From positions 1 through 64,000 of the forward strand of contig NZ_AEGR01000080.1 in NCBI RefSeq assembly GCF_000211835.1: a stretch of DNA of 64,000 nt. The letters run 5' to 3'. This DNA comes from Hylemonella gracilis ATCC 19624. GTDB lineage: Bacteria > Pseudomonadota > Gammaproteobacteria > Burkholderiales > Burkholderiaceae_C. The notes under the pieces were generated by a model. It searched no databases, was not told the origin of the DNA, and saw only the letters and a program-made list of their open reading frames with translations. The position numbers and the translations under genes were made by a program. This document shows positions 1 to 64,000 of the stretch, piece by piece; positions within the stretch are counted from its first letter, which is position 1, and the number at the start of each line of letters is the position of its first letter.

Positions 1-68
1 CCGCTGCGCGAGGTTCGCTGCCCCCCGAGGGGGCCTTCGCGCCTTGGGACGGCCCGGCGGCGCTCAAG
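1..68 (+). repeat. Partial copy of Comamonadaceae-type GC-rich palindromic repeat
   Basis: The core is CCCCCC-GA-GGGGGC followed by a CGGCCCGGCGGCGCT segment. It resembles the copies near 6203 and 7250 in the blocks TTCGCT, C5-6/G5-6 and CGGCCCGGC. It lies inside the open frame of the hydroxylase on the opposite strand and is cut by the window edge. The family name is from memory of such genomes, not from a search. Confidence 0.55.
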
Positions 69-850
69 GCGACCGCGTCCAGCTTGATTTGTTTCTCGTG
101 CCCGATGCCGATGCTGTGATGGCGTCGATGAAAGCGCGGACTGATCCAGAGGCGTTCGCCCCAGCGACCGAACCAGAGACGCAGGTTGGCGTGGTGCAGA
201 CTCTCGCTGAGTTGCGTGATGGCGACGATGGCGACGAACTGCCCCGGCGCGACGCCGATGATCTGGGCCAGCGTGACCAGCAGCAGATCGCGGATCACGT
301 CGTCCAGCAGGTGATTGCGGTTGTCGCTCCACACCGTCATCTGCCGCTGGGAATGGTGCAGCGCGTGCAGACGCCACCACCATTCGAAGTGGTGTTGACC
401 GCGGTGCAGCCAGTAGTCGAAGAAATCCATGACCAGCAGGTAGAGCAGGAAGCTCACCACGGCGTGGTCGGTCACGCCGGGCCACAGGTCATCGAGGTGG
501 AAGGTTGGCATGCCGTGCACGCGCAGCCAGCCGATGGCATCGTCCAACACCGGCATCAGCGTGAAGAACAGCACCAAGCGGAACAGACCCAGCCGGTGGA
601 TCAGGGTGTAGATGATGTCGGGGCGGATGGCCAAGCGGTCGCTCACCGGCTCCACCGGACGCCAGCGTTGCAGCGGCGCGATCAGCAGCACCATCACGAC
701 GAGCTGGATCAAGCCGACCAGCAGCCAGCCGGTGCCGTCGTAGGCGTCCTCCAGGAAATTGCCCAGCCCCGCCATGAACGCGAGCGGTTGCACCACCGTC
801 TCGAACAGCCATTGCTGCGCGAGGTCGAAAGCGTGCACGAGCCAGTCCAT
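1..850 (-). CDS. Fatty acid hydroxylase / sterol desaturase family membrane protein (3' end outside window)
   Basis: Predicted integral-membrane di-iron oxygenase. The three histidine clusters of the family are visible: HRGQH near residue 147, HALHH near 161 and HRRHH near 243, set among hydrophobic segments. The reading frame is still open at base 1, so the C-terminus is missing. Its last visible part runs through a GC-rich palindromic repeat, giving a Gly/Pro/Ala-rich tail unlike the enzyme fold. It starts 7 bases after the stop of the deacetylase gene, so it is the last gene of a three-gene minus-strand operon. The fold assignment is firm; the substrate (sterol, hopanoid, fatty acid or other lipid) cannot be told. 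Confidence 0.82.
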   Translation of the reverse strand, partial: MDWLVHAFDLAQQWLFETVVQPLAFMAGLGNFLEDAYDGTGWLLVGLIQLVVMVLLIAPLQRWRPVEPVSDRLAIRPDIIYTLIHRLGLFRLVLFFTLMPVLDDAIGWLRVHGMPTFHLDDLWPGVTDHAVVSFLLYLLVMDFFDYWLHRGQHHFEWWWRLHALHHSQRQMTVWSDNRNHLLDDVIRDLLLVTLAQIIGVAPGQFVAIVAITQLSESLHHANLRLWFGRWGERLWISPRFHRRHHSIGIGHEKQIKLDAVALSAAGPSQGAKAPSGGSEPRAA

Positions 851-857
851 GCCGCGA

Positions 858-1685
858 TTATTTCTCAGCCGAGGGATGGGCCGCGATCCAGGCCCGGAAA
901 TCCGGGTGATCGCGCAGGGTCCGGAAGCAGAAGCCGCGCTGTTTCAGTCCCTCGATCAGCGGCTCCAGCACGGCCGGGGCCCAAGGGTCCTGCCGCGACC
1001 AGATGCCCAGGTGGGCCATCAGCACGTCACCGGGCCGGATGTCGCGCAGGGCCTGGCGCAACAACAGATCATTCGGGAACTTGTCACTCGGCAATTCATC
1101 GCCAAGGAAACCCGCCGCCGACCAGCCCACGTGCAGGTATCCGCCGCCCGCGCAGGCCTGAGCGGCGGCCAGCAAGGCTGGCGAGGTCTTGCCCCCGGGA
1201 GCGCGGTACAGCGGCAGCGGCGCGACCCCCGTGATCTCGCGCAGACGGGTGTCCGCGGCCTTGATGTCGGCGCAGTAGCGAGCGGCGTCCCAGATCTGGT
1301 CCCGGCCGGCCTGAGCGCCGGCCGAGGCGCGCACGCGAAAGCGCACGCTGCCGTCCGGCTGCGGCAGGTCGGCACGCCAGTAGGTGTGGTTCAGGGTATG
1401 GGAGGCAAAGGCATGGCCTTCGGCGGCGCGCGCACGCCACCAGGCGGCCCAATGGGCGTTCGGCCCCACGCCCAGACTGCCATCACCCTCCTGCGTGCGC
1501 TCATTGGCCGCGAAGAAGGTGACGCGGACCTGCTGGCGCCGCAGGACCTGCGCGACCTGCTCCGCCACGCCCATGTGGCCCGTGTCCAGCGTCAGGTAGA
1601 CCGGCTTGACGCAGTCGTCAGCTTGGACGGTCGCGGCGGAAACAAGGAGGCAGCCCGCGAGCAGCCAGTCACTGGCGCGGCGCAT
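858..1685 (-). CDS. Secreted polysaccharide deacetylase (NodB homology) with altered metal motif
   Basis: 275 residues with a signal peptide (about 1-22). NodB-fold motifs are in order: motif 1 at residues 32-36 reads TLDTG, motif 2 is SHTLNH with His96 and His100, motif 3 is RAPGG near 165, and a late motif MAHLGIW lies near 223. In typical carbohydrate esterase family 4 enzymes motif 1 is TFDDG, where the first Asp is the base and the second binds metal; here the second Asp is Thr35. Both metal-ligand histidines remain. The start overlaps the propeller gene by 17 bases, indicating translational coupling. Periplasmic hydrolysis of an acyl or N-acetyl group is likely; the substrate is unknown. 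Confidence 0.85.
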   Translation of the reverse strand: MRRASDWLLAGCLLVSAATVQADDCVKPVYLTLDTGHMGVAEQVAQVLRRQQVRVTFFAANERTQEGDGSLGVGPNAHWAAWWRARAAEGHAFASHTLNHTYWRADLPQPDGSVRFRVRASAGAQAGRDQIWDAARYCADIKAADTRLREITGVAPLPLYRAPGGKTSPALLAAAQACAGGGYLHVGWSAAGFLGDELPSDKFPNDLLLRQALRDIRPGDVLMAHLGIWSRQDPWAPAVLEPLIEGLKQRGFCFRTLRDHPDFRAWIAAHPSAEK

Positions 1686-2730
1686 GGTTTAGGGTCCAGA
1701 CCCCATGCGGCGATTTGCCGACCTTCACCTGCCGCACCACCTTGCGGGTCTGGGTGTCGATCACGCTGAGCCTGCCGGCCCAGCGCGAGCTCAGCAGGAT
1801 GTACCGGCCGTCCGCCGTCAAATCCATGCAATCCGGCCCACTGGGACCGGGGTACTCGTCCACCACCGCGAGATTCACGAAATCGATCTTGCTGATCGTG
1901 TTGGCCACCCGATTGCTCACCAGCACATGACGGCCGTCGCCCACCACCCGGAAGGCGTGCGCGCCCTCGCCGGTGGGCAGGGTTTGCTTCAGCTTGGGCG
2001 GCACGTCGGGCGAGGCACCCAGGGCGTAAATCTCCACGCCATCACCGCCGGTCAGGCCGATCAACAGATGACGGCCATCGGGCGTGCCGTACACGTCGGC
2101 CGGCAAGGTGCCCGTGGAGATGCGCCAGAGCAGCTTTTGCGTCGGGATGTCGATGGCGACGAGTTCGCTGCTGTCCTGCATGGTGACGTAGGCCGTGGTG
2201 CTGGCCGCGTCAATCCAGATATGGCTGGGCGTGCGCCGGGTCGGGATGCGCTTGGCCAGCGTCAGGTTCTCGCCGTCCCAGCGGTAGATGTCCACATGGT
2301 TGAGCCGGTTGGCCGCGGTCACGAACCACTGCATGTCGGGCGAGAAGCGCAATTGGTACGGGTCCAGGATGCCGCGCACCGTGCGCTGCACTTCGGCCGT
2401 GCGCGGATCGATGAAGGTCAGGGAGTCACCAAAGGCATTCGCGATGATGAGGGACTTCTCATCCGGCGTGAGGTAGAGATGGTGCGGTTCCTTGCCGGTG
2501 GGAATGCGCTTGATCTCCTCCCAGGTGCTCGGATCGATCACGCTGACGTCCGCGTCCTTGGAGTTGAGCACGAAGATCGGTGGCTCATCACCCGCCGCGC
2601 GCGCCAGTCCGTGCAAGAAGGGCAACAGGGCCAAGCACAGTCCCGCCCAGGCTTGGCGCGCAGTCCACGCGGAGCGGGGGAGCTGTCGAGGGCTGAGGGA
2701 AGCGAAACGGGGGAATGGCAGAAAGACCAT
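1669..2730 (-). CDS. Secreted YVTN-type beta-propeller protein
   Basis: 353 residues. A long basic and hydrophobic N-terminus ends in ARA/AGD near residue 46 and looks like a signal peptide. The mature part is built of repeated blades carrying motifs such as VSVIDPSTWEEIKRIPTG and LSVIDTQTRKVVRQVKVG, typical of YVTN/cytochrome-d1-like seven-bladed propellers. No haem-binding CXXCH or catalytic motif is seen, so a binding or scaffolding role in the periplasm is more likely than catalysis. First gene of the operon with the deacetylase and membrane hydroxylase. A start further downstream, giving a shorter signal peptide, cannot be excluded. Confidence 0.8.
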   Translation of the reverse strand: MVFLPFPRFASLSPRQLPRSAWTARQAWAGLCLALLPFLHGLARAAGDEPPIFVLNSKDADVSVIDPSTWEEIKRIPTGKEPHHLYLTPDEKSLIIANAFGDSLTFIDPRTAEVQRTVRGILDPYQLRFSPDMQWFVTAANRLNHVDIYRWDGENLTLAKRIPTRRTPSHIWIDAASTTAYVTMQDSSELVAIDIPTQKLLWRISTGTLPADVYGTPDGRHLLIGLTGGDGVEIYALGASPDVPPKLKQTLPTGEGAHAFRVVGDGRHVLVSNRVANTISKIDFVNLAVVDEYPGPSGPDCMDLTADGRYILLSSRWAGRLSVIDTQTRKVVRQVKVGKSPHGVWTLNHAPRQ

Positions 2731-2814
2731 GAATCCAGGACAAAACGGTAATCACCAAGTGTATCCATTCCCGCATGCCGAAATCCCTCTCAACTGCGCA
2801 TGGAATGACACAGA

Positions 2815-3591
2815 TCAAAGTCCCAGCAAGGCACGGTCGGCGACTTCAAGCCAACGCCACTGCCCCGGCGCCAGATCGTCAGGCAGTTGCAGCGCGCCGA
2901 TGCGTGAGCGGTGCAAGGTCTCGACGCGGTTGCCCACGGCGGCCACCATGCGCTTGACCTGGTGGTACTTGCCATCCGTGAGGGTCAGGCGCAGGTGCTG
3001 GGGCGTGAGCAGTTCGCAGGCCGCGGCGCGCACCGGGTGCGGGTCATCATCCAGCACCACGCCGTCCAGCAGGCGTTGCACGAAGGAAGCTTCCGCGGGG
3101 GACGGCACGGGATGCTTCAGGCCCACCTCATAGACCTTGGACACCTTGTGCCGGGGCGAGGCCAGCTTGTGGATCAATTGGCCATCGTCCGTCAGCAGCA
3201 GCAAGCCGGTGGTGTCCTGGTCCAGCCGCCCAACCGCCTGCACCCCCGCCGTCGCCCCTTTCTTGCCCTGGGCCGGGCGCTGGCGCAGCGGCAGCGGCAG
3301 CAGGGTGTAGACACTCGGCCAAGCGGAAGGCTTTTGCGAGCATTCATAGCCGGCGGGCTTGTTCAGCATGATCAGCGCCGAAAGATGGCAGACCCAGTCC
3401 AGACCGCCCTCGCGCAAGCCCGTGCGCCCCTCCAGCCCCTCCACCCGCAGGTGCAAGCCCTCAGGCTCAAACTCGGCCAGCGGATCGATGCACGCGGCAC
3501 CCGCCACGCTCACCCGCCCCTGCTGCACCAGCCCCGCGCACACGCGGCGCGCGCCAAAGCCCTGTCCAAACAAAATGTCCTGCAATTGCAT
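2815..3591 (-). CDS. rsuA: 16S rRNA pseudouridine synthase, RsuA family
   Basis: 258 residues. A short S4-like RNA-binding region (about 1-60: DILFGQGFGARRVCAGL) precedes the RsuA/RluB/E/F catalytic domain. The catalytic motif GRLDQDTTGLLLLTDDG supplies the Asp that attacks uridine; KVSKVYEV and GKYHQVKRM are the other family blocks. RsuA makes pseudouridine 516 of 16S rRNA. The frame is open well upstream, antisense to the ABC ATPase, but homology begins at MQLQDIL; an ATG three codons upstream (base 3600) is equally possible. Divergent from the ABC gene, with about 200 bases between. Confidence 0.85.
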   Translation of the reverse strand: MQLQDILFGQGFGARRVCAGLVQQGRVSVAGAACIDPLAEFEPEGLHLRVEGLEGRTGLREGGLDWVCHLSALIMLNKPAGYECSQKPSAWPSVYTLLPLPLRQRPAQGKKGATAGVQAVGRLDQDTTGLLLLTDDGQLIHKLASPRHKVSKVYEVGLKHPVPSPAEASFVQRLLDGVVLDDDPHPVRAAACELLTPQHLRLTLTDGKYHQVKRMVAAVGNRVETLHRSRIGALQLPDDLAPGQWRWLEVADRALLGL

Positions 3592-3795
3592 GGGCGGCAT
3601 TGTGCCCAGTCCTCGGGCGCGGCTGGACAGTCGGCTGGACGCGCGGCTTGAACGCAGTTGGGCATGCACCGTCTCGGCGCGGGGCCGGCCCTCATCGGGC
3701 ACGGATGCACCCAGGATTGCATACAAAATGGTGCGCAATTGACGCGCGCAAGCGCCTCCACGAGCGTCGCGAGGCGCGCGGAGCTGGCATGCTTG

Positions 3796-4848
<1,053 letters not shown>

Positions 4849-4904
4849 ATACCGCGATTCACCACCGTCCCTTCACCCCAACCCTCTTCACCAGGAGCTG
4901 CACC

Positions 4905-6185
4905 ATGTCCGAGACCTTGGAACCTCAAAACGACCTTCATTCCGGCCTGAGCCGACGCCATCTGCTGGCCGGTGTCGGGGGCATCCTGGCCACCGGCATG
5001 GCCCCGGCCATCCACGCCCAGGAGAAAGTCGTGCTGCGCTACCTGGGCACGGCGGTGAACCAGGACAAGGCCATCGCCGACAAGTTCAAGGCCGACACCG
5101 GCATCGAGATCCAGTACGTGGCCGTCACCACCGACGACGTGACCAAGCGCGCCGTCACCGCTCCCAACAGCTTCGACCTGATCGACACCGAGTACTTCTC
5201 GCTCAAGAACATCGTGCCCACGGGCAACCTCAAGGGCATCGACACGAAGAAGATCAAGAACGCCGACAAGATCACGCCCTTGTTCACCAAGGGTGAAGTC
5301 GCGGGCAAGAAGGTCGGCGACCAAGGCACCGCGCCCAAGAAAGTCATCTTCCTGGAAGGCGAAAAGAGCAAGAAGTTCGCGACCTCTCCGACCCAGTGGA
5401 TGACGCTGATTCCCACGGTCTACAACGCCGACACGCTGGGCATCCGCCCCGACCTGATCAAGCGCCCGATCAACAGCTGGGCTGAGTTGTTGAACCCCGA
5501 ATTCAAGGGCAAGGCGGCCATCCTGAACATTCCCTCCATCGGCATCATGGACGCGGCCATGGTGGTGGAAGCCAAGGGCATCCACAAGTACAAGGACAAG
5601 GGCAATATGACCAAGGCCGAGATCGACCTGACGATCAAGACCCTGATCGAAGCCAAGAAGGCCGGCCAGTTCCGCGCGCTGTGGAAGGACTTCAACGAAT
5701 CGGTCAACCTGATGGCCTCGGGCGAGGTCGTCATCCAGTCGATGTGGAGCCCGGCCGTGACCGCCGTGCGCAGCAAGGGCATCGACTGCACCTTCCAACC
5801 GCTCAAGGAAGGCTATCGCGCCTGGGCCGCCGGCTTCGGCCTGCCGGCCACGCTGTCGGGCAAGAAGCTGGACGCGGCCTATGTGTTCATCAACTGGTTC
5901 CTGGACGGCTGGGCGGGTGCTTACTTGAATCGTCAGGGCTATTACAGCGCCGTGCTCGACACCGCCAAGGCCCAGATGGAAGCCTACGAATGGGCCTACT
6001 GGATGGAAGGCAAGCCCGCCGCGCAGGACATCAAGAGCCCGCAAGGTTCGGTGATCGCCAAGGCCGGCAGCGTGCGCGATGGCGGCAGCTACGAGCAGCG
6101 CATGGGTGGCATTGCCTGCTGGAACGCCATCATGGACGAGAACGCGTACATGGTCAGAAAATGGAATGAATTTGTGGCGGCGTGA
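4905..6185 (+). CDS. Polyamine-type ABC importer, Tat-exported substrate-binding protein
   Basis: 426 residues; ribosome site AGGAG 7 bases before the ATG. The N-terminus has a twin-arginine signal (LSRRHLLAGVGGILATG, residues about 15-31) ending near AIHAQ, so the protein probably reaches the periplasm folded through Tat rather than Sec. The mature part is a PotD/PotF-like two-lobed solute-binding fold (family 1/8). It captures substrate for the adjacent permeases. The ligand is inferred to be a polyamine-like cation; related proteins bind other small amines, so the substrate is not certain. Confidence 0.85.
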   Translation: MSETLEPQNDLHSGLSRRHLLAGVGGILATGMAPAIHAQEKVVLRYLGTAVNQDKAIADKFKADTGIEIQYVAVTTDDVTKRAVTAPNSFDLIDTEYFSLKNIVPTGNLKGIDTKKIKNADKITPLFTKGEVAGKKVGDQGTAPKKVIFLEGEKSKKFATSPTQWMTLIPTVYNADTLGIRPDLIKRPINSWAELLNPEFKGKAAILNIPSIGIMDAAMVVEAKGIHKYKDKGNMTKAEIDLTIKTLIEAKKAGQFRALWKDFNESVNLMASGEVVIQSMWSPAVTAVRSKGIDCTFQPLKEGYRAWAAGFGLPATLSGKKLDAAYVFINWFLDGWAGAYLNRQGYYSAVLDTAKAQMEAYEWAYWMEGKPAAQDIKSPQGSVIAKAGSVRDGGSYEQRMGGIACWNAIMDENAYMVRKWNEFVAA

Positions 6186-6202
6186 ACGCCGTCCACAAAT
6201 TC

Positions 6203-6300
6203 GACCCCCAGGCTCCGCTCCCTTCGTTCGCTACGCCACTCCCCTGTGAGGGGGCGCTCCCAGCGGCCCGGCAAAGCCGGTTCCGCGGGAGCCCTGGAAC
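6203..6300 (+). repeat. GC-rich palindromic repeat, copy between binding-protein and permease genes
   Basis: This copy aligns base for base, with about one gap, to the reverse complement of 7250-7348: shared blocks CCCCCAGGCT, CTTCGT, TCGCT, CGCCA, CCCCTG, AGGGGGCG, GCCCGGC and AAGCCGG. The core CCCCT-GTG-AGGGG can form a hairpin. It fills most of the 154-base gap between the two importer genes and may act as an mRNA stabiliser or terminator-like structure, as other extragenic palindromes do; that role is inference. Confidence 0.7.
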
Positions 6301-6339
6301 GGCTTCGCTGCGCTCGCTTGAGGTTTGCATTCTCTTTCT

Positions 6340-7239
6340 ATGAACACGAATACCGCCACTTCCCTACGCACCCTGCCCGCTTGGTGGCAGGCCGGGCCGT
6401 TCGGGGCGGTGTTCCTGCTTTTCTTCCTGATTCCGCTGGCGCTCGTGCTGGTCGTCAGCTTCTGGCATTTCACCGAGTACGAACTGATCCCCGGCTTCAC
6501 ACTGGACAACTACCTCACCGTCTTCGAGGGCTGTTCGAGCCTGACCGACCAGGGCGACTTCTGCGTCACGCTGAGCACCTACCTGTCCACGCTCAAATTC
6601 TGTTTCCTGGTCTGGCTCACGACGCTGGTGCTGGGCTTTGCCATCGCCTATTTCCTGGCCTTCCATGTGCGCTCGCCAGGCATGCAGACGGTGCTCTTCG
6701 TGCTGTGCACCGTGCCCTTTTGGACCTCCAACGTCATCCGCATGATTTCCTGGGTGCCGCTGTTGGGGCGCAACGGCTTGGTCAATCAGATGCTGATGGG
6801 CCTCGGGCTGGTGGATCAGCCGGTGGAATGGCTGCTGTTCTCCGATTTCTCGGTGGTGTTGGCCTTCGTGCACCTCTACACCATGTTCATGATCGTGCCC
6901 ATCTTCAACAGCATGATGCGCATCGACCGCAGCCTGCTGGAGGCCGCGAGCGACGCAGGCGCTTCCGGCTGGCAGACGCTGTGGAACGTCGTCGTTCCGC
7001 TGTCCAAGACGGGCATCCTCATCGGTTCCATCTTCGTCATCACCATCGTGATGGGCGACTTCGTGACCATCGGCGTGATGGGTGGCCAGCAGATCGCCAG
7101 CGTGGGCAAGATCATTCAGGTGCAGACGCAGTACCTCCAGTTCCCGCTAGCGGCGGCCAACGCGGTCATCCTGCTGGCTGTGGTGCTGATGATCATCTGG
7201 GGCCTGACGCGCCTGGTCGACATACGGAAAGAGTTATGA
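6340..7239 (+). CDS. potB: Polyamine-type ABC importer, permease subunit 1
   Basis: 299 residues, PotB-like inner-membrane permease with about six transmembrane helices (first at about 20-45: FGAVFLLFFLIPLALVLVV). The EAA-type cytoplasmic loop that contacts the ATPase reads LLEAASDAGASGWQTLWNVVVPL. The ATG at 6340 was chosen over an upstream TTG because the upstream codons fall in the repeat. Its TGA overlaps the start of the second permease (ATGA), so the two are translationally coupled. It is bracketed by two oppositely oriented copies of the GC-rich repeat. Confidence 0.88.
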   Translation: MNTNTATSLRTLPAWWQAGPFGAVFLLFFLIPLALVLVVSFWHFTEYELIPGFTLDNYLTVFEGCSSLTDQGDFCVTLSTYLSTLKFCFLVWLTTLVLGFAIAYFLAFHVRSPGMQTVLFVLCTVPFWTSNVIRMISWVPLLGRNGLVNQMLMGLGLVDQPVEWLLFSDFSVVLAFVHLYTMFMIVPIFNSMMRIDRSLLEAASDAGASGWQTLWNVVVPLSKTGILIGSIFVITIVMGDFVTIGVMGGQQIASVGKIIQVQTQYLQFPLAAANAVILLAVVLMIIWGLTRLVDIRKEL

Positions 7240-8225
7240 GTGGGTCTTTAACGGGGACACCGCAGAGCCGGCTTCGCCGGGCTGCTGGTGTCGCCCCCTT
7301 GCAGGGGGGTGGCGAAGCGACACGAAGTGCGCGCAGCCTGGGGGTGAGTCGATCCGCGGGTTTCTGGCCCCTGGCCCTGGTCTTCACCCTCTTCGTGGTC
7401 TTTCTCTATGGCCCGATGGTCACGATCTTCGTGCTGAGCTTCCAGGGCCCGGAGGGCGGGTTGACCTTTCCGCTGCGCGGCGTTTCGCTGCACTGGTTTC
7501 GCCAGCTTGCCGAAGGCCTGGGCACGGTGGACATCGCGGCCGCGCTGCGCCGCTCCCTGCTCCTGGGTGCGGTGGTGATGGGTTTGACGGTCGTGTTGTC
7601 GGTGCTTGCGGGTCTGGCCTTCCGCAAGAAGCTACGGGGCGGCGACGCGCTGTTCTACGTCAGCGTGGCCAGCCTGATCATGCCCTCCATCATCATCTCG
7701 CTGGGCATCGGCCTGCAGTTCCGCCTGCTCGACGGCGGTCTCAAATGGCTGCTCGAGGCGCTCGGCGCGCACAGCCCTTACGCGCAAACCACGCTCGAGA
7801 ACTATGGCACAGCCCTCGGGCTCATGACCTCGGCCCTGGGCGCGCACCTGACCTGGACCCTGCCCTTCGGCCTGCTCATCATGTTCGCGGTCTTCAACCG
7901 CTTCAACCCGGCCTACGAAGAAGCCGCGCGTGACCTGGGCGCCACGCCCTGGCAGACCCTCCGCCACGTTGTGCTGCCACTGATCGGCCCCTCGGTCGTG
8001 GGCGTGGGCATGTTCGGCTTCACGCTGAGCTGGGACGAAATCGCCCGCACCTCACAGGCCATTGGCGACGTCAACACCCTGCCCCTGGAGCTGCAGGGGC
8101 TGACCAGCACCGTCACCACACCGGCCATCTACGCGCTCGGCACCGTGACCACGGTGGTCTCGCTGCTGGTCATGGGGCTGACCGTGGCGCTGGCCTGGTG
8201 GTTGGGACGGCGGCGCAAGGCCTGA
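7236..8225 (+). CDS. potC: Polyamine-type ABC importer, permease subunit 2 with repeat-derived N-terminus
   Basis: 329 residues, PotC-like permease. The recognisable fold starts at about residue 43 (FWPLALVFTLFVVFLYGP); the EAA loop reads YEEAARDLGATPWQTLRHVVLPL. The first 40 or so residues are Gly/Arg/Ser-rich and are encoded by a copy of the GC-rich palindromic repeat that remains in frame with the ATG overlapping the previous stop. The repeat therefore either became coding or was inserted between the old start and the first helix. No other convincing start lies after it. Convergent with xdhC, 4 bases apart. Confidence 0.87.
   Translation: MSGSLTGTPQSRLRRAAGVAPLQGGGEATRSARSLGVSRSAGFWPLALVFTLFVVFLYGPMVTIFVLSFQGPEGGLTFPLRGVSLHWFRQLAEGLGTVDIAAALRRSLLLGAVVMGLTVVLSVLAGLAFRKKLRGGDALFYVSVASLIMPSIIISLGIGLQFRLLDGGLKWLLEALGAHSPYAQTTLENYGTALGLMTSALGAHLTWTLPFGLLIMFAVFNRFNPAYEEAARDLGATPWQTLRHVVLPLIGPSVVGVGMFGFTLSWDEIARTSQAIGDVNTLPLELQGLTSTVTTPAIYALGTVTTVVSLLVMGLTVALAWWLGRRRKA
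7250..7348 (-). repeat. GC-rich palindromic repeat inside the potC-like coding sequence
   Basis: This is the inverted counterpart of the copy at 6203-6300, with a CCCCCTTGCAGGGGGG hairpin core. It contains no stop codon in the frame of the permease and so codes for residues about 5-38 of that protein. Confidence 0.75.
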
Positions 8226-8229
8226 GCGC

Positions 8230-9306
8230 TCAGGCGCCGCACACCCGTCCCGCCCACCCATCGGGCAAGGTCTCGCCCGGACCTCCCACGTCTTTCTCGC
8301 GCGCCTGCTTGGCCTGGGCCACGTCCACGTCGCGCGGCAGGGTGACCCCGTTCTTCACCGCCAGTACCTCGGCCATCACGCTGACCGCGATCTCGCTCGG
8401 GGTCTTGCTGCCGATGTAGATGCCGATGGGTCCACGCAGGCGCGCCAGGCTGTCCGGCGTCTGACCGAAGTGCGTGAACAGGCGCTCGCGCCGAGCTTCG
8501 TTGTTGCGACGACTGCCAATGGCGCCCACATAGAACGCCTCGGTGCCCAGGGCTTCCAGCAGGGCCATGTCGTCCAGCTTGGGGTCGTGCGTGAGGGCCA
8601 GCACGCAGGAGCGGCGGTCAGCGCGAAAGGCGCGCACCACGTCGTCCGGCATCTCGCCCGTCACGGCCGCGCCGGGCACGCGCCAGCCGCCCCGGTATTC
8701 CTCGCGCGGGTCGCAGACCGTCACGGCAAAGCCATTGAACAAGGCCATGGTCGCCAAGTACTCGGTCAATTGCCCGGCTCCGATCAGCAGCATGCGGTAC
8801 TCCGGGCCGAAGGTGTTGACAAGGGAGACGTCGTCCAAGCGCAAGGCCTCGGGCGTGGCGGCTTCGTCCAGCATGACCTGCCCGTCGGCCAAGCGCACGG
8901 TGCGCCGCATCAAACGGCCTGCGTCCAGCGCCTCGACCAAGGCTTGCAAGCGGGTGAGGTCCGGATCGCGCTCCAGCAGCAACTCCAACGTGCCGCCGCA
9001 AGGCAGGCCGAAGCGGTGCGCCTCGTCGGCGGTGATGCCGTATTTGACGAAACCCGTCGGCCCCGCCGGCAGGGCTGGTGCGTCGGTCGCCGATGTGGCC
9101 CCGGTGTAGCGGGCGATCAGGTCGTCCTCGATGCAACCGCCACTCACTGAACCGACCACGGCTCCATCGTCGGCCAGGGCCATGATGGACCCGATGGGCC
9201 GGGGCGAGGAACCCCAGGTGCGCACCACGGTGGCCAGGAGTGCGTGCCGCCCCGCCTGGCGCCAATCGCGCAGGCAGCGCAGCACGCGAACGTCCAGGTT
9301 GTCCAT
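8230..9306 (-). CDS. XdhC/CoxI family molybdenum-enzyme maturation factor
   Basis: 358 residues. The N-terminal XdhC_CoxI domain has GSSPRPIGSIMALADDG and SGGCIEDDL; the C-terminal Rossmann-like domain has LLIGAGQLTEYLA and VTVCDPREEY. Family members bind the sulfurated molybdenum cofactor and insert it into xanthine dehydrogenase or CoxL-type enzymes. Here it is the last gene of the cox cluster, 10 bases after coxG, so its client is most likely the CoxL-like protein encoded upstream. It corresponds to coxI of other carbon monoxide dehydrogenase clusters. Confidence 0.88.
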   Translation of the reverse strand: MDNLDVRVLRCLRDWRQAGRHALLATVVRTWGSSPRPIGSIMALADDGAVVGSVSGGCIEDDLIARYTGATSATDAPALPAGPTGFVKYGITADEAHRFGLPCGGTLELLLERDPDLTRLQALVEALDAGRLMRRTVRLADGQVMLDEAATPEALRLDDVSLVNTFGPEYRMLLIGAGQLTEYLATMALFNGFAVTVCDPREEYRGGWRVPGAAVTGEMPDDVVRAFRADRRSCVLALTHDPKLDDMALLEALGTEAFYVGAIGSRRNNEARRERLFTHFGQTPDSLARLRGPIGIYIGSKTPSEIAVSVMAEVLAVKNGVTLPRDVDVAQAKQAREKDVGGPGETLPDGWAGRVCGA

Positions 9307-9316
9307 GGACCCCGGC

Positions 9317-9895
9317 TCAGATCAAGAACCAGAGGACGGCGATGACCGCGAAAGCGGCGGCGGTCCAGGCCCAGGCTGGGAATTTGGAGGGCGTGTCGAC
9401 AGCGCGGTTTGCCGCGTCGCCCGCCCCTTGCGCCAGGGCGGCTGTCTGACCATGCCGACCTTGCATCTCCTCGTCGAAACGCTTGAAGAAATCTTCGGCC
9501 AGGCTGCGCGCCGCGCCATCGATCAGGCGCTGCCCGAGCTGGGCCACCTTGCCGCCGACCTGCGCGTGCACGGTGTAAGCCAGGGTCGTGCCGCCATCGG
9601 CTGGCGTCAGGCTGACCTGGGCGCTGCCCTTGCCAAAACCCGCCACGCCCCCCTGCCCATCGAAGTTCAGGGTGTAGCCGGATGGCGGCTGCAGATCGGA
9701 CAAGGTGATCTTCCCGGAGAAGCGGGCCGACACCGGTCCGATCTTGAGACTCAGGCCAACGGCGTACTGCCCCTCCCCCGTGGCCTCGACCTTGTCGCAG
9801 CCGGGGATGCAGCGCTGCAGCACCTGCGGGTCGTTGAGCGCGTCCCAGGCCTGTTGCTGGGTGACGGTGAGCTGGCGGCTGCCTTGCATGTCCAT
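9317..9895 (-). CDS. coxG: CoxG-like SRPBCC protein with C-terminal membrane anchor
   Basis: 192 residues. The N-terminal 145 or so residues match the CoxG/SRPBCC fold (LTVTQQQAWDALNDPQVLQRCIPGC is the family opening). A Gln/Ala-rich linker leads to a single C-terminal transmembrane segment (about 172-191, AWTAAAFAVIAVLWFLI). CoxG is thought to recruit the molybdenum dehydrogenase to the inner membrane, and the tail anchor fits that role. It lies 22 bases after coxE. Confidence 0.86.
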   Translation of the reverse strand: MDMQGSRQLTVTQQQAWDALNDPQVLQRCIPGCDKVEATGEGQYAVGLSLKIGPVSARFSGKITLSDLQPPSGYTLNFDGQGGVAGFGKGSAQVSLTPADGGTTLAYTVHAQVGGKVAQLGQRLIDGAARSLAEDFFKRFDEEMQGRHGQTAALAQGAGDAANRAVDTPSKFPAWAWTAAAFAVIAVLWFLI

Positions 9896-9917
9896 GGTCG
9901 TCTTCCTCTCTCGGTCT

Positions 9918-11141
9918 TCATCGGGATGTCATCAGGGTGGCCAAACTGGCCGCCAGATCTTCAAGCCGGCTCAGGTTGTGGATGGCCAACATCCCGTCGG
10001 CATGGCGGTGCAGCACGGCCGCGCCCCGTGCCAAGGGCGCGTAGCCTTCGTAGCGCAGCAGGGGGTTGAGCCAGAACAGGTGGCGGCAGCGGCGGCGCAG
10101 CCAGGCCAGTTCGGCATCGAGCTGTTCAGGCTCGCCCGTGTCCAAGCCATCGCTCACGAGCAGCACCAGGGTACGCCGGCCCACCAGGCGGCGCGCGTGC
10201 TGGGTCCGCAGCGTGGCCAGCGAAGCCCCCAGGCGGGTGCCGCCGCCGTAGTCGTCGATCAGCGCATTGGTGGCAGCCAGCATCTCGTCCGTGTCGGCCA
10301 GGCGCAGGGCGGGCGCGAGGTCCGTCAGGTCGGTGCCAAAGGCATAGATGTCACGCCGGACCCGCCGCCCCGCGACCTGCCGCGTCGCCGCGTGCAGAAA
10401 GGCCAGCAGCAAGCGGGCATAGCGCTCCATCGAACCCGACACGTCCACCAGGATCAGCACAGGCAAGGGCTCGGCCCGTCGACTCAGTCGCGGCAGACGC
10501 AGCAGTTCGCCCCCGGTGCGCGTGGCCTCGTGCAAGGCACCGCGCCAATTCAAGCGCGCGCCGCGCGCATCCGGCCGGTGGCGCCGCGCCGGGACTTCTG
10601 GCAAGGGCAAGGGGATGTCGCGGACCAGTCGCTCGACCAGGCGGTATTCACTGGCGCTCAGCGCGTTGAAGTCGGCCTGCCGCAAACGCCCCAGGTCGCT
10701 GGCGGTCATCGCGGCGTCGAACTCCAAGGGGTCCTCGGTGGGCCGAGGGGTCTGGGTTCCAAAGGCGCGCTGCGGAGTCAAGGCCTCGCGCACACGAGGG
10801 CGGCGCTTCGAGGGTTCGGCCCGCCCCTCGGCGCTGGGCAGCATCTGCGCCAGCAGTTTGTGCGCCACCTCGGGATCGCGGAAATACGCGTCAAACAGCT
10901 CCTGGAAGACGGCGCGGTCCTGCTCGCGCGAGACCAGCACGGCCTCAAGCGCGGCGCCCAAGTCGGGCTTGTGGGCCACGCCAACCCACTGCGCGGCCTC
11001 GCAGGCCAGTGCAATGCGCGCACTGTCCAGACGCACTCCCGCGCGCCGCAGCGCCCGGCCGAAACCGACGATGTTGTCCGGCAGCTTGCCGCGACGGGCG
11101 TCACCGAGCAGCACGACCGTGCTCCCAAGCTGCACCCACAC
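9918..11141 (-). CDS. coxE: CoxE-like von Willebrand factor A protein
   Basis: 407 residues counted from a GTG; a second GTG lies two codons on, and no ATG is available before the conserved block DNIVGFGRALRRAG, so the start is uncertain. The C-terminal VWA domain has a complete MIDAS: DVSGSM near residue 235, a following Thr, and SDGLDTGEP. CoxE works with the MoxR-type ATPase CoxD in maturing the active site of the Mo/Cu carbon monoxide dehydrogenase. Located 92 bases after coxD in the same operon. Confidence 0.85.
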   Translation of the reverse strand: MWVQLGSTVVLLGDARRGKLPDNIVGFGRALRRAGVRLDSARIALACEAAQWVGVAHKPDLGAALEAVLVSREQDRAVFQELFDAYFRDPEVAHKLLAQMLPSAEGRAEPSKRRPRVREALTPQRAFGTQTPRPTEDPLEFDAAMTASDLGRLRQADFNALSASEYRLVERLVRDIPLPLPEVPARRHRPDARGARLNWRGALHEATRTGGELLRLPRLSRRAEPLPVLILVDVSGSMERYARLLLAFLHAATRQVAGRRVRRDIYAFGTDLTDLAPALRLADTDEMLAATNALIDDYGGGTRLGASLATLRTQHARRLVGRRTLVLLVSDGLDTGEPEQLDAELAWLRRRCRHLFWLNPLLRYEGYAPLARGAAVLHRHADGMLAIHNLSRLEDLAASLATLMTSR

Positions 11142-11233
11142 CGTGCTCGCCAGACCTGCTTGCCTGCGTGACGGCCCGGTGTTTCATCGTCGCGCGCTCC
11201 CTGTCCATCTTGGCTTGGGCTTGGGGCACCGCG

Positions 11234-12148
11234 TCAGGCATCCTGCGGCGCCAGCAGCTCCCGTGCCAGGTCGGGCGTGAGCGCGGCCACGTCGTCGCGC
11301 TGCTTGAACAGCACGCCCGCGGTGTCGCTCACGACCTCGGGGTCCAGCGTGAGCGTGTCCAGGGCCACCAGGGCCCGAGCCCACTCCACGCTCTCGGCCA
11401 CGCCTGGCGCGCGCTGGAACGCGCTGGCATGGGGTTGTTCACGCAGACGTCCGACGAAGGCCGCGATCTGCGCCGACAGCGCGTCGCTGGCCTCGGGCAC
11501 CTGCGCACGCACGATGGCCAGTTCACGCTCGCGCTCGGGATAGTCCAGCCAGTGGTAGAGGCAGCGGCGCTTGACGGCATCGTTGAGTTCGCGCGTGCGG
11601 TTGCTGGTGAGCACGGTCACGGGGGCAACGGCGGCGCGCACCGTGCCGAGTTCAGGAATGCTGACTTGGTATTCGCCCAGGTACTCCAGCAAGAAGGCCT
11701 CGAAGGGCTCGTCGGCGCGGTCCACTTCGTCCACCAGCAGCACGGCACCAGGCGGCGGCGCCTGCAAAGCCTGCAACAAGGGGCGGCGGATCAAGTACCG
11801 CTCCTGGTAGACCTCGTGCTCCATCGTTTGCGCGTCCGGACTCGCACCCTCAGCAGCGCGCAGGTGCAGCAGCTGGGCGGCGTAATTCCATTCGTACAGG
11901 GCATCGCGCAACTCCAGACCGTCATAGCACTGCAGGCGCAACAAAGGACGCCCCAAGGCGGCGGCCAAAGCCTTGGCCAATTCGGTCTTGCCCACGCCCG
12001 GCTCGCCTTCCAGCAGCAGGGGCCTCTGCAGACGCAAGGCCAGGAAGACGGCCGCGGCCAGTCGGCGATCTGCGTGATACCCGCAGCCCTGGAGGCCGGC
12101 AAGCACGGCATCGATCGACGCGTAGGGGGCAGCGAGCGCAACCGTCAT
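11234..12148 (-). CDS. coxD: CoxD-like MoxR-family AAA+ ATPase
   Basis: 304 residues. Walker A is GEPGVGKTELAKALA, Walker B is AVLLVDEVDRADEPFEAFLLE, sensor 1 is VLTSNRTRELNDAVKRRC. In carboxidotrophs CoxD is a chaperone-like ATPase, partnered with CoxE, that helps assemble the CuSMoO2 site. The ATG at 12148 was chosen over an upstream start because homologous sequence begins here. It follows coxM on the same strand with a gap of about 110 bases. Confidence 0.87.
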   Translation of the reverse strand: MTVALAAPYASIDAVLAGLQGCGYHADRRLAAAVFLALRLQRPLLLEGEPGVGKTELAKALAAALGRPLLRLQCYDGLELRDALYEWNYAAQLLHLRAAEGASPDAQTMEHEVYQERYLIRRPLLQALQAPPPGAVLLVDEVDRADEPFEAFLLEYLGEYQVSIPELGTVRAAVAPVTVLTSNRTRELNDAVKRRCLYHWLDYPERERELAIVRAQVPEASDALSAQIAAFVGRLREQPHASAFQRAPGVAESVEWARALVALDTLTLDPEVVSDTAGVLFKQRDDVAALTPDLARELLAPQDA

Positions 12149-12258
12149 CGCCCATCCCGTTCTATCGGCACCGTCAATCCGCCACCGTTGCAGTGGTCTG
12201 GACTGCAACACCGGTCTGGGTCTTTGCGCATCAACTCACACACACGGCTTGAACTCGA

Positions 12259-13050
12259 CTAAGCCAAGGCCTGGGCCACCGCACGCTGCGCCAGCACGCC
12301 GATCAAGTGGGCGCGGTAATCCGCGGAGCCATGCAGATCTCCGCTCAGCTCGGCCGCGTCGATCGCCACCTTGGCGGCCACTTCGGGTGTGAAGCTCTTG
12401 CCCAGCGCCGCCTCCAGTCCAGCGTGGCGGAAGACCCCATTGCCGCCGCCCGTGACGGCCACGCGCACGCCGGCATCGGTCTGCGCGACGAACACACCGA
12501 TCAGGGCGAAGCGCGAGGCCGGCTGCTTGAACTTCATGTACGCCGCGCGCTTCGGGATGGGAAAGCGGATACCGGTGATGATCTCGCCCTCGTCCAGGGC
12601 TGTGGCGAACAGGCCCTGGAAGAAGGCGTCGGCCGCGATCTGGCGTTTCGTGGTCTGCACGGTGGCGCCCAGTGCCAGCACGGCCGCGGGATAGTCGGCG
12701 GCCGGGTCGTTGTTGGCCAACGAGCCGCCCAAGGTACCCAGGGCGCGCACCTGCTTGTCACCGATGTGCGCGGCCAGATCGGCCAGGGCCGGGATCGCAG
12801 AACCGACCTCGGCGCTGCCGGCGACCTCGGCATGGCGGGTCATCGCGCCGATCACCACGGCCTGGCCGTCCTTGCGGATGCCGGCCAGCTCGCGCACCGC
12901 GCCGAGATCGGCCAATCTCCCAGGGTCAGACAAGCGCAACTTCATCGACGGCAGCAGGGTCTGCCCCCCGGCCAGCAGCTTGGCACCCGAGGCGGCCAAG
13001 CGGCCTGCGTCGGCCACGGAGCCTGGGCGTTCGAAGGTGAAGGCGTACAT
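12259..13050 (-). CDS. coxM: CoxM-like FAD-binding medium subunit of molybdenum hydroxylase
   Basis: 263 residues. FAD-binding motifs are AGGQTLLPSM near residue 27 and TLGGSLANNDPAADYPA near 105; the C-terminal CO_deh_flav_C domain follows. The subunit passes electrons from the [2Fe-2S] centres of CoxS to the quinone pool. It lies 10 bases after coxL, so the three structural subunits are in order S-L-M. Confidence 0.9.
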   Translation of the reverse strand: MYAFTFERPGSVADAGRLAASGAKLLAGGQTLLPSMKLRLSDPGRLADLGAVRELAGIRKDGQAVVIGAMTRHAEVAGSAEVGSAIPALADLAAHIGDKQVRALGTLGGSLANNDPAADYPAAVLALGATVQTTKRQIAADAFFQGLFATALDEGEIITGIRFPIPKRAAYMKFKQPASRFALIGVFVAQTDAGVRVAVTGGGNGVFRHAGLEAALGKSFTPEVAAKVAIDAAELSGDLHGSADYRAHLIGVLAQRAVAQALA

Positions 13051-13060
13051 GGCAAGCTCC

Positions 13061-15430
13061 TTACTTGGCGGACTGGATGGCGTTCCACACCCGCGCGGGC
13101 GAGGCGGGCATGTCGAATTCCTTGACCCCTAGCGGGCGCAAGGCGTCCAGCACGGCGTTGATCACCGCGGGCGGTGAACCGATGGCGCCCGCCTCGCCGC
13201 AGCCCTTGGTGCCCAGGGGGTTGTGGGTGCAGGGCGTGCAAATGGTGTCGAGCTGGAAGTTCGGGAAATCATCGGCGCGCGGCATGGCGTAGTCCATGAA
13301 GCTGCCGGTGAGCAGCTGGCCCGTCTGCCGGTCGTAGACGCAGTTTTCCAGCAAGGCCTGGCCGATGCCTTGCACCAGGCCACCGTGCACCTGCCCCTCG
13401 ACGATCATCGGGTTGATGATGGTGCCGAAATCGTCCACCGCCGTGAAGCGGTCCACCCGCACCGCGCCCGTGGCGGGGTCGACCTCGACCTCGCAGATGT
13501 AGGTGCCCGCCGGGAAGGTGAAGTTGGTCGGGTCGTAGAAGGCGGTTTCGTTGAGGCCGGGCTCCAGCTTGTCCAGCGGGTAGTTGTGGGGCACGTAGGC
13601 GGTCAGCGCGACTTGGCCAAAGGGGATTTTCTTGTCCGTGCCTTTGACCTTGAACTCACCACCGCTGAACTCGATGTCAGCGTCGCTCGCCTCCATGAGG
13701 TGGGCCGCGATCTTCTTGGCCTTGGTCTCGATCTTGTCCAGGGCTTTCATGATCGCCGCGCCGCCCACGCTGATGGAGCGCGAGCCGTAGGTGCCCATGC
13801 CGAAAGGCACGCGGCCCGTGTCGCCATGGACCACGTCCACGTTCTCCACCGGGATGCCCAGGCGCGCGGCAACCACCTGGGCGAAGGTGGTTTCATGGCC
13901 CTGACCGTGGCTGTGCGAGCCGGTGAACACCGTCACGCTGCCGGTCGGGTGCACGCGGATCTCGCCGCACTCGAACAGGCCCGCACGCGCGCCCAGGGCG
14001 CCCGCGATGTTGGACGGCGCGATGCCGCAAGCTTCGATGTAGGAGGAATATCCGATGCCGCGTTTCAGCCCTTTCGCTTCACTGGTCTTCACGCGCGCCG
14101 CGTAACCGGCCACGTCGGCCAGCTTCTGCGCTTTGTCCATGGCTGCCGGGTAGTCGCCCACGTCGTACTGCAAGGCCACGGGTGTCTGGTACGGAAACTG
14201 GGTGATGAAGTTACGGCGACGGATTTCGTCCTGCCCCAGACCCAGCTCCCAGCCGCAGCGGCTCACCAAGCGCTCCAGCAGGTAAGTGGCTTCGGGCCGA
14301 CCCGCACCCCGGTAAGCATCGACCGGCGCGGTGTTGGTGAACCAGGCGTCGACCTCCACGTAGATCTGCGGCGTCGTGTATTGCCCGGCCAGCAGGGTGG
14401 CGTAGAGGATGGTCGGCACCGCCGTGGAGAACGTCGACAGGTAGGCCCCCAGGTTGGCGTCGGTGTGCACGCGCAGGGCAAGGAACTTGCCATCCTTGTC
14501 CATGGCCATCTCGGCGTGACTGACATGGTCACGCCCGTGCGCATCGGACAGAAAGGCTTCGGCACGGTCAGCCGTCCACTTGATGCTGCGGTTGAGCTGC
14601 CGCGCGGCCCAGGTCAAGGCCACATCCTCGGCGTAGAGGAAGATCTTGGAGCCGAATCCTCCACCGACATCGGGCGCGATCACGCGCACCTTGTGTTCGG
14701 GCAGACCGAGCACGAAGGCCGTCATCAACAGCCGTTCGACGTGCGGGTTCTGGTTGGCGACGTAGAGCGTGTATTCGTCGGTGGCCCGGTTGTAGCTGCC
14801 GATGGCCGCGCGCGGTTCCATCGCGTTGGGAATCAGGCGGTTGTTCACCAAGTCGAGGCGGGTCACATGGGCCGCCTTGGCGAAGGCCGCGTCCACCGCC
14901 GCCTTGTCGCCGATGGCCCACTTGTAGCAATGGTTGTCGGGCGCGATGTCGTGCAGGGCCGGCCCCTGCTTCGCGTCGCCGACGGCGACCACGGCATCCA
15001 GCACGTCATAGTCGACTTCCACGGCCTCGGCTGCGTCACGCGCCTGCTGCAACGTCTCGGCGACCACCATCGCCACGTGGTCGCCCACGTAACGCACCTT
15101 GCCTTGCGCCAGCACGGGATGCGGCGGCTCCTTCATCGGCGTGCCGTCGGTGCTGGTGATCAGCCAGCCGCAGGGCAGTCCGTTCATCTTGCCTTCGATG
15201 TCCTTGCCGGTGTACACCTTCAGGACACCGGGCATGGCTTCAGCTTTGCGCACGTCCACGGACTTGACGCGCGCATGGGCGTGCGGCGAACGCACGAAGA
15301 CGGCCTGCGCCTGGTGCGCGAGGTTCACATCGTCGGTGTACTGGCCCGCGCCCGTCAGGAAGCGGTAGTCCTCCTTGCGGCGGACGGCCTCTCCGATGTG
15401 CGGCAGCTTGGCAAAGTCGGTGGCACCCAT
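13061..15430 (-). CDS. coxL: CoxL-like molybdopterin large subunit, form II
   Basis: 789 residues; ribosome site GAGGAG 8-10 bases before the ATG. The N-terminal aldehyde oxidase a/b hammerhead domain precedes the Mo-binding domain ([43 protein letters not shown]). The active-site loop reads AYRGAGR near residue 372. Authentic form I CO dehydrogenases have AYXCSFR, with the Cys that binds copper, so this is form II and the copper-binding Cys is absent. The physiological substrate is therefore open: form II enzymes are usually annotated as CO dehydrogenase-like but may oxidise aldehydes or N-heterocycles. Confidence 0.9.
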
Positions 15431-15460
15431 GGTGTGGTCTCCTCGGGGTTGGGTGGGGTC

Positions 15461-15928
15461 TCAGGCCGCCATCGCGGCCCGGCCTTGCTGCACGGCCTTG
15501 ACGATGTTCTGGTAGCCGGTGCATCGGCAGAGATTGCCTTCAAGCAGCTCGCGGATCTCGGCTTCGCTGGCCTTGGGGTGGTGGCGACACAGGTCCACCG
15601 CGCTCATGACCATGCCCGGCGTGCAGAAGCCGCACTGCAGACCGTGGCACTCCTTGAACGCGGCTTGCATGGGATGCAAGGTGCCATCGGCTTGGGCCAG
15701 GCCCTCGATGGTGGTGATGTCCGATCCCTCGTGCTGCGCCGTCAGGGTATTGCAGGCCTTGATGGCGCGGCCATTGGCGATGACGGTACACGCCCCGCAC
15801 TGCGCCGTGTCGCAGCCGACATGGGTGCCGGTCAGACGCAATTGCTCGCGCAGGGCATGCACGAGCAAGGTGTTGGGAGGAACGTCAACGTTCGCCAGCA
15901 TGCCGTTGACCTTGAACTTCACTTGCAT
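15461..15928 (-). CDS. coxS: CoxS-like [2Fe-2S] small subunit of molybdenum hydroxylase
   Basis: 155 residues. The start at 15928 has a strong ribosome site (GGAAGGAGA). It has two [2Fe-2S] centres: a plant-ferredoxin-type site containing [11 protein letters not shown] and a later Cys, and a C-terminal site with CGFCTPGM and CRCTGYQ. First gene of the seven-gene cluster. It is divergently oriented from the racemase-like gene, and the 89-base gap must hold both start regions. Confidence 0.9.
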
Positions 15929-15994
15929 GGTCTGTCTCCTTCCACGTTCGTCATGGAGCGAGCCCATTGTTCAGTTCATCCGCATCGCCATGGT

Positions 15995-16012
15995 TCTAGG
16001 CGAAACCCTAGG
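15995..16012. promoter_or_regulatory. Inverted repeat between coxS and the racemase-like gene
   Basis: CTAGG and CCTAG are separated by CGAAAC, just upstream of the racemase start. It could be part of an operator for the divergent pair, but the arms are only five bases and no consensus is known to me. Confidence 0.22.
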
Positions 16013-16017
16013 ATAGG

Positions 16018-16740
16018 ATGTCCACCATGCGTGAACTGCTAGTGATCAACCCCAACACGACGACCGCGATCACGGAAACCCTGACCTCGCTCGTGCGCGC
16101 CTCGGTGCCCGCCGACGTCCGTGTCCATGCCGTGACCGCCGCCTTCGGCGCTCCTTACATCTCCGACGAAACCGCCTATGCAGTGGCGGGACATGCCGCG
16201 TTGAAGGCTTGGCAACAAGCCAGCCTTGCCCGCGCGACGCCTTTCGACGGCGTGATCGTCGGCTGCTTCGGCGACCCCGGCCTCTTCGCGCTGCGCGAGG
16301 CCGCCCATTGCCCCGTCACGGGCTTGGCGGAGGGCGCGATCCAGGAAGCGATTCGCCGGATGGCGGACTCCTTGCCCACGGGCAAGGCACGGTGCGCCAT
16401 CGTGACGGGGGGTGCGGCATGGGGGCCCATGCTGCGCAAGCTGCTGCCTACACTGGCCGGCGGCGAGCGCGTGGCGGCCATCGAAACCGTGGCCTTGACG
16501 GGCGCACAACTGCGCGCAGACCCAGCTGCGGCAGCGGCGCTGCTGGTGCAAGCCTGCCGCAAGGTCCGGCTTGAGCATGGGGCGGACGCCATCATCCTGG
16601 GCGGCGCCGGTCTGGGTGGTCTGGCGGCGTCACTGCAAGAGCACATCGACGTGCCACTGATCGACAGCGTGCTGGCCGCCGCGCGGCAAGTCTGGTTCGC
16701 ACCGCCCTCGGCGGGCCAAGGAATGCCTGCGTGGTTGTGA
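16018..16740 (+). CDS. Asp/Glu/hydantoin racemase family protein
   Basis: 240 residues. The N-terminus LLVINPNTT is the family signature. The first catalytic cysteine is present in VGCFGDPGL near residue 80. The second catalytic block, normally LGCAG, reads LGGAGLGG near residue 198, so the second cysteine is replaced by Gly. Two-cysteine racemases need both residues, so this protein may catalyse another reaction or be inactive as a racemase. It is divergent from the cox cluster and converges on the LysR gene. A possible second start lies at 16027. Confidence 0.78.
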   Translation: MSTMRELLVINPNTTTAITETLTSLVRASVPADVRVHAVTAAFGAPYISDETAYAVAGHAALKAWQQASLARATPFDGVIVGCFGDPGLFALREAAHCPVTGLAEGAIQEAIRRMADSLPTGKARCAIVTGGAAWGPMLRKLLPTLAGGERVAAIETVALTGAQLRADPAAAAALLVQACRKVRLEHGADAIILGGAGLGGLAASLQEHIDVPLIDSVLAAARQVWFAPPSAGQGMPAWL

Positions 16741-16858
16741 GCGGCTGAGTCGAGTAGTTCAGCCAGGCGTTGCGGCCGGCGTTTTGCCGCAGCGCGGTCG
16801 GCCTCAACCGGATGTGGCACCCGAAGCGTCCAGCGCCGCGACACCGGGCGGCCAAATG

Positions 16859-17806
16859 CTAGACCGAGGGCACGCAGACCTCGTTGCCCATCACGATCTC
16901 GTGCCCCCTCAGATGGGCGCCAAGAAAATCCAGAAAGCGACGGACCGCTGGATTCAGGCCGCGCCTGGACGGAAAGACGGCATGGACGATGCCCGCTTGC
17001 GGTGCCCAGCCGGGCAGCACTTGCACCAAGCGGCCGTCCGAGAGCGCGGCATGGCACAGGTAATCCGGCAAGGCGGTCATGCCGATGCCGCGTTGCACCG
17101 CGTATTGCAGGGTGACCAAGTCGTCCGCGACATAGCGAGGTTGGTGGGTCAACACATACTCAGCCTTCTTCCCGTTGGCTTCGGGCCCCAGCAGACGCAA
17201 GGTGGCACGCCCCTCCAAGGCAGACATGGCCACGGTGTCCAGGCGCGTCAAGTCTTGGACCGTCCTGGGCTCACCCTGGCGAGCCAGCAACTCAGGCGAG
17301 GCGACCAGCAGCGAGCGGCTTTCTCCCAGGTGCTTGACGACCAGGCTGCCACTCTCATCCAGTGAAGCACGCACGCGCAGGGCCACATCCACCCCCTCCT
17401 CCACCAAATCGACCACGCGGTTGCTGACGCGCATTTCCACCTTCACCTGCGGGTACTGGGCCATGAAATGCGGCACCAAATGCCCCACCGTGGTCTGGGC
17501 CAGGGTGATGGGACAAGCCACGCGGATGACGCCACGCGGCTCCACCTGCACGGCGGCGAGAGCATCTTGCGCTGCCTGCGCTTCGTCCCGGACGGCTGCG
17601 CAATGGCGCAGGTACAGCTCGCCCGCCTGGGTGAGCGACAGCTTGCGGGTGGTGCGCTGCAGCAATCGCACATCCAGCCGCGACTCCAGTTCCGCGATGC
17701 GGCGTGACAAGCGTGATTTGGGAATGCCGAGCACCCGCCCAGCAGCGGCAAAACCGCCGCGCTCGACCACTTCAGCGAAATACAGCATGTCGTTCAGATC
17801 TTGCAT
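16859..17806 (-). CDS. LysR-family transcriptional regulator
   Basis: 315 residues from the ATG at 17806 (MQDLNDMLYF); the frame extends upstream without homology. The N-terminal winged helix-turn-helix (about 1-60, FAAAGRVLGIPKSRLSRRIAELE) is followed by a periplasmic-binding-protein-like effector domain. It is divergent from the azoreductase gene across 178 bases, the classic layout for a LysR regulator and its target. The effector is not predictable; quinones or electrophiles are plausible given the target. Confidence 0.88.
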   Translation of the reverse strand: MQDLNDMLYFAEVVERGGFAAAGRVLGIPKSRLSRRIAELESRLDVRLLQRTTRKLSLTQAGELYLRHCAAVRDEAQAAQDALAAVQVEPRGVIRVACPITLAQTTVGHLVPHFMAQYPQVKVEMRVSNRVVDLVEEGVDVALRVRASLDESGSLVVKHLGESRSLLVASPELLARQGEPRTVQDLTRLDTVAMSALEGRATLRLLGPEANGKKAEYVLTHQPRYVADDLVTLQYAVQRGIGMTALPDYLCHAALSDGRLVQVLPGWAPQAGIVHAVFPSRRGLNPAVRRFLDFLGAHLRGHEIVMGNEVCVPSV

Positions 17807-17903
17807 GGGCAGCCTCTTGGGTGGGGCAGACACTCGTACTCGTCCGCAGGATTTCGCCACATCGTCCTGATTTCAGAACAATCAATCACGATTTTGCCTT
17901 CTT

Positions 17904-17916
17904 ATCAATTATTGAT
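17904..17916. promoter_or_regulatory. Candidate LysR operator, ATCAA-TTA-TTGAT
   Basis: A perfect inverted repeat with five-base arms and a three-base spacer lies in an AT-rich stretch about 70 bases before the azoreductase start and 98 bases before the lysR start. It fits the T-N11-A type site bound by LysR proteins. Based on position and symmetry only. Confidence 0.35.
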
Positions 17917-17984
17917 CACACCAGCAGAATATGTACCGTCAACTCATCCCTTTACCTGCCACCCGCCATCGCAAGGAAACCATC

Positions 17985-18590
17985 ATGAAACTGCTGCATG
18001 TCGATTCCGCCATCACCGGCGCTCATTCCGTCTCCCGCCAACTGACCCAGGCCATCGTTGCCGAATGGAAGGCCGCCAAGCCCGCCACCACCGTGGAGTA
18101 CTTGGACCTGGCCGTGAATGCCCCCGGCCATCTGGACGGGCAGGTGCTCAGCGGTGGCTTCAAGGACGAGGTCTCTGAACGTCTGGTGAGCCAGTTCCTG
18201 GCGGCGGATGTGATCGTTGTGGGTGCGCCCCTGTACAACTTCTCCATCCCCGGCCAGCTCAAGGCCTGGATCGACCGACTCTCCCAGGCCGGCCGCACCT
18301 TCCGCTATACCGAGAAGGGGCCCGAAGGCTTGGCACGCGGCAAGACCGTCATCGTGGCCTCCAGCCGCGGTGGTTTTTATTCGAACAGCGAAATGGGCCG
18401 CGCCCTGGAGCACCAAGAGAGCTACCTGCAGGCCGTGTTCGGCTTCTTCGGCATCACCGATGTGCGCTTCGTGCGCGCCGAGGGTGTGAACATGGGTCCG
18501 GAAGTCAAGGCCAAGGCCATTTCCGACGCGCAGGCCAGCATCAAGCCGACGCTGGCGGCCAACCAGGCCCAGTCGAAGCAAGCAGCCTGA
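17985..18590 (+). CDS. azoR: FMN-dependent NADH-azoreductase (AzoR family)
   Basis: 201 residues. Flavodoxin-like fold: the N-terminal [18 protein letters not shown] binds the FMN phosphate, and [15 protein letters not shown] and SSRGG are family blocks. It reduces quinones and azo compounds in the cytoplasm by two-electron transfer from NAD(P)H. The ATG at 17985 has AAGGA 8 bases upstream; an upstream in-frame start adds an unrelated segment. Probably controlled by the divergent LysR regulator. A strong terminator follows 29 bases after the stop. Confidence 0.9.
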
Positions 18591-18619
18591 AACGGCTCGT
18601 CCTGAAGGACGCGTTCTGC

Positions 18620-18648
18620 AAAAAGGCCACCACCTGGTGGCCTTTTTT
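18620..18648 (+). terminator. Intrinsic terminator after azoR
   Basis: Perfect stem AAAAAGGCCACCA / TGGTGGCCTTTTT with a CC centre and a run of six T. The A-rich left flank would also allow termination on the other strand. Confidence 0.88.
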
Positions 18649-18722
18649 GCGTTCGCCTGCGGAGACCGCTGTCAGGCACCGCACGACCAGATCAGGTCCT
18701 GGACGCTGCGACAATCCCAAGC

Positions 18723-19664
18723 ATGAGCTTCGCATTTCTCTCGCACACCTTGTTTCTGAAAGCGGCACCCGCTGACGCCAGCACCCCTTACGCGGTCGCG
18801 GGGATCGCCTGGGATGGCGCCGTCACCAATCGGCCTGGCGCGCGCTTCGGCCCGCGCGCCATACGAGAGGCCAGCCACATGCTGTGCGACGCGATTCACC
18901 CCCATTTCGATGTCACGCCGCTGGGCCAATTGGGGGACGCGGGGGACTTGCCCCTGCCGAACACCAGCCTGGACGCCATGCGCGCGGCGATGATGCCGCT
19001 GGTCGGCCCCCTGCTGCGCGCCCATCACATGTGCTGGCTGGGAGGCGATCATTCCATCACGCTGCCCCTGCTGCGCGCCTACCGCGAGTGGCTGGGCGAA
19101 CCGCTGGCCGTGATCCATTTCGACGCGCATTGCGACACTTGGCAAGACCATTTTGGGGAACCCAGCGGACATGGCACCTGGGTGTACGAGGCGATACAGG
19201 AGGGTTTGGTCATCCCCGAATGCTTCACGCAGATCGGCATCCGGTCTTCCGGGGAGCGTGCGGCGCGTGAATACGTGCGTGAGCAAGGGGGACTGATCTT
19301 CACGGGCAGGGATGTGCGAGGGCTGGAAAGCCCCAGCCAGTTGGCCCCCCTGCTGAACGCCATCCGGGAAAGGCAACAAAGGCACGGCAACCCTCCGCTG
19401 TACCTGACGCTGGACATCGACTGCCTGGACCCTGCCTATGCCCCAGGCACGGGCACACCCGAGCCCGGTGGCATGAGCAGCCGGCAGGTTCTGAGCATCC
19501 TGGAGGAACTGGCGGACCTGCCTTTTGTGGGGATGGACTGCGTGGAGGTATCTCCGCCCTACGACCACGCGGAGCTCAGCAGTCAAGCCGCCGCGAGTTT
19601 CGTCTGGACCTATCTCTGCGGCTGTATGGCCCTGCGCGGAGATGCAAAAAAACAACTCCCCTGA
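18723..19664 (+). CDS. speB: Agmatinase / ureohydrolase family protein
   Basis: 313 residues. The full binuclear manganese signature is present: GGDHS near residue 102, FDAHCDT near 133 and LDIDCLDPAYAPGTGTPEP near 235. Agmatinase hydrolyses agmatine to putrescine and urea; family members also act on guanidinobutyrate or other guanidino compounds, which cannot be excluded. Single gene between the azoR terminator and an AT-rich gap. The polyamine-type importer encoded at 3796-8225 gives a loose functional link. Confidence 0.85.
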   Translation: MSFAFLSHTLFLKAAPADASTPYAVAGIAWDGAVTNRPGARFGPRAIREASHMLCDAIHPHFDVTPLGQLGDAGDLPLPNTSLDAMRAAMMPLVGPLLRAHHMCWLGGDHSITLPLLRAYREWLGEPLAVIHFDAHCDTWQDHFGEPSGHGTWVYEAIQEGLVIPECFTQIGIRSSGERAAREYVREQGGLIFTGRDVRGLESPSQLAPLLNAIRERQQRHGNPPLYLTLDIDCLDPAYAPGTGTPEPGGMSSRQVLSILEELADLPFVGMDCVEVSPPYDHAELSSQAAASFVWTYLCGCMALRGDAKKQLP

Positions 19665-20168
19665 GGCTGTTGTCCGTCATCGCGCAAAGCGTTGACGTGG
19701 GGCACCAGCCCCTTGGGTGTTTCGCAGGTCAGCCATCTCGATGGGTCGCTCACTTGATAGGGGCTATCCGTAGGGGGTATTGAAACTTCGCTCCGCATTG
19801 GAGCGATGCGGGTTTCGATTCCATGGGTATCCGCTTTTTCCACCGGCTGATGAGGTGCGCGGACACTTTTTGACCGAACACTGAATCAGAAAAAGAGAAC
19901 TGAATCAGTTGCGAAAAAAATCTTCCATTAAGGCAAAAAACAGTTCGGCAATCCTGATGAATTCGGATGGCTGGGGGTTATTCACCCCCGTTGTTGCTAA
20001 AAAGGTCTCACGCCGCTACTCTATCGATAACAGATATACCAATCTGTTTTATAAACTGAATACTCAAAAAACTGGCACACAGTTTTCGCAGGTCGTTCGT
20101 TGGTGTCCGCCGCGTATCTCTCATCAGGTACGTGACTTCATTGCGCGCAGGGAAAGGAGCGTCACACC
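19665..20168. other. AT-rich intergenic region, possible acquired DNA
   Basis: This 504-base stretch holds no gene I can support. Composition shifts sharply: 20041-20100 has 22 G or C in 60 bases, against a clearly GC-rich surround. It contains two copies of ACTGAATCAG (19880 and 19899), each containing the palindrome CTGA-A-TCAG; a hairpin GGGGGT-TATTC-ACCCCC (19973-19989); and a strong ribosome site just before the next gene. A 150-codon frame from a TTG at 19909 overlaps the next gene and resembles nothing I know; it could be gene debris. Confidence 0.6.
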
Positions 20169-20846
20169 ATGGACAGAAGCGAAAAGAATGTCGAAGAGAA
20201 ACTGGAGCCTGGCAAGGTCTACCGCCGAGAAGACCTTGTTTGTGATCTGGTCTTCACCGATCACCGCATTCGCCAGCTCGTTGCACAAGGCTCTTTGGAA
20301 AAAATCACCCAAGGGCTCTACCACTACCGGGGCCCATCACCTCGAAACTACTCTCCACTGACCAGCAAGTCTCTGCTCGAAGGCTTTTTGGGAATGGGCG
20401 ATTTTCTGCTGCTACCATGGCAAGAGTATTTGTCGCTGGGTTTGAATCTGACGCCCAAGTTCGACATGCACTTGGTCTACAACCGCAAGCGGCACGGCAT
20501 TTTCCGTTTGGGAGAGGTGACCTTTGATGTCCGGCGGCGCTCACGCTATCCCACGCAGATCACGCCCGAGTTCCTGCTGGTGGATTTGCTGAACAACATG
20601 GACTTCTTTACCGAGGACACCAGCCGAATTCAACGCGACATCCGTGCACTGATCCATAAGTTCGATGGGCATGCCTTGTTGAAAATGGCCCAGGACTACG
20701 GCAAGGTATCCACCTACAAGTACATCAGCTCCTGGCTTACGGAAATGCAGACGATGTTGTCGGTCCGCTCGTTCAAGAGCGACGAGCTGAGCGCGGCGTT
20801 CTTCGGCAACTTCCACAAAAGCGCAGAACAGCCGACCCATGACTGA
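20169..20846 (+). CDS. AbiEi-like antitoxin / winged-helix regulator, no adjacent toxin
   Basis: 225 residues; AAAGGAG lies 9 bases before the ATG. The N-terminal part (about 14-55, KVYRREDLVCDL ... LEKITQGLYHY) matches the AbiEi-type winged helix of type IV toxin-antitoxin systems, whose hallmark is 'G.L.kv.rGlY'. The rest resembles the C-terminal AbiEi domain only in length and helical content. In AbiE systems the next gene encodes the nucleotidyltransferase toxin AbiEii; here a terminator-like hairpin and convergent glmM follow at once. Base composition is lower in GC than its neighbours, consistent with transfer. Assignment is by motif memory and needs a profile search. Confidence 0.5.
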   Translation: MDRSEKNVEEKLEPGKVYRREDLVCDLVFTDHRIRQLVAQGSLEKITQGLYHYRGPSPRNYSPLTSKSLLEGFLGMGDFLLLPWQEYLSLGLNLTPKFDMHLVYNRKRHGIFRLGEVTFDVRRRSRYPTQITPEFLLVDLLNNMDFFTEDTSRIQRDIRALIHKFDGHALLKMAQDYGKVSTYKYISSWLTEMQTMLSVRSFKSDELSAAFFGNFHKSAEQPTHD

Positions 20847-20874
20847 ATGCGCCGTGCGCACCGCCAGCTCGGGC

Positions 20875-20921
20875 AGGCCTCCCGGCCTCGTGGACCAAAC
20901 TACGCGGCCGGGAGGACGCCT
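20875..20921. terminator. Hairpin between the AbiEi-like gene and glmM (convergent)
   Basis: CCTCCCGGCC (20878-20887) pairs perfectly with GGCCGGGAGG (20906-20915) across an 18-base loop, with AGGC/GCCT extending the stem. There is no long T-run on either side, so it may be a weak bidirectional terminator. Confidence 0.5.
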
Positions 20922-20922
20922 G

Positions 20923-22284
20923 TTAAACCTGAAACGCCGCCGCAATACGTTCCGCGCATGAATGGGCTTGCGCGGCATCACGGGTTTCAACCATCACGCG
21001 CAGCAGCGGTTCGGTTCCGCTTGCGCGGATGAGCACGCGTCCTGAATCGCCCAGCTCAAGCTCCACCGACTTTTGAGCAGCCAACAAACCCGGGTGCGTT
21101 TTCCAAGCCGTCTTCCAATCTGGCATGCGATCCGAATCCATTCGGACGTTGATGAGTGTCTGGGGAAACAGCATCACATCAGACAACAACTCCGCCAATT
21201 GCTTGCCACGCGCACAAGCCTGCAGCACTTGGAGGGCACTGACCAAGCCGTCACCGGTGGTTTGTCTGTCGAGCGCCAGCAAATGCCCGGAGCCCTCCCC
21301 GCCCAGCAGCCAGCCACGCGCGAGCAACTCCTCCAGCACGTACCGGTCCCCCACTCGCGCGCGAACAAACTGCACGCCTCGCTTCTTGAGCGCAACTTCC
21401 ACCGCCATGTTCGTCATCAGCGTTCCCACAACGCCAGGCACTGGCTCACCGCGGCTCAGACGCTCGCTGACCATGAGGTAAAGCAGTTCATCGCCGTTGT
21501 AGAGGCGCCCTTGCGCATCGACCATCAGCAGGCGGTCGGCGTCCCCATCCAGGGCGACACCATAGTGTGCGCCTTGGGACTGCACGGCGGCGATCAGGGC
21601 TTGCGGATGCGTGGCCCCCACATCCTGGTTGATGTTCAGCCCATCGGGATTGCCACCGATGGTGATGACCTCGGCGCCCAACTCATGGAAGACCTTGGGC
21701 GCGACTTGGTAGGCAGCGCCGTTCGCCGCATCCACGACGATCTTGACACCCCTGAGCGTGAGATCACCCGAGAAAGTGCTTTTGCAGAACTCGATGTAGC
21801 GCCCCGCAGCGTCCTCCAAACGGCGCGCCCGCCCCAGACGGGAAGAATCAACCCATTGAGGCGGTTCTTCCAAAGTTGCTTCGACCTCGGCCTCCCATTC
21901 GTCGGGCAATTTCGAACCAGCGGCACTGAAGAACTTGATGCCATTGTCAGGGTAAGGATTGTGGCTGGCGCTGATGACCACGCCCAAGCTCGCGCGCTGC
22001 GCTCGCGTCAGATAAGCCACGCCCGGCGTGGGCAGGGGCCCTAGCAGAAGCACGTCCACGCCCGCAGAATTGAACCCTGACTCCAGCGCGCTTTCCAGCA
22101 TGTATCCAGAAATCCGGGTGTCTTTGCCGATCAGCACCACGGGGCGCGCCGCCGCTTCTGGCTCATGACGCTTGAGCACACGGCCCACAGCATGGGCCAA
22201 CCTTAAGACAAAATCTGGCGTGATGGGTTCTTGACCTACCGTTCCTCGAATGCCATCTGTGCCAAAGTATTTTCTGCTGCTCAT
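20923..22284 (-). CDS. glmM: Phosphoglucosamine mutase
   Basis: 453 residues (E. coli GlmM 445). Starts [17 protein letters not shown]. The phosphoserine loop is [15 protein letters not shown] near residue 104, the metal loop is DGDADR near 245, and the C-terminal phosphate-binding [12 protein letters not shown] is present. It converts glucosamine-6-phosphate to glucosamine-1-phosphate for UDP-GlcNAc, which feeds both peptidoglycan and the LpxA reaction encoded elsewhere in the window. Its ATG overlaps the folP stop (ATGA), so the pair is translationally coupled. Confidence 0.96.
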
Positions 22285-23129
22285 TGATGTCCTTGTTTTT
22301 GTTGCGCTCGCATCGCATTCCAGACCCGCAAGGCCTGAACTGTTTCCCGCACATCGTGCACCCGCACGATGGAAGCACCGTGCTCCACGGCCAACAAGGC
22401 CGCCGCGACACTGGGGACCACACGCTCCGCAGCAACCTCCACACCGGTCACTGAACCCAGCGACGACTTGCGTGACCAGCCCGCCAGCCAAGGATAGCCC
22501 AGCTCAAGCAGTTCACCTTGTCGTGCCAGAAGCGCGAAGTTCTGTTCCACCGTTTTGCCAAAGCCGATGCCCGAATCCAGGACGATGCGGTCCATCGCCA
22601 CGCCACGCGCGCGCAGGTCACGCGCCGCCTCGTCAAGGAAAAATCGCACCTGCGGCACGACATCCCCAGACATCGGCGCAGCCTGCATGGTCTGAGGATC
22701 GCGGTGCATGTGCATCAGGCAGACACCACAGGATGGATGCCGGGCCACCAGATCGGCAGCGCCATCACGGCGCAAGGCCCAGATGTCGTTGAGGATGTCC
22801 ACTCCGAGATCGAGAGCCACCCTCATCACCTCAGGCTTGTAGGTGTCGATCGACACGGGCGCGCCCAAAGACAGCGCCTCGCGCAGCACGGGCAGCACGC
22901 GCGCGAGTTCATCTTCCAAGGGAACAGGGGGGCTGCCCGGCCGGGTTGACTCGCCACCGATGTCTAGGATGTGAGCCCCGTCCTTCAGCAAGCGCTCGCA
23001 GTGCAGGAGCGCCGCATGCGCATTGGCGTGACGGCCGCCATCCGAAAAGGAATCGGGCGTGACATTGACGATGCCCATGATCCGCGGGCGTGACAAGTCG
23101 ATGCGAAAACGGGAGGTCTGCCAGAACAT
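22281..23129 (-). CDS. folP: Dihydropteroate synthase
   Basis: 282 residues. Pterin- and sulfonamide-binding motifs: [16 protein letters not shown] at the N-terminus, [11 protein letters not shown] near 65 and the C-terminal [11 protein letters not shown]. It condenses the dihydropterin diphosphate with p-aminobenzoate in folate synthesis. The start at 23129 (MFWQTSRF) has no clear ribosome site; a TTG five codons upstream is possible. A terminator-like hairpin ends about 12 bases upstream of the start, so folP either needs readthrough from ftsH or its own promoter. Confidence 0.95.
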
Positions 23130-23140
23130 GAATGGGGAAA

Positions 23141-23177
23141 ACAAAAACGGGGCGAGAACCCAAGTTCTCTACCCCGT
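23141..23177 (-). terminator. Intrinsic terminator after ftsH, just upstream of folP
   Basis: On the minus strand the stem is ACGGGG-TA-GAGAAC / GTTCTC-G-CCCCGT with loop TTGG, followed by TTTTTGTTTT. The T-run reaches within about 8 bases of the folP start. Confidence 0.8.
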
Positions 23178-23255
23178 CGGCAATTATCACTTCTAGATGG
23201 GGCGTCTATCCCCGCCTTCGCATCGGTTGGGGTAGTCCCACACCGACCGGATGTC

Positions 23256-25175
23256 TTACGCCGTCGTGGGCGTGGGTTGCTGGCCGACCGCGGCGCTACC
23301 GCCTGCATCACCACCGCCATCCGACTTGGGCGCGCGCGGCGTCCAGTCCTTCGGCGGACGGGGCTCCTTGCCAGCCATGATGTCGTCCAACTGCTCGGAG
23401 TCGATGGTTTCCCAATCCAGCAGAGCCTTGGCCATCGCATGCATCTTGTCGCTGTTGTCCTCGATCAGCTTACGCGCCAGTTTGTACTGCTCGTCGATGA
23501 TGCGACGCACCTCGGCATCGACCTTCTGCATGGTCTGTTCGCTGATGTTGGTGGTTTTGGTGACCGAACGCCCCAGGAAAACTTCACCTTCATTCTCAGC
23601 GTAGACCATGGGGCCAAGGGCATCGCTCATGCCGTAGCGCATCACCATGTCACGAGCCAAATGGGTAGCACGCTCAAAGTCATTGCTCGCGCCCGTGGTC
23701 ATCTGGTTCATGAAGACCTCTTCGGCGATGCGCCCACCAAACAGCATACTGATCTGGTTCAGCATGTATTCACGGTCGTAGCTGTAGCGATCCTGCGCCG
23801 GCAGGCTCATGGTGACACCCAGCGCGCGGCCGCGCGGAATGATGGTGACCTTGTGCACAGGGTCGCACTTGGGAAGCAATTTCCCAATCAGCGCATGGCC
23901 GCTTTCGTGGTAGGCCGTGTTGCGGCGCTCCTCTTCGGGCATGACCATGCTCTTGCGCTCCGGGCCCATAAGGATCTTGTCCTTGGCCTTCTCGAAGTCC
24001 TGCATTTCCACGTTGCGCGCATTCCGACGTGCAGCCATCAGCGCGGCTTCGTTACAAAGGTTGGCCAGATCGGCTCCGCTCATGCCCGGGGTACCACGGG
24101 CGATGATGGCCGGCGCCACGTCCTGGCTGATCGGGATCTTGCGCATGTGAACGTTCAGGATCTGCTCGCGTCCGCGGATGTCAGGCAGGGTCACATACAC
24201 CTGACGGTCAAAACGGCCAGGACGCAGCAAAGCCGAGTCCAAGATGTCCGGACGGTTCGTCGCGGCGACCACGATCACACCCAGATTGGTCTCGAAGCCG
24301 TCCATCTCGACCAGCATCTGGTTCAGCGTCTGTTCGCGCTCATCGTTGCCACCACCCAGGCCCGCACCGCGCTGACGCCCCACGGCGTCAATTTCATCGA
24401 TGAAGATGATGCAAGGCGCGTTCTTCTTGGCGTTCTCGAACATGTCGCGCACGCGGGCTGCGCCCACGCCCACGAACATTTCGACGAAATCGGAGCCCGA
24501 GATGCTGAAGAACGGCACCTTGGCCTCGCCCGCGATACCCTTGGCCAGCAACGTCTTGCCCGTGCCCGGAGGGCCGACCAGCAAGAGGCCACGCGGGATG
24601 CGCCCGCCCAGCTTCTGGAACTTCTGTGGGTCCTTCAGGAAGTCCACCACCTCGGTCACTTCTTCCTTGGCTTCGTCGCACCCGGCCACGTCAGCGAAGG
24701 TGACCTGGTTGTTGCTTTCGTCCAGCATGCGCGCCTTGCTTTTGCCGAAGCTGAACGCGCCACCCTTGCCCCCGCCCTGCATCTGCCGCATGAAGTAGAT
24801 CCATACGCCGATCAGCAGAAGCATGGGGCCCCAGCTCACCAGCAGGGTCATGAGCAAGGACCCCTCTTCGCGAGGCTTGACGTCGAACTTGACGTCGTTG
24901 TTGATCAGGTCACCGATCAGGCCGCGGTCGAGGTAGGTCGCCGTGGTGCGAACCTTGCGGTCATCGGTCGTGGTCGCAAGGATTTCAGTCCCACTGGGAC
25001 CTTCTTGAATGATGGCGCTCTTGATGCGGTTGGCGCGCACCTCCTCCAGAAAATCGGAGTAGCCCATCGACGCCGCTGCGCCGGAGCCGCGAGAGTCAAA
25101 CTGCTTGAACACGGTGAAAAGCACCAGTGCCACCACCAGCCAGACGGCAAGTTTGGAAAACCATTGATTGTTCAA
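23256..25175 (-). CDS. ftsH: ATP-dependent zinc metalloprotease FtsH
   Basis: 639 residues. Membrane-anchored: helix 1 at about 7-24, helix 2 at about 108-125 with a periplasmic domain between. AAA Walker A is GPPGTGKT near 200, followed by [15 protein letters not shown] and a protease domain with HESGH near 422. It degrades misfolded membrane proteins and short-lived regulators, including LpxC in other bacteria, which would tie it to lipid A control. The start codon is TTG (MNNQWFSK) with AGGAG 7 bases upstream. Follows rlmE on the same strand with 176 bases between, which hold a candidate heat-shock promoter. Confidence 0.96.
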
Positions 25176-25210
25176 GTGTGACTCCTGAGAGAGATATCCT
25201 GCGCGGACTT

Positions 25211-25238
25211 AGTTTGGATTCATTTTAGGGCTTTCAAG
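25211..25238 (-). promoter_or_regulatory. Candidate sigma-32 (heat-shock) promoter of ftsH
   Basis: CTTGAAA (25238-25232) is an exact sigma-32 -35 element; 13 bases further is TCCAAACT, a partial match to the CCCCATnT -10. It lies about 36 bases before the TTG start of ftsH, a known heat-shock gene in other proteobacteria. Confidence 0.4.
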
Positions 25239-25351
25239 CCGCCGCCCGATAGTCTGTGCCTGTGACGGCCATTGACAACGCAGGGGCTTCATTTGCCGTT
25301 TTTTGCGCGCTGACGCACCACACAAGGGGGTTAGCGGTGCTTCAGGGCAGT

Positions 25352-26011
25352 TCAATGCGATTTCAGACCCGAACCAATCAAAAAAGTCTCGGATGACCGG
25401 TCACGAGAGGCCTTGGGTTTCAGGGGCTTCACGGTTTTGAAGTTGTTTTTAAACAAAGCCAGCAGTTCGTTGTAGCCGCTGCCATGAAACACCTTGGCCA
25501 CGAGCGTGCCCGAGGGCTTGAGATGCGCATTACAGAAGTCGATGGCCAGGGCAACCAGCTCCTCCACACGAGCGGTATCGACTGACGCCACACCCGACAG
25601 GTTCGGCGCCATGTCGGAAACCACCAGGTCCACAGGTCGCCCCTGCAGCAGTGCCTCCAATTGCGCCAAGACTGCGGCCTCCCGGAAATCCCCCTGGATG
25701 TACTGAACGCCCTCGATCGGCTCCATGGGCAAGAGATCGAGTCCGATCACGCTGCCATTGAGCTCCCCCACCGCTGCGCCCTGGGGCGCTAGACGCCGGC
25801 GCAGGTACTGGCTCCAGGCGCCAGGCGCGCACCCCAGATCAACGATGACCTGTCCGGGCTTGACCAGCCGCAAGGTTTCGTCGATTTCCTTGAGCTTGTA
25901 AGCCGCGCGTGCGCGGTAACCCTCCTTCTGCGCGAGCTTGACGTAGGGGTCGTTCACATGGTCGTTGAGCCACGCCTTGTTGACCTTTTTGCTCTTGGTC
26001 TGTATTTTCAT
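25352..26011 (-). CDS. rlmE: 23S rRNA (uridine-2552-2'-O)-methyltransferase
   Basis: 219 residues (E. coli 209). Rossmann-like SAM-binding motif [16 protein letters not shown] near residue 55 and [10 protein letters not shown] near 130; the K-D-K-E catalytic tetrad positions are consistent with LVAKVFHG. It methylates U2552 of 23S rRNA in the assembled 50S subunit. Upstream of ftsH in the usual proteobacterial order and divergent from yhbY, with only 20 bases between start codons. Confidence 0.94.
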
Positions 26012-26031
26012 ATCCAGGGGATAATAGCCCC

Positions 26032-26508
26032 ATGTCAGCCATTCAACTCACCGTCGCGCAGCGCAAAGAACATCGGGCCGAAGCCCACCACCTGGACCCT
26101 GTGGTCATGATCGGTGGGGACGGACTGACGCCCGCCGTCAAAAAAGAAGTCGATGCCGCGCTGAAGGCCCATGGTCTCATCAAGGTCAGGGTCTTTTCAG
26201 ATGAACGTGTTGAGCGCGAAACCATACTGACTACTCTGGCGGATGAACTGAATGCCGCGCCAATCCAGCATATTGGCAAATTGCTGGTGCTATGGCGCCC
26301 CATCCCCGAGAAGGAACGGACCATTGACGAAGACCGTAGGCCTGGCCCTCGCGACGTCAAGGTGCTGAAGTTCAGCAAAAAGGGAGGGCAACGTCCCGAA
26401 GTGAAAGTGCTGCGGGTGCTAGGCAACCAACGCCTGACCCCCGGCGGCAAGGTGAAGCGGGCCAAGAAGCCCCGCCCCACCAGCGTTAAGAAGCGCAGCC
26501 AAGCCTAA
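26032..26508 (+). CDS. yhbY: YhbY family ribosome-assembly RNA-binding protein with basic tail
   Basis: 158 residues. The CRM domain (about 1-95) contains the conserved loop [10 protein letters not shown] and LLVLWRP. E. coli YhbY is about 97 residues; here 60 further residues follow, rich in Lys, Arg and Pro ([11 protein letters not shown] ... [12 protein letters not shown]). It associates with pre-50S particles in other bacteria. The tail may add RNA affinity; that is inference. Divergent from rlmE, another 50S factor. Confidence 0.9.
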
Positions 26509-26571
26509 AAGCTAGCGATTGAGCAAGCCCGGCGCCCCTCGCTGTGAGGGCACCGTGCATAGTCAGCCTAC

Positions 26572-27015
26572 TCAGTCGTGACGAGCCGGCGCTGGTCGGC
26601 TCAGACGCCAGAACGTCCAGCCGGCACAAAGCCATTGAAGTAAATAGAAGGCGCTGCCCAGGCGATGCCAGACGGCCAGATTCTCCCGGGCGACGATACG
26701 CGGAGCCACCACGAGTTCGACAAGCAGCGCGAGAAGCAAGCCCGCCAGGATCGGCTGACGAGCCGACACCAGCGCCGACTTTGACGGCGACAAGCTGTCT
26801 TGCCCCCGAGCCCGTGACCCCATGAGCAGCAGGAGCGTACAGGCCACCGTGACCCAAGTTTGGGCCGTGAACAGATGCGCAGCCATACGTCCCGCCATCG
26901 CGGGTGTGTCCAGATGAACGAACAGCAGAGGAACCACCAGAAAGCCTATGGTGGTGAGACTGCCCCACCACAGAGCAGCTACCCAGGCGGGAAGGGATGA
27001 CAGAAAGCGTTGCAT
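26572..27015 (-). CDS. DUF4149 family membrane protein
   Basis: 147 residues with four predicted transmembrane helices (about 9-32, 45-66, 85-103, 122-140). It resembles the DUF4149 family commonly found between greA and yhbY in Burkholderiales; function unknown. It starts 28 bases after the greA stop, so it is probably the last gene of the carB-greA unit. Its end converges with yhbY. Confidence 0.75.
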   Translation of the reverse strand: MQRFLSSLPAWVAALWWGSLTTIGFLVVPLLFVHLDTPAMAGRMAAHLFTAQTWVTVACTLLLLMGSRARGQDSLSPSKSALVSARQPILAGLLLALLVELVVAPRIVARENLAVWHRLGSAFYLLQWLCAGWTFWRLSRPAPARHD

Positions 27016-27043
27016 ACGTGTCGAATCTGGACGGACGAGTGAC

Positions 27044-27520
27044 TCAGCGGTAGGAAACGGCCACGATCTCGTAGCGCTTCACGCCACCAGGGGCCTGGAC
27101 TTCCGCCGTGTCGCCCTCCTCCTTACCGATCAACGCGCGCGCGATCGGGCTGCTGACGTTGATCAGGCCTTGCTTGAGGTCCGCCTCGTCCTCTCCAACG
27201 ATCTGGTAGGTCACGCTATCGCCAGTGGCTTCGTCCTCTAGCTCCACGGTGGCGCCGAAAACCACCTTGCCGCCGGCATCCAGGCCAGCGGGGTCAATGA
27301 CCTGAGCGGCGGAGAGCTTGCCCTCGATCTCCTGGATGCGGCCCTCAATGAACCCTTGTCTGTCCTTGGCCGCGTCGTACTCGGCGTTTTCGCTCAGATC
27401 GCCTTGGGCACGGGCCTCTGCAATGGCATTGATGACGGCGGGGCGATCGACGGTCTTCAGGCGGTGCAATTCGGTCTTGAGCTTTTCCGCGCCGCGCAGG
27501 GTGATCGGAATGGTGGCCAC
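27044..27520 (-). CDS. greA: Transcript cleavage factor GreA
   Basis: 158 residues from the GTG at 27520, the same length as E. coli GreA, with ACGGAG 6-7 bases upstream; an ATG six codons further up lacks a comparable site. The N-terminal coiled coil carries the acidic tip region ([16 protein letters not shown] near 40-55) and the C-terminal FKBP-like domain follows. It rescues backtracked RNA polymerase by stimulating transcript cleavage. A terminator-like hairpin stands just upstream. Confidence 0.95.
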
Positions 27521-27535
27521 GTCGTACTCCGTTTT

Positions 27536-27578
27536 CATCAAGAAAAAAGCAAACCGCCGGGCGTTGCCGCTCGGCGGT
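27536..27578 (-). terminator. Terminator-like hairpin in the greA leader
   Basis: On the minus strand the 11-base stem ACCGCCGAGCG / CGCCCGGCGGT (one G-T pair) has a small loop and is followed by TTTGCTTTTTTC. The T-run ends about 10 bases before the greA ribosome site and about 205 bases after the carB stop. Confidence 0.75.
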
Positions 27579-27783
27579 CTCGAGCCAGAATTATGCCGCG
27601 AATGGCAAGCGACACACAACCCGAAACGACTGAAGCTGTGTGCCACCAAGGCCCTCCATCTCAGCCGCTATCGAACGCCGTGGCGGCCAGCGGCACGACG
27701 GCAGAACAGACCAAGCAGCGCGGCATGCCACACCCACTGGCTGCAGGTCGTGCTACCTGCAGCAGCCCACAGCACACATGTGA

Positions 27784-31050
<3,267 letters not shown>

Positions 31051-31064
31051 GGCTTACTTGGAAT

Positions 31065-31739
31065 TCAGTTCAGACTGGCCGTGGCGAGCTTGGTGCCGAA
31101 CCACAGGAACAAGGCGCCCACGGCGCCGGACAGACCGGCCGACGTGCGCCGACGTTGGCGAAAAGCATCGGCCAGGCGCGCGCCTGCGACGATCAGCACC
31201 GAGAGATACACGGCGCTGAAAGCCATCACGATGACGCTGAGAATCAGAAATGGGATCGCGGGCGTGTCGTAGGCAGGATCGATGAATTGCACGAAAAACG
31301 ACAACAGGAACAGGATGGCCTTGGGGTTTAGCAAGCTGATGACCAGCGCACGCTGAAAAGGTGCCAGCAAATGCGCCGACTGGGCTGCCGCAAGGGCTGT
31401 TGGTTCAACAAGCTGCGTGGCGATGCCTGCGGCGCGCCACTTGCGCCACGCTGACCACGCCAGATTCATGCCCACCCAGAACAGATAAGCGGCACCGACG
31501 TACTTCACGACCATGAACAGCGCTGGGTAGCCGCGCAGCAGACTGGCCGCCCCCAGAGCCGTGAACAGCAGCAGGATGCTGTCGCCCAGGAACACGCCGC
31601 AGGCGGCGTGGTAGCCGACACGTACGCCACGCGCCGTGGCCACCGACAGCACGAACAGGGAGTTGGGGCCAGGCAGCAAGACGATGCCAATGGCACCGAG
31701 CACATAGGTCCAAAGATCGGTGACGCCGTAGAAACTCAT
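31065..31739 (-). CDS. leuE: LysE/LeuE family amino acid exporter
   Basis: 224 residues, about six transmembrane helices. The N-terminal [11 protein letters not shown] is the family signature. Members export leucine, lysine, homoserine or related compounds. Its ATG overlaps the carA stop (ATGA), and carB follows after 14 bases, so it is embedded between the two carbamoyl-phosphate synthase genes. An arginine- or pyrimidine-linked substrate is tempting but unsupported. Confidence 0.85.
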
Positions 31740-32911
31740 GCGCGGGCTTCCATCAATTTGACGAAGCGGTCAAACAGATAAGCAATGTCATGCGGACCAG
31801 GCGACGCCTCGGGGTGGCCCTGGAACCCGAAAGCCGGCTTGTCCGTGCATTCGAAGCCTTGCAAGGTGCCGTCGAACAGCGACACGTGGGTTTCGCGACT
31901 GCTGGCCGGCAAGGTCTTCGGGTCGACGGCGAAACCATGGTTTTGGCTGGTGATGCTGACACGACCCGTGTCCAGATTCTTCACCGGATGGTTGGCACCG
32001 TGATGGCCGGTCTTCATCTTGAATGTCTTGGCGCCGAGCGCCAACCCAAGAATCTGGTGTCCGAGGCAGATGCCGAATGTCGGCAGGCCTCGGGACAAAA
32101 ATTCCCTCGTCGCCGTGATCGCGTAGTCGCAAGGCTCCGGGTCTCCGGGGCCGTTGCTGAGAAACACGCCATCGGGTTGGTACTTGAGCACCTCGGCGGC
32201 GGAAGTCTGCGCGGGCACCACCGTGACCTTGACACCCCGCGAAGCGAGCATGCGCAGGATGTTCTTCTTCACGCCGAAATCGTAGGCAACGACGTGGAAC
32301 ATGGCTTGCTCCAGCACGCCATACCCGCTGCCCAACTGCCACTCGGTCTGGGTCCATTCATAGGGCTGCGCCACGCTGACCACCTTGGCCAGATCCTGCC
32401 CCGCCATGCTGGGCGCGGCCTTGGCACGCGCGATGGCATCGTCGATCAGCGCCTGGGTGACGGACTCGCCCGACTTCAGCGCGACGATGGCACCGTTCTG
32501 AGCACCCTTGTCACGCAACACGCGGGTGAGTTTGCGCGTGTCGATGTTGGCGATCGCCACGGTCTTCTCGCGCACCAGGTACTGCGACAGCGTCTCCGTG
32601 CTGCGGAAGTTGGAAGCCAGCAAGGGCAGATCCTTGATGATCAGGCCGGCGGCGTGGACCTTGTCGGCTTCGACATCTTCAGCATTGATGCCGTAGTTGC
32701 CGATGTGCGGATACGTGAGGGTCACGATCTGCCGGCAGTAGCTCGGGTCGGTGAGGATTTCCTGGTAGCCAGTGATGGCGGTGTTGAACACCACCTCGCC
32801 GATCGTGGCACCCGGGGCACCGATGGAATTGCCGAGAAAGACCGTGCCGTCTGCAAGCGCCAGGATGGCGGGAGGCTGCGATTGGTGCGCGCCTTGGAGA
32901 GACAAAAGCAC
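31736..32911 (-). CDS. carA: Carbamoyl-phosphate synthase small (glutaminase) subunit
   Basis: 391 residues. The class I amidotransferase domain has GICLGHQ near residue 275 (nucleophile Cys) and HPEASPGP near 363 (His and Glu of the triad). The N-terminal CPSase small-chain domain starts after a few extra residues ([17 protein letters not shown]). It releases ammonia from glutamine for CarB. First gene of carA-leuE-carB; the upstream region has a TATAAT element. Confidence 0.97.
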
Positions 32912-33041
32912 TGGGGACTCCGTTGGTTACGGGCGCGCCCTGGGCATCTCCAGGACACACTGGGCCTGGCTTTGCTGCTTTTGGTGAGGGAAGGTTCGAA
33001 GGAAATGCGCTGCGGGCGCGCTGATTTCTGAACAGCCTCGA

Positions 33042-33047
33042 ATTATA
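33042..33047 (-). promoter_or_regulatory. Possible -10 element of carA
   Basis: TATAAT on the minus strand, about 131 bases before carA, implying a leader of about 125 nt. No good -35 is seen; that position falls inside the aceA hairpin. Confidence 0.35.
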
Positions 33048-33052
33048 GCGGA

Positions 33053-33081
33053 GCGAGGGCCAGCCCAGAGCTGGCCCTCGC
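33053..33081 (-). terminator. Hairpin after aceA
   Basis: Perfect 12-base stem GCGAGGGCCAGC / GCTGGCCCTCGC with a five-base loop, 61 bases after the aceA stop. It lacks a T-run, so it may be a transcript-end stabiliser or Rho-assisted terminator. Confidence 0.55.
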
Positions 33082-33141
33082 AAGAAGTTCCGTAGAGACC
33101 GGTCTTGAAAAGATGCGCACCGGCTCAGTCTGGAGGCCGAC

Positions 33142-34461
33142 TCAGTGGAACTGCTCTTCCTCGGTGGAGCCTGTCAGAGCGGTCACGCTGGAGCGCCCGC
33201 CCTGGATCGCCGTGGTCACCTCGTCGAAGTAGCCGGTGCCCACCTCCTGCTGGTGCGAAACAAAGGTGTAGCCACGCTCACGCGCCGCGAACTCTGGCTC
33301 TTGCACGCGGTCCACATAGGCCGTCATGCCACGTTGCACGTAGTCTTGAGCAAGATCGAACATGTTGAACCACATGCTGTGGATCCCAGCCAGGGTGATG
33401 AACTGGTACCTGTAGCCCATGGCGCCAAGTTCACGCTGGAACTTGGCGATGGTGGCGTCGTCCAGGTTCTTCTTCCAGTTGAAAGACGGCGAGCAGTTGT
33501 AGGCCAGCATCTTGCCAGGGTGAACCTTGTGCACGGCCTCGGCAAACTTGCGCGCGAAGCTCAGGTCGGGCGTGCCGGTCTCACACCACACCAGATCGGC
33601 GTAGCGGGCGTAGGCGTTCGCACGGGCCACGGCTTGGTCCAGTCCCTTGCGGGTTTTGAAGAAACCTTCGGCGGTGCGTTCGCCGGTCAGGAAGGGCTGG
33701 TCGATCTCGTCGTAGTCGGAGGTCAACAGATCGGCGGCTTCGGCATCGGTGCGCGCGATCACCAGCGTCGGCACGCCCATCACGTCGGCGGCCATGCGCG
33801 CGGCGATCAGTTTCTGGCACGACTCGCGCGTGGGCAACAGCACCTTGCCACCCATGTGCCCGCATTTCTTGACGGACGCCAACTGGTCTTCCCAATGCAC
33901 GCCCGCCGCGCCTGCTCGGATCATGGCCTTCATGAGTTCAAAGGCATTGAGCACACCGCCGAAACCAGCTTCAGCGTCCGCCACGATGGGCGCGAAGTAA
34001 TCGATGTAGTCCGTGTCACCGGGGTTGACGCCCTTGGCGTGCTGGATTTCATCCGCGCGGCGGAAGGTGTTGTTGATGCTCTCCACCACCTTGGGCACGG
34101 AATCCACGGGATAGAGCGACTGGTCGGGGTACATGGAGGCGTAGCTGTTGTTGTCGGCCGCCACCTGCCAGCCCGACAGGTAAATGGCCTTCACGCCAGC
34201 CTTGACCTGCTGCATGGCCTGCCCACCCGTCAAAGCGCCCAGACAGTTCACATACGGCGTGGTGTGCAGCAAATCCCAAAGCTTTTCCGCCGTGCGGCGC
34301 GCGACGGTGTGCTCGATGGGAAAGGATCCGCGCAGGCGCACGACGTCAGCGGCGCTGTAACCGCGCTCGATACCTTTCCAGCGGGGATTACTCGCCCAGT
34401 CTTTTTCCAGGGCGGCGGCTTGTTGCTCACAGCTGAGTTGTTCGGTCAGGGTTTGGGGCAT
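33142..34461 (-). CDS. aceA: Isocitrate lyase
   Basis: 439 residues (E. coli 434). The catalytic loop [16 protein letters not shown] near residue 200 contains the active Cys; NYSPSF-type block reads YNCSPSFNW near 320. It cleaves isocitrate to glyoxylate and succinate in the glyoxylate shunt, needed for growth on acetate and fatty acids. Monocistronic: a hairpin follows it and a 269-base AT-rich region with several inverted repeats precedes it. Confidence 0.96.
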
Positions 34462-34620
34462 GGTGAACTCCTTGGGTCATGGTGGATACAGGGGAAAGCG
34501 CAGGTCATGTATAAGACTTGCGACCCGTTCAATGTAGGTGTGCCCACCCTTCCGATGCCGATCGGATCTCAGTGACTTGGAGTTTTTTTATTCTTTTTAA
34601 ATCATAGACTTAAGGATGAA

Positions 34621-34659
34621 TTTTCTTGATGAGAAATCCAATATCTCATATCAAGAAAA
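34621..34659. promoter_or_regulatory. Long inverted repeat upstream of aceA
   Basis: TTTTCTTGAT-GAGA and TCTC-AT-ATCAAGAAAA form 14 paired bases around a nine-base centre, in an AT-rich stretch 160-200 bases before the aceA start. It could be an operator for an aceA regulator, or part of the preceding terminator structure, whose T-run overlaps its right arm. Confidence 0.4.
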
Positions 34660-34677
34660 AATGCTGCGCCGCAGCAC
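34656..34677 (-). terminator. Intrinsic terminator after the trmH-rnhB cluster
   Basis: On the minus strand: TGCTGC-GGC-GCAGCA followed by six T, about 55 bases after the trmH-family stop. It would end the long envelope operon. Confidence 0.65.
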
Positions 34678-34681
34678 GGGG

Positions 34682-34724
34682 CGTTTTCACAAGGCGAGAA
34701 AAGTACCGGACCCGTGAAAACGGG
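34682..34724. repeat. Nested inverted repeats CGTTTTCAC / GTGAAAACG
   Basis: Nine-base arms (34682-34690 and 34714-34722) 23 bases apart; the right arm also lies in a GNRA-type hairpin CCCGT-GAAA-ACGGG on the plus strand. Function unknown. Confidence 0.45.
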
Positions 34725-34730
34725 CCTTGC

Positions 34731-35546
34731 TCAGGACAGCGCAGGACCGGACAGCGCGCTGGCGTGCAGGCAGATGGCGGCGGCAGCGGCCACGTTGAGT
34801 GACTCCTCGCCACCCGGTTGGGCAATGCGCAGCTTGAGCGCCGCGCGAGCCATCAAGGCTTCACCCACCCCCTGCCCCTCGTGGCCCAAGACCCAGGCAC
34901 ACGGCCAGGGCAAATGGGCGCGATGCAAAAGCTCACCTTGGTGAGAGCTGGTCACCAGCAGCGGGACCTGCAAGACCGCCAGATCGTCTGCGGCCAGGCC
35001 CTCGACCAAGCGCAGGCCGAAGTGCGCCCCCATGCCAGCGCGCAGCACTTTCGGGCTCCATAGCGCCGCCGTGCCCTTGAGCGCCAGCACCTGAGCGCAG
35101 CCGAAGGCTGCGGCGCTGCGCAAGATGGAGCCGACGTTGCCTGCGTCTTGGACCCGGTCCAGGACGACGGTGGACAGCCCAGACTGAACGGTCGCCTCGA
35201 CGGGCAGGTCGAACACCAGACCCAGGCCCTGCGCGGGCGAGAACGACTCCAGAGCACTGATGCTGGCGAACAGGGCGTCGGGCAGAAGCACGGTGCGTTC
35301 CGCGCCAGTGTGGCTCGCATCGCCGAACTCCCCGCCCCAGTGCAGCCAGGCCGATTCGGCCAACACGGCCAAGGCGGGACGCCAGCCACGCAACAGCGCC
35401 GCGCGGGCCAGGTGGTCACCCTCGACCCAGACCCGGCCAGCGGTGCCGGACTTGCGGTAGGCCGTGTTGTCCTGCGCCAGCCGACGCAACTCCTTCAGCA
35501 GAGGATTGTCACGCGAGCTGATGATCTGGGCCTGGGGCAGGCTCAC
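34731..35546 (-). CDS. TrmH/SpoU family RNA 2'-O-methyltransferase
   Basis: 271 residues. The SPOUT knot motifs are [16 protein letters not shown] near residue 150, LGHEGQGV near 228 and [12 protein letters not shown] near 250. An N-terminal substrate-binding domain is typical of rRNA 2'-O-ribose methyltransferases of this family. The GTG at 35546 was chosen because it overlaps the rnhB stop (GTGA); homology begins SLPQAQ. The exact rRNA or tRNA target is unknown. Last gene of the envelope/translation cluster. Confidence 0.85.
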
Positions 35547-36199
35547 GATGCACTCCCGGCGCGCATGACCTGCGCCACCGGCGCGAAGGAGCGCCGATGC
35601 TGCGGACACGCGCCATGCATGTGCAAGGCGGCCAGATGCACTGCCGTGCCGTAACCCTTGTGAGCGGCGAAACCGTACTGAGGGAATTCACGGTCATAGC
35701 TGAGGCACCAGCGATCGCGGTGCACCTTGGCCAGGATGGACGCCGCCGAGATGGCCGGCACCAAAGCATCGCCCCTCACCACGGCCTCGGACAGCACGGA
35801 CAGGCGCGGCAACTGGTTGCCATCGACCAGCACTTTGGAGGGCTTCAAACGCAGTCCCCCGACGGCGCGCCGCATGGCCAGCAAGGTGGCCTGAAGGATA
35901 TTCAGGGCGTCGATCTCCTCCACGCTGGCCTCGGCCACGGCGCAGCACAAGGCCTTGGCCCGGATCTCGTCGTACAGCCGCTCACGCCGCGCGGCCGTGA
36001 GCTTCTTCGAGTCGTCCAGACCTTCGATCGGATTCAACTCGTCCAAGATGACGGCGGCGGCCACCACGGGCCCGGCCAGCGGTCCGCGCCCCGCTTCATC
36101 CACACCGGCGAGCAGGCCGGGCGTGTCCCACATCAGGCGGGTCTGAGCGGCTTGTGCGGCCAGCGCGGCATCAGGCCGGGAGGATCTGGGCGATCGCAT
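35543..36199 (-). CDS. rnhB: Ribonuclease HII
   Basis: 218 residues from the ATG at 36199. The catalytic acidic residues sit in [14 protein letters not shown] and [11 protein letters not shown]. It removes ribonucleotides from DNA and RNA/DNA hybrids. If this start is right, it overlaps lpxB by 29 bases; an ATG at 36133 would give 196 residues, close to the E. coli length of 198. Earlier in-frame codons are antisense-like and were ignored. Confidence 0.92.
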
Positions 36200-37325
36200 C
36201 GGCAGCCAGGGTGGGAGTATCGCGCTGTAATTCAGCGTGCAGGGCATCGAAACGGGTTTGCAGCGCCGCGACGCGTGCTGGGTCATCCAACCAAGCCAGT
36301 GTGGCGGCAGCAAGTTTTTCGGGTCGCGCTTCGTCTTGCAGCAATTCGGGGACGACAAAATCGCGGCAGAGGATGTTGGGCAGGCCGATCCAGGGCTGCA
36401 GCTTCTTGCCTCTCATGATCGAGGCCGTGAGCCAATGGACTGCGTAGGCGATGACCATCGGTCGCTTGAACAAAGCGGCCTCCAGCGTGGCGGTCCCGCT
36501 GGCGATCAGCGTCACGTCACAGGCGGTCAGGGCTTGGTGGGACTGTCCGTCCAGGATGTGCAGATTGGGCTGCGCACTCGCGCCAAACACCCGCCGAACG
36601 GCCTGCTCGATGGCAGCACGCCGACCAGGCGCGGCGGGCACGATGAAGTGCAATTCCGGTCTTGCCCGCCCCATCAACGCCGCAGCCCTTAGGAAGCGTT
36701 CCGCGAGATGCTTGACCTCGCTGGCTCTGCTACCGGGCAAGACAGCCACCACGGGAGCGTCGGGCGGCAATCCCAGCGCGGCACGTGCCGCCACGCGGTC
36801 GGGCGTTCGGGGAATCACATTGGCGAGCGGATGCCCCACATAGGTCGCGGCGATGCCATGCTGCGAGAGCAGTTCGACCTCGAAGGGGAAGATGCACAGC
36901 ACATGGTCCACACTGGCCTTGATCTTATGCACCCGCTCCGGACGCCATGCCCAGATGGAGGGACAGACAAAGTGAACGGTCTTGATCCCAGCCTCGCGCA
37001 GGCCGCGTTCAAGATCAAGGTTGAAATCCGGTGCGTCCACGCCAATGAAGACATCGGGCCGCTCGCGCAACAGCCGTTGCCGCAATTGGTCACGGATGCC
37101 GACCAATTCGCGGTAACGACGCAGCACCTCGACATAACCGCTGACGGCCAGCCTCTCGCTGGGCCACCAGGCCTGAAAACCACGTCGCAGCATCTGCGGT
37201 CCGCCGATGCCCACCATGTTGCCCGGTGCGCGCATCTGAGGCCAGCGGGCCTGCACGCCATCGAGCAGCAAGCCGGCGAGCAGGTCACCGGAGGCTTCCC
37301 CAGCAACCATGGCCAAGGTCTTCAA
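36171..37325 (-). CDS. lpxB: Lipid-A-disaccharide synthase
   Basis: 384 residues. Family 19 glycosyltransferase: N-terminal [14 protein letters not shown] near 123, and the C-terminal sugar-nucleotide site including [11 protein letters not shown]. It joins UDP-2,3-diacylglucosamine and lipid X to form the tetra-acylated disaccharide. Starts with TTG overlapping the lpxA stop (TTGA), with AGGGAT about 7 bases upstream; an ATG five codons later is an alternative. Confidence 0.96.
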
Positions 37326-38110
37326 CGGGCGATCCCTGCGGCGCTGGTGGACAAGAACGCATCCATCAAAGCGACGTCCGCGGCCAGTTCCGGCGAGTTC
37401 ACGGACAAGGCCAGGATGCCCGCACGCGACTGCTCCAGGGTGAGCTCTTGGCGGTAGAGCAACTTGTGCATCTCACGTATGGCTCGGATACGTGCTTCCG
37501 AAAACTCACGCCGCTTCAGGCCCGTCAGATTGACGCCGCGCACTTCAAGCGGATGACCATCCACCACCATGAAAGGAGGCACATCCTTGTTGATGTGGCT
37601 GGCGAAGCCCACCATCGCGTGTGCACCTATGCGCATGCGCTGCAGCACGCCCGTGAGCCCACCCACTGTCACCCAGTCGCCCACCCGCACATGCCCGGCG
37701 AAGGTGGCGTTGTTGGCGATCGTGGTGTGGTCGCCAATGACGCAATCGTGCGCGACATGCACGTAGGCCATGATCCAGTTATCGCTGCCAATCTGCGTGA
37801 CACCCGCGTCCTGCGTAGTGCCAGTGTTGAAAGTACAGAACTCGCGGATCAGATTGCGGTCACCAATGCGCAATTCGGTGGGCTCGCCAGCATATTTCTT
37901 GTCCTGCGGTGCTGCACCGATGGAAGAAAACTGGAAGAACTGATTGTCGCGGCCAATCGTGGTGTATCCCTCGATCACACAATGCGGACCCACTTGGGTC
38001 CCCGCCCCAATCTTCACGTTCGGTCCGATGACGGCGTAGGGGCCGACCTCGACCGAAGCGTCCAACTCGGCTTTCGGATCGACGATGGCTGTGGGATGGA
38101 TACGGCTCAT
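37322..38110 (-). CDS. lpxA: UDP-N-acetylglucosamine acyltransferase
   Basis: 262 residues, the same length as E. coli LpxA. Left-handed beta-helix of hexapeptide repeats ([14 protein letters not shown] onward); the catalytic His lies in the middle of the helix ([21 protein letters not shown], cited by its HDCVIGDH part). It performs the first acylation of UDP-GlcNAc in lipid A synthesis. The ATG at 38110 matches the family start; upstream codons overlap fabZ without homology. Confidence 0.97.
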
Positions 38111-38145
38111 GGCGCCTCGATGTTCCTGCTTGTTACCCCGGGGGC

Positions 38146-38613
38146 TCAATCGACACGGCGCATCGTGCACATGATATCGGCCTCGACGGCGCGCTCGCCG
38201 TCGACACTGGCCCAAGACTTGAATTTATAGATGCCCGCCTTGGAGCGCTCCAGCTCGACCTCCAAGATCAACTGGTCGCCTGGCTCCACCGGGCGCTTGA
38301 AGCGCGCAGCGTCGATGCCCGCGAAGTAGTAGATGCTCTTGCCGTCCTGCTCGATGTCATTCGACACAAAGGACAGCAGCGCCGCGGCTTGGGCCAAGGC
38401 CTCGATCTGCAACACGCCGGGCATGACCGGACGGCTGGGGAAGTGACCATTGAAGAATTCTTCGTTCATGGTCACGTTCTTCAGCGCCTTGATGCGCTTG
38501 CCCTTTTCAAGTTCAAGCACACGGTCCACCAGCAGGATGGGATAGCGATGCGGCAACAGTTTGAGAATCTGGTGGATGTCCAGCCGGGTCAGGTCGGTGG
38601 TGGGTGCGCTCAT
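38146..38613 (-). CDS. fabZ: 3-hydroxyacyl-ACP dehydratase FabZ
   Basis: 155 residues, single hot-dog fold. The active-site His and Glu fall in [16 protein letters not shown] near residue 55. It dehydrates beta-hydroxyacyl-ACP in fatty acid synthesis and competes with LpxA/LpxD for hydroxymyristoyl-ACP-type substrates, which explains its placement among lpx genes. Confidence 0.97.
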
Positions 38614-38635
38614 TGTTTATTCCTCTCGGGTTCCT

Positions 38636-39691
38636 TCAATTCTTGTCAATCGCCTTGTCGCTCGATTCGGAGCCATGCGCCTTCTCCAAGGCGCGCAGCC
38701 GTTCGCGTAAACCGGCGAGTTGTTTGAGCGTGGCAGCATTCCTTTCCCAGGAAGCGTGGTCATCGAGGGGAAAGGCCCCTGTGTAATGCCCCGGCTTGTG
38801 CAAGGATCGGGAAACCAGCGAAAACGCGGACACATGCACGTTGTCGGCAAGGGTCAGATGCCCGGCGATGCCCGCTCCCCCGCCAATAGTGCAGTTGGCG
38901 CCGATGATGGCGGAGCCTGCCACGCCGACACAGGCCGCCATGGCCGTGTTGCGCCCCACGCGCACGTTGTGCGCGATCTGAATCAGGTTGTCGAGCTTGA
39001 CGCCATCCTCGATCACGGTGTCCGCCAAGGCGCCCCGGTCGATGCACGTGTTGGCGCCGATTTCCACGTCGTCACCGATGCGCACGGCGCCAAGCTGTTC
39101 AATTTTTTCCCAGCGTGTTTCAGCGTCGGCGCGCACAGGGGCAAAACCGAAGCCGTCGGCCCCAATGACCACGCCTGAATGCAAGATGCAGCGCGCGCCA
39201 ATCACGCAGTCCTCACCCACCGTCACGCGGGACTTCAGCCATGTGTGCGCGCCGATCTTCGCACCCCGCTCCACCACGCAAAGCGGACCAATGACCGCGC
39301 TGGGATCGACCTGGGCCAGGGCATCCACCACGGCACTAGGGTGGATGCGCGGGCCAGCCGGTGCGGTCGCTCTGCGCGCGCGCTGCCAGAGCTGGGTGAG
39401 GCGAGCGAAATAAAGATACGGATCTGGCGTGACGATGCAGGCTGGGCCACCAGACAGACCGTGCACAGAGCGAGCCATCGCCTCATCGCGCAAGGCGGGT
39501 GCGACGATCACACAGGCCGCCTGGCTCGTCGCCAGTTGAGCGCGATACTTGGCGCTGCTGAGGAAGCTCAGGGACTGGGCGTCGGCAGATTCAAGCGGAG
39601 CAAGACGCTCGATTTGCAAGTGCGCATCACCGAGCAACTCACCCCCAAGTTGCTCGACGATGGCACCGAGACGCAGTACAACATGACCCAT
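38636..39691 (-). CDS. lpxD: UDP-3-O-acylglucosamine N-acyltransferase
   Basis: 351 residues. An N-terminal uridine-binding domain (about 1-105) is followed by hexapeptide repeats and a C-terminal helical segment. The catalytic His lies in [12 protein letters not shown] near residue 245. It adds the second hydroxyacyl chain during lipid A synthesis. 22 bases upstream of fabZ and 23 bases after skp. Confidence 0.96.
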
Positions 39692-39714
39692 GCGTGACGC
39701 TTGAGGGCTGGGAA

Positions 39715-40239
39715 TTACTTGGCGCTGGCGTTCAGCGCCTGGATGACCTTGTCGGTGATGTCATGCTTGGGATTGACATACACCGCTTCCTGAAGGATCA
39801 GGTCGTACTTCTCGGCATCCGCCACCTGCTTGACCACACGGTTGGCGCGCTCAAAGACCTGCTGCAATTCTTCATTTCGCCGACGGCTGAGATCCTCTTG
39901 GAACTCACGGCGATTGCGTTGGAAATCACGGTCCAGATCCACAAGCTCTTTTTGCCGGGCCGAACGCTGGCTTTCGGACAAGGTGGGGGCATCTTTCTCG
40001 AACTGGTCGGCTCGGGTCTTGAGCGCCGCTCCCTGAGTCTGCAGCTCTTTCTCGCGCTTGGAGAATTCCTGTTCAAGACGGACCTGGGCATTCTTCGCGG
40101 GAGCAGCCTCCTTGATGATGCGATCCAGGCTCACGTAACCAAGGCGAAACTGTTGAGCGGAAACCGGCGTACTGAACAGCGCCAACAGACCCGCGCTGAC
40201 GGCCAGCCAATAGGCAACAAAGGATTTGCGCAGCTTCAT
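39715..40239 (-). CDS. skp: Periplasmic chaperone Skp/OmpH
   Basis: 174 residues: signal peptide ending VSA/QQ at residue 28, then a highly charged coiled-coil tentacle region (about 55-120). Skp trimers hold unfolded outer-membrane proteins in the periplasm. Its ATG overlaps the bamA stop (TGATG), matching its role in feeding substrates to BamA. Confidence 0.94.
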
Positions 40240-42560
40240 CAGAATGTGGTCCCGATCTGGAATTGGAGATGTTGGATTCTATCGCCATCGAACTTGCGCA
40301 CGGGCCAGGCGTAGGCCAGGCGCAAGGGGCCCATCGGCGAAATCCAGCTCAGACCCAAGCCCGCGCCAGAGCGCCAGTCACTGGGACTGATGTCCTGGTC
40401 CGGACCATAGACGTTGCCCGTGTCATAGAAGGCGTAGACGCGCAAAGTGCGGTCGTTGCCCGCGCCGGGGAACGGTGCTTGCAGTTCAAAGTTCAGGTTA
40501 AATTTCTTAGATCCGCCATAGCTATTGCCCGAGTCTGGATCACGCGGGCCTAGGCTGCCGGGTTCAAAACCTCTGACCGAGCCCAGTCCCCCACCGTAGT
40601 AGTTCTTGAACATCGGATAGGGACGATCCCCGAGCGCAAACCCCCAGCCCAGATCGCTGTTCATGGCGAGCGTGTATTGTTTGGTCAGAGGGATGTAATG
40701 CTGGTATTGGTACGTGCTGCGAAGGTACTGCAATTCACCCCCGAAGAAACTCGGACTCCATTCAAGCGAGGCGCGCAGATAGTTGCCCTGGGTCGGAACC
40801 AAGGCGCTGTCACGGTTATCCCGACCCCATCCCAGCGTCAATGGGTAGCCCAAGCTGTTGCGGCCGAATTCGTTGATGTAACGTTCGTAGGCAGCAGGCA
40901 GGTAATTCCCAGGAACAATGGTCGTGCTTTCAATGCCGGCTCCGACGTACACGGTATCGCGCTCACTCACCGGCAAGCCGAAGCGCACGCTGCCGCCCTG
41001 GGTCTCGACGGAGTAAGCCGAGGTATCGGTGTAGGGCCGGGAAATCCGGTCGTACAAATCAAAACTCCGGGAAACGCCATCCTCTGTGAAATAAGGGTCG
41101 GTGGTGTTCAGCACCACGGTGCGATTGACCTTGCTCGTGTCCAGCTGGATACCCAGCGAGTTACCGCTGCCGAAAGCGTTACGTTGACTGATACCAAACT
41201 GCAAGCCCAACCCCTCGCTGGTGGAATAACCCGCGCCCAGCGTCAAACTGCCCGTGGGCCGTTCCTTGACATTGAGATTCAGGTCCACCTGATCGGAGGT
41301 GCCGGGGACTTCGCTGGTTTCGACGGTGACTTGGTCGAAATAGCCCAAACGGTCGACACGATTGCGAGACAAGCGGATCTTGTCGCCGTCGTACCAAGCC
41401 GATTCATATTGCCGCAGTTCCCGACGGATGACTTCATCCCTCGTCCGTGTGTTGCCCGCGATGTTGACGCGACGGACATAGGCGCGTCGCGCGGGTTCAG
41501 CGTTCAGCACCAGGGCGACCCGATTGGTCGCGCGATCGATCTCGGGTTGCGAATTCACGCGGGCGAAGGCATAGCCGAAACGGCCAAAATGCTCGGTGAA
41601 GGCCTGCACGGTCTCGGCAACTTGATCGGCGTTGTAAGCCTCACCAGGACGGATGGTGATCAAGGTCTTGAACTCGTCTTCACGACCCAGGTAGTTGCCG
41701 GCCAGACGCACCGCGGACACGACGAAACGCTCACCCTCGGTCACGTTGATGGTGATGCTCATGTCCTGCTTGTTCGGAGCCATGGCCACCTGGGTCGAAT
41801 CGATGCGGAACTCCAGATAGCCCCGGGCCAGGTAGTAAGAGCGCAAGGTCTCCATGTCCGCGTTCAGCTTGGCGCGTGAATACCGGTTGGACTTGGTGTA
41901 CCAGCTCATCCAGTTGCCAGTATCCAAATCAAACAGGTTGCGCAGCGTCGCTTCTGAATACACCTTGTTGCCAGCGATGCGGATCTCACTGATCTTGGCC
42001 GGCTCGCCTTCGGTCACGCTGAAACTCAAGGCCACGCGGTTACGTTCCGCTGGAGTGACCGTGCTGACCACCTCGGCCGCGTAGAGGCTGCGGTTGATGT
42101 ATTGACGCTTGAGTTCCTGCTCGGCCCGATCCAGCAACGCCTTGTCAAAAGGGCGCCCCTCCGCCAGACCAATGTCCTTGAGCGCCTGAGTGAGCACGGT
42201 TTGGTCAAACTCGCGCACGCCGTTGAATTCCAGGCTCACCACGGTGGGGCGCTCCTGCACGACAACCACCAACACATCCCCCTTCACTTCAAGGCGGACG
42301 TCGGTGAACAAACCCAAAGCGAAAAGCGCCCGTATGGAGGCGCCGCCCTTGTCGTCGTCATAACGGTCACCGATGCGCAGCGGCAGCGAGGCGAACACCG
42401 TGCCCGGTTCCACGCGCTGCAGGCCCTCCACCTGAATGTCACGAACAGTGAACGGTTCGACCGCTCGCGCAGGCGTCACTGCGAACAGTGCAGAGAACAC
42501 AACCAGCAGGGCCATCGGCCAGAACCGGGCCATCAAACGAAAACGAGGAAACAGCATCAA
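40239..42560 (-). CDS. bamA: Outer-membrane protein assembly factor BamA
   Basis: 773 residues. A signal peptide (about 1-33, ending ARA) precedes five POTRA domains (about 35-425), then a 16-strand Omp85 barrel with the conserved GFEPGSLGPRD-type lid region and a C-terminal Phe. It inserts beta-barrels into the outer membrane, including the two barrels encoded at 50438-51668. Located between rseP and skp as usual. Confidence 0.97.
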   Translation of the reverse strand: MMLFPRFRLMARFWPMALLVVFSALFAVTPARAVEPFTVRDIQVEGLQRVEPGTVFASLPLRIGDRYDDDKGGASIRALFALGLFTDVRLEVKGDVLVVVVQERPTVVSLEFNGVREFDQTVLTQALKDIGLAEGRPFDKALLDRAEQELKRQYINRSLYAAEVVSTVTPAERNRVALSFSVTEGEPAKISEIRIAGNKVYSEATLRNLFDLDTGNWMSWYTKSNRYSRAKLNADMETLRSYYLARGYLEFRIDSTQVAMAPNKQDMSITINVTEGERFVVSAVRLAGNYLGREDEFKTLITIRPGEAYNADQVAETVQAFTEHFGRFGYAFARVNSQPEIDRATNRVALVLNAEPARRAYVRRVNIAGNTRTRDEVIRRELRQYESAWYDGDKIRLSRNRVDRLGYFDQVTVETSEVPGTSDQVDLNLNVKERPTGSLTLGAGYSTSEGLGLQFGISQRNAFGSGNSLGIQLDTSKVNRTVVLNTTDPYFTEDGVSRSFDLYDRISRPYTDTSAYSVETQGGSVRFGLPVSERDTVYVGAGIESTTIVPGNYLPAAYERYINEFGRNSLGYPLTLGWGRDNRDSALVPTQGNYLRASLEWSPSFFGGELQYLRSTYQYQHYIPLTKQYTLAMNSDLGWGFALGDRPYPMFKNYYGGGLGSVRGFEPGSLGPRDPDSGNSYGGSKKFNLNFELQAPFPGAGNDRTLRVYAFYDTGNVYGPDQDISPSDWRSGAGLGLSWISPMGPLRLAYAWPVRKFDGDRIQHLQFQIGTTF

Positions 42561-42610
42561 CAGCGCAGTCAGGGGATGGGGGCGGCCTTTATGGAATCAA
42601 CCCGTGGTTA

Positions 42611-44002
42611 TCAGCCCAATAAACGGGTGACGTCATTGACGAGGGCAATGGACATCATGAGCGCCAGCACGACAACGCCGAATCGCTGGAGCCAAGCCTG
42701 GCTGGCCTCGGATACAGGACGGCCCGTCAGACCCTCCCAGAGATAATACATGAGGTGCCCACCATCAAGCAGTGGCAAGGGAAGCAAATTGAGCACGCCG
42801 AGACTCACACTGATGAGCGCCAGGAAGACCAGATAAGCCGAAAGGCCCAAGCTGGCGGAACGCCCCGCGTAATCGGCGATGGTCAGGGGACCGCTCAGGT
42901 TCTTGAGCGAGGCCTCTCCGATCACCATCCGTCCCAGCGTCTTGAGTGTCAAGGCCGAGACATCCCAGGTCTTGACGATGCCCAGCCACAATCCGTCGAA
43001 CAGGCCGTACCGTACCAAGCGCATTTCAGGCTGGGAGCCTATGTAAGCACCGATTCTTCCGACCGTGCGCCCCATGGAGTGCGAGTCGCCCACAGTCGAG
43101 GCGTCCTGCACCACGACTTCAGGCCGTACGTCCACCACGAGGATCTGGCCGGCCCGGTCGATGCGCCAGCGCTGGACTTTCGCGACACCGTCGGCTGCGC
43201 TGGCACGGATCAGCTCGCGAAGCTGGCGACCGTCCCGCATCGCCACATCGTCGACGCTCAGCACCTTATCTCCCTTGCGCAGGCCGGCGGTCTGGGCCGC
43301 GCCATCGGCCAACAGATCACCGATTTCGGGCTTGCTAAGGGGTGCGATGAGTCCAATGCGTTCAAGCAGCTCCGGGGCAGCCTCGCGCGCCTCCAGGGCG
43401 GCCAGACCGAGCCGGACCTGCGTCCCATCATCGAGCAGCAGGCGTGCGTCACGTCCAGCCAGCGCCGCTTGGCTCATGAGCCAAGTCAAATCCTCAAAAG
43501 ACTGCACGGGCTGCAGATCGTCGACTTCGAGGTCGGCCGCGTCATAGCCAGCCCGCGCCACACGCTCTCCGCCCAACAGCCCGGCCCGATCGGCGACAGA
43601 CCCGGACACCGGCACGCCGAGCACAGGCGCGGCCATTTGCACACCGCTCCAGTTGAGCGCTGCATAGAGCAACGCGGCCAGACCAAGGTTTGCCAGCGGG
43701 CCCGCAGCGACGATGAGAACACGCGAGCGCAAAGGCTGAAGATTGAAGGCCCGATGGCGCTCCTGAGCTGCCACAGGTGCCTCGCGCTCATCGAGCATCT
43801 TCACGTAACCACCGAGCGGCAGCGCACTCAGCGCGAACTCGGTACCCGATTTGGGTGAGGTCCAACGCAAAACGACGGGTCCAAAGCCGATGGAAAAACG
43901 CAGCACTTTCACACCGCACGCCACCGCCATGCGGTAGTGGCCGTACTCGTGAATGGCGATCAGAAGACTGAGTGCGAGAACAAATGCGGCGATTGTCAGC
44001 AA
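42611..44002 (-). CDS. rseP: RIP metalloprotease RseP
   Basis: 463 residues. Zinc motif HEYGH at residues 18-22 in the first transmembrane helix; two PDZ-like domains in the periplasmic loop; the C-terminal helix has NLLPLPLLDGG. It performs site-2 cleavage of anti-sigma-E. No ATG fits; a TTG at 44002 with GAAGGA 6-7 bases upstream, overlapping the end of dxr, is the best start. Confidence 0.94.
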   Translation of the reverse strand: MLTIAAFVLALSLLIAIHEYGHYRMAVACGVKVLRFSIGFGPVVLRWTSPKSGTEFALSALPLGGYVKMLDEREAPVAAQERHRAFNLQPLRSRVLIVAAGPLANLGLAALLYAALNWSGVQMAAPVLGVPVSGSVADRAGLLGGERVARAGYDAADLEVDDLQPVQSFEDLTWLMSQAALAGRDARLLLDDGTQVRLGLAALEAREAAPELLERIGLIAPLSKPEIGDLLADGAAQTAGLRKGDKVLSVDDVAMRDGRQLRELIRASAADGVAKVQRWRIDRAGQILVVDVRPEVVVQDASTVGDSHSMGRTVGRIGAYIGSQPEMRLVRYGLFDGLWLGIVKTWDVSALTLKTLGRMVIGEASLKNLSGPLTIADYAGRSASLGLSAYLVFLALISVSLGVLNLLPLPLLDGGHLMYYLWEGLTGRPVSEASQAWLQRFGVVVLALMMSIALVNDVTRLLG

Positions 44003-44012
44003 GATGGGTCCT

Positions 44013-45218
44013 TCAGGCCGCCTGCAAGGACAGGCGCTGCACACATTGCTCAGCCACGGCGCGGGAGCGCTCATCCAAGGCCAGCAGATCCTCCAAGGCG
44101 GCCGGAGGGGCCGCCGCGGACAGCCTGGGTGAGATGCTTTCCAGCACCGAAAAGTTCACTGCGTGAATCTGGTCAAAACGGATGCGCCGATCGAGGAAGG
44201 CGGCCACCGCGATTTCGTTGGCCGCGTTCAGCACGGCTGTTGACCCTGCCGGACCCCGCAAGGTCTCCCAAGCCAGCGCGAGCCCCGGATAGCGCAGGTG
44301 ATCAGGCGACTGGAAACTCAGGCCGGTCAGCTTCGTGAAATCGAGCGCCGCCGCCCCCGACTCGATCCTCTCGGGGAACGACAAACCATAGGCAATCGGT
44401 ACACGCATGTCAGGCGTACCCAGCTGAGCCAGCACCGAGTTATCTCGGCAGACCACCATGGAATGCACGATCTGTTGCGGATGGATCAGGACACGCACCT
44501 GCTCTGGCGCAAGATCGAAGAGCCATTTGGCCTCGATCACTTCCAGCGCCTTGTTCATCATGGTGGCCGAATCGACGGAGATCTTGCGCCCCATCGCGAA
44601 GTTGGGATGCGCCACGGCCTGTTCGGGGGTGACCGCGGAAAAAGTGGCCGGGTCCCGCTCACGGAACGGCCCGCCGGAAGAGGTCAGCAGGATATGGTCA
44701 ATGCGCTGCGACCAGGTCGAGCGATCCTCGGGCAGGCACTGAAAGATGGCCGAATGCTCGCTGTCGATGGGCAGCAGCAGCGCGCCCCCCTCACGCACCG
44801 CGTCCATGAACAAGGCACCGCCGACAACGATGGCTTCCTTGTTGGCCAGCAACAAGCGCTTGCCGGCGCGCGCCGCGGCGAGGCACGGCGCCAGGCCAGC
44901 CGCGCCCACGATGGCGGCCATGACCACATCCGTTGCCTCATGCGCGGCAACTTCGCACAAGGCCGTCTCGCCACTGAGCACCCGCGTGGAAATCCCCTCG
45001 GCCTTGATCCGACTGGCCAGCAAGCGCCCCGCCGCCTCATCGGCCATGACTGCGTACGCGGGTTTGAAGCGCGCGCACTGCGCCAGCATCTCGTCTACAC
45101 GACTGGCGGCGGTCAAGGCGAAAACTTCGAACCGCTCAGGGTGACGGGCCAAGACATCCAGGGTATTGACGCCAATCGAGCCCGTGGAGCCAAGGACGGC
45201 GACGCGCTGCTTTGTCAT
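44013..45218 (-). CDS. dxr: 1-deoxy-D-xylulose-5-phosphate reductoisomerase
   Basis: 401 residues. NADPH-binding GSTGSIG at residues 10-16; metal- and substrate-binding region includes SVDSATMMNKALEVIEA near 190. It makes methylerythritol phosphate, committing carbon to isoprenoids and so to the undecaprenyl carrier made by uppS. Located 10 bases before rseP and 27 after cdsA. Confidence 0.97.
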   Translation of the reverse strand: MTKQRVAVLGSTGSIGVNTLDVLARHPERFEVFALTAASRVDEMLAQCARFKPAYAVMADEAAGRLLASRIKAEGISTRVLSGETALCEVAAHEATDVVMAAIVGAAGLAPCLAAARAGKRLLLANKEAIVVGGALFMDAVREGGALLLPIDSEHSAIFQCLPEDRSTWSQRIDHILLTSSGGPFRERDPATFSAVTPEQAVAHPNFAMGRKISVDSATMMNKALEVIEAKWLFDLAPEQVRVLIHPQQIVHSMVVCRDNSVLAQLGTPDMRVPIAYGLSFPERIESGAAALDFTKLTGLSFQSPDHLRYPGLALAWETLRGPAGSTAVLNAANEIAVAAFLDRRIRFDQIHAVNFSVLESISPRLSAAAPPAALEDLLALDERSRAVAEQCVQRLSLQAA

Positions 45219-45245
45219 GTTGAGGGTTCCGGGAAAAACGAAGGC

Positions 45246-46115
45246 TCAGCGCGCCCAAGCATGCAACATCAGGGCGAGTGGCAAAGTGGGCAAGAGCGCA
45301 TCGACTCGGTCCAGCACGCCGCCATGACCAGGCAAGAGGCCACTGCTGTCCTTCATGCCCGCGCTGCGCTTGACCAGGGATTCCACGAGGTCCCCCACAA
45401 TGCTCATGGCCGTCAAAAAAACCAATGCGAGGGCCAAGCCCACCGCCCCAGCGCTCGATGCGCCAAGCACTGCATAGAGACTGGGACCAGGCAGCACAGC
45501 AGAGCGCTCCAGGGCCAGCCAAACCAAGGCGAGCACGAAGACGCCCAGCAAGCCACCCCACGCGCCCTCCCAGCTTTTGTTCGGGCTGATGCTGGGCGCA
45601 AGGCGCTGGCGCGTGTAACGCCCACCCAAGGCCTTGCCCGCGAAATAAGCGGCGATATCGGCCACCCAGACGAGCACGAGCACCGATAGCAAGAAGGCGA
45701 TCCCCAACTCACGGGCACGCACCACGGCGAGCCAGGTCAGCCAGAGCGCGGCCCAGCCGGCGATCAAGCGCAGCGCGCGGGGCACGCTTGCCCAACGTGT
45801 CACGCCGGCACGCAACAAGGCGGCACCCACCAGCACCCACAACAAGCCCCCGAGTGTCCACACCCAGACCGATGTCGCGCGGAATCCGCCGCCGACCCAG
45901 CTCAGCAGGCAAGCGCATACGCACAGCAGAACACCGGCCCACGTGAGCAAGCCGGCGCGACGCTGCCTAGGATCATTCAAACGCCCCCACTCCCACGCCC
46001 CACCGGCAATCAGCACCAGCGTCACAGCTCGCCAGTAGGTGGTGTCTGGGTGAAAGAGCGCGGGCAGCAGAAGCGCCAGGAGGACGATGGCGGTGATGAC
46101 GCGTTGCTTGAGCAT
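45246..46115 (-). CDS. cdsA: Phosphatidate cytidylyltransferase
   Basis: 289 residues with about eight transmembrane helices. The C-terminal CDP-diglyceride synthetase signature SLVKRSAGMKDSS ... GHGGVLDRVD is present. It forms CDP-diacylglycerol for all phospholipids. The ATG at 46115 (MLKQRVITAIV) is the family start; the frame extends upstream without homology. Confidence 0.95.
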   Translation of the reverse strand: MLKQRVITAIVLLALLLPALFHPDTTYWRAVTLVLIAGGAWEWGRLNDPRQRRAGLLTWAGVLLCVCACLLSWVGGGFRATSVWVWTLGGLLWVLVGAALLRAGVTRWASVPRALRLIAGWAALWLTWLAVVRARELGIAFLLSVLVLVWVADIAAYFAGKALGGRYTRQRLAPSISPNKSWEGAWGGLLGVFVLALVWLALERSAVLPGPSLYAVLGASSAGAVGLALALVFLTAMSIVGDLVESLVKRSAGMKDSSGLLPGHGGVLDRVDALLPTLPLALMLHAWAR

Positions 46116-46188
46116 GGGTCCTTGTCTCCTGACTGGTACGGTACCGACTCCGTGGGAGCTCGGGGGGGGTTGCATCATGCCCGAGGCT

Positions 46189-46959
46189 TCAAGCCGCCTG
46201 GGACTGTCTCGAGCTGGACGTTGAGGCTGAAGACGAGGCTGGCGAGGGAACACGGCCATAACGCCGCTCACGCTTCGCATAGGCCGCGATGGCACGATCC
46301 AATTCCGCCTCGTCGAAGTCTGGCCAGAGCATCTCACTGAAATACAGCTCGGCATAGGCCGCCTGCCAGAGCAGAAAGTTGGACAGGCGTAACTCACCGC
46401 CCGTGCGTATCAACAGGTCGGGGTCAGCCACGTGGGCCAGGGCCAGGGCGCTGGCCAACGTGGCCTCGGTCACCTCGACCTTCGCCGCGGCCAGTTTCGC
46501 CGCAGCCTGAACCAAGTCCCAGCGTCCCCCGTAGTTGAAACAAACGTTCAGGATCAGACGGTCGTTGCCCGCTGTCGCTTGCTCGGCCGTGGTCAACCCG
46601 GTCCGCACCTTTTCGGAAAGGTTCGCGCGCTCGCCCACGAAGTGCAAACGCACGCCATCGGCGTGCATCTGGGGGACTTCCTTGGCCAGGGCTCCGGCGA
46701 GCAACTCCATGAGGCCTGACACCTCTTCCGCAGGTCGGTTCCAGTTTTCAGAAGAAAAAGCGAAGACCGTCAGCACCGCCACGCCGCGCTCCAAACACGC
46801 GCGTATGCAACGGCGCAGACTTTCCATGCCTTGCCGATGCCCCGCCAGGCGTGGCAGCAGGCGCCGCGTGGCCCAGCGACCATTCCCGTCCATCACGATG
46901 GCGATGTGCGTGGGTACCCCAAGGGAGGGGGCGCGGTTGAGGATGGCTTTCATGCGCAT
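46189..46959 (-). CDS. uppS: Undecaprenyl diphosphate synthase
   Basis: About 256 residues. The cis-prenyltransferase P-loop is IVMDGNGRWA near residue 21, and the C-terminal RTGGELRLSNFLLWQ is conserved. It elongates farnesyl diphosphate to the C55 carrier used for peptidoglycan and O-antigen. The start is uncertain: ATGs at 46959 and 46953 and a TTG at 46974 are in frame and none has a good ribosome site. Confidence 0.94.
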   Translation of the reverse strand: MRMKAILNRAPSLGVPTHIAIVMDGNGRWATRRLLPRLAGHRQGMESLRRCIRACLERGVAVLTVFAFSSENWNRPAEEVSGLMELLAGALAKEVPQMHADGVRLHFVGERANLSEKVRTGLTTAEQATAGNDRLILNVCFNYGGRWDLVQAAAKLAAAKVEVTEATLASALALAHVADPDLLIRTGGELRLSNFLLWQAAYAELYFSEMLWPDFDEAELDRAIAAYAKRERRYGRVPSPASSSASTSSSRQSQAA

Positions 46960-46987
46960 CTGCAGCAGGAACAAGGGAGACGGCCGG

Positions 46988-47551
46988 TCAAACGGCCATC
47001 ACCTCTTGCTCCTTGGCGGCGACCAGTTGATCGATGGTCGCGACATGCTTGTCCGTGAACTTCTGAATGTCGGCCTCGGCGCGCTTCTGATCGTCCTCGG
47101 AGGCGGTCTTGTCCTTCACCAACTTCTTGACGGCTTCGTTCCCGTCACGACGAAGGTTGCGCACGGCGATCTTGGCCGCCTCGCCTTCGTTGCGCACGAG
47201 CTTGGTCATTTCCTTGCGGCGTTCCTCGCTCATGGGCGGCATGGGCACGCGGATCAGGTCGCCCATGGACGCGGGGTTCAGACCCAAGTCGCTTTCGCGG
47301 ATGGCCTTCTCGATCTTGGCACCCATGCCCTTTTCCCAGGGCTGAACGCTGATGGTGCGTGCGTCCAGCAGCGCCACATTGGCGACTTGGCTCAAGGGAA
47401 CCATGGAGCCGTAGTACTCCACTTGCACGGCGTCCAGCAAGGCGGGGTTGGCGCGACCGGTGCGGATCTTGGACAAGTTGTTCTTCAGTGCCTCGATGGA
47501 CTGGTCCATCTTGCCTTCGACGTTTTTCTTGATGTCTGCAATCGTGGTCAT
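46988..47551 (-). CDS. frr: Ribosome recycling factor
   Basis: 187 residues (E. coli 185). Starts [15 protein letters not shown] with GGAG about 7 bases upstream, so longer starts were rejected. The conserved [12 protein letters not shown] and the C-terminal triple-helix bundle are present. It splits post-termination ribosomes with EF-G. Follows pyrH by 75 bases. Confidence 0.97.
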
Positions 47552-47626
47552 GTGGATCTCCTGCACGTACAGGCAAAAATCGGAACTTGGGACTCGACGG
47601 TGAAAGTTATGGGCGCCGTGTATGCA

Positions 47627-48349
47627 TCAAAGACTCACCAAAGTACCTTCGTCTTCGCCCAGCACCACGCGCTTGAGGGCGCCGTGCTTGAAGATCGAGA
47701 ACACCTTGATCGGCAGCTTCTGGTCACGGCACAAAGCAAATGCCGTTGCATCCATGATGCCCAGATTGCGCTGGATGGCCTCGTCAAAGGAGAGACGACT
47801 GTAGCGCGTGGCGCTCTTGTCTTTGGCAGGGTCGGCTGTGTAGACGCCATCGACCTTGGTGGCCTTGAGCACCACCTCGGCGCCAATTTCCGCGCCACGC
47901 AGGGCCGCGGCTGTGTCCGTCGTGAAAAAGGGGTTGCCCGTGCCCGCCGCGAAGACGACGACCTTGCCTTCCTCGAGGTACTGCAAAGCCTTGGGACGCA
48001 CATAAGGCTCCACCACCTGTTCGATGGCGATCGCCGACATCACGCGGGCCGTGAGACCCGCCTTGTTCATCGTGTCGGCCAAGGCCAAGGCGTTCATCAC
48101 GGTGGCGAGCATCCCCATGTAGTCGGCCGTGGCGCGATCCATGCCGACCGAGCCACCCGCGACACCACGGAAGATGTTGCCGCCGCCGATGACCACGGCC
48201 ACTTCGACGCCCATGCGGGTGACCTCGGCGACTTCCTCGACCATGCGCACGATGGTGGCGCGGTTGATGCCAAAGGCATCATCCCCCATCAAGGCTTCAC
48301 CGGACAGCTTGAGCAAAATGCGCTTGTGGGCCGGCTGCGGGGTGGACAT
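47627..48349 (-). CDS. pyrH: UMP kinase
   Basis: 240 residues, amino acid kinase fold. [12 protein letters not shown] at the N-terminus and IGGGNIFRG near residue 57 form the phosphate-binding loops. It phosphorylates UMP to UDP. The ATG at 48349 ([11 protein letters not shown]) is the family start. Confidence 0.97.
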
Positions 48350-48468
48350 GGGAGACTCCAGAAAGGAAAGAAGGCGGGGCGCGAACGGAAATTTACCGGA
48401 TTTCAACCGGCTACCACCCACCGCCGGACCCTTTGCGCGGCGATGGATGGCAATGCGTCACAAGAGCA

Positions 48469-49365
48469 TCAGGCTTGCTTGGCGGCCGCCACCTGTGCAG
48501 CCACCTCGGCGGCGAAATCGTCAACCTTCTTCTCAATGCCTTCGCCCACGACGTACAGCGTGAAGCTCTTGATCGTGGTGTTCTTGCTCTTGACGTAGGC
48601 ACCGACAGTCTGCTTGCCATCCGCAGCCTTCACGAAGACTTGGTCGAACAGCGAGACTTCCTTCAGGTACTTCTGCACCGAGCCCTCGACCATCTTGGCG
48701 ACGATGTCGGCAGGCTTGCCAGACTCTGCGGCCTTCTCGGCGGCGACGCGGCGCTCGGTCTCGATCAGCGCGGCCGGCACATCGGCGGACGTCAGGGCCA
48801 CGGGCTTCATCGCGGCCACATGCATGGCCACGTCCTTCGCGGCGACCTCGTCACCGTCGAACTCCACGACCACGCCGATGCGCGTGCCATGCAGGTAGGA
48901 GGCCAGCTTGGCGCCGGAGGCGAAACGCTTGAAGCGGCGGAAACTCATGTTCTCGCCGATCTTGCCGATCAGCCCCTTGCGAACGTCTTCCAGGGTGGGG
49001 CCGAAGCCGTCCTGGCTGTAGGCCACGGTGCCCAGGGCCGCCACGTCGGCCGGGTTGTTCTTGACGATCAGCTGCGCGGCGGCATTCGCCAGGGCCAGGA
49101 AGCTGTCGTTCTTGGTCACGAAGTCGGTTTCGCAGTTGATCTCGATCAGCGAACCCACGCCGTTTTCGATGGCGGAAGCGACCACCCCTTCGGCGGTCAC
49201 GCGGGACGCGGCCTTGCCAGCCTTGGTGCCCAGCTTGACGCGCAGCACTTCCTCGGCCTTGGCCAGGTCGCCATCGGCCTCGGTCAGCGCCTTCTTGCAT
49301 TCCATCATGGGGGCATCGGTCTTGGCGCGCAGTTCGGCGACCATGCTTGCGGTGATTGCAGCCAT
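48469..49365 (-). CDS. tsf: Translation elongation factor Ts
   Basis: 298 residues. N-terminal UBA-like domain with [12 protein letters not shown], core domain containing [12 protein letters not shown] near residue 75. It exchanges GDP for GTP on EF-Tu. Follows rpsB by 109 bases that contain an intrinsic-terminator-like hairpin. Confidence 0.97.
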
Positions 49366-49411
49366 TTGTTTACTCCGTCTTGATTTGTTTGGTTCGGTTC
49401 AAACCGGGGCT

Positions 49412-49438
49412 AAAAAAAAGGGGCCTACACGCCCCTTT
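49412..49438 (-). terminator. Terminator-like hairpin between rpsB and tsf
   Basis: On the minus strand AAAGGGGC-GTGTAG-GCCCCTTT is followed by a run of T (eight in all), 36 bases after the rpsB stop and 47 before tsf. It would give partial termination and a lower tsf than rpsB level. Confidence 0.72.
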
Positions 49439-49474
49439 CTTCCCGTCCCTGGTAAAGGGGCGCAGGGCATGAGA

Positions 49475-50224
49475 TCAGGCGGCGTTTTCCACCTCGACGA
49501 ACTCGTCGTCGCCCTCGGCGGACACGGCCTTGACCACGTCTTCCACCGCATTGGCACGGCCTTCGAGGATGGCGTCGGCGATGCCGCGGGCATACAGCGT
49601 GACGGCCTTGGAAGAGTCATCGTTGCCCGGAATCACGTAGTCGATGCCTTCGGGCGAGTGGTTGGAGTCCACCACACCGATCAGGGGAATGCCCAGCTTC
49701 TTGGCTTCGGCCACGGCGATCTTGTGGTAGCCGACGTCGATCACGAAAATGGCGTCCGGCAGCGTCGCCATGTCTTGAATACCACCGATGTCTTTTTCCA
49801 GCTTCTCAAGTTCGCGCTGGAACATCAGTTGCTCTTTCTTGGACATCGCGTCCAGGCCAGCTTCCTGTTGAACCTTCATGTCCTTCAGGCGCTTGAGCGA
49901 GGTCTTGACGGTCTTGAAGTTGGTCAGCATGCCACCCAGCCAACGCTGGTCGACATACGGCACGCCGGCACGCTGGGCCTCGGCGGCCACGATTTCACGG
50001 GCAGTGCGCTTGGTTCCCACGAACAGGATGGTGCCGCGACGGGCCGCCAGCTGCTTCGCGAACTTGGCGGCTTCCTGGAACATCGGCAGCGACTTTTCCA
50101 GGTTGATGATGTGAATCTTGCTGCGATGGCCGAAGATGAAGGGGGCCATCTTGGGATTCCAGAAGCGGGTCTGGTGGCCGAAGTGGACACCGGCTTCCAG
50201 CATTTGACGCATGGTCACGGACAT
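49475..50224 (-). CDS. rpsB: 30S ribosomal protein S2
   Basis: 249 residues (E. coli 241). [20 protein letters not shown] start and [14 protein letters not shown] near residue 95 are family signatures. The acidic C-terminal tail ends EVENAA. First gene of the rpsB-tsf-pyrH-frr series, with its own promoter and a long structured leader. Confidence 0.97.
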
Positions 50225-50410
50225 GATTGGTAACTCCGAAGGTTAGAACTTAAATCCGGCCCCTATCGCGACGCCAATGGGACGCCGCAACACCTTTGAT
50301 AGGCCGGTTTGCGATTCACTTCACCCGACAAAAACCGCGTGTTCGCGCCCCGATGAAGGGACAACAGAATGCACAAATGGACTTCGGTCTGGCAAAGCCT
50401 TGGAATTATA
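50225..50410 (-). promoter_or_regulatory. rpsB promoter and structured leader
   Basis: TATAAT at 50410-50405 (minus strand) implies a leader of about 175 nt; the -35 is poor. A long hairpin closes with CCGGCC (50307-50302) / GGCCGG (50261-50256), next to a TATC/GATA pairing, about 30 bases before the start codon. Leaders of rpsB bind S2 for autoregulation in other proteobacteria; this one is similar in position, not shown to match. Confidence 0.42.
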
Positions 50411-50437
50411 GCAAAGCCCTAAAACGGGACGACATGT

Positions 50438-50983
50438 CTAAAACGCCCACTTCAACAGGACTTGGCTCAGAAAACCATGTCCAACCTCTTCCCCGGTGCG
50501 CAATTCAGCCCCCTTACCCATGCTGCCGCCCTCCAGCGCCACCTTGATTACCCCATTCGAAGGGGTACGCAGCAAAGGAGCTTCGATACCAATCAACAGA
50601 AAACGCCCCGGATTGGAGTCGTTCGCAAAGATTTGCTCGGTGTCCACGAGCCAGAGCAAGCCGCCACGAACATACGTCGTGAGGTTCTCCATCTGATTGC
50701 GGTAACCCAAGCCTGCCATGGCGATCTCATAACCACGCCAAACCGGCACATTGCGCGAAGACGTGTAGGCCTGGCTGTAGCTGAGGCCGACCTGCCAATG
50801 ACCCTGCCCGACATCGAGAGTCAAGCTGCTGCCCTCGTCCTCCGCAAAATTGGCCATGCCCAGGCCCAGCTGCCAATCCAGCGCCAGCGCGGGCCTGACC
50901 GCGCAGACCAGAAGGGCCGCCAATAACGGTGGCAACCACCAACGCAGCCGACGGAAGTACGGGGCGATGCTGTAAGAAGTCAT
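50438..50983 (-). CDS. Small outer-membrane beta-barrel protein, PagL-like fold possible
   Basis: 181 residues: signal peptide (about 1-35), then alternating amphipathic strands suited to an eight-strand barrel, ending in WAF with a C-terminal Phe recognised by BamA. Opening LDWQLGLG and barrel size recall the lipid A 3-O-deacylase PagL, but the PagL catalytic His-x-Ser (HYS) is not there; the equivalent strand reads ALEGGSMG. It starts 10 bases after the LpxQ-like gene, so it is co-transcribed with it. Function unknown; a structural partner or non-PagL enzyme are options. Its stop lies 28 bases before the rpsB -10. Confidence 0.6.
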   Translation of the reverse strand: MTSYSIAPYFRRLRWWLPPLLAALLVCAVRPALALDWQLGLGMANFAEDEGSSLTLDVGQGHWQVGLSYSQAYTSSRNVPVWRGYEIAMAGLGYRNQMENLTTYVRGGLLWLVDTEQIFANDSNPGRFLLIGIEAPLLRTPSNGVIKVALEGGSMGKGAELRTGEEVGHGFLSQVLLKWAF

Positions 50984-50993
50984 GGTGGCCTGC

Positions 50994-51668
50994 TCAGAAC
51001 CTGTAGCCCACGCCAACATTCAAGGCTTGCGTGACGATGTTGGTCTTCAACTCACCCCCGCCCTCGAGACGGGTTGAGTTCTGCGAATAGCTGACCCGGA
51101 AATCGGTGAACGCCAACCACTTGGCGGACATGGCGTAACTGATGCCGCCAATCAACTGCACTGCAGGACCGGCGAGTTGGTATTCGAACGTCTCTCGGCT
51201 CCCGTCGCGAGTCTGCACCTCCACATGGGGGATGGCCAAACCTGCCCCGGCGCCAACGTAAGGGGCATAGCCCGGCATCAGCTGTGGGAAACGGTGCAGG
51301 GCGTTGAGCATGAGCAGGTTCAGCCCATCGGAAAACTCCAGCACCTCGAAGCCACTTTTGCGCAAGGTTTTGTCATCGGCATACACCTTGGCGTGGGTGA
51401 AGTCGAGCGACACCCCCCAGTCGTCCTCGCGCCACCATGTCAAGGCCAATCCATAGTAGGGGGGCTTGCGGCTCAGAGAGTCTCCTCTCCATCCCGCGTT
51501 GAAGTTGAATTTGCCAGCCCCATCGGAATCATCGCCTTTGACTTGACTGTCCGAGGCCCCTTGAATTCCGGTGTAGAAGCGAAACTCGAACTCAGCATGG
51601 GCCGAGGCCGAGCACGCAAGTGCACCGAAGGCAATCAGCAAGGTGGAAATCGCGCGCGACATCAACAT
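50994..51668 (-). CDS. Outer-membrane barrel resembling lipid A oxidase LpxQ
   Basis: 224 residues; AGGAG 7 bases before the first ATG. Signal peptide ends SAHA/EF at residue 25; ends in YRF, a barrel C-terminus. Blocks FNFNAGWRGDSL, PPYYGLALTWWREDDWG, FTHAKVYADDKTL and the late ETFEYQLAGPAVQL and LKTNIVTQALNVGV resemble, from memory, the family annotated as LpxQ in Rhizobium and relatives. LpxQ uses oxygen to turn the proximal glucosamine of lipid A into 2-aminogluconate once the 1-phosphate is gone. The neighbouring phosphatase gene supports that reading. An OmpW-like or opacity-type porin is the alternative. Confidence 0.6.
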   Translation of the reverse strand: MLMSRAISTLLIAFGALACSASAHAEFEFRFYTGIQGASDSQVKGDDSDGAGKFNFNAGWRGDSLSRKPPYYGLALTWWREDDWGVSLDFTHAKVYADDKTLRKSGFEVLEFSDGLNLLMLNALHRFPQLMPGYAPYVGAGAGLAIPHVEVQTRDGSRETFEYQLAGPAVQLIGGISYAMSAKWLAFTDFRVSYSQNSTRLEGGGELKTNIVTQALNVGVGYRF

Positions 51669-51716
51669 GACATCTCCTGGTTGATACAGACCATCGAGCC
51701 CAGATTCGGGATGACT

Positions 51717-52295
51717 TCAAAAGCGCATGCTACAACTGACTTGGACTCGCCCATCGCCGAAATCAGTCTCAATGCGATTGCAAGCCGACGTGTGTTGCCG
51801 TTCGTCCACGAACAGCCAAGTAGAGAAGCCTGCGATCAAGGCGCCACCCGCCACATCGCGCGGGTGATGCGCGCCTGCTTGGATGCGAGAGTAGCCCACA
51901 AACGCCGCCAATGCGTAAGGAACGGCGGCTTGCGAGAAACCGTAGCGCCGATGAATGAATGCGGCCCCGGCAAATGCGGAGGCCGTATGACCGCTGGGAA
52001 AGGAGTCGCGGGCTTCTCCGGAATCGTAGTCCGGGCGTTTTTGCCGGGTCGTTTTTTTCAACGAGTGAACCGTGAGCGCGGTGCTCAGCATCGTCATGCC
52101 GAATTGCGCAACGCCCTCCCCCCCGCTCGTGAACTCGTGTTCGCTGACCGCCATGCCCAAGGCGTAGGTCGGAATCATCAGCTGCAGAAAGTCGCCGGCC
52201 TCTTCCACCCCAGACCGGCCCGCGCCATCGGCGCAAGCGTAGGAACACAACACCCCGCAGCACGCGACCAATCCCCGAAGCCAGCGGTTTCTCAT
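51717..52295 (-). CDS. PAP2 family lipid phosphatase
   Basis: 192 residues. All three acid phosphatase motifs are intact: K80-x6-R87-P88, P100-SGH103, and S136-R-x5-H143-x3-D147. An N-terminal hydrophobic/cysteine-rich signal region (about 1-22) may be a signal anchor or lipoprotein-like signal. Such enzymes remove phosphates from lipid A (LpxE, LpxF), undecaprenyl diphosphate or phosphatidylglycerol phosphate. The short, only partly hydrophobic chain and C-terminal SMRF resemble soluble or peripheral members. 48 bases upstream of the LpxQ-like gene. The 1-phosphatase role is inferred from that neighbour. Confidence 0.82.
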   Translation of the reverse strand: MRNRWLRGLVACCGVLCSYACADGAGRSGVEEAGDFLQLMIPTYALGMAVSEHEFTSGGEGVAQFGMTMLSTALTVHSLKKTTRQKRPDYDSGEARDSFPSGHTASAFAGAAFIHRRYGFSQAAVPYALAAFVGYSRIQAGAHHPRDVAGGALIAGFSTWLFVDERQHTSACNRIETDFGDGRVQVSCSMRF

Positions 52296-52380
52296 TGTTG
52301 TCGAGGCTTGACGTTTCGGGATTGATCTTTTTGGCTACGGCGCGCACTACCATATCGCACCCATCTTTCACTTTTTTGAC

Positions 52381-53709
52381 ATGCCCACGTTCCGCCCCGA
52401 CGCCCACGCCACGTTGAAACGCCTCAGCGAGGGCCTGACGACGTCGGCCGCTGAGATGGAACAGTCGATTGCCTCAGCCCAAAGTGAAGAAGGAGCGCAA
52501 GCCTTCATCTCCACGGACTTCGAGGGCGCTCGTCGACAAGCTCGCGCTGCAGCCGCCAGCTCGCCGCTTGCGGGGCTATCTGTCTCGGTCAAGGACTTGT
52601 TCAATGTCAGAGACCAGACCACGGCGGCAGGCTCCTTGGTGCTGCACCAGGCACCGGTGGCCCAAAGCGACAGCACCGCGGTGGCGCGCCTGAGAGCCGC
52701 AGGCGCGGCCTTCATTGGCCGCACGAACATGAGCGAGTTCGCGTTTTCAGGGGTAGGCATCAACCCACACCACGGCACGCCAAGCAATCCCGCCTACACG
52801 GACCAACCTCGAATCCCGGGAGGTTCTTCGAGCGGGGCTGCAGTCTCGGTCGCCATCGGAGCATCCTTCATTGGCTTGGGTTCGGACACTGGAGGCTCGA
52901 TCCGCATCCCGGCCGCGCTACAGGGCTTGGTTGGGTTCAAGAGCACCGCGCGTCTCGTGCCCACGGACGGCGCCTTGCCACTATCGAGCACGCTGGACAC
53001 GGTCTGCGCCATCACGCGCAGCGTGCGAGATGCCATCCTCGCGCACGAAATCCTCTCTGCACGCGTCGTGCCTCGCTTGAAGAAGACATTGGGAGATTGC
53101 CGCTTCGCCGTGCCTCGCACCTTGATGCTGGACGACTTGGAGCCTCCCGTTGCGCGAGCGTTCGACCGCGCGCTGCAGACGCTGCGCAGTCTGGGCGCCC
53201 AGGTCAAAGACATCACGCTTCCCGAGTTGGAGGAGCTGAGCGCAATCAATTCGACAGGTGGTTTTTCTGCTGCGGAGAGCTATGCCTGGCACCGCGAGCT
53301 GCTGATGACCCAGGGGACGCTTTACGACCCTCGCGTCAAGCTGCGCATGGAACGTGGCGCTGGCATGAGTGCTTGGCAATACATCGAGTTGACTCAGGCG
53401 CGACACGACTGGATCCGGCGCATGACCAGTGCGATCGAGGGCTATGACGCCCTGCTCTCTCCCACCGTGCCCATGCTGGCACCGACCATCGCCCAGGTCG
53501 CCCCCGGACCAGAAAGGGATGACGCGTTCTTCCGCGTCAACGGCTTGTTGCTGCGCAACCCCAGCGTGGTCAATATGCTGGATGGGTGCGCCATCAGCCT
53601 GCCCTGCCAAGCACCTGGCGATGCACCGGTGGGACTGATGCTTTGGCACGGCGCCTTGCGCGATGATGAATTGCTCAACCTCGCACTGGCGCTGGAACCC
53701 CTATTCTGA
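52381..53709 (+). CDS. Amidase signature family enzyme
   Basis: 442 residues. Catalytic Ser-cisSer-Lys triad: Lys71 in VSVKDLF, the cis-Ser in GGSSSGAA (149-154), nucleophile Ser173 in SDTGGSIR. Homologous to GatA, but genuine GatA would be next to gatB/gatC, which are absent; a stand-alone amidase is likelier. Substrate unknown. Divergent from the PAP2 gene (85 bases apart). Confidence 0.88.
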   Translation: MPTFRPDAHATLKRLSEGLTTSAAEMEQSIASAQSEEGAQAFISTDFEGARRQARAAAASSPLAGLSVSVKDLFNVRDQTTAAGSLVLHQAPVAQSDSTAVARLRAAGAAFIGRTNMSEFAFSGVGINPHHGTPSNPAYTDQPRIPGGSSSGAAVSVAIGASFIGLGSDTGGSIRIPAALQGLVGFKSTARLVPTDGALPLSSTLDTVCAITRSVRDAILAHEILSARVVPRLKKTLGDCRFAVPRTLMLDDLEPPVARAFDRALQTLRSLGAQVKDITLPELEELSAINSTGGFSAAESYAWHRELLMTQGTLYDPRVKLRMERGAGMSAWQYIELTQARHDWIRRMTSAIEGYDALLSPTVPMLAPTIAQVAPGPERDDAFFRVNGLLLRNPSVVNMLDGCAISLPCQAPGDAPVGLMLWHGALRDDELLNLALALEPLF

Positions 53710-53839
53710 ATAGCGCAAAAGCGCATCCCAGCACCCCGAGTCAGCGCAGGCACCGGGTCTGCCGCTCGCGCCAGCCATAATCCGTCCCTCTCTACTTTTT
53801 GCACAGACTCCCGCTTTCGGCGGGTCCCCACCTCCTTTC

Positions 53840-55144
53840 ATGGAAATCGCAGTCATCGGCGCCGGCATCGCTGGCGTCACCACCGCCTGGGAACTGGTTC
53901 AGGACGGTCACCAAGTCACCGTGTTCGACCGGCGCCTCGCCGTGGCGGAAGAAGGCAGCTTCGCCAACAGCGGGCTCATCGCGCCGTCCAGCCTCATCCC
54001 CTGGGCCGACCCCACGATGCCACGGCGAGCCCGCCGTCAGCAACTCGATACCCTGGCGCCACTGCACCGCACACGCCCTCTGTCCATGAGCGAACGGGCT
54101 TGGCGCTGGAAGCGCGTGCTGTTGAGCTCAAGCACGATGGCCCGTCGCATCAGCGCGGTGCGTGAGCTTGCACGCTACAGCCATGAGCGGCTGCATGCCC
54201 TGGTTGCCGAACTGGAGTTGGACTTTGAGCGCACGCTGGGCGTGCTGTTGCTGGTGCGCAGTGCGCGAGAAATGACGGCACTGCAACCGGGACTGCAGCT
54301 GTTGCGAGAGCTTGGTGTCCCTTTTCAAGAACTCAGCCCCGAACAGGCACGCACGGTTGAGCCCGCGCTCAATCAAGAGACAGCTTTTCACTCCGCCATC
54401 CACTTGCCTAATGACGAGGCGGGCAATTGCCGACAGTTCGCCCAGATGCTCAAGGCCCAGGCCCAGGCCCGCGGAGCGCAGTTCGTGTTTGGTGTGGAGG
54501 TACGACACCTGCTACCAGCAGCCGGCGCCAACGTCACGCATCTCCCAGCTCGGCTGCTTGCCAACATGCAGGTACAACTCGTCGGAGAATCGCAGCCTCG
54601 CCGCTTCGACGCCGTGGTGATATGCGCTGGCGCGGGTGCCAGCCAGTTGCTCAAGCCTTTGCTGCGTCCGCTGGGATTCAGATTGCCCTTGGTCACCACG
54701 CACAGCTATGCGATCAGCGCGCAAGTGCGGGAGCCCCTGCATGCGCCCCGCAGCGCCGTCATCGATCTGCGCCACAACATTGCGCTGACGCGCATGGGCC
54801 AGCGAATCCGAGTGGGAGGGGGAGCGGTGGAACTCGGTGGCCGCCCCGACCAGCAGCATCCGAAGCTGGTGCAGAAGCTCTACACCGTGCTCCACGACTG
54901 GTTTCCCGGAGCCGCGCTGCTCTCCGGCAACGTGCAGACTTGGCGAGGTGGCCAAGTGATGTTGCCTGACCAAGCGCCTTTGCTGGGTTCCACCACGATT
55001 CCAGGCCTTTGGCTCAATTGCGCGCACGGCGCTCTGGGCTGGACGGTCAGCTGTGGGGCGGCCCGCCTGTTGGCGGACGAGATACGGGGCGAGCGCGGCG
55101 CCATCGCATCGAATGAATTGGGCATTGCGCGACTGAAACGCTGA
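53840..55144 (+). CDS. dadA: D-amino acid dehydrogenase small subunit (DadA-like)
   Basis: 434 residues. The N-terminal FAD dinucleotide-binding motif is VIGAGIAGVTTAW; SFANSGLI and the C-terminal LNCAHGALGWTVSCG are family blocks. It oxidises D-amino acids to oxo acids and feeds the quinone pool. The 130-base gap before it contains a CATAAT that could be a -10. Follows the amidase in the same direction; a joint role in amide or D-amino acid use is possible only. Confidence 0.88.
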   Translation: MEIAVIGAGIAGVTTAWELVQDGHQVTVFDRRLAVAEEGSFANSGLIAPSSLIPWADPTMPRRARRQQLDTLAPLHRTRPLSMSERAWRWKRVLLSSSTMARRISAVRELARYSHERLHALVAELELDFERTLGVLLLVRSAREMTALQPGLQLLRELGVPFQELSPEQARTVEPALNQETAFHSAIHLPNDEAGNCRQFAQMLKAQAQARGAQFVFGVEVRHLLPAAGANVTHLPARLLANMQVQLVGESQPRRFDAVVICAGAGASQLLKPLLRPLGFRLPLVTTHSYAISAQVREPLHAPRSAVIDLRHNIALTRMGQRIRVGGGAVELGGRPDQQHPKLVQKLYTVLHDWFPGAALLSGNVQTWRGGQVMLPDQAPLLGSTTIPGLWLNCAHGALGWTVSCGAARLLADEIRGERGAIASNELGIARLKR

Positions 55145-55221
55145 AATACTGCACACCTTCGACATTGACGGCGGCGCGGGAATCTGGGAAGCTGCCCGCT
55201 CCTGCCACGCGCACGTCGAAC

Positions 55222-56085
55222 ATGCAAACACTCAGTCCCGAGCTGACCCGACGGCTGACGGCCGCCATCGAGAAGATGCCGGCTTTTCCGAAGAGCGTGC
55301 AGGCCATCTTGGACCTGACACGCGATCCGAACTGCACGCCCAAGGATTTGGTGCAGGTCATCGAAAAAGACCCGGTCGTCACCCTCAAGATCCTGAAAGT
55401 CGTCAACGCGGCGCAATTCAACCTTCCCAAGCAAGTCACCTCGATCAACCACGCGGTGGTTCTGCTGGGCTTCAATACCATCAAGCACTTGGCACTGGGC
55501 ATCGCGGCCATGGGTGTGCTGCCCCGCCACACCGCCGCGGGCCTGGACATGCAGCAGTATCTGCTGCACTCGCTCACCACCGCTTGCCTCGCGCGCGAGT
55601 TGGCCACCCGGATGAAACATCCCGAGGCCGATCCACTGGAATGCTTCATCGCGGGGCTGCTTCACGATTTCGGCAAGGTGGTCTATGCCCAACACATGCC
55701 GGATGAGTTCAGGCTGGCGTTGCAAACCAGCAAACAACTGCACATCCCCTTGCATGAGGCCTTGCGCCAGACCCTGGGCGCCGACCACACCGTGACGGGG
55801 GCCTTGCTGCTGGAACGCTGGCGCTTTGCCTGGCGTCTGGTGGAAACCATCCAGAACATGCATGGCCCCCAGGTCAAGGACACGCCGATGATCGCCTGCG
55901 TCTTCGCCGCCAATCAAATCAGCAAGAAATTGCAAATGGGGTTCGCTGGCAACATGTACGTGGAGCCTTTGACCGAGGCCATGGAAAGTCGCCTAGGCGG
56001 TGATCTGGACAGCGTCATCGCGCATTTGGGCGACCTCAAGCCTCTGATGGACGAAGCCAGGCTGTTCGCACGACTCGAAACGTGA
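55222..56085 (+). CDS. HDOD domain signalling protein
   Basis: 287 residues from the ATG at 55222 (MQTLSPEL). The HDOD core spans about 15-210 and retains an HD pair in LLHDFGK near residue 150. Most HDOD proteins have lost catalytic residues; they act as adaptors in motility or stress signalling. It sits 43 bases before the metallo-hydrolase gene, and the two may act together. Confidence 0.85.
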   Translation: MQTLSPELTRRLTAAIEKMPAFPKSVQAILDLTRDPNCTPKDLVQVIEKDPVVTLKILKVVNAAQFNLPKQVTSINHAVVLLGFNTIKHLALGIAAMGVLPRHTAAGLDMQQYLLHSLTTACLARELATRMKHPEADPLECFIAGLLHDFGKVVYAQHMPDEFRLALQTSKQLHIPLHEALRQTLGADHTVTGALLLERWRFAWRLVETIQNMHGPQVKDTPMIACVFAANQISKKLQMGFAGNMYVEPLTEAMESRLGGDLDSVIAHLGDLKPLMDEARLFARLET

Positions 56086-56128
56086 AAGCCCTCGCACCAA
56101 CACATAGCCCAAGCCCAAGGAAAGTGGC

Positions 56129-57013
56129 ATGAAGATCAAGTTCTGGGGAGTGCGCGGCTCCATCGCCTCGCCGGGTCCGCAGACCGTGCGCTACGGCGGC
56201 AACACCACCTGCATCGAGGTGCGCACCGACGAAGACGACATCATCATCCTGGACGCGGGCACCGGCATCTTTCCGCTCTCCCAGAGCTTGATGACGCGTC
56301 AGCCCGTGCACGCCAACATCTTCATCACGCACTCTCACTGGGACCACATCCAGGGCCTGCCTTTTTTCATCCCCAATTTCGTCGCGGGCAACGTGCTGCG
56401 CCTGCATGGCGCCTACGACCCCGTGAGTGGACAAGGCGTGGAACAAGTGATGTCCGTCCAGTTGCAATACAGCTATTTCCCAGTGCGTGAGGCTGAGTTG
56501 CGAGGCCGTGTCGAGTACGTGACGCTCACGCCCGACGAAAGCGTTCGTGTCGGCAGCGCCACCATCACTCCCTGTCTGCTGAATCACCCGGTGATCAACT
56601 ACGGATACCGCATCGAGTCCAATGGCAAGTCCGTCTTCTTCACGGGCGACCATGAGCCGCCCTACAACATCTACCAGCCTGGTGACCTGGAATACGCCGA
56701 GTACCAACACCACGTCAATGACCGTGACGCGGCCATCGTGCGCGGCATGCAGGGGGTGGACGTGCTGATCATTGACACGTCCTACACTGCGGCCGAATAC
56801 CCGTCCAAGATCGGTTGGGGACACGGCACTTATGCCAGCAGCTTCGACTACGCCTCGCGTGCTGGCGCCAAGGTTCTGTACTGCACCCACCATGAACCGA
56901 CTCGCAGCGACGATGCCTTGGAAGCCGTTTTCCGCCAGGCCTTGGTGGAACATCCTCATGCGACTGGACTGGACATTCGACTGGCTGTTGAAGGACAGGT
57001 CTACGAGTTCTGA
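56129..57013 (+). CDS. Metallo-beta-lactamase fold hydrolase
   Basis: 294 residues. Starts MKIKFWGVRGS; zinc motif THSHWDH near residue 70, further ligands in LLNHPVINYG, TGDHE and a late CTHHEP. The family includes phosphodiesterase-like and RNase Z-like enzymes and is often linked with HDOD or receiver domains, which hints at nucleotide signalling. Substrate not determinable from sequence. Confidence 0.85.
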   Translation: MKIKFWGVRGSIASPGPQTVRYGGNTTCIEVRTDEDDIIILDAGTGIFPLSQSLMTRQPVHANIFITHSHWDHIQGLPFFIPNFVAGNVLRLHGAYDPVSGQGVEQVMSVQLQYSYFPVREAELRGRVEYVTLTPDESVRVGSATITPCLLNHPVINYGYRIESNGKSVFFTGDHEPPYNIYQPGDLEYAEYQHHVNDRDAAIVRGMQGVDVLIIDTSYTAAEYPSKIGWGHGTYASSFDYASRAGAKVLYCTHHEPTRSDDALEAVFRQALVEHPHATGLDIRLAVEGQVYEF

Positions 57014-57031
57014 GGCATCACGGTCCCATTC

Positions 57032-58498
57032 ATGCAGCGCGTCATACCGGGCCAAGCCCATGCACTCCACACCGCGGCGGCGACACGACGGATTGAACAA
57101 GCCGCCCAGGCCAGTCTTCCCGCGCATGCGCTGATGCAGCGCGCGGGCCGGGCGGTGGCGAGTCTCGCGTTGGCCATCGCACCCCATGCTCGACGCTACT
57201 GGATCGCCTGTGGCCCAGGCAACAACGGCGGCGACGGGCTGGAGGCCGCCAGCCACCTGCTGCAGCATGGCAAGACACCGGTTGTCACTTGGCTGGGCCA
57301 TGCCGGAAGTCTGCCCGAAGATGCCCGGGCAGCCCTGGACTGGGCACGCGCCGCGAATGTCGTTTTCTCTGGCACGCCGCCGGAGGATTGCGATTGCGCG
57401 ATCGATGCCCTGCTGGGCTTGGGTGTCACTCGTGCCCCCGAAGGACAGATGGCAGAGCACATTGCCCAACTCAACCGAGTGCGTGCTCGGGGCTTGCCCG
57501 TGCTGTCCGTGGACCTGCCCTCGGGCTTGCATGCCGACACAGGCAACGCGTTGGGGGCATGCGTGCAAGCCAGCCATACGCTCGCTTTGCTGACACTCAA
57601 GCCAGGGCTTTTCACGGCGCAAGGGCGAGATGCCGCCGGCGACATCTGGTTCGAGGAACTTGGCATCTCGTCATCCCCCACGCCATCCGCGCAAGCCGTG
57701 CTGAATCCGGCCCCTGCGACTCAGGCCCGCAAGCACGCCAGTCACAAAGGCAGCCATGGAGATGTCGCCGTGATCGGTGGCGCGCCGGGCATGGCCGGCG
57801 CGGCGGTGCTGGCGGCCCGGGCAGCCTTGCACGGCGGCGCGGGTCGGGTGTACGTGGGACTGCTGGACCCCGGAGCGCCCCTCTTGGACGCGCTTCAACC
57901 GGAACTGATGCTGCGACGCCCGGAAACGCTGTTGAATCAGTTGGACGGAATGACCGTCGTCTGTGGTTGCGGAGGTGGCGAGGCCGTGGGCACGCTGCTG
58001 CCCGAATTGCTGAGCCAGGCGTCCCGCCTTGTGCTGGACGCCGATGCCCTGAACGCGGTGGCGAAGGATCCAGCTCTGCGGATGCTGCTGGAGACCCGCG
58101 GGCAGAGCGGCGGTGCACTGACCACGGTCTTGACTCCGCACCCTCTTGAGGCCGCCCGCTTGCTGAACACCGACGTCCACGGCGTGCAGACCGACAGGCT
58201 CACCGCCGCGCAGATGATCGCCGACCGATGGGGTTGCACTGTCGTGCTCAAGGGTTCGGGCACGGTCATCAGCACCCCCGGGGCAGTGCCTCGCATCAAT
58301 CCAACCGGCAATGGGCGGCTGGCTACGGCGGGCACCGGGGACGTTTTGGCGGGTTTGATCGGCGCACGGCTAGTGCGAGACACGACAGCCTTTGATGCCG
58401 CTTGCTACGCCGTGTACACCCACGGTTGGGTCGCTGACAACTGGCCGCCACGACAAACCCTGACGGCGGGAGAACTTGCTCGTGCGCTGGATGCATGA
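57032..58498 (+). CDS. nnr: Bifunctional NAD(P)H-hydrate repair enzyme
   Basis: 488 residues. The N-terminal epimerase domain (about 1-215) has CGPGNNGGDGLEAA; the C-terminal ADP-dependent dehydratase domain (about 225-488) has the GTGDVLAGLIGA motif. It epimerises and dehydrates NADHX/NADPHX back to usable cofactor. The ATG is 18 bases after the hydrolase stop. Converges on rnr, 23 bases away. Confidence 0.93.
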   Translation: MQRVIPGQAHALHTAAATRRIEQAAQASLPAHALMQRAGRAVASLALAIAPHARRYWIACGPGNNGGDGLEAASHLLQHGKTPVVTWLGHAGSLPEDARAALDWARAANVVFSGTPPEDCDCAIDALLGLGVTRAPEGQMAEHIAQLNRVRARGLPVLSVDLPSGLHADTGNALGACVQASHTLALLTLKPGLFTAQGRDAAGDIWFEELGISSSPTPSAQAVLNPAPATQARKHASHKGSHGDVAVIGGAPGMAGAAVLAARAALHGGAGRVYVGLLDPGAPLLDALQPELMLRRPETLLNQLDGMTVVCGCGGGEAVGTLLPELLSQASRLVLDADALNAVAKDPALRMLLETRGQSGGALTTVLTPHPLEAARLLNTDVHGVQTDRLTAAQMIADRWGCTVVLKGSGTVISTPGAVPRINPTGNGRLATAGTGDVLAGLIGARLVRDTTAFDAACYAVYTHGWVADNWPPRQTLTAGELARALDA

Positions 58499-58521
58499 GG
58501 GCCCCAAGAGCCCAGCATGCT

Positions 58522-60927
58522 TCAACGTTGTGTCTTGCGCGCCTTGGTCTTCGCCGCTGCCTTTTTGACGGCGGATTTGACCGAGGCCTTGAGGGCCTGA
58601 ATGGGGCTCAGCAGCGCCAGCTTGTCGCGCTTCGCACTGGTTTTGCGCGCAGAGGTTTTGGCGGCACCCGCTTTTTGAGAACCTGAGGCAGCCCGACGGG
58701 TTTTCCTGTTCAAGTTCGGTTCACTCGGGCCCTCGTCCCCATCGGTCTTCGACGGAGAAAACTCTCGGGGCTCCCTCGCTTCACGGACCGGCTCGCGCGT
58801 CAAACCCAGTTCGTCGCCCTTGACCAGGCGGAAATCAATGCGCCGACCATCCAGGTCAACGCGGCTGACTTGCACGCGCACGCGCGAGCCTATGGCGTAA
58901 CGGATACCGGTGCGCTCGCCCCGCAGCTCCTGCCTTGCCTCGTCAAAACGAAAATACTCGCCGCCCAGCTCGGTGATGTGCACCAGACCTTCGACATACA
59001 TGGCATCCAAGGTGACGAAAATGCCGAAGCTGGTCGCAGCGCTGACCACGCCATTGAACTCCTCCCCCAGGTGTTCGCGCATGTACTTGCACTTGAGCCA
59101 AGCCTCCACATCGCGACTGGCTTCATCCGCGCGGCGCTCGTTGGCGCTGCAATGCAGGCCGGCAGCTTGCCAGGCCAACAACTCGGCGCTGGCTTTCTTT
59201 GCTTTTTCGCCAGCAACTCTGACGGGCTTGCGCGCGGCATCGTTCTTCTCCAGGCGGCGCGCGAGTTTGGCATGGGCCTCCCCCGGCGTGGGCAGATTCG
59301 GCAGGTGATAGCGCGTCTTGTCGAGGATGGCCTTGATCACGCGGTGTACGAGAAGGTCGGGGTAACGACGGATGGGACTCGTGAAATGCGTATAGGCCTC
59401 GTAAGCCAAGCCGAAATGCCCGCTGTTGAAGGGGGTGTAAATGGCCTGCTGCATGGAGCGCAGCAGCATGGTGTGGATCTGCTGGGCGTCGGGCCGGTCT
59501 TTCACGGCTTCGGCAATACGCTGGAATTCGGCCGGCTGAGGGTCTTCGCTGATGGTCAGGCTCACACCCATGGCCTTGAGGTAGTTGCGCAGCACCTCGT
59601 TCTTTTCAGGCGTCGGCCCCTCATGCACGCGGAACAAGCCACTGTGCTTGCTCTGACCAATGAAATCGGCGCTGCAGACGTTGGCAGCGAGCATCGTCTC
59701 CTCAATCAGCCGATGGGCCTCATTGCGCACGCGCGGCACGATCTTCTCGATGCGTCCGCTCTCGTCACAGACGATCTGCGTCTCGGTGGTCTCGAAATCC
59801 ACCGCACCGCGCCTGGCCCGCGCAGCCAGCAGCGCTCGATAAACCTCGTAGAGATGGAGCAAATCGCCGACACGTTCCCGACGTCGGGCCGCCTCCGCGC
59901 CACGGGTATTGGCCAAGATGGCGGCCACCTCGGTGTAGGTGAAACGTGCATGGCTATGCATCACCGCCGGGTAGAACTGATACGCCTTGATGTCACCTTT
60001 TTCGCTGCCCTCCCCCTCGATCAGCATGTCGCAAACCATGCAAAGGCGATCCACGTCCGGGTTGAGCGAACACAGGCCGTTGGACAGTTTCTCGGGGAGC
60101 ATGGGAATGACACGGCGCGGGAAATAGACGCTGGTGGCGCGTTCGTACGCATCCACGTCAATTGGCGCGCCCGTTTCCACGTAGTGACTCACATCGGCGA
60201 TCGCGACAAGTAGCCGCCAGCCCTTCCTCGCGCTCTTGCCCCGACCCAGCGTGACCGGTTCGCAGTAGACAGCGTCATCAAAATCACGGGCATCCTCGCC
60301 ATCGATGGTGACCAGGGGCACATCGGTCAAATCGACCCGGTTTTTCTTGTCTTGCGGGCGAACCTTGTCCGGCAACCCACGCGCCTGCGCGATGCAGGCC
60401 TCGGAAAATTCATGGGGCACGCTGTACTTGCGCACCGCGATTTCAATCTCCATGCCTGGGTCGTCCACTTCGCCCAGCACTTCCTTGACGCGCCCCACGG
60501 GCTGCCCATACAAGGCGGGGGGCTCGACCAACTCCACCACCACGACCTGACCAACCCGTGCCTGTCCCGTCGCGCCTCGAGGGATCAGGATGTCTTGGCC
60601 GTAGCGCTTGTCCTCAGGCGCGACCAGCCACACGCTGTTTTCCTGAAGCAGCCGTCCAATGATGGGCTGGGTGGAGCGTTCGATGATCTCGACGACGCGG
60701 CCCTCGGGTCGCCCTTTACGATCGTGACGCACGACGCGCGCCTTGACGCGGTCCTTGTGCAGCACCGCGCGCATTTCGCTCGGCGACAGATAAATGTCCG
60801 CGTCACCATCATCGCGAACCACGAAGCCGTGGCCGTCCCGGTGGCCGCTGACCGTGCCCTCGATTTCCTCGAGCAAGGCCGCAGTCGCATGCGTGGAACC
60901 GGAATGGCTGATTTTCTTGTTATACAA
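58522..60927 (-). CDS. rnr: Ribonuclease R
   Basis: 801 residues. Cold-shock domains (about 20-165), RNB catalytic domain (TIDGEDARDFDDAVY near 207 carries the magnesium-binding Asp cluster), an S1 domain near 610-695 and an Arg/Lys/Ala-rich tail. A 3'-to-5' exonuclease that degrades structured RNA. The only available start is a TTG at 60927 (MYNKKISHSG), 19 bases from the 5' end of the divergent tRNA-Leu, with no strong ribosome site. Confidence 0.93.
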   Translation of the reverse strand: MYNKKISHSGSTHATAALLEEIEGTVSGHRDGHGFVVRDDGDADIYLSPSEMRAVLHKDRVKARVVRHDRKGRPEGRVVEIIERSTQPIIGRLLQENSVWLVAPEDKRYGQDILIPRGATGQARVGQVVVVELVEPPALYGQPVGRVKEVLGEVDDPGMEIEIAVRKYSVPHEFSEACIAQARGLPDKVRPQDKKNRVDLTDVPLVTIDGEDARDFDDAVYCEPVTLGRGKSARKGWRLLVAIADVSHYVETGAPIDVDAYERATSVYFPRRVIPMLPEKLSNGLCSLNPDVDRLCMVCDMLIEGEGSEKGDIKAYQFYPAVMHSHARFTYTEVAAILANTRGAEAARRRERVGDLLHLYEVYRALLAARARRGAVDFETTETQIVCDESGRIEKIVPRVRNEAHRLIEETMLAANVCSADFIGQSKHSGLFRVHEGPTPEKNEVLRNYLKAMGVSLTISEDPQPAEFQRIAEAVKDRPDAQQIHTMLLRSMQQAIYTPFNSGHFGLAYEAYTHFTSPIRRYPDLLVHRVIKAILDKTRYHLPNLPTPGEAHAKLARRLEKNDAARKPVRVAGEKAKKASAELLAWQAAGLHCSANERRADEASRDVEAWLKCKYMREHLGEEFNGVVSAATSFGIFVTLDAMYVEGLVHITELGGEYFRFDEARQELRGERTGIRYAIGSRVRVQVSRVDLDGRRIDFRLVKGDELGLTREPVREAREPREFSPSKTDGDEGPSEPNLNRKTRRAASGSQKAGAAKTSARKTSAKRDKLALLSPIQALKASVKSAVKKAAAKTKARKTQR
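60918..60926 (+). promoter_or_regulatory. Extended -10 element of tRNA-Leu
   Basis: TGTTATACA is an extended -10 (TGnTATAAT-like) about 20 bases before the tRNA; no -35 is evident. It overlaps the rnr start codon on the other strand. Confidence 0.4.
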
Positions 60928-60946
60928 TCTTGGTCTTGCCTGAGAT

Positions 60947-61031
<85 letters not shown>

Positions 61032-61036
61032 GACAA

Positions 61037-61068
61037 AAAAAGGCCGCTGCAGTTGCAGCGGCCTTTTT
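61037..61068. terminator. Bidirectional terminator between tRNA-Leu and clpA
   Basis: Perfect 15-base stem AAAAAGGCCGCTGCA / TGCAGCGGCCTTTTT with a GT centre, flanked by A/T runs on both sides, so it can serve the tRNA (plus) and clpA (minus). Confidence 0.9.
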
Positions 61069-61069
61069 C

Positions 61070-61097
61070 TTTGTGCAGACTGATCAGTCTGCACAAA
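61070..61097. repeat. Perfect 28-base palindrome after clpA
   Basis: Symmetric around TGATCA: each half is TTTGTGCAGACTGA reading inward, with no loop. It lies 13 bases after the clpA stop and adjacent to the bidirectional terminator. Confidence 0.9.
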
Positions 61098-61110
61098 ACA
61101 CGGCACTCGA

Positions 61111-63453
61111 TCAGTCGGTCGCCGTGGCCTCCTCGGGCTTGGCTTTGCCTTCCTTCTTTGGCAAGGGCTGGATGTCGAGCTTGACGTCGGTCTTGTCTTC
61201 GCCCTTCTCGTCCTTCACCACTTCGACATCCACCGACAGGCGGCCGCCGTCCACCAGACGGCCAAACAGCAGTTCGTCCGCCAGCGCGCGACGGATGGTG
61301 TCTTGGATCAGGCGCTGCATCGGGCGCGCGCCCATCAACGGATCAAAGCCCTTCTTCGCAAGATGCTTGCGCAGCGCGTCGGAGAAGGTGACCTCGACCT
61401 TCTTTTCCGCGAGTTGCGTTTCCAACTGAAGCAGGAATTTGTCCACCACCCGCAGGATGATCTGCTCATCCAGCGGCTTGAAGCTCACGATGGCATCCAA
61501 CCGGTTGCGGAATTCAGGCGTGAACAGGCGCTTGATGTCACCCATTTCGTCGCCCGCCGCTCGCGGGTTGGTGAAGCCGATGGTGGCCTTATTCATGGTC
61601 TCTGCGCCCGCGTTGGTCGTCATGACGATGATGACATTGCGGAAGTCGGCCTTGCGCCCGTTGTTGTCTGTCAGGGTGCCATGGTCCATCACCTGCAACA
61701 GCACGTTGAAGATGTCCGGGTGAGCCTTTTCGATTTCGTCGAGCAACAGCACGCAATGCGGCTTCTTCGTGACAGCCTCGGTCAGCAGACCACCCTGGTC
61801 GAAACCGACGTACCCGGGAGGCGCGCCGATGAGGCGGCTCACCGCGTGACGCTCCATGTACTCGGACATATCGAAGCGGATCAACTCGATGCCCAGGATG
61901 TAGGCCAGCTGCTTGGCCGCTTCCGTCTTGCCCACGCCCGTGGGGCCGCTGAAAAGGAACGCGCCGATCGGCTTGTCTGGCTTGCCCAGGCCAGAACGCG
62001 CCATCTTCACGGCAGAAGCCAAGGCTTCCAGCGCCTTGTCCTGGCCAAAGACCACGCTCTTCAGATCGCGCTCAATGGTCTGCAGCTTGCCTCGGTCGTC
62101 GTTGCTGACGTTCGCGGGCGGAATGCGCGCGATCTTGGCGACGATTTCCTCGACCTCGCTCTTGCTGATGGTTTTCTTGCGTTTGGAGGGCGGCAAGATG
62201 CGCTGCGCTGCACCAGCCTCGTCAATCACGTCGATGGCCTTGTCAGGCAGATGCCGATCGTTGATGTACTTGGCGCTCAACTCCGCCGCCGCCTGCAGGG
62301 CGGCGTTGGCGTACTTGACGTTGTGGTGCTCCTCGAAGCGCGATTTCAAGCCCTTGAGGATTTCGATGGTCTCCTGCACGCTGGGTTCCACCACGTCCAC
62401 TTTCTGGAAGCGACGGGACAGGGCGGCATCCTTCTCGAAGATGCCACGGTACTCGGTGAACGTGGTGGCACCGATGCACTTGAGCTGACCGCTGGACAAA
62501 GCAGGCTTGAGCAGGTTGCTGGCGTCCAGCGTGCCGCCACTGGCGGCGCCTGCACCGATCAAGGTGTGAATTTCATCGATGAACAAGACGGCGTTGGGTT
62601 TGTCCTTGAGGGACTTGAGCACGCCCTTGAGGCGCTGCTCAAAATCGCCGCGGTACTTGGTGCCCGCAAGCAGCGCGCCCATGTCCAGCGAGTAGACATT
62701 CGCCTCGGCAAGGATCTCTGGCACGTCGTTCTGAACGATGCGCCAGGCCAAGCCCTCGGCAATGGCCGTCTTGCCCACGCCTGCTTCTCCCACCAGCAAG
62801 GGATTGTTCTTGCGCCGGCGGCACAGAATCTGGATCACACGTTCCACCTCGTACTCGCGACCGATCAGCGGATCGATCTTGCCGTCCTTGGCTTGCTGGT
62901 TCAGGTTGACGGTGAACTGCTCCAGAGGAGATGCCTTGCCTTCGCCTTTTTCAGCGGCGGCGTTTTCCTCGGCTTCGCCAGCGTTGTCGTTGGACTTGCT
63001 GGATTCGGGCGGATCGCTTTTCTTGATGCCATGGGCGATGAAGTTCACCACATCCAGACGCGTCACGCCTTGCTGGTGTAGGTAATACACCGCATGCGAG
63101 TCCTTCTCACCAAAGATGGCCACGAGCACATTGGCACCAGTGACCTCCTTCTTTCCGCTGCCCGTGCTTTGCACGTGCATGATGGCGCGCTGGATCACCC
63201 GCTGAAAACCGAGCGTGGGCTGCGTGTCCACTTCCTCGGTGCCCGCCACCTGGGGCGTGTTGTCTTTGATGAAATTGGTCAGGCTCTTGCGCAAGTCATC
63301 GATGTTGGCCGCGCAGGCGCGCAGTACCTCAGCCGCGCTGGGATTGTCCAGCAAGGCCAGAAGCAGATGCTCCACGGTAATGAACTCATGGCGCTGTTGC
63401 CGAGCCTCGACAAACGCCATGTGCAGGCTGACTTCCAGTTCCTGGGCAATCAT
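61111..63453 (-). CDS. clpA: ATP-dependent Clp protease ATP-binding subunit ClpA
   Basis: 780 residues (E. coli 758). N-terminal adaptor-binding domain (about 1-145; [10 protein letters not shown]), two AAA+ modules with Walker A GEAGVGKT near 220 and GPTGVGKTE near 500, the pore-loop region [14 protein letters not shown], and the IGL/IGF-type ClpP loop (TIGFTNP) near 625. It unfolds substrates for ClpP, with ClpS supplying N-end-rule substrates. Follows clpS in the usual order with 150 bases between. Confidence 0.96.
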
Positions 63454-63603
63454 ATGACTTCCTTTTGCCTTGCTGGACCCGGTATCACAGGGACCGGATC
63501 CTTCGTTGATCTGCGGCTAACTTTAATCCGATTCCAAAACCCATCCAAGCCACAGGGCGGAAGAATTGGCGAGAAATAGAAACAGAAAAAGAAACCAACT
63601 CTC

Positions 63604-63984
63604 TCATTCCACCGGTTCAGCCACGCACTGAAGCGGGTGTCCCGCCTTGCGGGCCGCTTCCAGCACTTGGTCGACCTTGGTCGCTGCCACGTCCTTGGTG
63701 TAAACGCCACAGATGCCCCGTCCATCCAGATGGATCTTGAGCATGATCTGGGTCGCTGTTTCCAAATCCTTGTTGAAATATTCCTGTATGACCACCACCA
63801 CGAACTCCATGGGGGTGTAGTCGTCATTGAGCATCACCACCTGGAACATCTGCGGCGGCTGTACCTTTTGCGGCCGTCGTTCCAGCACAACGGCGTCGCC
63901 GCCGTTGCCTTGATTCTCTCGATCGGGCTTGACGACAGGCAGTTTGGGAGGAGCGGGTGGTTGGGTTGCCATGTTCTTCGCCAT
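63604..63984 (-). CDS. clpS: ClpS adaptor protein
   Basis: 126 residues (E. coli 106). A longer flexible N-terminus (about 40 residues) precedes the core with [16 protein letters not shown], where DDYT and the Met form the N-degron pocket, and the C-terminal LQCVAEPVE. It docks on ClpA and delivers proteins with destabilising N-termini. A start four codons downstream is possible. Upstream promoter falls at the window edge. Confidence 0.96.
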
Positions 63985-64000
63985 GGCTTCATTCTATCGA

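Follow-up and report, generated by a model that had tools for sequence, protein, structure and literature searches.

Three consecutive genes on the minus strand of a 64,000-nucleotide stretch of Hylemonella gracilis ATCC 19624 DNA (the window) raise the question of whether a betaproteobacterium carries a compact cassette for removing the 1-phosphate of lipid A and oxidising the proximal glucosamine. The rhizobial lipid A 1-oxidase is an outer-membrane, O2-dependent enzyme that acts after the 1-phosphatase, according to a passage of PMC5769089.

The three genes form one unit at a site that is empty in relatives

The open reading frame (ORF) list places three consecutive minus-strand ORFs, for a PAP2 phosphatase, an LpxQ-type barrel and a third protein, at 50438-52295, directly upstream of rpsB, in the arrangement that an earlier note on this DNA had claimed. 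The features of the locus are as follows:

51717..52295, minus strand: PAP2-superfamily lipid phosphatase, secreted-type LpxE candidate (192 aa; Pfam PAP2 9.8e-18)
50994..51668, minus strand: LpxQ homologue, candidate lipid A oxidase (224 aa; predicted 8-stranded outer-membrane barrel)
50438..50983, minus strand: third cassette gene, possibly a small outer-membrane barrel (181 aa; without detectable family)
50405..50410, minus strand: TATAAT before rpsB, just past the cassette 3' end (promoter assignment by eye)
49475..50224, minus strand: rpsB, flanking the insertion site on the right (from gene order)
52381..53709, plus strand: a gene that we take to be of the amidase type, left flank of the insertion site (adjoins rpsB in 18 cassette-free congeners)

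Another species of the same genus (G659) has all three genes at the same site, with identities of 70, 83 and 84% for the PAP2, LpxQ and third proteins, the last figure covering residues 21-181. Comparison with G659 gave dN/dS values of 0.20 for the PAP2 gene, 0.056 (residues 1-174) and 0.175 for two pieces of the LpxQ gene, and 0.088 for the third gene. Conservation in a second species with dN/dS of 0.06 to 0.20 argues that the trio is not a product of chance, and the three genes form one unit that is co-inherited in two species under purifying selection. The G659 copy of LpxQ is frameshifted near residue 175, through either sequencing error or decay. Among the remaining congeners, rpsB could be located in 18, and in all of these the amidase-type gene adjoins rpsB, with none of the three genes at the site. 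The cassette was either gained in this lineage or lost from relatives. At 0.59-0.61, the GC content of the cassette genes is a little lower than that of the window (0.63). The stretch containing the TATAAT recurs in G658, whose site is empty. A look for sigma-70-type promoters yielded none for the cassette, and the number of terminator-like sites is close to that in shuffled sequence (4 found, against a mean of 2.6 with s.d. 1.7).

Strong support for LpxQ homology of the middle gene

The resemblance of the middle gene product to rhizobial LpxQ, proposed in the earlier note, is borne out by its full-length alignment with a 224-aa ORF of Rhizobium 3841 (43% identity, 62% similarity, E 2e-59). 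We authenticated this ORF as LpxQ by finding that both published lpxQ primers bracket it without a mismatch (the amplicon on Rhizobium 3841 is 918 bp, versus the "850 bp" stated by the primer paper). As in LpxQ of Rhizobium leguminosarum/etli, the window protein has 224 residues and is predicted to form an 8-stranded barrel; the AlphaFold2 model shows an 8-strand pattern with a mean pLDDT of 82.8 and a pTM of 0.76. LpxQ-class matches below 1e-58 occurred in 20/397 genomes, the next two standing at 3.5e-29 and 5.0e-25 and the remainder at 6.8e-11 and weaker, and in the samples searched strong homologues are found mainly in Rhizobiaceae and Rhodobacterales-type genomes. Homology of the middle gene to LpxQ is therefore strongly supported at the level of sequence.

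In Pfam, only the broad OMP_b-brl family exceeds its curated cut-off for the middle gene (4.1e-9), and among 28 LpxQ-class members 17 match Opacity (best 1.6e-10) and three match OmpW (best 0.0016), as might be expected of a generic OmpW- or opacity-type barrel lying by coincidence beside an unrelated phosphatase. We consider this explanation very improbable, as it is contradicted by the sequence evidence: the middle gene itself has no OmpW or Opacity match in Pfam at E<=1, as against 2e-59 to authentic LpxQ, so that the better fit to OmpW or opacity porins that the earlier note had named as counting against its reading is not what we found. The wide gap in E-value between LpxQ-class matches and the rest, and the conservation of the three-gene unit at an otherwise empty site, likewise speak against a generic barrel.

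The window barrel keeps 32 of the 35 columns that are invariant across the 27 other LpxQ-class members, among them H92, K94, Y96, E111, D114, N117 and H148, and shares 20 of 24 further columns common to at least 25 of those 27. It departs from the others at three invariant positions (R75, T120 and E189) and lacks the APHS motif common in the class. Judged by strand order in the model, the conserved residues would lie towards the extracellular end of the barrel. In the tree, the window LpxQ sits on a long branch (0.74) that belongs neither to the Rhizobiaceae nor to the main group of Rhodobacterales, its exact place being poorly supported. Recent transfer from either taxon was considered and rejected: the protein nests in neither main group, and support nearby is low (82/51, 80/32).

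The 43% identity to LpxQ, the long and poorly placed branch, the three changed positions and the failure of any solved structure to match the family profile at E<=1 could also be read as signs of drift, such that the LpxQ homology is real but oxidase activity has been lost in favour of another lipid A or surface function (e.g. binding or PagL-like hydrolysis). We regard such a loss as distinctly unlikely given the low dN/dS over residues 1-174, the retention of nearly all of the invariant positions, and a PagL score of 15.5 bits, which falls short of the cut-off (23).

The phosphatase looks like a secreted-type PAP2 protein

The lipid phosphatase signature that the earlier note described as intact (KX6RP / PSGH / SRX5HX3D) is complete in the translation of 51717-52295, and the Pfam PAP2 match (PF01569) lies above the curated cut-off. 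By eye, the protein has a signal-peptide-like start; its C-terminus is strand-like (...VQVSCSMRF). The signature is shared with canonical LpxE (Rhizobium, Aquifex 6ebu), and the best solved chain is 6ebu LpxE (31.8 bits, residues 97-155). We nevertheless rejected canonical inner-membrane LpxE as the identity of the PAP2 protein. The NCBIfam LpxE equivalog model scores it at 26.1 bits, far under the cut-off of 177, although this model appears narrow, since a Sinorhizobium LpxE-like PAP2 is likewise without a match to it at E<=0.01. On the Kyte-Doolittle scale, the top 19-residue window past the N terminus reaches 1.05 and none reaches 1.6, whereas the Rhizobium 3841 LpxE candidate has four such windows of 1.83-2.17. 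The tree sets the window protein far from rhizobial LpxE.

The window PAP2 looks, from its sequence, as though it belongs with a secreted-type class. A passage of PMC12704123 describes the lipid A 1-phosphatase of P. gingivalis, a "non-standard" LpxE, as having a signal sequence, weakly hydrophobic PAP2 helices and a fused C-terminal beta-barrel of ~200 aa. Compared by description only, the window PAP2 resembles it in the low hydropathy of its helices and in an N terminus that reads by eye as signal-type. The top two matches among plasmids, from Ruegeria and Halioglobus, bear a barrel-like C-terminal domain. Unlike the P. gingivalis type, the window PAP2 ends at residue 192 without a fused barrel, and separate genes follow. 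It groups in the tree with a short form (G327), apart from the two barrel-bearing relatives, and 25 of 27 PAP2-class matches in 328 genomes of the phylum lie in open frames of 174-248 aa, none being as long as the barrel-bearing ones. A short PAP2 on an Aeromonas plasmid (176 aa) shares the GD..Q..P motif past the N terminus and 41% identity over 132 residues; it adjoins two MCR-3-related phosphoethanolamine-lipid A transferase genes, with no LpxQ among the neighbouring features examined.

Other members of the PAP2 class adjoin phosphoethanolamine-lipid A transferases or diacylglycerol kinase(-like) genes, the latter annotated as diacylglycerol kinase in Parabacteroides and read by eye as DgkA in two further genomes, and these neighbours hint at other substrates. 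C55-PP and PGP are further substrates of LpxE enzymes, as stated in PMC6581854, and the host genome encodes two further PAP2 proteins elsewhere, one LpxF-like (90.8 bits, cut-off 400) and one PAP2_lipid_A-like (76.5 bits, cut-off 275), both below cut-off. It is conceivable, then, that the barrel is an LpxQ-type oxidase while the PAP2 beside it acts on undecaprenyl diphosphate or phosphatidate, the 1-phosphate being removed by another host phosphatase. We think this unlikely in view of the co-inheritance of the PAP2 and LpxQ genes in one cassette and two more LpxQ links of a divergent PAP2 relative, in G507 and G339.

PAP2 genes linked to LpxQ in other genomes

In Rhizobium 3841, no PAP2 gene was found within the flanks of LpxQ that we searched, and the window LpxQ gene differs from its rhizobial counterparts both in its host, which 16S similarity places in the Burkholderiales, and in its place in a cassette with a phosphatase. 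Searches by tblastn with five PAP2 queries found a PAP2 near LpxQ at 3/99 LpxQ loci, suggesting that the pairing is rare or was partly missed. In one alphaproteobacterial genome (G507), a divergent PAP2 abuts LpxQ, and in another (G339) a relative of that PAP2 occupies the usual LpxQ slot; in Sinorhizobium B11, an LpxQ copy and an LpxE-like PAP2 are 2.2 kb apart. The G507 and G339 proteins form a divergent clade (branch 2.99); by eye, Q stands in both for the final D of the motif and a regular KX6RP is missing, so that phosphatase activity of this kind may be absent from them. The phosphatase-oxidase pairing proposed in the earlier note is thus supported by the cassette shared with G659 and, less firmly, by G507 and G339.

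The third gene

The third ORF is listed from 51019 (193 aa) and ends at 50438. We prefer the ATG at 50983 (181 aa), 10 nt past the barrel stop, because the same-genus orthologue also begins just after the barrel. By eye, the protein has a signal-peptide-like start and a C-terminal Phe, and it is possibly a small outer-membrane barrel. Neither it nor its G659 orthologue has a Pfam match at E<=1, PagL included, which leaves the PagL-like character suggested for it unsupported. NCBIfam and PDB gave chance-level matches only, and no match was found among plasmids or in 248 other genomes of the phylum. We also considered and rejected a separated barrel moiety from a PAP2-barrel fusion and an LpxQ relative: profile comparisons gave 0.13% and 1.15% probability, which counts as weak evidence given that the third-gene profile comprised two sequences. 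Comparing LpxQ with the barrel-like region that both long PAP2 proteins carry gave 10% probability.

Proposed function

We favour, with a probability of roughly 0.58, a three-gene lipid A remodelling cassette, for which we infer the substrate, the chemistry, the sequence of the steps and where the PAP2 protein resides. Lipid A would first lose its 1-phosphate to the secreted-type PAP2. The LpxQ-type barrel would then act at the outer membrane, using O2 to oxidise the anomeric carbon so exposed on the proximal glucosamine and yielding 2-aminogluconate; the third protein would be a partner in the cassette.

Rhizobium divides the two steps between its membranes, with canonical LpxE acting at the inner one and LpxQ at the outer one. 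A more tentative and somewhat doubtful proposal is that both steps take place at the outer membrane, with an unfused outer-membrane-type LpxE docking on, or being served by, the proteins of the next two genes, so that exported LPS is dephosphorylated and oxidised in one place. The odds of this proposal and of the two-step cassette itself are weakened by the divergence and altered motifs of the G507 and G339 PAP2 proteins, and by the finding of no barrel-bearing PAP2 in the 328 genomes.

Discussion

Rhizobia are known to oxidise lipid A by means of LpxQ; here a clear homologue lies with a phosphatase in a compact cassette of a betaproteobacterium. As far as titles in the open-access literature searched indicate, LpxQ or "lipid A oxidase" is not evident outside rhizobia or Rhizobiaceae, one computing title aside. 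Aminogluconate in the passages of Oligotropha, Liberibacter and Pasteurella lipid A papers and of a synthesis review that mention it concerns Rhizobium lipid A or is a mere citation. Open-access titles also include one on Phyllobacterium lipid A, for aminogluconate, and one on Achromobacter, for a betaproteobacterial lipid A 1-phosphatase.

Whether the secreted-type PAP2 of P. gingivalis acts at the inner or the outer membrane is an open question according to a passage of PMC12704123, and a PAP2 protein paired with an outer-membrane oxidase bears on it. If both steps do occur at the outer membrane, the cassette would depart from the division between membranes seen in Rhizobium, and the third gene would encode a factor of a new kind, concerned with lipid A or with assembly. 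The cassette, with related genes also in Rhodobacterales, would offer a testable natural operon for two-step lipid A chemistry.

Layout of the cassette and its standing in the genus

Three minus-strand genes lie between an amidase-type gene and rpsB:

52381-53709, plus strand, amidase-type gene, one flank of the cassette
51717-52295, minus strand, PAP2 gene (open reading frame)
50994-51668, minus strand, gene for the barrel, an LpxQ homologue (open reading frame, 224 aa)
50438-50983, minus strand, third open reading frame
49475-50224, minus strand, rpsB, the other flank

Gaps of 48 nt and 10 nt separate the three cassette genes, which can therefore be read as a single transcript. Compared with 16S copies in the plasmid collection, the host gene is 94.7% identical to one of Variovorax, 94.2% to one of Comamonas and 93.2% to one of Mitsuaria, so the host is a Burkholderiales bacterium.

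Strong LpxQ matches occur in 2 of the 26 genomes of the host genus, the host's own and that of the congener G659; two others match weakly (2.0e-10 and 2.3e-4). G659 has the complete cassette at this site and in this order, with identities of 70% for PAP2, 83% and 76% for two pieces of LpxQ, and 84% for the third gene (residues 21-181). Its LpxQ gene (L149:8031-8734), in a single-contig assembly, is split near residue 175 by a frameshift that reflects either sequencing error or decay. Between the two genomes, dN/dS (Nei-Gojobori) is 0.20 for PAP2, 0.056 and 0.175 for LpxQ (residues 1-174 and 176-224) and 0.088 for the third gene, with 0.149 for the amidase-type gene; these low values indicate that all three cassette genes are under selection as proteins.

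We located rpsB in 20 of the 26 genomes. In the 18 of these other than the host and G659, the amidase-type gene adjoins rpsB, the two matches being ~160-290 bp apart, and none of the 18 has a match to any cassette gene at this site (12 of them also in longer regions). One such congener, G658, encodes an rpsB protein identical to that of the host, and its empty site retains the TATAAT stretch that precedes rpsB in the host, 27 bp from the stop of the third open reading frame. The cassette is thus a unit, and its co-occurrence in two species fits gain in these lineages or loss in the others equally well.

The barrel is an LpxQ homologue

We pinned down a true rhizobial lpxQ with a primer pair printed in PMC3123555. 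Both primers match strain 3841 (Rhizobium johnstonii/leguminosarum) without mismatch, at 9858-9880 and 10752-10775 of region L113, and bracket a barrel open reading frame of 224 aa; the amplicon is 918 bp, versus the 850 bp stated in that paper. The window barrel has the same length; over 227 columns it shares 43% identity and 62% similarity with this protein (E 2e-59), which bears out the LpxQ-like character claimed in the earlier note. Pfam, a check proposed there, places it in OMP_b-brl with a PagL score under the cut-off, and searching the plasmid collection with the protein gave near-full-length relatives in Rhizobium (44.5% identity) and Sinorhizobium (45.7%).

A scan of genome contigs confirmed 153 LpxQ loci, of which the best 80 were retained. 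Aligned with 27 of the 80 named loci, the window protein keeps 32 of the 35 columns invariant in those 27, including H92, K94, Y96, E111, D114, N117 and H148, departs from them at R75, T120 and E189, and matches 20 of 24 further columns in which one residue is present in at least 25 of the 27; the APHS motif common in the family is absent from it in this alignment. Structure prediction (AlphaFold2 with the family alignment) gave an eight-stranded barrel pattern (mean pLDDT 82.8, pTM 0.76), and the family profile retrieved no solved structure at E<=1. Barrels of this kind usually have both termini facing the periplasm; if so here, the invariant charged and histidine residues would sit at the extracellular end of the barrel, close to the lipid A of the outer leaflet. 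The LpxQ assignment is the firmest part of our reading of the cassette.

An LpxQ-class match below E 1e-58 is present in 20 of 397 phylum genomes, namely the host, six members of family f59 and 13 members of family f63; the next two score 3.5e-29 and 5.0e-25, the remainder being 6.8e-11 or weaker (65 altogether at E<=0.001). We take f59 as Rhizobiaceae because the forward lpxQ primer site is found (<=2 mismatches) in 8 of 80 genomes of one of its genera, and the LpxQ neighbourhood of f63 is common to named Rhodobacterales loci. Matches were found in 4 of 369 genomes of the class (E<=1e-12, own included) and in 3 of 150 of the family (E<=0.001), these being the host and weak ones at 1.4e-4 and 4.1e-4.

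In a tree of 45 proteins, the window barrel forms a clade with that of its congener (100/100, branch 0.74). This clade falls outside both the Rhizobiaceae and the main Rhodobacterales groups and adjoins, with low support (80/32), a copy from a Sulfurovum (Campylobacterota) MAG. That gene (L046:9983-10630, 51% identical) lies on a 172-kb contig beside one reading like DNA polymerase III alpha, and may represent the family beyond Pseudomonadota or a mixed bin. An Arenimonas MAG contig (L072) carries LpxQ in a neighbourhood of Ciceribacter type and is probably a contaminant. Genome G856 encodes a 415-aa protein (L166:5593-6840) with an LpxQ match (9.4e-21) in its N-terminal half and a C-terminal half that resembles, by eye, a second barrel, and one f63 genome has a tandem LpxQ-class pair (L143; G336:C6:320104-321417). 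On two rhizobial megaplasmids, paired genes for a response regulator and a histidine kinase come after LpxQ (L004:6802-8870, L005:6859-8903), an arrangement that suggests regulated lipid A oxidation.

A probable secreted-type PAP2 protein and its pairing with LpxQ

The PAP2 signature is intact, as the earlier note had it, but the type of lipid phosphatase required correction. The best solved match is Aquifex LpxE (6ebu; 31.8 bits, residues 97-155), and the NCBIfam LpxE model scores 26.1 bits against a cut-off of 177. The highest 19-residue hydropathy window past the N terminus reaches 1.05, whereas four such windows reach 1.83 to 2.17 in L155, the putative LpxE of strain 3841, so named for its length of 244 aa and its place on the map. 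The window protein thus does not resemble a canonical LpxE and looks instead like a secreted type, which may belong to the outer membrane.

The two best plasmid matches, a 426-aa protein from Ruegeria (44%) and a 420-aa protein from Halioglobus (43%), each aligned over 154 residues, have a C-terminal domain matching OMP_b-brl below cut-off (6.8e-4 and 4.8e-4) and, in Halioglobus, DUF481 above cut-off (9.1e-6). Their architecture resembles that described in PMC12704123 for the lipid A 1-phosphatase of Porphyromonas gingivalis and for 21 other species, with a signal sequence, helices of weak hydrophobicity and a barrel at the C terminus, where the outer-membrane location is a prediction awaiting proof. 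The PAP2 class of the window protein occurs in 27 of 328 sampled genomes (E<=1e-18); 25 of the frames are 174-248 aa, the others 284 and 372 aa, and none of the 27 is as long as the barrel-bearing proteins. The C terminus of several short forms looks, by eye, like a strand closing on an aromatic residue and may serve as a signal for the outer membrane. In the PAP2 tree, the window and G659 proteins group with the short form of genome G327 (98/94), apart from the two barrel-bearing proteins; the G327 gene is flanked by two open reading frames with secreted-protein-like starts, one resembling a barrel weakly (8.6e-5, under the cut-off) and the other not at all. On an Aeromonas plasmid, a short PAP2 gene of this class (L128:2938-3468) lies beside two MCR-3-related phosphoethanolamine-lipid A transferase genes.

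Screening the neighbourhoods of 99 LpxQ-bearing loci by tblastn with five PAP2 queries, a co-occurrence check, revealed a nearby PAP2 gene in three: G659, genome G507 and Sinorhizobium B11. In G507 the end of the PAP2 frame and the LpxQ match are no more than a few bases apart; in B11 an LpxE-like PAP2 (44% identity with the 3841 candidate across 130 residues) lies 2.2 kb away on the opposite strand. In other f63 genomes, LpxQ is flanked by petA/petB/petC-like genes on one side and a glutathione S-transferase-like gene on the other (named by eye); in G339, which like G507 belongs to f63, a relative of the G507 PAP2 protein (48% over 163) occupies this slot. LpxQ was not found in the 10-kb slot region of G339, which is apparently in the phylum sample with no LpxQ match recorded there. 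The PAP2 proteins of G507 and G339 fall into a divergent clade of their own (branch 2.99), with Q replacing the last motif D and no regular KX6RP (by eye), so these two partners may differ in how they work. Judged by these loci, the PAP2-LpxQ association appears recurrent but rare.

The third protein and the proposed chemistry

The earlier note had regarded the third gene as a small barrel of PagL-like size, but PagL is not indicated: the protein, conserved in G659, has no match in 248 other phylum genomes, plasmids or Pfam, and only chance-level ones in NCBIfam and PDB. Judged by eye, it starts with a signal sequence and its last residue is Phe, both features that small barrels have. The core idea of a phosphatase-oxidase lipid A cassette stands with two corrections: the third gene matches no family, PagL included, and the phosphatase looks like a secreted type.

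Lipid A 1-phosphate as the PAP2 substrate is less firm than the LpxQ assignment, because undecaprenyl diphosphate is another substrate of LpxE enzymes (PMC6581854) and the host has other lipid A phosphatase-like PAP2 genes. These, one LpxF-like (90.8 bits; G000:C68:8643-9008) and one PAP2 lipid A phosphatase-like (76.5 bits; G000:C74:32040-32423), score below curated cut-offs. In Rhizobium, a 1-phosphatase is followed by an O2-dependent outer-membrane oxidase (PMC5769089). By analogy with this two-step pathway, the cassette would probably convert the proximal glucosamine 1-phosphate of lipid A to 2-aminogluconate, with expected mass changes of -80 Da and +16 Da.
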